Below are positions 1-32,584 of a DNA stretch of 32,584 bases, in pieces. Below the pieces are notes generated by a model that saw nothing but the letters and a program-made list of their open reading frames with translations, made no database searches and was not told the DNA's origin. This stretch comes from Gemmatimonadota bacterium (lineage in GTDB: Bacteria > Gemmatimonadota > Gemmatimonadetes > Gemmatimonadales > Gemmatimonadaceae). The stretch covers positions 1-32,584 of the forward strand of contig JAEKKK010000126.1 in the NCBI GenBank assembly GCA_019510405.1, read 5' to 3'. The translations under genes were made by a program, and so were the position numbers. Position 1 is the first letter of the stretch. Every line of letters begins with the position of its first letter.

Positions 1-146
1 AAGGCGGGCGCGCGCTCGATCTCCGATCTCTACCAGCAGCAGGCCACGACGGCCAGCGCGCGGGCCGGTGTCGTCGCCGCCGAACAGGCCGTGGAGCTGG
101 CGCGCATCGGTCTGATCCAGACCTTGCAGCTCGATCCGCGTGCGAG
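1..146 (+). repeat. Partial inverted copy of the tolC-like gene (matches 848..993 in reverse complement)
   Basis: Positions 1-146 read KAGARSISDLYQQQATTASARAGVVAAEQAVELARIGLIQTLQLDPRA; manual comparison with the reverse complement of 848-993 shows one mismatch (position 90, synonymous Ala codon). Identity stops at 147. Confidence 0.9.
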
Positions 147-183
147 GTGTTCCGTTGGGTGCCGATAGTCGCACCCGAAATAA

Positions 184-1554
184 TCAGCTTTGCAGCAATG
201 TTTTCGCGGGATCGAGCTCGCCCGTGTAGTACGGCATCAGCGCGTTCTGGAAGGCGAGCGCGTTCTTCGCGTTCACGACGGCAGTGGCCGCCTGGAGCTG
301 GCTCGCGCGCGCCTGGGTGAGCTCGAGCAGGCTCGACGTCCCGACCTGATACCGCGCCAGTGTGGTCGACACCGCGAGATCGGCCGCCTTCTGCTGCGCG
401 AGGGCGACGGCGAGCTGCTGCCGCGAGGTCTCGAGCGCGAGGTACGCGCGCCGGACATCCAGCGCCACCGATTGCTTCTGGTCGGCGAGCTGGATCCGCG
501 CGTTGTCCTCCTGGATCTTCGCCTGCTGCACGGCCACGCTGGTCGCGCCGCGATCGAAGAGCGGGAACGACACGCCGACGCTCATCGATCCGCCGCGGCT
601 CTGGTCGAGCTGGTTGCCGAGCGCGTTCGCCAACGCTGAGTTGTACGACGCGTTGTAGCTCGTGCTCAGCGACACGGTCGGCAGGCGGCCCGACGACGCG
701 GCCCTGGTGCTCACCGCGGCGGCGTCGACGCGCGTCTGCTCGGCGGCGAGGTCGCTGCGCGAGGTGAAGGCGCGGGTGAGCAGGCTGTCGAGATCGTAGT
801 GCGGCACGCTCGACGCGTCGGCCACGGCGGGCGAGACGAAGTCGTAGCTCGCACGCGGATCGAGCTGCAAGGTCTGGATCAGACCGATGCGCGCCAGCTC
901 CACCGCCTGTTCGGCGGCGACGACACCGGCCCGCGCGCTGGCCGTCGTGGCCTGCTGCTGGTAGAGATCGGAGATCGAGCGCGCGCCCGCCTTCACCTGC
1001 GTCTGGAGCTGCTTCTCCTGCGCTTCCTGCGCGGCGAGGTTCTCCTTCTGCACGGCGAGCTGCCCTTCCGCCGTGGAGAGATTCAGGTAGTCGGTCGCGA
1101 CGGTGTACACCGCCGTCTGCCGCGCCCGCGTGAGCTCACTCGTGCTGGCGGAGACGTCGAGCTTCGCCGCGCGCAGCTCGTTGACGTTGCGCAGTCCGTC
1201 GAACACGACGAGCTGCGACGAGACGCCGGTGTTGAGCGACTGCGCGGTGGACGACGTGCCCGAGAAGCTACTGCCCGCGCCGCCGCGGCCGATGCTGCGC
1301 GCCGTGCTCGTGTTGAGCGACAGGGTCGGGAGGAAGGCAGCCTGCTTCGACTCGACGGTCGTGCTGCTCGAGGCGACGGCGTTCTCCGACTGCTTCACCG
1401 ACACGCTCTGGCGGAGCGCGAGGGCGATGGCATCCTGGAGGCCGATCTTCGCGCCTGGCGCAGGGGCCTGCGCCCCGGCAACGGCTGGTGAGACCACCAC
1501 CGCGGCGACGAGGAGCGCGCGGCTCCATCTCGATGCTGACATGTATGAGTTCAT
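184..1554 (-). CDS. TolC-family outer membrane efflux protein
   Basis: Minus ORF; start MNSYMSASRWSRALLVAAVVVSPAVAGAQ with signal peptide and AGGTGA SD upstream; repeated heptad-rich TolC helical regions; next to MacAB genes. Confidence 0.85.
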   Translation of the reverse strand: MNSYMSASRWSRALLVAAVVVSPAVAGAQAPAPGAKIGLQDAIALALRQSVSVKQSENAVASSSTTVESKQAAFLPTLSLNTSTARSIGRGGAGSSFSGTSSTAQSLNTGVSSQLVVFDGLRNVNELRAAKLDVSASTSELTRARQTAVYTVATDYLNLSTAEGQLAVQKENLAAQEAQEKQLQTQVKAGARSISDLYQQQATTASARAGVVAAEQAVELARIGLIQTLQLDPRASYDFVSPAVADASSVPHYDLDSLLTRAFTSRSDLAAEQTRVDAAAVSTRAASSGRLPTVSLSTSYNASYNSALANALGNQLDQSRGGSMSVGVSFPLFDRGATSVAVQQAKIQEDNARIQLADQKQSVALDVRRAYLALETSRQQLAVALAQQKAADLAVSTTLARYQVGTSSLLELTQARASQLQAATAVVNAKNALAFQNALMPYYTGELDPAKTLLQS

Positions 1555-1585
1555 GGTTATCACCTGAGTGGTTGTGTTCGACGCG

Positions 1586-2799
<1,214 letters not shown>

Positions 2800-2803
<4 letters not shown>

Positions 2804-3555
2804 GCTGCTTCCTCCATCGGGGTCGAGGCATCGAGCGCGGCGAGATCGTCGGCGGCGATGTGCCGGTCGGTGACCGGGTGGTCCTTCCGGATCTGCCCAT
2901 CGCGCATCTCGATGACACGCTTGGCGTACTGGGCGACGTCCGGCTCGTGCGTGACGAGGATGACGGTGATCCCCTGATCGTTGAGCGCCTGGAAGAGCGC
3001 CATCACTTCGATCGACGTGCGGCTGTCCAGGTTGCCGGTCGGCTCGTCGGCGAGGAGCACGGTGGGCTCCGTGACGAGCGCGCGGGCGATGGCGACGCGC
3101 TGCTGCTGGCCGCCCGAGAGCATGCTGGGATGGTGGTCGAGCCGCTTGCCGAGTCCGACGCGCTCGAGGGCCGCGATGGCGCGCTCGCGCGGGTTCTTCA
3201 CCGGCGTGCCGCGCCGGTAGAGCAGGGGCAGCTCGACGTTCTCCAGCGCCGACGTGCGCGCCAGCAGGTTGAACCCCTGGAAGACGAAGCCGAGCTTCGC
3301 GTTACGCAGATCGGCGAGCTGCGGCTTGCTCATCGTCTCGACGGCAACGTTGTCGAGCACGTAGTGGCCGTCCGTCGGCACGTCGAGGCAGCCGAGGATG
3401 TTGAGCATCGTCGACTTGCCGGAGCCCGACGTACCCATGATCGCCACCAGCTCGCCGGCGTGCACCGTGAGGTTGACGCCGCGCAGGGCGTGGACCGCAC
3501 TGTCACCTTCGCCGTAGACGCGCGTGACGTGGTCGAGGTGTATGACGGGATGCAT
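2800..3555 (-). CDS. MacB/LolD-type ABC transporter ATP-binding protein
   Basis: Walker [10 protein letters not shown], signature [15 protein letters not shown], Walker [17 protein letters not shown] overlap with the permease gene; start [17 protein letters not shown]. Confidence 0.93.
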
Positions 3556-3566
3556 GGTGGCGGAAG

Positions 3567-3681
3567 AAAGAGTGAGTTGGTGAGTGAGTGAGTTGGTGAG
3601 TTGGTTGGTGAGTTGGCTCGTGGTTTTGCTGGGCCCCCCGCCCAGCGAGGCCGCGAACCAACTCACCAACTCACCAACTCA
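3567..3681. repeat. Inverted octamer-repeat arms (TGAGTTGG)n / (CCAACTCA)n flanking a GC hairpin
   Basis: gtgagttggtgagttggttggtgagttgg on the left, ccaactcaccaactcaccaactcac on the right; between them a perfect 7-bp hairpin GCTGGGC-CCCCC-GCCCAGC (3628-3646). Confidence 0.85.
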
Positions 3682-3687
3682 CTGCTT

Positions 3688-5043
3688 CTAGAACGGTCCG
3701 CCGGGGCCGCGGCGCTGCTGCTGCTGCGGCTGGAGCGGGTTGGTGGTCGCGCCGGTCGTCGAGGCGGTGGTCGCGCCGGGCTGCAGCGCGCTGATCACGA
3801 TGCTCTCCCCTTCCTTGAGGTCGCGGGAGGTGATCTCCGTCTTCTGTCCGTCGGAGATGCCGATCTTCACGAAGTGCGGCGTGAGCGTGCCTTCGGTGTC
3901 CACGGTCCAGACGCGAGCCATGCTGCCGGGCTGCGTGCCGGTCGTGCGCGGGCGGCGCGGTGCACCATTGCCACCAGGACCGCCGGGGAATCCGCCACCG
4001 AAGCCACCGCCGTTGCCGCCGGCGGACGGGCCGTTCGGCGTCGCGCCCGGCGCCGCGTTCGCCGCCGTGGCGCCGCCGGCGCTGTCGGTGCGCTGTCTCC
4101 GCGCGGGCATGTTCGTCTTCACCCCTTCGGGCGGCGTGAACCGCAGCGCGGTGGACGGCACGGTGAGCACGTCGTCGGCGCTCGCCGTCTGCAGCTTCAC
4201 GTTCGCCGTCATGCCGGGGAGCAGCTTGCCATCCTCGTTCGAGACGGCGACCACCGCGGTGTAGCTCACGACGTTGTTCACCGTCGTGGAGTTGAGGCGC
4301 ACCTGGTCGACCGTTCCAGTGAACGTGCGATCGGGGAACGACTGCACGGTGAAGGTCACCGGCTGCCCCGCCTGGATCTTGCCGATGTCGCTCTCGTCGA
4401 CCGAGGCGAGGATCTGCATGCGCGACAGGTCGTTCGCGATGACGAACAGCTGCGGCGCCGAGAAGCTGGCGGCGACGGTCTGGCCGACGTCCATCGCGCG
4501 CTCGACGACGACGCCGTCGATCGGCGAGTAGATGTTCGTGTACGCGAGGTTCTGCCTCGCGCGCTGGAGGTTGATCTTCGCCGACGTCAGGCCGGCCTGC
4601 GCCTGCGCGTAGCTCGATTGCGCGACGTTGTATTCCGCATCCGTCGCGATCTGCTGCTCGTGCAGCTTCTTGCTGCGCTCGTAGTCGAGCTGGGTCTGCG
4701 TGTAGACCGCCTGGGCCTTCGCGAGACCGGCCTGCGCATCCTGCACCGCCGCCTGCTGGAGGACGGGATCGATGCGCGCGATGAGCTGCCCCTTCTTCAC
4801 GTGGTCGTTGAAGTCGACGTTCAGCGCGGCGATCTGGCCGGACACCTGCGTGCCGACCTGGACCGTGCGCACGGCCCCGAGCGTACCGGTCGCCGAGACC
4901 GTCGACTTCACGCTGGCGCGCTCGACCTTGCCGAGGCGGTAGCTGGGCGTGGTGCCGGCGTCGGCCCGGTGATTGAACCAGAGCACGCCGCCGAGGGTGC
5001 TGGCCGCCAGCGCGGCGGCAGTGACTCGCATCTTGATGGACAT
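3688..5043 (-). CDS. MacA-like HlyD/RND periplasmic adaptor subunit
   Basis: VSATGTLGAVRTVQVGTQVSGQIAALNVDFNDHVKKGQLIARIDP, lipoyl/barrel-sandwich motif; IYSPIDGVVVERAMDVGQTV; operon with MacB and TolC. Confidence 0.92.
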   Translation of the reverse strand: MSIKMRVTAAALAASTLGGVLWFNHRADAGTTPSYRLGKVERASVKSTVSATGTLGAVRTVQVGTQVSGQIAALNVDFNDHVKKGQLIARIDPVLQQAAVQDAQAGLAKAQAVYTQTQLDYERSKKLHEQQIATDAEYNVAQSSYAQAQAGLTSAKINLQRARQNLAYTNIYSPIDGVVVERAMDVGQTVAASFSAPQLFVIANDLSRMQILASVDESDIGKIQAGQPVTFTVQSFPDRTFTGTVDQVRLNSTTVNNVVSYTAVVAVSNEDGKLLPGMTANVKLQTASADDVLTVPSTALRFTPPEGVKTNMPARRQRTDSAGGATAANAAPGATPNGPSAGGNGGGFGGGFPGGPGGNGAPRRPRTTGTQPGSMARVWTVDTEGTLTPHFVKIGISDGQKTEITSRDLKEGESIVISALQPGATTASTTGATTNPLQPQQQQRRGPGGPF

Positions 5044-5070
5044 GGTTCGCTTCGAGTGGGAGCGCGGTTT

Positions 5071-5109
5071 GAATGCTTCGGCGACGTGTGATCAGCGTCG
5101 CCTGCATTC
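5071..5109. promoter_or_regulatory. Interrupted dyad upstream of the macA-like gene
   Basis: GAATGC-ttc-GGCGACG-tgtgatcag-CGTCGCC-t-GCATTC: 6 bp + 7 bp arms, 28-66 nt upstream of the start codon. Confidence 0.6.
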
Positions 5110-5148
5110 AGACTACGGGCGCTCGACTCGCGCGTGGGGCGGTGTGTT

Positions 5149-5202
5149 ACGAACGGCTCGTGCGTGTCACGAACGGCCGGAAATGCAACACGGCCGAACG
5201 GC
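5149..5202 (-). promoter_or_regulatory. Candidate LytTR regulator binding repeats
   Basis: Minus strand GCCGTTCG at 5202-5195, 5177-5170 and 5157-5150; the last two are GCCGTTCGT direct repeats 20 nt apart, fitting the LytTR consensus core [AC][CA]GTTN[AG][TC]. Confidence 0.45.
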
Positions 5203-5208
5203 GTCGGA

Positions 5209-6009
5209 TCACCCCGAGACGCCGAGCCAGCGCTCGAGGGCCTCGCGCCGGGAGCGGCTGACCTTGACGCGCGTGCCGTTCTTGAGCTGCAGCTCGTAGT
5301 CGCCGCCGGCGCCGCGGTGCAGGGTGTCCACCAGATCCAGCCGCACGATCATCGAGCGGTGGACGCGCATGAAGTGCTTCGGATCCAGCCGATCCTCGAG
5401 GGTCTGCATCGACTCGCGGATGACGTGCCGTCGGTCGCCCGTGTGGAGCTCGGCGTACGGCCCGTCAGCGACGATGTAGTCGATCTGATCGACCGGGATC
5501 GAGCGCACCTTGCCGCGCATCTCGACGGCGATTCTCTCGAGGTACTGGGGCGGGGATGCGGCGATGGGGGAATGCGGGGATGCGGGACTGCCGCCGAGCA
5601 CGGATAGCAACTGCTCGCGGAGCTTGCTCAGGCCGTGCGCCGAGAGGCGCTGACGGGCGCGGGCGAAGGCGGCCTCGAAGCGCTCGTCGTCGAACGGCTT
5701 CACGAGATAGTCCACCGCGGCGACGTCGAACGCCTGGACGGCGAACTGATCGTAGGCGGTGACGAAGATCGTCGAAGGCATCTGTTCGGCGCCGATCTCG
5801 CGGACGACCTCGATGCCCGTCTTGCCGGGCATCTGCACGTCGAGGAAGACGAGGTCCGGCTTCAACGTCCGGATGCGCTCGACGGCCTCGATGCCGTTCG
5901 TGGCGGACCCGACGACGACGGTGCCCTCCTCGTGCGCGAGAAGATCCTCGATGCGCATGCGCGCGAGCGGCTCGTCGTCGACGACGAGGACGCGGATCTG
6001 CTCAGGCAC
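5209..6009 (-). CDS. LytTR-family response regulator
   Basis: VPEQIRVLVVDDEPLARMRIEDLL receiver domain, LDVQMPG phospho-Asp, KPF; C-terminal LytTR domain (YIVADGPYAELHTGDRRHVIRESMQTLEDRL..FMRVHRSMIV). GTG start at 6007-6009 overlapping the kinase gene end region. Confidence 0.92.
   Translation of the reverse strand: MPEQIRVLVVDDEPLARMRIEDLLAHEEGTVVVGSATNGIEAVERIRTLKPDLVFLDVQMPGKTGIEVVREIGAEQMPSTIFVTAYDQFAVQAFDVAAVDYLVKPFDDERFEAAFARARQRLSAHGLSKLREQLLSVLGGSPASPHSPIAASPPQYLERIAVEMRGKVRSIPVDQIDYIVADGPYAELHTGDRRHVIRESMQTLEDRLDPKHFMRVHRSMIVRLDLVDTLHRGAGGDYELQLKNGTRVKVSRSRREALERWLGVSG
5552..5591. repeat. Five GGGGATGC-type octamers inside the response-regulator linker
   Basis: ggggatgc ggcgatgg gggaatgc ggggatgc gggactgc, period 8. 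Confidence 0.8.
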
Positions 6010-7234
6010 CACGAACCACCGGGAGCTCGTCGGTGTGCGGCACACGCACCACCGGCGCCACCTCGCTCAGATGGAACGGCAGGCGGATCTCGGCCACGAC
6101 ACCATGATCTCCGTCGCGCGCGAGGGTGAAGCGCTGCCTGGTGCCGTACAGCTGCTGCAGCCGAGCGCGCGTGTTGCGCACGCCGACGCCGCGTCCGCTC
6201 GGCGCGTTGAGCGTGTCGGCCGCCGCGGCGCCGCCGTCGTCGCGCACGCGGAGCACGAGGGTGTCGCCGTCGCGCGAGCCCTCGACGACGATGTGTCCGC
6301 CGTCGGTGCGCTGCTCGACGCCGTGCTTGACCGAGTTCTCGACGAGCGGCTGGAGGATGAACGTGGGGACGAGCGCGTCGAGCAGGTCGTCGTCCACTTC
6401 GATGTCCACCGCGAGGCGGTCCTGGAACCGCACGCGCACGATGTCGACGTAGAGCCCGAGCAGGGCGAGCTCGCGCCGCAGCGGGACCTCGGGCGCGTCG
6501 CCCCCCTCGAAGCTGTGGCGCAGCAGATCGCCGAGCCGCGCGATCATGCGGCGCACGCCGCGCGGATCGCGCTCGACGAGCGAGGCGATCGCGTTCAGGG
6601 TGTTGAAGAGGAAATGTGGATCGAGCTGGCGGCGCAGCGCGTCGATGCGCGCTTCGGCGAGCTGGCTGGTGAGCTGGATCGCCTGCTCGCGGCGCGCACG
6701 GAGGCGCGAAGAATAGGCGCGCGCGACTCCCGCGGCGGCGACGCCGAGCGCGAGGATGAGCGTGTTGAGGAACCCGAACCAGAAGCGGAGCCAGGGCGGC
6801 GGTCCGCCACCGCGTCCCCCGCGGCGTCCTCCGCCACCGCCGAACGGGCCGGGCGTGAAGTGGGCGCGCAGCTCGCGTCCGACGAGGGCGAGCAGCGCCG
6901 CCGCGGCGATCGTCGAGAGCAGGAGGATCGCGATACCGGTCCAGCGCCGCCGGTTCGAGCGGGTGGCGTCGAGATCGATGCGACCGGCGATGGCGAAGAG
7001 GATCGGTGTGACGATGATCCAGAGGAACGCCTCGATCGCCGCGATCGTGGCGCGCGACGCGAACTCGCCCGGCTGCCCGCCCTCCGGATCGAAGAAGCGG
7101 TTGGCGAGCGTGAGCAGGCCGTAGCCGACCCAGAAGGCGACGATGGCGGCGAGCTCGCGTGGTCCCGGCAACAGCGGGACAGCGCGCCCTTCGCGGTACG
7201 ACTCGGCGACAGCCGATTCCAGGCCGGCTTCCAT
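6002..7234 (-). CDS. LytS/YehU-family sensor histidine kinase
   Basis: LRRQLDPHFLFNTLNAIASLVERDPRGVRRMIARLGDLLRHSFE (His_kinase domain) and HATPase motif LVENSVKHGV...GRGVGVRNTRARLQQLYG; N-terminal TM segments. Confidence 0.92.
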   Translation of the reverse strand: MEAGLESAVAESYREGRAVPLLPGPRELAAIVAFWVGYGLLTLANRFFDPEGGQPGEFASRATIAAIEAFLWIIVTPILFAIAGRIDLDATRSNRRRWTGIAILLLSTIAAAALLALVGRELRAHFTPGPFGGGGGRRGGRGGGPPPWLRFWFGFLNTLILALGVAAAGVARAYSSRLRARREQAIQLTSQLAEARIDALRRQLDPHFLFNTLNAIASLVERDPRGVRRMIARLGDLLRHSFEGGDAPEVPLRRELALLGLYVDIVRVRFQDRLAVDIEVDDDLLDALVPTFILQPLVENSVKHGVEQRTDGGHIVVEGSRDGDTLVLRVRDDGGAAAADTLNAPSGRGVGVRNTRARLQQLYGTRQRFTLARDGDHGVVAEIRLPFHLSEVAPVVRVPHTDELPVVRGA

Positions 7235-7402
7235 GCTCGAAGGTTGCTCGGCCAGGGCGGGGGAAGCAACGGCGCGCCGTGCCGTTCATGACAGCCAGGT
7301 GCCGCTCGTGACATGGTGCGTCGTCCTTTGGTCGCGTTGCGGCCGTTCGCGCACGGAGCGATGGTTGGGGCGGTCAGCGCCGGTCCCCCACCGCATTCGG
7401 CT

Positions 7403-7846
7403 ATGAGAGAACTGATGCTTTCGTCTACGATTCGCTGCCGACTCGTCCAGTCGTCACGTGCAGCCCTGGGCGTTGCCCTCCTCCTGGCGGCGACGGCATT
7501 CCAGAGCGCGGGCGCTCAGCAGGCAGCGCGGCTCCGCGTGGCCGTGGACGCCGCTCCACGCGCCGTCCAGCCCTCGCGCCCGGCCTCGTTCCGGCCGGTG
7601 CCCGCGGCGGCGGACAGCACTGAGCACTCGAACCCGAGGGTGCACGGCGCGAAGGTCGGCGCCCTCGTCGGCGTGGCCGCGGGGTTGGTCTACACCCTCG
7701 CGCTGAACACGACGAAGTCGTGCACGGAGAAGAACAACGTGGTGTGCGCCGAGGACCAGCACGATTACCGGACGTTCACCTATCCGATATTGGGCGGGTT
7801 GATTGGCGCTGTCGTCGGAGCGGTGGTGGGGTCGGCGAGGGAGTGA
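7403..7846 (+). CDS. Small secreted or membrane protein with glycine-zipper-like C-terminus
   Basis: MRELMLSSTIRCRLVQSSRAALGVALLLAATAFQSAGAQ signal peptide; GAKVGALVGVAAGLVYTL and YPILGGLIGAVVGAVVGSARE. Confidence 0.7.
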   Translation: MRELMLSSTIRCRLVQSSRAALGVALLLAATAFQSAGAQQAARLRVAVDAAPRAVQPSRPASFRPVPAAADSTEHSNPRVHGAKVGALVGVAAGLVYTLALNTTKSCTEKNNVVCAEDQHDYRTFTYPILGGLIGAVVGAVVGSARE

Positions 7847-7963
7847 CTGGCAACTGCCACTCCCAGTACTGAGTACGAAGTACCAGGTACCTGGACTGGC
7901 ATACGAGCCCCCGGAAGGCCTCGGAAGTCGCTCTATCAGACCAGCAGACGGTTGGTATGTATC

Positions 7964-7998
7964 GGGGTCAGAGTCGGCGATTCGCCGACTCTGACCCC
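7964..7998. repeat. REP-like hairpin, 17-bp perfect arms
   Basis: GGGGTCAGAGTCGGCGA-T-TCGCCGACTCTGACCCC. Confidence 0.9.
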
Positions 7999-8025
7999 TT
8001 TCGTTGAGTTGCTGGAATGCGCCAA

Positions 8026-8054
8026 GGGGTCAGACACCTTCGGTATCTGACCCC
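8026..8054. repeat. REP-like hairpin, second copy
   Basis: GGGGTCAGA-cACCttcGGTa-TCTGACCCC. Confidence 0.85.
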
Positions 8055-8130
8055 AGCCCGCCCCTCATTCCGGGAGCCAGTATGCCAGTCTCGGTACCAG
8101 GTACCCAGTACTCGGTACTGGGAGTGGCCG

Positions 8131-10158
8131 TCAAAATTCGATCTGCGCCCCCAGCTCGACGACGCGATTCGACGGCAGGCCGAAGTAGCGGGCCGCGCTC
8201 TGCGCGTTGCGGGACATCACGATGAAGAGGCGCTTCCGCCAGCCGGCCATGCGTGAGCTGCCCGTCGGGAGCAACATCTCGCGGCCGAGGTAGTAGCTCG
8301 TCTCCATCGGGCGGGCGCGGATCCCTCTGTCGACGCACATGGCGAGGAGCTCTGGAATGTTCGGCGTCTCCATGAAGCCCGTGTGCACGAGCACGCGGAA
8401 GAATCCCTCGCCGAGCGGCTTCACTTCCACGCGGTCCGCCTCCTTCACGTAGGGCACGTCCGTCGGCAGCACCGAGAGCAGCACGACCTGTTCGTGCAGC
8501 GCCTTGTTGTGCTTCAGGTGATGGAGCAGCACCACCGACGCGCCCTCGGCGTCCGACGTGAGGAACACCGCCGTCCCCGCGACGCGCGGGGGCGGACGGC
8601 GGCGGATCTCGTTGAGCAGGAGATCGATCGGCAGGCTGCCACTCTTCATGATGCCGTACAGCGCTTCGCGGCCGCGCTTCCAGGTCGTCATCAGGGTGAG
8701 CACTGCGACGGCGATCAGCAGCGGCACCCAGCCGCCCTGCATGAGCTTGAGCGCGTTCGCGCCGAGGAAGGCGAGGTCGAACATGAGGAAGAACACGGCC
8801 AGCCCGATGACGCGCCACAGCGGCCAGCCCCAGCGTGAGCGCGTGACGACGGCGAACAGCAGCGTGGTGATCGCCATCGTTCCCGTGACGGCGATGCCGT
8901 ACGCCGCGCCGAGCGCGTCGGACGATTTGAAGCCGGCGACGATGAGCAACGTCCCCACCGCGAGCGCCGTGTTGATCTGCGGCACGTAGATCTGCCCGTG
9001 CTCGCGCGCCGAGGTGTGGACGATCGTCATGCGCGGGATGAAGCCGAGCTGCATCGCCTGCTGCGCGAGGGAGAACACGCCCGAGATGAGCGCCTGCGAT
9101 GCGACGATCGTCGCCAGCGTCGCGAGGAACAGCACGGGATAGAGCGCCCACCGCGGCGCGAGCAGATAGAACGGATTCTCGATCGCGCGCGGATCGCTGA
9201 GCAGCAATGCGCCTTGCCCGAGGTAGTTCAGCACCAGCGAGGGGAGCACGAGGGTGAAGAAGGCGAGCCGGATCGGCCGCTTGCCGAAGTGTCCCATGTC
9301 GGCATAGAGCGCTTCCGCCCCCGTGACCGAGAGGAAGACGCCGCCGAGGCTGATGAACCCGATCGTGCCATGGCCGGCGAGGAAGCGCACCGCGTGCCAC
9401 GGATTGATCGCGGCGACGATGCGCGGCGCACGCGTGATCTCGATGAGCCCGAGCATGCCGATGACGAGGAACCAGACCAGCGTGACCGGCCCGAAGGCGC
9501 GCCCGACGAGCGCGGTGCCGTAGCGCTGCACCATGAAGAGGAGGAGCAGGATCCCCATCGTCGCCGGGACGACGACGTGCGACAGCGGTGGCGCGACGAT
9601 CTCCAGTCCTTCCACGGCGCTGAGGACGGAGATGGCCGGCGTGATGAGGCCGTCGCCGAAGAGCAGCGCCGTGCCGAACACGCCGAGGATGATGAACAGC
9701 TGACGGCGCCGGCGGTCGTTGCTGCGATGCTGCCGCTGCAGCACGAGGGCGAGCAGCGCGAGCACGCCGCCCTCGCCGTGGTTGTCCGCCTCGAGGATGA
9801 AGACGAGGTACTTCACCACCACGACGAGGATGATCGACCAGATCACCAGCGACATGATGCCGACGACGTTCGGCGCCGTCGGCATGAGGCCATGCCGCGC
9901 CGAGAACGCTTCCTTCACCGTGTAGAGCGGGCTGGTGCCGATGTCGCCGTACACCACCCCGAGCGCCGTGAGCGACAGGATGAGGAGGTGGCGGCCGACC
10001 GGGGCGCTCAGCTTTGCATGGTGCGGATCGGGGGCCTCCTCGGGGGGTGCCGCCGGGGGCAGGTCGGGCCGGCGCCGCTCCGAATGGGGCGGCTCCGGGG
10101 TGACGGGTGTGTCGTCCCCGGCGGGGACGGGCGTGGATGCGGAAGCGCGATCGGTCAT
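8131..10158 (-). CDS. kup: Kup-family low-affinity potassium transporter
   Basis: LTALGVVYGDIGTSPLYTVKEAFS, ALLFGDGLITPAISVLSAVEGLEI, GAEALYADMGHFGKRPIRLAFF, PRMTIVHTSAREHGQIYVPQIN are Kup hallmarks. Confidence 0.96.
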   Translation of the reverse strand: MTDRASASTPVPAGDDTPVTPEPPHSERRRPDLPPAAPPEEAPDPHHAKLSAPVGRHLLILSLTALGVVYGDIGTSPLYTVKEAFSARHGLMPTAPNVVGIMSLVIWSIILVVVVKYLVFILEADNHGEGGVLALLALVLQRQHRSNDRRRRQLFIILGVFGTALLFGDGLITPAISVLSAVEGLEIVAPPLSHVVVPATMGILLLLFMVQRYGTALVGRAFGPVTLVWFLVIGMLGLIEITRAPRIVAAINPWHAVRFLAGHGTIGFISLGGVFLSVTGAEALYADMGHFGKRPIRLAFFTLVLPSLVLNYLGQGALLLSDPRAIENPFYLLAPRWALYPVLFLATLATIVASQALISGVFSLAQQAMQLGFIPRMTIVHTSAREHGQIYVPQINTALAVGTLLIVAGFKSSDALGAAYGIAVTGTMAITTLLFAVVTRSRWGWPLWRVIGLAVFFLMFDLAFLGANALKLMQGGWVPLLIAVAVLTLMTTWKRGREALYGIMKSGSLPIDLLLNEIRRRPPPRVAGTAVFLTSDAEGASVVLLHHLKHNKALHEQVVLLSVLPTDVPYVKEADRVEVKPLGEGFFRVLVHTGFMETPNIPELLAMCVDRGIRARPMETSYYLGREMLLPTGSSRMAGWRKRLFIVMSRNAQSAARYFGLPSNRVVELGAQIEF

Positions 10159-10374
10159 GCTCGGCGGTACGTGCGGCGCTGGCCGCGAAGTCGTACATCT
10201 ATACAAGGGGCGACGGATCGCACGGACCGCACGAGCTTCCGCATTGGCTGGGCCTCCCGCCTGGGGTCCGTCCCGGGTCCGTCCGGTTCGACCGAGTTCT
10301 TCAGGAATCGGCTCGGAATAATCCCACCGCTCACCCCGTCAGCCCCTGGAGCCCGCTCCCCTCCCACCCGAGCG

Positions 10375-11781
10375 ATGATCCTCCTCGCCCATCCGTACTT
10401 CCTTCGTGACGACGCGAAGCAACTGGCGCGGATGAAGCCGTACCCGCCGCTGGCCACCCTGCTCGCCGCGGCGGTGCTGCGCGATCAGGGTCACGACGTC
10501 ACGCTGTTCGACGCCATGCTCGCCGACGGGATCGACGCGTTCCGTGCCGCGCTCGCCGAGTCGCGGCCGGCCACGGTCGCGATCGTCGAGGACAGCTTCA
10601 ACTACATCACGAAGATGTGCACGACGCGGCTGCGCGACGCGACGATCGAGATGATCGCGGCGGCGCGCGAGCAGGGGTGCCGTGTCGTCGTGAGCGGTTC
10701 GGACGCCACCGACCATCCGCGCCGCTACCTCGACGGCGGGGCCGACGCGGTCTTCCTCGGCGAGCCGGAGGCGGCGCTCGCCGACGTCGCGGCGCTCTGG
10801 CGCGACGACCCCGCCGCGCCGCTCGACGCGATCGCCGGGCTGGCGGTGCGCGATGCCCTCACGCGTGAGCTGACTTTCACCGCGCCGCGCTCGGGGGTCC
10901 GCGACCTCGACGCACTACCGCTGCCGGCGTGGGATCTCGTCGACGTGGACGCGTACCGGCGCGTCTGGCGCGATGCCCACGGGCGGCATTCGTGGAACGT
11001 GGTGACGTCGCGCGGCTGCCCGTACGGGTGCAACTGGTGCGCGAAGCCGGTGTTCGGCCGCCGCTACGCGCAGCGCTCCCCCGCGTCGGTGGCGGAGGAG
11101 CTCCGCCGGCTCAAAGTCGAGGTCGGCCCCGACCACGTCTGGTTCGCGGACGACATCTTCGGGCTCACCCCGCGCTGGATCGCCGAATTCGCCGGCGAGG
11201 TGCGCGCGCGCGACGCGCGCATCCCGTTCATGATCCAGTGCCGCGCCGACCTGGTCACGCCGACGGTCGCGTGCAACCTCGCGCTCGCCGGCTGCGAGGA
11301 GGTGTGGATGGGCGTCGAGTCGGGATCGCAGCGCATCCTCGACGCGATGGACAAGGGCACCACGGTGGACGAGGTGCGCGAGGCGACGCGCGCCCTCCGT
11401 GCGAGCGGTATCCGCGCCTGCTGGTTTCTCCAGCTCGGCTATCCGTCGGAGCAGTGGGAGGACCTGCTGGCGACGCGTGATCTCGTGCGCGAGGAGCGCC
11501 CCGACGACGTAGGCGTCTCGGTCGCGTATCCACTGCCCGGCACGAAGTTCCACGCCGCGGTGCAGGCACAGCTCGGCGCGCGCACGAACTGGGAGGAGAC
11601 GGGCGAGCTCGCGATGCTCTTCCAGGGCACCTACACGACGGCGTTCTATCGCCGGCTTCGCGACGCGCTGCACGACGAGGTGCTGTACGGCGCCGACGAG
11701 CCGCGCTGGTTCGAGCTCGGCGAGGCGGCACCGGAGCATCGGCTCGCGCAGCCCGTGGGGCTGGCCGAGGTGGAGGATTAG
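10375..11781 (+). CDS. B12-binding-type radical SAM protein 1
   Basis: MILLAHPYF...PPLATLLAAAVLRDQGHDVTLFDAML; CPYGCNWC (CxxxCxxC); GVESGSQRILDAMDKGTT. Confidence 0.88.
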   Translation: MILLAHPYFLRDDAKQLARMKPYPPLATLLAAAVLRDQGHDVTLFDAMLADGIDAFRAALAESRPATVAIVEDSFNYITKMCTTRLRDATIEMIAAAREQGCRVVVSGSDATDHPRRYLDGGADAVFLGEPEAALADVAALWRDDPAAPLDAIAGLAVRDALTRELTFTAPRSGVRDLDALPLPAWDLVDVDAYRRVWRDAHGRHSWNVVTSRGCPYGCNWCAKPVFGRRYAQRSPASVAEELRRLKVEVGPDHVWFADDIFGLTPRWIAEFAGEVRARDARIPFMIQCRADLVTPTVACNLALAGCEEVWMGVESGSQRILDAMDKGTTVDEVREATRALRASGIRACWFLQLGYPSEQWEDLLATRDLVREERPDDVGVSVAYPLPGTKFHAAVQAQLGARTNWEETGELAMLFQGTYTTAFYRRLRDALHDEVLYGADEPRWFELGEAAPEHRLAQPVGLAEVED

Positions 11782-11782
11782 C

Positions 11783-12808
11783 GTGGAGGACGCGCTTGCC
11801 TTGACGCCGGCCATCGAGGCGTTCGACGCGGTTGCGGCGAGGTTCGACGCGCGCTTCGGCGCGTGGCGCAGTGTGGCGGCGCAGCGCCGCGCCGTGCGTC
11901 GCGCACTGGCGCGGGCGTTCCCGCGCGGCGCGCACGTGCTCGAGATCGGCGGCGGCACGGGGGAGGACGCACGCTGGCTCGCCGCGCGCGGGCGCGTCGT
12001 CCAGCTCACCGATGGCTCGCCGTCGATGGTGCGCATCGCGCGCGAGAAGCTGCGGTCGCAGCGCGGACCGACGCCGCAGGTCGTCGCCGCCGAAGCGCTC
12101 GAGCAGTGGGCGGCGGAGCGCGAGTCGGCGGGCGAGGCACGCTTCGACGGCGTGTTCTCCAACTTCGCCGCGCTCAATTGCGTCGACGATCTCGAAGGCT
12201 GTGCGCGCGGATTGGCGCGGCTGCTCCGGCCCGGCGCGCCCGCGCTGCTCGTCCTCTTCGGCACGATGTGTCCCGGCGAGGTGGTGGTGCAGCTCGCGCG
12301 CGGCGACGCACGCGCCGCGCTCCGTCGCCGCGCGCGCGGCGCGGTGTCCGCCCGGCTCGGCGGGCGCGCGTTCGACGTGCGCTATCACCGCGGCGGCGAC
12401 CTGGCCGCCGCGATGGGGCCCTGGTTCCGGCTGCGCCGCCGCATCGGCGTCGGTGTGCTGGTGCCGCCGAGCGCCGCGGAGCCGTGGATCTCGCGGCATC
12501 CGGCGCTGGTGCGCACCCTCGAGCAGATCGATCGCGTGCTGGAGCGCCCGCTCGCACCGCTCGGCGATCACGTGATGTACTGGTTCGAACGCACGGGGTC
12601 AGAGTCGCAGGGGTCAGAGTCGCACCGCCAAGGGGTCAGAGCCCTCGGGCTTCGCCCTCGGGGTCTGACCCCGGCGAACCCCAACAGGTCTGACCCCAGG
12701 CAGGTGCGGAGTGGGGGGTGGGGAGTTCACGAGCTCGGGATACTGCTGCCTTCCGAACGTGGGCGCTTTCACCCCTCACTTCCCACCTCCTACCCGCTCG
12801 GCTCGTGA
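11783..12808 (+). CDS. Class I SAM-dependent methyltransferase 1, C-terminus extended through REP repeats
   Basis: GAHVLEIGGGTGEDARWLAARG motif I; recognisable domain ends near HVMYWFERT, followed by repeat-encoded sequence from 12595. Confidence 0.8.
   Translation: MEDALALTPAIEAFDAVAARFDARFGAWRSVAAQRRAVRRALARAFPRGAHVLEIGGGTGEDARWLAARGRVVQLTDGSPSMVRIAREKLRSQRGPTPQVVAAEALEQWAAERESAGEARFDGVFSNFAALNCVDDLEGCARGLARLLRPGAPALLVLFGTMCPGEVVVQLARGDARAALRRRARGAVSARLGGRAFDVRYHRGGDLAAAMGPWFRLRRRIGVGVLVPPSAAEPWISRHPALVRTLEQIDRVLERPLAPLGDHVMYWFERTGSESQGSESHRQGVRALGLRPRGLTPANPNRSDPRQVRSGGWGVHELGILLPSERGRFHPSLPTSYPLGS
12595..12697. repeat. GGGGTCAGA / TCTGACCCC REP-like cluster inside the methyltransferase ORF
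   Basis: GGGGTCAGA at 12595, 12610, 12632; TCTGACCCC at 12664 and 12689; hairpin 12632-12672. Confidence 0.85.
12713..12790. repeat. Imperfect inverted heptamer arms of the GGAGTGG / CCCACCTCC type
   Basis: cggagtggggggtggggagttcac on the left versus tcacccctcacttcccacctcc on the right; G-rich arm then C-rich arm with approximate 7-nt period. Confidence 0.55.
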
Positions 12809-13617
12809 GCGCGTCGACGCCCGAGGTCCGCCGCCGCTTCCGCGAGCAGTACGCGGCGCACCGCGCCTCCGAGGGGCGCGGATCGTCCGCGGTGGATGCG
12901 CAGACACTTCCCTACGTCACCGACGGGGCGCTCGCGCGGCAGTGGGCCGTGCGCGCGCGGAGCTTCGAGGTCTTCCAGCGGCGCGTGCTCCGGCCGGCGC
13001 AGCGGCGGGCCGACGTCGACGCGAGTGGCACATTGCGCGTCCTCGACCTCGGTGCGGGGAATGGCTGGCTCGCGCACCGCGCGACGCTCGCGGGCGCAGA
13101 GGCGCTCGCGCTCGACGTGCGCGACGACGGCGTGGACGGGCTGGGCGCGGCACCACGCGACTCGTCGATCGCGCGCGTCGTCGGATCGTTCGAGGCGATT
13201 CCCCTGCGCAACGCGAGCTTCGACGTCGTCGTGTTCAACGCGTCGCTGCACTACGCCGAGGACCTCGGCCGCGCCCTCGGCGAGGCGCGGCGGGTGCTGA
13301 GATCGCGAGGGCGCATCGTCGTCCTCGATTCACCGTTCTATGGGAGCACGGAGCATGGTGAAGCAATGCTCCGCGCCAAGCGCCAGGACGCCGAGCGCCG
13401 GTTCGGCGCGCGCGCCGAGGCGCTGATGGCGCTCGCCGTCGTCGAGTACCTGACGCAGGAACGGCTCGCCGACGCGTCGCGCGGACTCGGGCTCGCGCCA
13501 TGGCGGCGGCACCGCGTCCTCTATCCGCTCTGGTACGAGCTGCGCGCGGTGCGCGCCGCGCTGCGCGGCGAGCGTCCGCCGTCGCGCTTCGACGTCTGGG
13601 AGGCGATCGCGGCATGA
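12805..13617 (+). CDS. Class I SAM-dependent methyltransferase 2
   Basis: GTG start overlapping the upstream TGA (GTGA); LRVLDLGAGNGWLAHRATLAGAEALALDV; FDVVVFNASLHYAEDLGRALGEARRVLRSRGRIVVLD. Confidence 0.85.
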   Translation: MSASTPEVRRRFREQYAAHRASEGRGSSAVDAQTLPYVTDGALARQWAVRARSFEVFQRRVLRPAQRRADVDASGTLRVLDLGAGNGWLAHRATLAGAEALALDVRDDGVDGLGAAPRDSSIARVVGSFEAIPLRNASFDVVVFNASLHYAEDLGRALGEARRVLRSRGRIVVLDSPFYGSTEHGEAMLRAKRQDAERRFGARAEALMALAVVEYLTQERLADASRGLGLAPWRRHRVLYPLWYELRAVRAALRGERPPSRFDVWEAIAA

Positions 13618-15011
13618 TCCTCTTCGTCAATCCGCGCGCGACGCGCCCGAAGAATCGCCGCTTCCCGCTGTCCGTCATGGCGATTGGCGCTGCGCTCCCT
13701 GCAGGGGAGTCCTGGCACATTGTAGACGGCAACCTTCCGGACGCGGACCCACTCGTCGAGTTGGTGGAGCGGGTAGAACGTGCACGAGGAAGCAGTGATC
13801 CCATCGCCGTCGTGGCGTTCACCGTGATGCCGGGCCCGCAGCTCGTCAGCGCCGTGCCCCTCGCGCGGGCGCTCAGGGCGCGCTGCCCCGAGGTGCAGGT
13901 CGTCTGGGGGGGCAATTTCGCGAGCCTCTATCCCGCGCCGGTGCTGGACGCGCCGTACGTCGACTGGGTCGTGCGCGGCCAGGGCGAGCACACCTTCGTC
14001 GAGCTGCTCGACGTGCTGCGCGGCGCGCGCGATCCGCACGACGTGGCGGGACTCGCGTTCCGCGAGCGGGACGGCAGCCATCACATCGGACCGGAGCGGC
14101 GCTGGGTCGGCCCGGACGAGCTGCCCGCGCCACCGTACCACGTGATCGACGTCGCCGAGTATCTGCATCCGACGGTGCTCGGCCGGCGCTCGGGGGTGTA
14201 CCAGGCGTCGATCGGGTGTCCGCACGGATGCAAGTTCTGCGGCGTGATCTCCGTCTTCGGCCGCAAGGAGCGCATGGGATCGGCCGCGCGCACGGTGGAG
14301 CACCTCGCGTACCTCGTCCGCGAGCACGGCATGGACTCCGTGCACTTCTACGACAACAACTTCTTCGTCAGCGAGCCGCAGGCGCGCGAGTTCTGCGAGC
14401 GCATCGCGCCACTCGGCATTCGCTGGTGGTGCGAGGCGCGCGTCGACACGCTGACGCGGTTCAGCGCCGACACCTGGCGCCTGCTCGCGCGCGCCGGGCT
14501 CGCGATGGTGTTCTGTGGCGCGGAGTCGGGCTCGGACGAGGTGCTGCGGAAGATGGATAAAGGCACCACCACCGCGCAGATACTCGAAGTGGCGGCGCGC
14601 ACGCGCGAGCACGGCATCATCCCCGAGTTCTCCTTCGTCTTCGGCGATCCGCACGATCCCGAGGGGGAGATCGACAACACGCTCTCCTTCGTCCGTCGAC
14701 TCAAAGGTGTCAACCCACGGCTGGAGCTCATCACCTACTTCTACACGCCCACGCCGCAGCGCCGCGGTACCTACGGGGACGTCGACGCGCTGAGCGGCAC
14801 ACCAGCGACGCTCGAGGAGTGGACGGAGCCCGCGTGGGTGGACTGGATGACGCACGAGAGCCCGCGCGTCCCCTGGATGAACGACCACCTGCGCGCGCGC
14901 GTGCTCGATTTCCAGACGGAGATGCGCACGCGCTATCCCTCCGTGCACGGCAGCGGCGTGGTCGACACGCAGGCCTATGGGCATCTGCGGCAGGCCGCCG
15001 TGATCCCGTGA
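13614..15011 (+). CDS. B12-binding-type radical SAM protein 2
   Basis: MILFVNPRATRPKNRRFPLSVMAIGAAL; WGGNFASLYP; CPHGCKFC (CxxxCxxC); GAESGSDEVLRKMDKGTT. ATGA overlap with the upstream gene. Confidence 0.9.
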   Translation: MILFVNPRATRPKNRRFPLSVMAIGAALPAGESWHIVDGNLPDADPLVELVERVERARGSSDPIAVVAFTVMPGPQLVSAVPLARALRARCPEVQVVWGGNFASLYPAPVLDAPYVDWVVRGQGEHTFVELLDVLRGARDPHDVAGLAFRERDGSHHIGPERRWVGPDELPAPPYHVIDVAEYLHPTVLGRRSGVYQASIGCPHGCKFCGVISVFGRKERMGSAARTVEHLAYLVREHGMDSVHFYDNNFFVSEPQAREFCERIAPLGIRWWCEARVDTLTRFSADTWRLLARAGLAMVFCGAESGSDEVLRKMDKGTTTAQILEVAARTREHGIIPEFSFVFGDPHDPEGEIDNTLSFVRRLKGVNPRLELITYFYTPTPQRRGTYGDVDALSGTPATLEEWTEPAWVDWMTHESPRVPWMNDHLRARVLDFQTEMRTRYPSVHGSGVVDTQAYGHLRQAAVIP

Positions 15012-15676
15012 CCACGCTGCGGCCGGCGGAGGCGTACGCACTCTGGGCACCGCGCTACGCGGCGGAGACGGTGATCAGCGCGCTCGAGTACGTCGCGGTC
15101 GAGTCGCTCGGCGTGGAGCTGCGCGGCCGCCGCCTGCTCGACGTTGGCTGCGGCATCGCGCGACGGCTGACGCAGGCGCGGGAGAGCGGCGTCGCGCTCG
15201 CGGTCGGCGTCGATCTCACGCCGCGCATGCTCGCCGAAGCGCGCGAGGGAGAGCTGCTCGCGGCGGCGGACGTCCGCGCCATTCCCGTCGCCGACGCGGC
15301 GTTCGACGTCGTGTGGTGCCGGCTCGTGCTCGGCCATCTCTCCGATCTCGACGCGGCATACGCCGAGCTGGCCCGCGTCTGCGCACGCGGCGGACGCGTC
15401 GTCGTCACGGACTTCCATCCCGATGCGGTGGCAGCCGGACATCGTCGCACCTTCCGCGACGCCGAAGGCGTCGTGCAGGAGATCGAGCACCACGTGCACA
15501 CGCCGCGCGCGCACCGGCGCGCCGCGGCCCGGGCGGGCCTGACCCTCGTCCAGCGCTTCGATCGCGTCGTGGGGGAGACGGTGCGCGGCTTCTACGAGCG
15601 CGCCGACCGACTGGACGTGTACGAGCAGCAGCGCGGGCTGGCGGTCGTGCTCGGGCTCGCGTTCGTCCGCGCCTGA
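15008..15676 (+). CDS. Class I SAM-dependent methyltransferase 3
   Basis: GTGA start/stop overlap; RLLDVGCGIARRLTQARESGVALAVGVDLTPRMLAEAR; ARVCARGGRVVVTDFHPDAV. Confidence 0.87.
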   Translation: MTTLRPAEAYALWAPRYAAETVISALEYVAVESLGVELRGRRLLDVGCGIARRLTQARESGVALAVGVDLTPRMLAEAREGELLAAADVRAIPVADAAFDVVWCRLVLGHLSDLDAAYAELARVCARGGRVVVTDFHPDAVAAGHRRTFRDAEGVVQEIEHHVHTPRAHRRAAARAGLTLVQRFDRVVGETVRGFYERADRLDVYEQQRGLAVVLGLAFVRA

Positions 15677-15686
15677 GGAGCTGCAC

Positions 15687-16775
15687 GTGCGCCTGCTCGT
15701 CGAGGCGGCAGACGGAGCGCTCGGCATCGCCGGCGGACGCATCGTCGCGCCGAGCGGCGACTTCGACGTGATACTGCGGGTACCCGACGGCCTGTTGCGG
15801 CCGGGCCTCGTCAACGCGCACGACCACCTGCACCGCAACCACTACGGCCGGCTCGGTGCGCCGCCCTACGCGAACGCGTACGACTGGGGACGCGACATCC
15901 ATGCGCGCCACGCCGACGCGATCGCGCGCGGGCGTGCGCTGCCGCGCCGCGAGGCCCTGCTGCGCGGCGCGTGGAAGAATCTGCGCGCGGGGGTCACGAC
16001 CGTCGTGCACCACGATCCATGGGAACCCGCGTTCGAGGCGGACTTCCCGCTGCGCGTCGCGCGCGTGGCGTCGGCGCACTCGCTCGGCTTCGGGGGCGAG
16101 CTTCCGGCGCCGGTTCCAGGTGCACCGTTCGCGATCCATCTCGCCGAAGGGGTCGACGCCGCATCGGCGGCGGAGGTCGGCGCGCTCGCCGCACGCGGAC
16201 TGGTGACGCGCGATCTCCTCGCCGTGCACGCCGTCGGCGTCGACGACGCCGGGATCGCGCTGCTGCGCGAGCGCGGCGCGGCGATCGTGTGGTGTCCGAG
16301 CTCGAACCGATTCCTCTTCGGGCGCACCGCGCCGGCCGCGCTGCTCGCGCCGGGCATCGACGTGCTGCTCGGCAGCGACTCGCTGCTCACCGCGGACGGC
16401 TCACTGCTGCGTGAGCTGCGGGTCGCGCGCGAGACGGCGCTGGTGGACGACGACCGATTGCTCGACGCGGTCGGCGCGGTGGCGGCACGGCGCATCGGCG
16501 TGGAAGCGCCGGCGCTGACGGCCGGCGCGCGCGCCGACGTCGTCGTGCTGCGGCGGCCATTGCTCGGGGCGAGCGAAGCGGACGTCGCGCTCGTCGTGGC
16601 GAACGGAGTGTTGCGCGTCGCCGATCCGGCGCTCGTGCCCGCGCTCGGCGCGCTCGCGGACGCGGGCCGCCTCGAGACGCAGGACGGCGTGGTGCGGTGG
16701 ATCGGCGATCAGCGGGTGTCGTCGCCGGAGCGCGGCCTGGCGACGAGCATCGACAGCAGCCGGGCGGCGCGATGA
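15687..16775 (+). CDS. Amidohydrolase-family protein (SAH deaminase / chlorohydrolase-like)
   Basis: GLVNAHDHLHRN, FAIHLAEG, AVHAVGVDDAG, IVWCPSSNRFLFG, VLLGSDSLLT follow the amidohydrolase metal-site order. Confidence 0.82.
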   Translation: MRLLVEAADGALGIAGGRIVAPSGDFDVILRVPDGLLRPGLVNAHDHLHRNHYGRLGAPPYANAYDWGRDIHARHADAIARGRALPRREALLRGAWKNLRAGVTTVVHHDPWEPAFEADFPLRVARVASAHSLGFGGELPAPVPGAPFAIHLAEGVDAASAAEVGALAARGLVTRDLLAVHAVGVDDAGIALLRERGAAIVWCPSSNRFLFGRTAPAALLAPGIDVLLGSDSLLTADGSLLRELRVARETALVDDDRLLDAVGAVAARRIGVEAPALTAGARADVVVLRRPLLGASEADVALVVANGVLRVADPALVPALGALADAGRLETQDGVVRWIGDQRVSSPERGLATSIDSSRAAR

Positions 16776-18016
16776 CGATAGGCCAGCCAGCGGGCGCGGA
16801 GCGGCACCCCCTCGAGCGGCGCGATCATCCGCCAGAACCGGCGCACGGTGGCGCGGACGCCGGAGGTCCACATGAGCCGTTCGTCGAGGGAGAAGCGTTC
16901 GTCGACGACCGGCGCGGTGGGCGTGAACCGGCTCGTCACGGCGCGAATGCGGCGCGTCGTGTCGGCGCGCAGCCGCGCGAGCACCGGGGCCGGCACGGTG
17001 TGCGGCGCGAGCTGCTCGGCGAGGGAGAGCAGGGGATAAGCGAAGCGGCGCGTGCCGCGCGCGGCGAGCGACGCGTCCACCGCGCCCCAGTCGAGGCGGC
17101 CGAGCGCATCGGCGCGGCGTACGACGAGCACGAGCTCCACGAGCCGCAGCAAACGCTGCGTGTAGAGCTCCGTCGAGCCGTGCGTCGCGAGCAGGGCGAT
17201 CAGCTCGTTCGGCTCGCAGACGCGCAGCGGGACATCGTCGATGCGCAGCAGGGCGGCGAACACCGGCGTCTGCCGCGTGCGCACCACCTGCATCACGGCG
17301 GCGAAGTTCAGTCCGTCGTGCAGGTCGAGCTTCCACGGATTGCGCGCGTGCCAGAGCTCGTGCGAGCGCACTGCGTCGTCGCCATCGGAGGGCGTCCACT
17401 CGCTCTTGGCGCCCTGCTCCGAGCGCACCGCGTACTCGCTGGTGAACCCTGCCTCGCGGAGCAGCTGCATCGCGCGTGGCACGTGCTCCGGCGCAACGAC
17501 GACGTCCACGTCCGCCGTCGGCCGCGCGCCGGCTTCGGGGAAGTACTCGTGCGCCGTGTGAAAGCCCTTGATGACGCCGGGTGCCAACCCGGCTTCCTCC
17601 ATGCGCGCCAGCACCGGCAGGACGCCGGTGCGGACGCGAGCCGCGCGCGCCCGGTTGTGCGCGAGCTGGCGCGCGAGCAGGTGCGTCGCGGAGTCGTCCG
17701 CGGTGAGCATCCCGCGCTCGAGCCAAACGCCGAGCAGCGGCCCGACGCCGGTCAGCAGCGCGGCGACGCCAAGGGCGCGGGTGCTCCGCTCGCTCGTCGT
17801 CTCCCACCGCAGCGTCGCGTCCTCGCCGCGCAGCACATCGGCCACGGCGACGCCGATCGCGTCCGCGGCGCGCTGCAGCACGCCGGCATCCAGCCCGGGC
17901 CAGAGCGCGCCGGCGCGATGCGTCGAGTGCCACGCTTGCGCGCGCCGGCGCATCTCGTCGGCCGGTGCGTCGGGTGGGTCGTCGAGCGGCGTGAAGGGGA
18001 GCGCGTGATCCGTCAT
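16709..18016 (-). CDS. Nucleotidyltransferase family protein (PF14907-like)
   Basis: PGVIKGFHTAHEYFPEAGARPTADVDVVVAPEHVPRAMQLLREAGF (KG..RPTADVDVVV) and LWHARNPWKLDLHDGLNF. Confidence 0.78.
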   Translation of the reverse strand: MTDHALPFTPLDDPPDAPADEMRRRAQAWHSTHRAGALWPGLDAGVLQRAADAIGVAVADVLRGEDATLRWETTSERSTRALGVAALLTGVGPLLGVWLERGMLTADDSATHLLARQLAHNRARAARVRTGVLPVLARMEEAGLAPGVIKGFHTAHEYFPEAGARPTADVDVVVAPEHVPRAMQLLREAGFTSEYAVRSEQGAKSEWTPSDGDDAVRSHELWHARNPWKLDLHDGLNFAAVMQVVRTRQTPVFAALLRIDDVPLRVCEPNELIALLATHGSTELYTQRLLRLVELVLVVRRADALGRLDWGAVDASLAARGTRRFAYPLLSLAEQLAPHTVPAPVLARLRADTTRRIRAVTSRFTPTAPVVDERFSLDERLMWTSGVRATVRRFWRMIAPLEGVPLRARWLAYRHRAARLLSMLVARPRSGDDTR

Positions 18017-18027
18017 GCGGGGGCGAC

Positions 18028-19167
18028 GTGCTGAGCGTCGTACAGGTGAGCTTCATCCCCGAAGCCGAGCGGCGCGACCCGGAGACGCTGCTGGCCGCCT
18101 GGCCCACGCTCGTCAACGTCGCGGCCAGCGTGGCTCGTGCCGGCGTGCAGCTAACAGTAGTGCTGGCCGCGGTACGCGACCAGATGATCGAGCGGGACGG
18201 CGTGCGCTACGAGTTCGTGGACGACGGGCGCGCCGTGCCGCGCCGCTCCCCGGTGCGGGGCGGCCCCGTGCGCCGCAGCGCCGACGTCATCGACCATGTC
18301 GTCGCGCTCAGCCCGGACGTCGTGCATCTGCACGGGTTCGTGCGCCCCCTGCTCGCGCGCCGGCTCCGCGCCGCCCTGCGCCACGTCCCACTGCTCGTGC
18401 AGGACCACGGCTCGCACGTCCCCACCGGGGCGCGACGGCTCTTCTGGCGCCTCGCCTTCAACGAAGTGGACGCGGTCGCCTTCGCGGCACGCGAGCAGGC
18501 CGTGCCCTTCCTCGACGCAGGAGTCCTGCGCCGCGACACGACGGTGTTCGAGCTGTTCGAGGACTCGACCTGCCTCGGCATCGGAGACCGCGACGCGGCG
18601 CGCGCCGCCACGGGATTGTTCGGCGACCCCTGCATCCTGTGGACCGGGCGTCTCGACGCCAACAAGGATCCGCTCGTCGTGCTCGACGCGTTCGAGCACG
18701 CTGCGCCTCAGCTCCCCGACGCGCGGCTCTGGTGCCGCTACGGCGACGCGCCCCTGCTCGGCGCGGTCGAGCGGCGCATCGCCGCGTCGCCGATCCTCCG
18801 CGAGCGCGTGACGCTGCTCGGCCCGTGCACGCACGCCGAGATGGAGGCGCACTACCGCGCGGCCGAGCTGTTCGTGCAGCCGAGCCATCGCGAGGGGTGC
18901 AGCTACTCGACCATCGAGGCCCTCGCCTGCGGCGTGACGCCCGTCGTGAGCGACATCCCCTCCATGCGGCGGATCGTCGGCGACGCCGGCAGGTGCGTCC
19001 CGCTCGGCGACGTGACCGCGCTCGCCGCGGCGATCGTCGAGGTGGCGCGGCGTGATCCGGCGCCGCGTCGCGCCGCGGCTCGCGCACGATTCGAGAGTGC
19101 GCTCAGCTACGAGCACGTCGGCCGTGCGCTGCGCCGCGCCTACGAGACGATGGCGGGGCGCGCATGA
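18028..19167 (+). CDS. GT4-like glycosyltransferase 1
   Basis: CILWTGRLDANKDPLVVLDAFE; FVQPSHREGCSYSTIEALACGVTPVVSDIPSMRRIVGD. Confidence 0.88.
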   Translation: MLSVVQVSFIPEAERRDPETLLAAWPTLVNVAASVARAGVQLTVVLAAVRDQMIERDGVRYEFVDDGRAVPRRSPVRGGPVRRSADVIDHVVALSPDVVHLHGFVRPLLARRLRAALRHVPLLVQDHGSHVPTGARRLFWRLAFNEVDAVAFAAREQAVPFLDAGVLRRDTTVFELFEDSTCLGIGDRDAARAATGLFGDPCILWTGRLDANKDPLVVLDAFEHAAPQLPDARLWCRYGDAPLLGAVERRIAASPILRERVTLLGPCTHAEMEAHYRAAELFVQPSHREGCSYSTIEALACGVTPVVSDIPSMRRIVGDAGRCVPLGDVTALAAAIVEVARRDPAPRRAAARARFESALSYEHVGRALRRAYETMAGRA

Positions 19168-20291
19168 AGCTCGCCGTCGTCACGCCGGGCGGTGTGGACG
19201 AGAGTGGGACGGAGCGCGTCATCCCCGCCTTCCTCTGGCTGATCGAGCGGCTCGCGCGGCGCCACGACGTGCACGTCTTCGCCCTCTCGCAGGAGCCGCG
19301 GCCGCGCGACTGGACCCTCCTCGGCGCAACGGTGCACAACGTCGGCACGGTGGGGGCGCGCTGGCTGCGCTTCCAGCGGCTCTTCGCGCGCGAGCATCGC
19401 GTCGCGCCGTTCGACCTCGTGCACGCGCTGTTCGGCGGATCGGCGCTGCACGCCATCGCCATCGCGGCGTGGTACCGGCTCCCCGTGCTCACGCATCTCA
19501 CCGGCGGTGAGCTCGTGGGACTCCCGGAGATTGGCTATGGCGCGCAGCTCCGCCGGCGCGGGCGTCTGCAGACGCGCCTCATCGCCGCGGGATCGACGCG
19601 CATCACCGTCGGCACGACGCACATGCGCCGATTGGCTGAATCGTTCGGCATCGACTCGGACCTCGTGCCACTCGGCGTCGCGCTCGATGCATGGCCGCCG
19701 TGTGCGCCGCGCGTGCGCGATGGGATGCGGCCGGCTCGGCTGCTCCACGTGGCCGACCTGCGGCCGGTGAAGGACCAGCCCATGCTCCTCGCGGCGACGG
19801 CGATGCTGCGCGCGCGGGGCATCCCGTTCGAGCTCCACATCGCCGGCTTCGACACGACGAACGGTGCCATCGCGCGAAGCGCGGGTGCGCGCGCCGTGGA
19901 CGACGTCGTGCACTGGCACGGCCTGCTCGCGCGCGCGCCCCTGCGGCGACTCATGGAGGAGAGCGACCTGCTCGTGCACACGTCGCGGCACGAAGCGGGG
20001 CCGATCGCCGTGCTCGAAGCCGCGCTGGCCGGCGTGCCGACGGTCGGGACCGACGTCGGTCACGTGAACGAGTGGGCACCCGATGCGGCCGTCGCCGTCC
20101 CCGTCGGCGACGCGCGTGCCCTCGCCGAAGCGATTGCGTCGCTGCTCGTCGACGAGCCACGCCGTCTCACCATGGCGCGCGCGGCGCAGCGGCGCGCCGT
20201 CGCGATCGACGCGGACTACACCGCGCTGTCGTTCGAGCGGCTCTACGCCGTGCTGCTCGAGAAACGCGGACGAGCGGCGCGGGTCAGGTGA
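19164..20291 (+). CDS. GT4-like glycosyltransferase 2
   Basis: LLHVADLRPVKDQPMLLAATAML; LVHTSRHEAGPIAVLEAALAGVPTVGTDVGHVNEW; ATGA overlap with the upstream gene. Confidence 0.88.
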   Translation: MKLAVVTPGGVDESGTERVIPAFLWLIERLARRHDVHVFALSQEPRPRDWTLLGATVHNVGTVGARWLRFQRLFAREHRVAPFDLVHALFGGSALHAIAIAAWYRLPVLTHLTGGELVGLPEIGYGAQLRRRGRLQTRLIAAGSTRITVGTTHMRRLAESFGIDSDLVPLGVALDAWPPCAPRVRDGMRPARLLHVADLRPVKDQPMLLAATAMLRARGIPFELHIAGFDTTNGAIARSAGARAVDDVVHWHGLLARAPLRRLMEESDLLVHTSRHEAGPIAVLEAALAGVPTVGTDVGHVNEWAPDAAVAVPVGDARALAEAIASLLVDEPRRLTMARAAQRRAVAIDADYTALSFERLYAVLLEKRGRAARVR

Positions 20292-21588
20292 GGGCGTGCT
20301 CCGTGATCGAGCGCGAAGCGTGTGATGCGGCTCGCGCTTCCGCTCCGGCCGCCAACTGCGCGAACGCGGCGCGTCCCAGCCCGATCTGCCGCTCGGTTGC
20401 CTGCAGGATCGCGGGACGCAGCTCGTCCGCATGCGCGAACATCTGCTCCGTCGTCTGCTCGAGACGGCCGGCGAGATCCGGCTCATCGACCATCAACGTC
20501 TGGCACCCGTCGCCGAACAGGTCGGACAGCCCCTTGAACTTGTCCTCGTAATACGGGCTGCCGGCAAGCCCCACGGCGGGGACACCGCTGGCGAGGGCGA
20601 ACACCGCCGAATGGTAGCTCCCAGTGACCACGACTCGACATCTGTGCACCATTCTCATCGCATCCTCGGGCCGATCGCTTCCTTCCACCGCCGATGTGTC
20701 GGTGTCGCCGATCAGCATTCGGATCGAATCGAGATCCGCTTCCCCCGGCACGCGCGAGATCGGCACCGGGACGAGCTCGGCCCCCTGGTGGCGCGCGACG
20801 TTGCCGAGCGCAGTCTGCACTGCCGGAACGATGGACGTCCCGACTCCCGCGTAATCCGCGATCCGGAGATTGACGCCGATCTCGTCACCCAGGTGATCCG
20901 TTCGGATCCGGTATGCCGGCTCGAGCGTATCGTCACCGGTCACGACGATGCGCTCCCTGCTCACCCCCAGTGAGAGGAGCAATGGGACACTCGCGCGTTC
21001 TTCGCGCACGGCGATCAGATCGACACGTGGGAGGACGGCACTCGCGAGCGCGCGCAGTTGCGGATCCTCCAACGGGCCGAACCCCTGGCCGATCATGGCC
21101 GTGTAGCGGCCCGCGTGCGTCGCGAGTGCGAGCGTGTCGAGGAGACCTGTGGCAAATTCGGAGAAGGCATCCGTGACGCCGCCCATGCCGGTGACGATGA
21201 CCAGATCGGCCCGAGTGACCAGCGAGTGGAATTTCTCCAGCTCAGTGAGCGCCACCGAATCACCGCGCAGGCGCAGCATGAACTGCTTTACCTTGAACCA
21301 CACTCCCGGGCGAGCGAAGCGCAGGCGATCCTGCGGCGGGATCGGGAGGCGGCGGCCGATCCTTCCCAGCGTTTCCCGTCCTTCGTCCTGGAGCCAGATC
21401 CTCCGCCCCTTCGACGAGACTGGCGTCGCACGCGGTGCGAGGCGAACGAGCCCTTCGGGATCATCCGTGAACACATCGATGCGAGCGTCCGGCCAGTGCT
21501 CGGCCATGCGCGCGACCGCTGCCTGCAGCATCGCCATGTCGCCGATGTTGCGCATCACGTAATCGCTCGGCTCAACGACGATGTGCAC
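20284..21588 (-). CDS. Polysaccharide pyruvyl transferase family protein
   Basis: MRNIGDMAMLQAAVARMAEHWP; TGMGGVTDAF; AVREERASVPLLLSLGV; VVTGSYHSAVFALASGVPAVGLAGSPYYEDKFKGL. Confidence 0.85.
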   Translation of the reverse strand: MHIVVEPSDYVMRNIGDMAMLQAAVARMAEHWPDARIDVFTDDPEGLVRLAPRATPVSSKGRRIWLQDEGRETLGRIGRRLPIPPQDRLRFARPGVWFKVKQFMLRLRGDSVALTELEKFHSLVTRADLVIVTGMGGVTDAFSEFATGLLDTLALATHAGRYTAMIGQGFGPLEDPQLRALASAVLPRVDLIAVREERASVPLLLSLGVSRERIVVTGDDTLEPAYRIRTDHLGDEIGVNLRIADYAGVGTSIVPAVQTALGNVARHQGAELVPVPISRVPGEADLDSIRMLIGDTDTSAVEGSDRPEDAMRMVHRCRVVVTGSYHSAVFALASGVPAVGLAGSPYYEDKFKGLSDLFGDGCQTLMVDEPDLAGRLEQTTEQMFAHADELRPAILQATERQIGLGRAAFAQLAAGAEARAASHASRSITEHALT

Positions 21589-21699
21589 AGGTCACCAGAC
21601 CGCGGCTTTCGGAAGCGGGGAGACTCGGATGCTCGAACGAGATCTAATGCCATTGCGAATTGCGTGCTCGTCCGTCGAGTCGCCCACCCGAGGAAGTCG

Positions 21700-22620
21700 A
21701 TGAGCGGTGCAATCAGGATCGAGCTTCCCGTGCTCGGCATCGCCACGCGCTTCGAAACAAATGACGCAGAGGTCGCACGTTGCGTCGACGAAACGTTTGG
21801 AATGTGGCGCACACTCATCGATCGACGCGTGACGCATGTCACGGGGCACCCGCCGCTCCTCGTGCGCGTGGACGTAGTGGAGGGAGACGAAGGGCCGCTT
21901 CCACCCGGCGGCCACGCGAACGTGCGCTACTCCCTCCCCGACGAGACGCGCGTCGTCGTGGAGACGCCGGCGAGCGTCGCGGTGAGCGATCCGCTGCGGC
22001 GCCAGGCGACGGCGCGGGTGACGAGGGGGCTCGTCGCGGACCGGATGCACTTCCGCACGGAGGTCCTCGAGGCGGTGACGCTCGCGCTGCTGTCGCACTT
22101 CGATCGGCATCCGGTGCATGCGGGTGCCGTGGCGCTGAACGGGCGCGCCGTGCTGTTCGCCGCGCCGAGTGGGACGGGAAAGAGCACGCTCGCCTATCAC
22201 TGTCATCTCGACGGGCTCGACCTGCTCGGCGACGACCACGTGCGCGTGCAGCTCGACCCGCGCGTGCGCGTGTGGGGGTGGCCGTCGCGTGTGCGGCTCC
22301 TCGCGCGTGAGGCAGGGGGCGAAGGCGCAGCGTCCGACGCGGTGAAGGAAGTGGTCCATCTCGACAGCGGGACGCTTCTCGTCGCCGACGAGATGCGCGT
22401 GTGCTGTCTCACGCGCGACGGCGGCCCCGCCTCACTCGAGCCGGTCGATGCCGCGACGCTCGCGAGCACCCTCGACGCACAGCTCGCGCCCGGCTTCGAT
22501 CGGTTTCCCGCGCGGTGGCCGGCGGTGCGCGACGCACTCGCGGCGCGTGGAGGGTGGCTGCTGAACCTGTCGCGCGATCCGCGCGAGGGCGTCCGACTCG
22601 TGCGCCGCGTCTTGAGCTGA
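21700..22620 (+). CDS. HprK-like P-loop kinase
   Basis: HPVHAGAVALNGRAVLFAAPSGTGKSTLAYHCHLDGLDLLGDDHVRV (HprK-type Walker A and GDD); SD aggaag before ATG. Confidence 0.8.
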   Translation: MSGAIRIELPVLGIATRFETNDAEVARCVDETFGMWRTLIDRRVTHVTGHPPLLVRVDVVEGDEGPLPPGGHANVRYSLPDETRVVVETPASVAVSDPLRRQATARVTRGLVADRMHFRTEVLEAVTLALLSHFDRHPVHAGAVALNGRAVLFAAPSGTGKSTLAYHCHLDGLDLLGDDHVRVQLDPRVRVWGWPSRVRLLAREAGGEGAASDAVKEVVHLDSGTLLVADEMRVCCLTRDGGPASLEPVDAATLASTLDAQLAPGFDRFPARWPAVRDALAARGGWLLNLSRDPREGVRLVRRVLS

Positions 22621-22669
22621 AGACCCGGTGTCGCGCGACGACGCTCACGTCACGCGCGACGGCGGCCGA

Positions 22670-22879
22670 TCATGGCTCGGTCGCGATGCCGTAGTGGTCG
22701 AAGCTGTGGAGGTCCCAGCTGACTTCCCCACCAGCACACGCCACCTTGTCGTTCGAGGTCCTGGGCGCCGGCGGCGTCGCCAAGCGGCCCCGAATCAGAG
22801 CCCGCCAGGAGCGAAAGGAAAATCGCCGGTTGCGAGACATACCGGGCGCGGCTGTGTGGGCATGCGAGGATGACGACAT
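22670..22879 (-). CDS. Candidate small peptide (69 aa; shorter 56-aa form from 22841)
   Basis: MSSSSHAHTAAPGMSRNRRFSFRSWRALIRGRLATPPAPRTSNDKVACAGGEVSWDLHSFDHYGIATEP; the 3' half has strong GC3 bias and is not Arg-rich like shadow ORFs. The frame stays open upstream to 23443. Confidence 0.35.
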   Translation of the reverse strand: MSSSSHAHTAAPGMSRNRRFSFRSWRALIRGRLATPPAPRTSNDKVACAGGEVSWDLHSFDHYGIATEP

Positions 22880-22880
22880 C

Positions 22881-22904
22881 GCCTCTCCGCATCTCCGCAT
22901 CCCC
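22881..22904. repeat. GCATCCCC-type octamer triplet
   Basis: gcctctcc gcatctcc gcatcccc; same unit family as 5552-5591. Confidence 0.6.
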
Positions 22905-22991
22905 GCCACTGTCCCGGCTGGCTCGTTTCTTTCATGCGTGTGTTTACGCGGCGTCCGATGATGGGCGCGCGATCGGGCGTCTCGGGGGGGC

Positions 22992-23483
22992 ATGCACAAC
23001 GAATCGGACAAGGGTGAAGACACCGGCCGACCTTCGGGGAAGAAGCCGGAGCTCGGTCTCGCGCGCGGCAACGCAGACCCGCGCGCCGGCGAATCAGCGC
23101 TCGCGCGCGAGTTCGCGGAGCGTGCGCTCGCGCCGCTCATCAACGACCTGCGCGGACGCTCCGGCGCGCTCGAGCCGCGACGCGTCGCGTCCGCAGTCGG
23201 CATGCACCTCGAGCAGCTGGCCGGCTGCCTCGAGCTTCCGGAGGAGGAGCTGCAGAAGTCACCGCCACCGGAGTATCTCGAGGCGCGCCTCGAGCCGTTC
23301 GCGATGGTCATCGGCGTCGTGCGCGACGTCTTCGGTGGCGACAACAATCGGGTACGTTCGTGGCTGCGCACGACGCGCCCCGAGCTCGACGGCCAGACGC
23401 CGCTCGACGCCATGTGCGTCCCGGCCGGCATCCAGAGCGTCATTCACTTCGTGCTGAACGCGTGGCTCGGCAACGCCGATTGA
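22992..23483 (+). CDS. Protein with a C-terminal domain resembling MbcA/ParS/Xre antitoxins (DUF2384-like)
   Basis: VVRDVFGGDNNRVRSWLRTTRPELDGQTPLDAMCVPAGIQSVIHFVLNAWLGNAD resembles the W..P.L.G.tPl DUF2384 pattern. Confidence 0.5.
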   Translation: MHNESDKGEDTGRPSGKKPELGLARGNADPRAGESALAREFAERALAPLINDLRGRSGALEPRRVASAVGMHLEQLAGCLELPEEELQKSPPPEYLEARLEPFAMVIGVVRDVFGGDNNRVRSWLRTTRPELDGQTPLDAMCVPAGIQSVIHFVLNAWLGNAD

Positions 23484-24022
23484 TGATCGTGCGCACGTCC
23501 GCGTGTCTCGTGCTCGCGGGTGTACTGCTCGGTGCATCGGCGTCCACTGCCGCGGGTCAGAGCTGCGCGGGGGCGCGCCTCGACGTCGCCGACTGGGCGC
23601 TCGTGCGCTCGGCCGACATTCCGGGCTTCACGCTACGCCTGCCGCGCGCCTTCACCCGTGATTCGACCATACCGGCGAGCGCCGCGCTGCCGGCGTCGCG
23701 TACCGCCTGGTGGCGCGACGCCACGCGCGGGCGGCTGGGCTTGATCCGCTCGGTGCACGACTCGTCCTCGCACGCCGAGCTCGCGTCGGCCGGCGGCCGA
23801 TCGGGCTATCTCCGCTGCGAGGAGCGCGTCGGCTCGGCCGTCGCCGTCATCGTCCACTACGACGCCGTCGCGCCGGGGAATCAGAACGGGCCGTTCATCG
23901 TCCGCGCGCGCATCCGCTGGCCCGACGGCGAAGAGCTCGACATCCGCGGCGACGCCCCCGACCGCGACCACCTCGCACAACTCCTCACCGCGGTTCGCAC
24001 GATTCGCCGAGCAGGAGCGTGA
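23483..24022 (+). CDS. Secreted protein of unknown function
   Basis: MIVRTSACLVLAGVLLGASASTAAGQSC signal peptide; overlaps the upstream stop (TGATG). Confidence 0.65.
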   Translation: MIVRTSACLVLAGVLLGASASTAAGQSCAGARLDVADWALVRSADIPGFTLRLPRAFTRDSTIPASAALPASRTAWWRDATRGRLGLIRSVHDSSSHAELASAGGRSGYLRCEERVGSAVAVIVHYDAVAPGNQNGPFIVRARIRWPDGEELDIRGDAPDRDHLAQLLTAVRTIRRAGA

Positions 24023-24044
24023 AGCGGGGATGCGGAACAACGCT

Positions 24045-24393
24045 GTCATCCCGAGCGAGCGCAGCGAGTCGAGGGATCTGCACCTCACGCGCGCTGCGAG
24101 ACCTTCAGTCATCAGGTCAGCCCGGCGGCGCCTGACAACGCGGCGGTCAGCGGTTGAGGTTAGCCCAGTGGCGAGCGGGCGGCGGCGAGTGAACAGCGGT
24201 CAGCACTAGCGCTCAGCGCAGCCGCGAAGCATTGACGGACTCTGACCCGTGAACCCACTGACGGCTGACCGCTTCGGCCCACCGCTGTCCGGTCGCCGCT
24301 TGCCGCTCGCCGCTGGGCTCACCTGACGGCTCAAAGCTCCTGCGGTTGCCGAGGCCTCGGCACGTGCGCATCCCTCGACTCGCTCGGGATGAC
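24045..24393. repeat. Nested inverted-repeat element with heptamer arms
   Basis: Outer arms gtcatcccgagcgag..tcgagggat (24045-24077) and atccctcgactcgctcgggatgac (24370-24393); inner 43-nt arms 24162-24204 and 24277-24319 containing 7-nt periodic GGCGAGC-like units. Confidence 0.85.
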
Positions 24394-24403
24394 GGGTGAA
24401 ATG

Positions 24404-24439
24404 CGAAACGGCCCCGGGAGGCGCCCCGAGACCGTTTCG
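24404..24439 (-). terminator. Hairpin downstream of the lipoprotein gene
   Basis: CGAAACGG...CCGTTTCG 8-bp perfect outer stem with a GC-rich interior, immediately 3' of the minus-strand gene ending at 24468; no clear U-tract. Confidence 0.5.
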
Positions 24440-24467
24440 AACTAGCTCGCGATTTCCACTCACCCAC

Positions 24468-25465
24468 TCACGAGCAAGACAACCGGCCCCTCGGCAGCGG
24501 CTTCGTGCACGTCTTCGTCGTGCCGTTCTCCGTGATCTCCACCTTTGCCGTCGCGGAGCCGTCGTACGTCACCACCTCGCGGCGCGTCAGTGCGACCGCG
24601 GCCTCGCCCTCGTACTGCAGCGACGCCTGGATGCTGCGCACCGTTTTCCCCGCCGTCGGGTAGGCCGGTCCCGTGCTGCTCGACGTCACCGGGATCACCA
24701 GTCCGGTCGTCGTGTCGCCCACACCGTGCGCTGCGTGCTTCCCTGCGCGAGCCCGGTCACCGTGCGTGAGCTCGAGCTGTTGATCGTCGTCGTCGCCGTC
24801 AGCACACGCGACGTGTCGCCGAGGAGTCGTCCGCGCTCACCGCGACCGCGGCCCCACTCGCCGTGGCCACCGCCCGGTCCACGGTCGCCGCCGCGATCGT
24901 CGCCCGCCAGGCTGTCCGCCGCGCGATCGAAGGTGATCGTTCCGGAGGTCGACGACTCGGTGTTGACGCTGTTCGTCGTGAGCGAGTCGAACGCCGACTG
25001 CACGTTGCCCGCCGCGTCCTTGAACTGCACCGAGCGCTTCACGGTGAGGCCATTGCGCGTGATGTCGGGGCAGACGAGTCGGCCATTCGACGCGACGGCG
25101 GTGCTGTCCGCGCACCCGCGTCCGCCGGCGAACCGTCCGCCGAACGGGCCGTGACCGCCGCCACGCCCCTCGAACGCCACCCCGCCGATGAACGCGTCCT
25201 GGATGCCGCCGCCCATGAAGTCGCCATGGTCGAAGCGAGCTTCGCGGCCGCCGCCGAGCCAGAGGCCGGCCGATGGCGCATCGTCCGCGGACACGCCGAC
25301 GAAGCTGGAGGTCAGGTCACCGAAGCCGATCGGCACGGAGCCGAGCGCGGCGCTGAGTGCAGCGGTGGAGAGAGCGGACGGAGAGGAACCAGTGGCATCG
25401 CTGCAGGCCGCGACGGCGATGGTCGTCAGCCCGGCGACGGTCAGGCGTGCGAGTGAACGATTCAT
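24468..25465 (-). pseudogene. Putative lipoprotein gene split by a frameshift near 24700-24735
   Basis: MNRSLARLTVAGLTTIAVAACSD lipobox; frame 1 ends ...TVTGLAQGSTQRTVWATRRPDW*, and the protein-like continuation GDTTTGLVIPVTSSSTGPAYPTAGKTVRSIQASLQYEGEA... is in another frame (ORF 24468-24722). Confidence 0.7.
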
Positions 25466-25652
25466 GAATCGACTCCGATGTCGTGTGTTGAGCGAGGACT
25501 CCGGCAGAACACGCAACGGCCGCAGTACCTACGTGTCGGTGTCTGCGCGGCCGAGCTGTCCGAGCCGGTCGCCATTCAGACACGCCGCGTGTCGCCCACC
25601 CTACGCGCCAGGCACTCGCACCGGCCGGCGCACCGAGGGGACACCGAATCGG

Positions 25653-26885
25653 TCAGGCCGGGGCCGCTGCCGTGTGCGATGTGACGGCACGGGCGCGGCG
25701 AAGCGGCTGCCATCGAGCGTAGGTGACGCTCCGCCACAGCCACTCGGCGGGCCCGAACCGATAGCGCGCCAGCCACGCGTGGCTGAGCGCCATCTGCGCG
25801 CCGAACATCAGTGGCGCCACGACGATGTATGCGTACGGTCGCATACGCAGCTCCAGTCCATATCCCGCGCCGACGAGATCGATCACCAGCGCCTGGAGCA
25901 GGTAGTTGGTGAGGCCCATTCGCCCGGCCTCGCCGACGAGACGCAGTCGCTCGATCCAGCGTGGCCGGTACGCGACCAGAAGGATCACGCCGCCAGCGTA
26001 GCCCAGACAGAGCCACTGATCCTGCAGCAGGCCGAAGCCGAACTTGATCGGCCAGTCCGCGCCAGGGATCGGCACGTCGGGGAGATTGCGCAGCACCGTC
26101 CACGAGAGCGCCCACGACGCCACACCGAACGTCATCCATCCGATGATGAGGCGCACGTGCCGCTTCGGATCGTCGAGCACACCGTGTCGCACGGCGAGCA
26201 GTCCGAGGATGAACAGCGCGAGGTTCGACCCGGGCAGCAGATCGGGCCAGCGGTGCGGGAGGCCAGCGACGAACACGCCCCAACGCGCCGAGAACACTGC
26301 GCCGTAGTGATGGAGCTGCGCAGCGTCGTGCTCCATCGCCCAGATGTTGGGGCCCGCCAGGACATCAGGCGTCACCTTCCACCACGCGAGGAGTGTGCTG
26401 ACTTCCGCGACGACGGGCCGCGCACATGCGGCGATCAGCGCGAGCATGAGCAGTCGGCGCGTGGGCCACCGTCGGACGAGCAGCAGCACGAGTCCCCAGC
26501 ACGCGTACTCGAACAGGATCGCGAAGCCGAGTCCCACCGTCGCGAGGAGACCGAGCACGGCGAGCCCGGCGAGTCGCCGCAGATAGATCGGCACGACCGA
26601 CACGTCGCGCGACTCGAGTCGTCGCAGCAGCACGGCGAAGCCGACGCCGAACAGAAACGCGAATGTCCCCCACGCCTTCTGCTCGACGAAGATGTACACG
26701 AACCACCCGATCAGATCCTCGGTGCCCGAGACGGATCGCTCGAGCCGCTGGTGAAAGTGCACCAGGATCATGCTGGCGAGTGCGAGCCCGCGGAGGATGT
26801 CGAGCGAATGCAGTCGCTCGTCCGAATCGATCGGGGTGGGTGTACCGACAGCGGTGTGTGGAACGGATGCCGACGATGTGGCCAT
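25653..26885 (-). CDS. DUF418 family multi-pass membrane protein
   Basis: RLHSLDILRGLALASMILVHF; GRMGLTNYLLQALV; C-terminal FGPAEWLWRSVTYARWQPLRR is DUF418-typical. Confidence 0.85.
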   Translation of the reverse strand: MATSSASVPHTAVGTPTPIDSDERLHSLDILRGLALASMILVHFHQRLERSVSGTEDLIGWFVYIFVEQKAWGTFAFLFGVGFAVLLRRLESRDVSVVPIYLRRLAGLAVLGLLATVGLGFAILFEYACWGLVLLLVRRWPTRRLLMLALIAACARPVVAEVSTLLAWWKVTPDVLAGPNIWAMEHDAAQLHHYGAVFSARWGVFVAGLPHRWPDLLPGSNLALFILGLLAVRHGVLDDPKRHVRLIIGWMTFGVASWALSWTVLRNLPDVPIPGADWPIKFGFGLLQDQWLCLGYAGGVILLVAYRPRWIERLRLVGEAGRMGLTNYLLQALVIDLVGAGYGLELRMRPYAYIVVAPLMFGAQMALSHAWLARYRFGPAEWLWRSVTYARWQPLRRARAVTSHTAAAPA

Positions 26886-27129
26886 GGGCCGGCGGCGCCT
26901 CGCGCGATGGTGTGGGCGGCAGCAGCGACGGGAACGCGAACATAGCATCGCCTCGCCTCGGCGGCGACCGTCGCTGTCGATGATCGGCCGGCGTACGAAA
27001 CTGTACTAAGGCCTTGAAGGCCGCGGTCTTACGGGGCACGCTCGTTGCGCCTCCCCCTGCTGACACGCCGGACCAACGCCCGATCACGAGCCGGCCATCC
27101 GTCGATCAGCATGAGCGCAGGTGATTCCC

Positions 27130-27345
27130 ATGAGCGAGCCATTCCCCACGTCACTCCGTGCGCCAGCGTCGGCAGACGCCGCCACGGATCCGAACCGCCG
27201 GACGGACGACAACGTCCCGCGGCCGCACACCGCGCGCGACGCAGACGGCGCGAGCGTCGACCCCTCGCGCCGGAGCTTCGCGCGGCGCATCGACTGCTCG
27301 GCGAGCGCGTCGACGGTGGGGGAGAGTCGAATTCGCCACCGGTGA
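27130..27345 (+). CDS. Possible small disordered protein upstream of cphA
   Basis: MSEPFPTSLRAPASADAATDPNRRTDDNVPRPHTARDADGASVDPSRRSFARRIDCSASASTVGESRIRHR with caggtga SD and high GC3. Confidence 0.35.
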   Translation: MSEPFPTSLRAPASADAATDPNRRTDDNVPRPHTARDADGASVDPSRRSFARRIDCSASASTVGESRIRHR

Positions 27346-27379
27346 TCCGGGTCGGACGCGCGGCGCTGCGCGGCGCGAC

Positions 27380-29912
27380 GTGACGAGCGAGTCCCCGGCC
27401 ACGGTCGCCGACCGCGCCGACGACCTCCGCATCGTGCACGTGCGCACGCTGGGTGGGCCGAACCTCTGGCGCCTCGCTCCAGTGGTGCTCGCCGAGCTGC
27501 ACGTCGGCTCACTCGCCGAGTCTGCACCGGACGACGTGCCCGGATTCAACGACCGACTGCTGGCCGCGCTGCCCGGGTCCAGCGACGTGAAGGTCGAGCG
27601 CCCGTCGCAGTGGACCGCGTCATGGGCCGACGCGCTCGTTCGCGTCGCGCTCGAGTTGCAGCGACTCGCCGGCGCGCCCGCCACGTTCGGACGCGTCGTG
27701 TCGCACGCGCAGGGGCTGTGGACGGTCGTCGTCGGGTTCGCTCGTGATGCTCGAGGCGGCGCGACAGCGTGGGATCCCGGTGCGCCGGAATCCGGATGAC
27801 GGCGTCGTGCAGCTCGGGCTCGGCGCGGCCCAGCGGCGGCTGCACGCGACGATGACCGATGCCACGAGTCTGATCGCGACGGAGATCGCATCGGACAAGC
27901 ACCGCACGAAACGGGTGCTGAAGCGCGCCGGGCTGCGCATTCCCGAAGGCGACACGGCGCGCACGCTCGACGGCGCGCTGGAGATGGCGGAGGACATCGG
28001 CTTCCCGATCCTGCTCAAGCCGCTCTCGGCGAACAACGGCCGCGGCATCTCGGGGCGCATCGACACACCGGAGGGGGTGCGCGCGGCCTGGCCGCTCGCC
28101 GCGGCCGAGCATCAGGTCGTCGTCGTCGAGCGGTTCGCCGAAGGGAACGACCACCGCGTCGTGGTGGTGAACCGGCGCGTCGTCGCGTGCGTCGAGCGGG
28201 TGCCCGCGCACGTCGTGGGCGACGGACGCCGCAGCGTGCGTGCGCTGGCCGAGGAGATCAACCGCGACCCGAAGCGGAACAAGGCCGACCCCCGGTCGCC
28301 GCTCGCGCCGCTGCCACTCGACGCGCTCACCTCGGCGCACCTTGCACGCGCGGGTCGCACGCTCGACACCGTGCCCGACGACGGGGAGATAGTCTTCCTT
28401 CGCGCGACGGCGAACATCTCCACCGGTGGCACCGCGATCGACCGCACCGACGTGATCCATCCACGGAATCGTGCGCTGTGCGAGCTCGCGGCCGGCGCGG
28501 TGGGGCTCGACGTCGCCGGCCTGGACGTGCTCACGCCGGACATCGCCGTGCCGTTCGACGAGAATGGCGCCGTGGTGATCGAGGTGAACGCGTCGCCCGG
28601 CATCCGGATGCACACGGACCCCGACGCCGGCGTGCCGCGCGACGTGCCCGGCGCGATCCTCGACATGCTCTTCCCCACCGGCGCACCGACGACGATCCCC
28701 GTGCTCGCCGTCACCGGCACCAACGGCAAGACGACGACGACACGGCTTCTGGCGCATCTCTTCCGCACGACGGGGAAGCGCGTCGGATTCACCACCACCG
28801 ACGGCGTCTACTTCCAGCAGCACCTCCTGCTCGAGGGCGACCTCACCGGCCCGTTTGCCGCGAGCATCGTCCTCTCGCACCCGGACGTGGACGTCGCCGT
28901 CCTCGAGACGGCGCGCGGAGGGATTCTCCGCGCCGGACTGGGCTTCGACGCCTGCGACGTCGGGGTCGTGCTCAACGTCAGTGCGGATCACCTCGGGCTC
29001 GATGGCATCGACACGCTCGAGCAGCTCGCCGAGGTGAAGGGGGTGATCCCCGCCGTCGTGAAGCCGGGTGGACACGCGGTGCTCAACGCGGACGACCCGC
29101 GCGTGCTGGCGATGCGTGCGCGCACGCCGGGCACCGTCGTCCTGTTCTCCACCGCGCCGCCGGGCGAGAACGGCGACGTGGAGGCGCAGCTGGCGCGCGG
29201 CGGCATCGTCGCGCGCGTGGAGCACGACGGCAACGACGAGCGGATCGTCATCCGCGAGGGCGCGCGATGCGCGGCGCTCGCGACGGTGCGAGAGCTCCCG
29301 CTCACCTTCGGCGGCGCGGCGCGCTTCCAGATTCAGAACCTGCTCGCCGCGTCGGCCGCCGCGTACGCGCAGGGAATGCCCGTCGAGAGAATCCGCGAAG
29401 GGTTGCTCGGCTTCGTGCCGTCCGCCGAGCACACGCCCGGCCGGCTCAACGTGATCGAGACCACGCGTGGCCGGGTGATCGTCGACTACGCACACAACGC
29501 CGCCGCCGTCGCGGGACTCCTCGACTTCGTCGGGCGCCTGCCGGCGGAGCGGCGCATCGCGGTCATCAGCGTGCCGGGCGACCGACGTGACGAGGATCTG
29601 CGCGAGGTCGGCGCGCTGGCCGCGGGGATGGACTACGTGATCTTCAAGGAGCACGAGCACTATCGTCGCGGCCGCGCGCCGGGCGAGGGCGCGCGTGTCC
29701 TGGCGGAAGGGCTGCTCGCCACCGGTTTCGCGCCCGATCGCGTGGCGACCTTCCGCGAGGAATCCGACGCGGTCGCGCACGCGATCGGCCTCATGTGTCC
29801 TGGCAGCGTCGTCGCGCTCATCGTCGATGGGCCGGAGGTGGTGGAGCAGTTCCATCCCTACCTCGTCCCGCCCGGGACGGCCGATGCACGACGCCAGGGC
29901 GTGACGGCGTGA
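27380..29912 (+). pseudogene. cphA: Cyanophycin synthetase, interrupted near 27735-27746 by a frameshift with an apparent N-terminal-domain deletion
   Basis: Frame 1: LRIVHVRTLGGPNLW...WTVVVGF. Frame 2: LVMLEAARQRGIPVRRNPDDGVVQLGLGAAQRRLHATMTDATSLIATEIASDKHRTKRVL...VLAVTGTNGKTTTTRLLAHLF (ATP-grasp plus Mur ligase). Large intact ORF 27744-29912. Confidence 0.85.
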
Positions 29913-30000
29913 CGATGCGCGCACGACGCGTGCTCCATCGGGAGCCGAGGCACATTCTCTGCGCTTCGATGGCGCGCGCACATCCCCGGACGGAGACGCC

Positions 30001-31179
30001 ATGCACACACTGATCGAGAACGGCGAGGTCTACGCCCCGCAGCGCCTGGGACAGCGCTCCGTGCTCCTCGCCCATAGCAAGATCGCCGCGGTGGGCCGCG
30101 TGAGCCGCGCCGCGCTCGAGTCGCTCGGCGTCGAGCACGAGATCATCGACGCCGAGGGGTGCCTCGTCACGCCCGGCTGGGTCGACCCGCACATCCACCT
30201 GCTCGGCGGCAGCGGCGAGGAGGGGTTCAGCACGCAGACGCCCGAGTTCTTCGTCGACGAGATCGTGCGCTACGGCTTCACCACCGTCGTCGGCTGCCTC
30301 GGCGTGGACACGACGATGAAGACGATGCCGGGGCTGCTCGCGAAGGCGAAGGCGCTGGAAGAGGAAGGGCTCAACGCGAAGATCTGGACCGGGGGCTACA
30401 ACGTACCACCGACGACGATCCTCGGCTCGCCCCGCGAGGACATCATGTTCGTCCACGAGGTGCTCGGCGTCGGCGAGATCGCCATCAGCGACAAGCGCGG
30501 CATGGACCCCGACCCGCGTGCGCTCGCGCAGATCATGCACGACGCCCACATCGGCGGGATGCTCGCGAAGAAGGCGGGGCTCACGCACTTCCACGTCGGC
30601 GAGGGCGAGCGCCGACTGGCCAAGCTGCGCCAGGTCGTCGACGAGTTCGACGTCGAGCCGTCGTGGATCTACGCCACGCACATCGAGCGCAGCGAGGCGC
30701 TCATGCGCGAGGCGATCGAGCTGGCCGGTCGCGGCGCCGCGGTCGACATCGACACGGTCGAGGGAGATCTCGCGCGCTGGCTGCGCTTCTACTTCGACAA
30801 CGGCGGCGACCCGGACCGGCTCACCCTCTCGTCGGACGCGTCGGTCAACAGCCCGCGCGCCTTCGCCGAGCAGGTCTGCGATTGCATCCTGCACCACGGC
30901 TTTCCCATCGAGCAGGTGCTGCCGCTGGTCACGTCGAACACGGCGCGCATCCTCAAGTGGGAGGAGAAGGGCACGCTCGCGCGCGACAAGATGGCGGACG
31001 TGCTGGTGATGGAGCGCGACACACTGAATCTCCGCTACGTGTGGACGAAGGGGCGCTGCATGGTGCGTGACGGTGAGCTGGTCGCCCACCCGACATGGCT
31101 CGAGGAGAGCAAGCGCGAGATCGTGCTCCGGGGTGACGAGCGGCCCAAGCGCCAGGCCGAGGTACCGGCCGAGCGGTAG
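30001..31179 (+). CDS. Isoaspartyl dipeptidase-like amidohydrolase (IadA-type)
   Basis: GCLVTPGWVDPHIHLLGGSGEEGFSTQTPEF; GGYNVPPTTILGS; LTHFHVGEG; LSSDASVNSPR. Confidence 0.85.
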   Translation: MHTLIENGEVYAPQRLGQRSVLLAHSKIAAVGRVSRAALESLGVEHEIIDAEGCLVTPGWVDPHIHLLGGSGEEGFSTQTPEFFVDEIVRYGFTTVVGCLGVDTTMKTMPGLLAKAKALEEEGLNAKIWTGGYNVPPTTILGSPREDIMFVHEVLGVGEIAISDKRGMDPDPRALAQIMHDAHIGGMLAKKAGLTHFHVGEGERRLAKLRQVVDEFDVEPSWIYATHIERSEALMREAIELAGRGAAVDIDTVEGDLARWLRFYFDNGGDPDRLTLSSDASVNSPRAFAEQVCDCILHHGFPIEQVLPLVTSNTARILKWEEKGTLARDKMADVLVMERDTLNLRYVWTKGRCMVRDGELVAHPTWLEESKREIVLRGDERPKRQAEVPAER

Positions 31180-32574
31180 GCGAGACCGGGCACGGTATCG
31201 CCTCGCCAGGCGCCCCGCCGCGACCTGCTCAAGGCCGCCGCGCTCGCCACCGCCGGAATCGCCACCGCCGGCCCCTTCACCAGCGCGATCGCCGAGCACA
31301 TCACCGCCGGCTCGCATCCCGAGCTGGCGCCGCCGGCGCCCCCGAACCGCAAGTCCATGCGCGCGGTCCCGTTCGCGAAGCACGACGTCGTGCGCGTCGG
31401 GATGGTCGGCACCGGACTGCGTGGACGCTCCGTGCTCACCGAGCTGCTCGGCGTCGACGGGGTGAAGATCGTCGCGCTGTGCGACACTGTGCCCGACAAG
31501 GCGCGCATGGCCGCGAAGATGGTGACGGACAAGGGCCAGCCGGAGCCCACGCTGTACACGAACGGCGACCACGCATTCGAGCAGCTCGTCGCGCGCGACG
31601 ACCTCGATCTCGTCTACACGGCGACGCCGTGGGAATGGCACACGCCCGTCGCACTCGCCGCGCTCGCGCACGGCAAGCACGCCGCGAGCGAGTGCCCGAT
31701 CGGCACGACGCTCAAGGATCTCTGGGCGCTCGTCGACGCCAGCGAGCGCGCCCAGAAGCACTGCATGCAGCTCGAGAACTGCAACTACGGCTACAACGAG
31801 ATGATGGTCAACCGGATGGTCCACGACGGACTGTTCGGCGACGTGCTGCACGCCGAGGCGGCGTATCTGCACGACCTGCGCAAGATCCTCTTCGAGACGA
31901 AGGACGAGGGACTCTGGCGCCGCGCCTGGCACACGCGCTCGAACTCGAACCTGTATCCGACGCACGGACTCGGTCCCGTGAGCTGGTACCTCGACGTCCA
32001 CGCCGGCGACCGCTTCGACTACATCGTCGCCGTCGCCACGCCGGAGCGCGGACTGTCGCTCTACCGCGAGGAGACGGTCGACAAGTCGGATCCACGCTGG
32101 CGCGAGCGCTACATCACCGGTGATCTCAACACGTCGATCATCAAGACCGTGAACGGGAAGACCGTCATGATGCAGCACGACGTCTCCAACCCGCGCCCGT
32201 ACTCGCGCCACAACCGCGTCATGGGCACCAAGGGGACGTTCGAGGACTATCCGCCGCGCATCTATGTAGAAGGGCAGGCGGGGGGTGAGAAATTCCAGCC
32301 GATCGGTGACGACCACAAGAAGCAGTTCGAGCATCCGCTCTGGACCAAGCTCGGCGAGCAGGCACGCACCGGCGGCCATGGCGGCATGGACTTCGTGATG
32401 GCGTACCGCCTCATCGAGTGCATGCACGACGGGCTCGCTCCGGACTTCGACGTCTACGACGCGGCGGCGTGGAGCGCGCCGCTGCCGCTCACCGAGATGT
32501 CCGTCTCCAAGGGGAGCATGCCGATGAAGTTCCCCGACTTCACCCGCGGTGACTGGATGAAGCCGCGCGCATGA
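31180..32574 (+). CDS. Tat-exported Gfo/Idh/MocA family protein, GH109-like; start codon unresolved
   Basis: In-frame Tat signal APRRDLLKAAALATAGIATAGPF precedes the called Met at 31357; VRVGMVGTGLRGRSVLTELLGVDGVKIVALCD nucleotide-binding motif; HNRVMGTKGTFEDYPPRIYVEG. Confidence 0.75.
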   Translation, partial: ARPGTVSPRQAPRRDLLKAAALATAGIATAGPFTSAIAEHITAGSHPELAPPAPPNRKSMRAVPFAKHDVVRVGMVGTGLRGRSVLTELLGVDGVKIVALCDTVPDKARMAAKMVTDKGQPEPTLYTNGDHAFEQLVARDDLDLVYTATPWEWHTPVALAALAHGKHAASECPIGTTLKDLWALVDASERAQKHCMQLENCNYGYNEMMVNRMVHDGLFGDVLHAEAAYLHDLRKILFETKDEGLWRRAWHTRSNSNLYPTHGLGPVSWYLDVHAGDRFDYIVAVATPERGLSLYREETVDKSDPRWRERYITGDLNTSIIKTVNGKTVMMQHDVSNPRPYSRHNRVMGTKGTFEDYPPRIYVEGQAGGEKFQPIGDDHKKQFEHPLWTKLGEQARTGGHGGMDFVMAYRLIECMHDGLAPDFDVYDAAAWSAPLPLTEMSVSKGSMPMKFPDFTRGDWMKPRA

Positions 32575-32584
32575 ACACGCCCTT

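Follow-up and report, generated by a model that had tools for sequence, protein, structure and literature searches.

Several B12-radical-SAM methyltransferases occur together with an amidohydrolase and a methyltransferase (MT) in clusters of the bottromycin type, and SPASM radical-SAM enzymes are common in RiPP pathways. In lasso-peptide clusters, PsmK and PsmN phosphorylate and hexosylate a peptide serine, and H-K-D-D residues matter in lasso-peptide kinases (PMC9266682). In the mycofactocin system, a SPASM radical-SAM enzyme is accompanied by a glycosyltransferase (PMC3023750). The gene block described here shares parts with each of these systems. The enzyme kinds are known, and their combination fits no class tested here. 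We found no paper describing the cluster in the part of the literature that our search covered.

Like PsmK/PsmN of pseudomycoidin and PadeK of paeninodin, the locus pairs an HprK-like kinase bearing H-K-D-D with a nucleotidyltransferase-type protein. Unlike in those systems, no precursor, cyclase or B1/B2 proteins were seen in it, and its six core genes are of another kind. Furthermore, PqqD is missing from several whole genomes that bear the cluster, unlike in lasso systems. HprK_rel_A (polysaccharide-type) systems and the SynChlorMet (SCM) cassette also combine an HprK-like kinase with radical-SAM/SPASM or nucleotidyltransferase proteins, but the kinase described here scores far below the cut-offs of both families (31 of 200 bits for HprK_rel_A, TIGR04352; 19.2 of 125 bits for ScmC, TIGR04249) and has no PqqD-family partner. 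In having several B12-radical-SAM enzymes along with an amidohydrolase and an MT, the locus recalls bottromycin-type clusters, from which it differs in that YcaO (PF02624) occurs in 0 of 14 genomes searched and no precursor was found. As in the mycofactocin system, a SPASM radical-SAM enzyme (in relatives) stands alongside a glycosyltransferase; in contrast to that system, no peptide or chaperone partner was found, and B12-type radical-SAM enzymes predominate. Unlike a Wzx/Wzy surface-polysaccharide locus, the window has no initiating transferase, flippase or polymerase.

The gene block

The window, by which we mean the whole 32,584-nucleotide stretch that was analysed, comes from a 3.7-Mb draft genome in 327 contigs that is 77% complete. 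Its kin are Gemmatimonadota, as judged by a genome scan and a tree of g4, and its host is a soil bacterium. The preliminary description had listed two radical-SAM enzymes, three methyltransferases, an amidohydrolase, a nucleotidyltransferase, two glycosyltransferases, a pyruvyltransferase and an HprK-like kinase. All eleven genes were confirmed, between 10375 and 22620, with their catalytic motifs intact (Table 1).

Table 1. Genes of the block, with window positions and profile matches
Gene	Product	Position	Strand	Profile match
g1	B12-binding radical-SAM enzyme 1 (468 aa)	10375-11781	+	PF04055 3e-22, PF02310 2e-11
g2	SAM methyltransferase (VLEIGGGTG)	11783-12808	+	PF13649 7e-13
g3	SAM methyltransferase (VLDLGAGNG)	12805-13617	+	PF08241 5e-16
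g4	B12-binding radical-SAM enzyme 2 (465 aa)	13614-15011	+	PF04055 2e-16, PF02310 2e-11
g5	SAM methyltransferase	15008-15676	+	PF08241 4e-18
g6	Amidohydrolase, cytosine-deaminase/TRZ-ATZ type	15687-16775	+	PF01979 2e-9
g7	NTP_transf_5 protein (KG...R...DVD motif)	16709-18016	-	PF14907 2e-23
g8	GT4 glycosyltransferase	18028-19167	+	PF13692 2e-22
g9	GT4 glycosyltransferase	19164-20291	+	PF00534 3e-22
g10	Polysaccharide pyruvyl transferase (PS_pyruv_trans)	20284-21588	-	PF04230 9e-31
g11	HprK-like P-loop kinase	21700-22620	+	TIGR04352 E=1.4e-7, below cut-off

Genes g1 to g5 follow one another head to tail and are coupled by a 1-base gap or 4-base overlaps, and g6 starts 10 bases after g5. The oppositely oriented g7 converges on g6, which it overlaps by 67 bases, and diverges from g8 across 11 bases; g8 and g9 overlap by 4 bases. 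GC3 is lower in g10 and g11 (0.81 vs 0.91), and gene calling gave no convincing gene in 22621-22879. Pfam matches exceed the gathering threshold for ten of the eleven proteins, the exception being g11, which has no Pfam match, and in a profile search no protein of the block reaches any NCBIfam cut-off. Riboswitch searches returned no Rfam match in four loci. Anti-phage defence was considered and rejected: apart from generic methyltransferase matches to mad2, PADLOC gave a single weak match, to a radical-SAM protein.

Co-inheritance and spread

Among 151 genomes of the window's order, the amidohydrolase occurs in eight and g4 in nine, and all eight amidohydrolase genomes have g4 (8/8, P ~1.6e-12). 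The kinase occurs in 13 of the 151, seven of them shared with g4 (P ~2e-7). In the ninth g4 genome (G053), the contig ends inside g4.

We also scanned ~85,000 species genomes with g4 and took the best 80 loci, ~5 of which repeat genomes already sampled. These 80 belong to Gemmatimonadota, Alphaproteobacteria (Sphingomonas, Altererythrobacter, Caulobacter and Gluconacetobacter), Acidobacteriota and, in a single case, Planctomycetota, and almost all of them share the content and order of the genes. The recurring core runs B12-radical-SAM enzyme, two methyltransferases, B12-radical-SAM enzyme, methyltransferase, amidohydrolase, and in four phyla it is accompanied by an HprK-like kinase, an NTP_transf_5 protein and glycosyltransferases of the GT4 type. 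Among loci 18 kb or longer, the kinase is found in 6/6 from Gemmatimonadota, 14/14 from Alphaproteobacteria and 12/26 from Acidobacteriota; acidobacterial loci of this size have up to five B12-radical-SAM genes, five being the commonest number. The two GT4 genes are also found in Gemmatimonadota and alphaproteobacterial loci. Pairwise gene distances mostly correlate (rho ~0.5-0.8), with a minimum of 0.16 for g5/g7, where pairs are few. In the g4 tree, which is midpoint-rooted and comes from a short search, the rows from Alphaproteobacteria fall together in a single supported group inside those from Gemmatimonadota; this nesting suggests that the cluster moved between phyla.

Ten of the eleven genes are thus not chance neighbours and form a co-inherited biosynthetic unit. 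The eleventh, g10, is a local addition outside the conserved set, without a counterpart elsewhere among the loci compared. It had been proposed that this is an uncharacterised tailoring cluster outside the canonical classes, a proposal that would have suffered had homologous loci held the genes scattered; in the neighbourhood comparison they stay together. Two features lie beyond that earlier view, namely the spread over four phyla and a further SPASM-type radical-SAM gene in relatives.

Could the block be routine capsule or LPS genes that happen to lie beside unrelated metabolic genes, their grouping purely local? The GT4 and pyruvyltransferase genes of the window and the glycan neighbours of its relatives are what such a reading would expect. 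However, a six-gene core whose order is conserved across phyla and which is inherited together already contradicts it. The lack of Wzx, Wzy and an initiating transferase in the window also counts against it, and we regard this explanation as very improbable.

Two variants of the gene set deserve mention. The most compact, from Planctomycetota (L071), has a kinase, radical-SAM enzymes, MTs, an amidohydrolase, an NTP_transf_5 protein and an ABC exporter, with neither a GT4 gene nor glycan genes in the vicinity. A second, divergent locus in one genome (G043; L169/L171) has four B12-radical-SAM genes, MTs, the kinase, both GT4s and a SPASM radical-SAM gene, to which it adds a PIG-L de-N-acetylase, a GNAT acetyltransferase, a GDSL esterase and a sulfotransferase. 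Enzymes of these four added kinds commonly act on sugars.

Predicted chemistry of the enzymes

By their domains and CxxxCxxC motif, g1 and g4 are members of the cobalamin radical-SAM superfamily; cobalamin-dependent methyl transfer by them is putative. The motif (at RGCPYGCNWC in g1) is kept in 73/73 g1 orthologues and 86/86 g4 orthologues, and g1 identity across Gemmatimonadota is 57-77%. The window's g4 has a 38-aa in-frame deletion near its C-terminus, in a stretch of residues that relatives keep in the alignment. For an orthologue from G056, the predicted model (pLDDT 90) has MgmA, AprD4, TsrM, OxsB and TokK as its nearest folds, AprD4 being second by fold and scoring best among PDB sequences against the g4 profile. 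The likeness to AprD4, MgmA, TsrM, OxsB, TokK, BchE and HpnJ thus extends to CxxxCxxC, B12-binding domains and, as predicted for this orthologue, fold. In contrast, identity to these enzymes is ~20%, and g1 and g4 fall far below every NCBIfam equivalog (BchE, HpnJ, HpnR, ApyD, AprD4 and others), the best score being 116-124 of 481 bits, for BchE. AprD4 is a diol dehydratase whose substrate is the aminosugar paromamine. Since so close a structural match is a dehydratase, a B12-binding domain alone is no proof of methylation. Relatives often have the extra SPASM radical-SAM gene (PF13186) between g5 and g6 or adjoining g6; no close copy was found in the window's genome, which is 77% complete.

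By its residues and predicted fold, g6 is a cytosine-deaminase-like amidohydrolase. Its metal and acid set is complete (H45, H47, H151, E154, H181, D231), these residues (HxH, H, HxxE, D) are invariant in 34 orthologues, and the top Foldseek matches of its AF2 model (pLDDT 92.8) are adenosine and isocytosine deaminases and triazine hydrolases. The 3' end of g2 is lengthened over inserted GGGGTCAGAGTC-type repeats. In g7 the D-x-D is present. The kinase g11, recognised by the HprK_rel_A profile and an H...GxGKS...DD motif, has H-K-D-D intact, and an alignment of ~45 related kinases shows the motif kept in most.

Some lasso clusters have, as their accessory set, a kinase with an NTP_transf_5-type protein (PsmK/PsmN, PMC9266682; compare paeninodin and pseudomycoidin), and this raises the question of whether the cluster is RiPP-like. 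If so, the radical-SAM enzymes, MTs and amidohydrolase would modify a ribosomal peptide encoded elsewhere, the kinase and NTP_transf_5 protein would phosphorylate and glycosylate it, and an ABC transporter would export it. The conserved H-K-D-D motif is consistent with this, as are the SPASM enzyme in relatives, the NTP_transf_5/ABC exporter pairs in six loci (L051, L055, L060, L065, L067 and L071), the bottromycin-like set of several B12-radical-SAM enzymes with an amidohydrolase, and the L071 locus, which manages without a GT4 and whose NTP_transf_5 gene adjoins an ABC exporter of its own. However, no conserved ORF of 20-110 aa was found in the gaps or among the called genes of or beside the loci; a Gly/Trp-rich 93-aa ORF in L066 was rejected as a precursor, having no relative in other loci. 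The preliminary description had seen no lasso cyclase, PqqD or transglutaminase of the lasso type in the window. This is correct: no cyclase of the asparagine-synthase type is among the window's called genes, and for the other two wider searches agree, with PqqD (PF05402) in 0 of 5 whole cluster-bearing genomes, and the lasso B2 peptidase (PF13471) missing from 5 of the 14 genomes with the cluster and in the remaining ones matched only away from it. Together with the lack of YcaO and the many loci that adjoin glycan genes, these results count against a peptide product, which we consider rather unlikely; an exported peptide or small molecule is the chief alternative to the reading favoured below.

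Neighbouring genes and the candidate product

Polysaccharide genes (sugar transferase, Wzy, Wzz, SLBB, CapD-type, GT) flank 28 of the 60 loci with enough flanking sequence, vs 5 of 40 windows of 20 kb drawn at random from four of the genomes that carry these loci (P=4e-4); the query proteins were picked from the loci themselves and related loci are not independent, hence the enrichment is supportive only. An initiating transferase, flippase or polymerase adjoins the loci of some relatives only, and at several loci, such as L071 and L092, there are no surface-polysaccharide genes in the flanks. The suggestion that such flanks might explain all of the genes therefore holds as far as enrichment goes, but leaves the core of radical-SAM enzymes, methyltransferases and amidohydrolase unexplained.

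To the left of the window's cluster lie MacAB-TolC and KUP genes, common to one same-genus genome (L040, L009). We considered them as cluster members; they are missing at other loci and thus lie outside the cluster. An empty-site comparison found the right-hand flank gene absent from the same-genus, cluster-free genomes G022 and G142, and thus yielded no clean empty site.

What does the cluster make? Because none of its genes makes a scaffold, the cluster takes its substrate from elsewhere. We propose, with a probability of about 0.45, that this horizontally shared island tailors a molecule made elsewhere in the cell and destined for the envelope, probably one based on an amino sugar or oligosaccharide. 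A sugar-based envelope product is favoured because of the polysaccharide flanks, the sugar-type genes of L169/L171 and the likeness to AprD4. The gene set, its intact motifs, its co-inheritance and its linkage to glycan genes are observed, and from them we infer substrate, reactions and their order. The two B12-radical-SAM enzymes would methylate, or otherwise remodel, unreactive carbons, assisted in relatives by the SPASM enzyme. The three SAM methyltransferases (g2, g3 and g5) would supply further methyls, and g6 may take off an amino, imino or amide group. The kinase would phosphorylate a hydroxyl, and the NTP_transf_5 protein and GT4 enzymes could cap or extend the product with sugar. It would then enter a surface glycan or be exported, an ABC exporter being paired with NTP_transf_5 in several relatives. 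On the sequence evidence, the product appears to be heavily methylated, probably phosphorylated and sugar-decorated, and meant for the cell envelope. This retains most of the modifications foreseen in the preliminary description, namely methylation, glycosylation and probable phosphorylation; pyruvylation as a step of the pathway is not supported, since g10 relatives are missing from all other loci.

Several observations count against the sugar/envelope reading. L071 lacks GT4 and glycan genes nearby, and the sole experimental work that we found on the kinase/NTP_transf_5 pair concerns lasso peptides (PMC9266682). Furthermore, several alphaproteobacterial and acidobacterial loci adjoin porin and cupredoxin or cytochrome c-DUF5777 genes instead. 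In alphaproteobacterial loci (Sphingomonas, Caulobacter), a BBP2 beta-barrel porin and a cupredoxin lie downstream of the core. Some acidobacterial loci have genes for porin-like and cupredoxin-like proteins and for cytochrome c-DUF5777 nearby, and the 40 control windows have no such neighbours. Genes of these kinds make a small molecule with a redox- or metal-related role conceivable. More broadly, the product might be an exported molecule that is neither peptide nor glycan (for example a modified heterocycle, a nucleoside, or a redox or metal-binding factor) and that works with a periplasmic cupredoxin or cytochrome and the porin. The membership of g6 in the N-heterocycle deaminase group and the compactness of L071, with its own exporter, would suit such a molecule. 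Nonetheless, the association is not seen in Gemmatimonadota, the window included; the neighbour test took its query proteins from the very loci that it examined; the acidobacterial protein is read as a cupredoxin without Pfam confirmation; and the cluster has no scaffold-making enzyme. We consider this explanation quite improbable.

Clusters this rich in radical-SAM enzymes often yield unusual chemistry. We tentatively suggest that the island, moved between phyla, might make a chemically new class of bacterial molecule, radical C-methylated and phosphoglycosylated, outside the recognised classes of natural products and glycans. The kinase/NTP_transf_5 pair, known from lasso peptides, could also extend to another substrate class. 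The cluster occurs in culturable genera (Sphingomonas, Caulobacter, Gluconacetobacter, Terriglobus and Silvibacterium) and is therefore directly testable.

Kinase and NTP_transf_5 outside the core

Three loci (L033, L034 and L035) lack the radical-SAM core and carry the HprK-like kinase together with NTP_transf_5 and/or GT2; the pair is therefore a separable module. In a further locus, L172, genes that are probably PqqD-like, NTP_transf_5-like and ABC exporter genes are grouped, and a weak kinase match adjoins them. This grouping is lasso-like and has no B12-radical-SAMs.

Variation in the cluster

Relative to all aligned relatives, the second B12-binding radical-SAM enzyme (g4) has an in-frame deletion in its C-terminal region, which may or may not matter for activity. 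The end of the methyltransferase g2 is lengthened by one group of dispersed repeats. A divergent second version of the cluster, found in a single Gemmatimonadota genome, includes PIG-L deacetylase, GNAT and sulfotransferase genes.

Neighbouring genes

The set downstream of the core in the alphaproteobacterial locus L051 is repeated in similar alphaproteobacterial loci. No relatives of the L066 repeat protein were found in other loci. In the window, the amidohydrolase that follows the cyanophycin-synthetase-like genes looks like an isoaspartyl dipeptidase.

Coordinates of features in the window and in other loci
Feature	Location	Detail
GGGGTCAGAGTC / GGGGTCTGACCCC repeats	window 7966-8055, 12597-12700, 23555, 24241	several copies
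g4 deletion	window 14949-14966	38 residues
Cyanophycin-synthetase-like genes, then amidohydrolase	window 27380-31179	
Second cluster version	L169 1896-14203; L171 10685-15125	
Set 3' of core	L051 13283-18463	BBP2 porin, cupredoxin, subtilase, ECF sigma/anti-sigma
Gly/Trp-rich repeat protein	L066 13158-13439	93 aa, immediately 3' of amidohydrolase
Lasso-like grouping	L172 9358-13821
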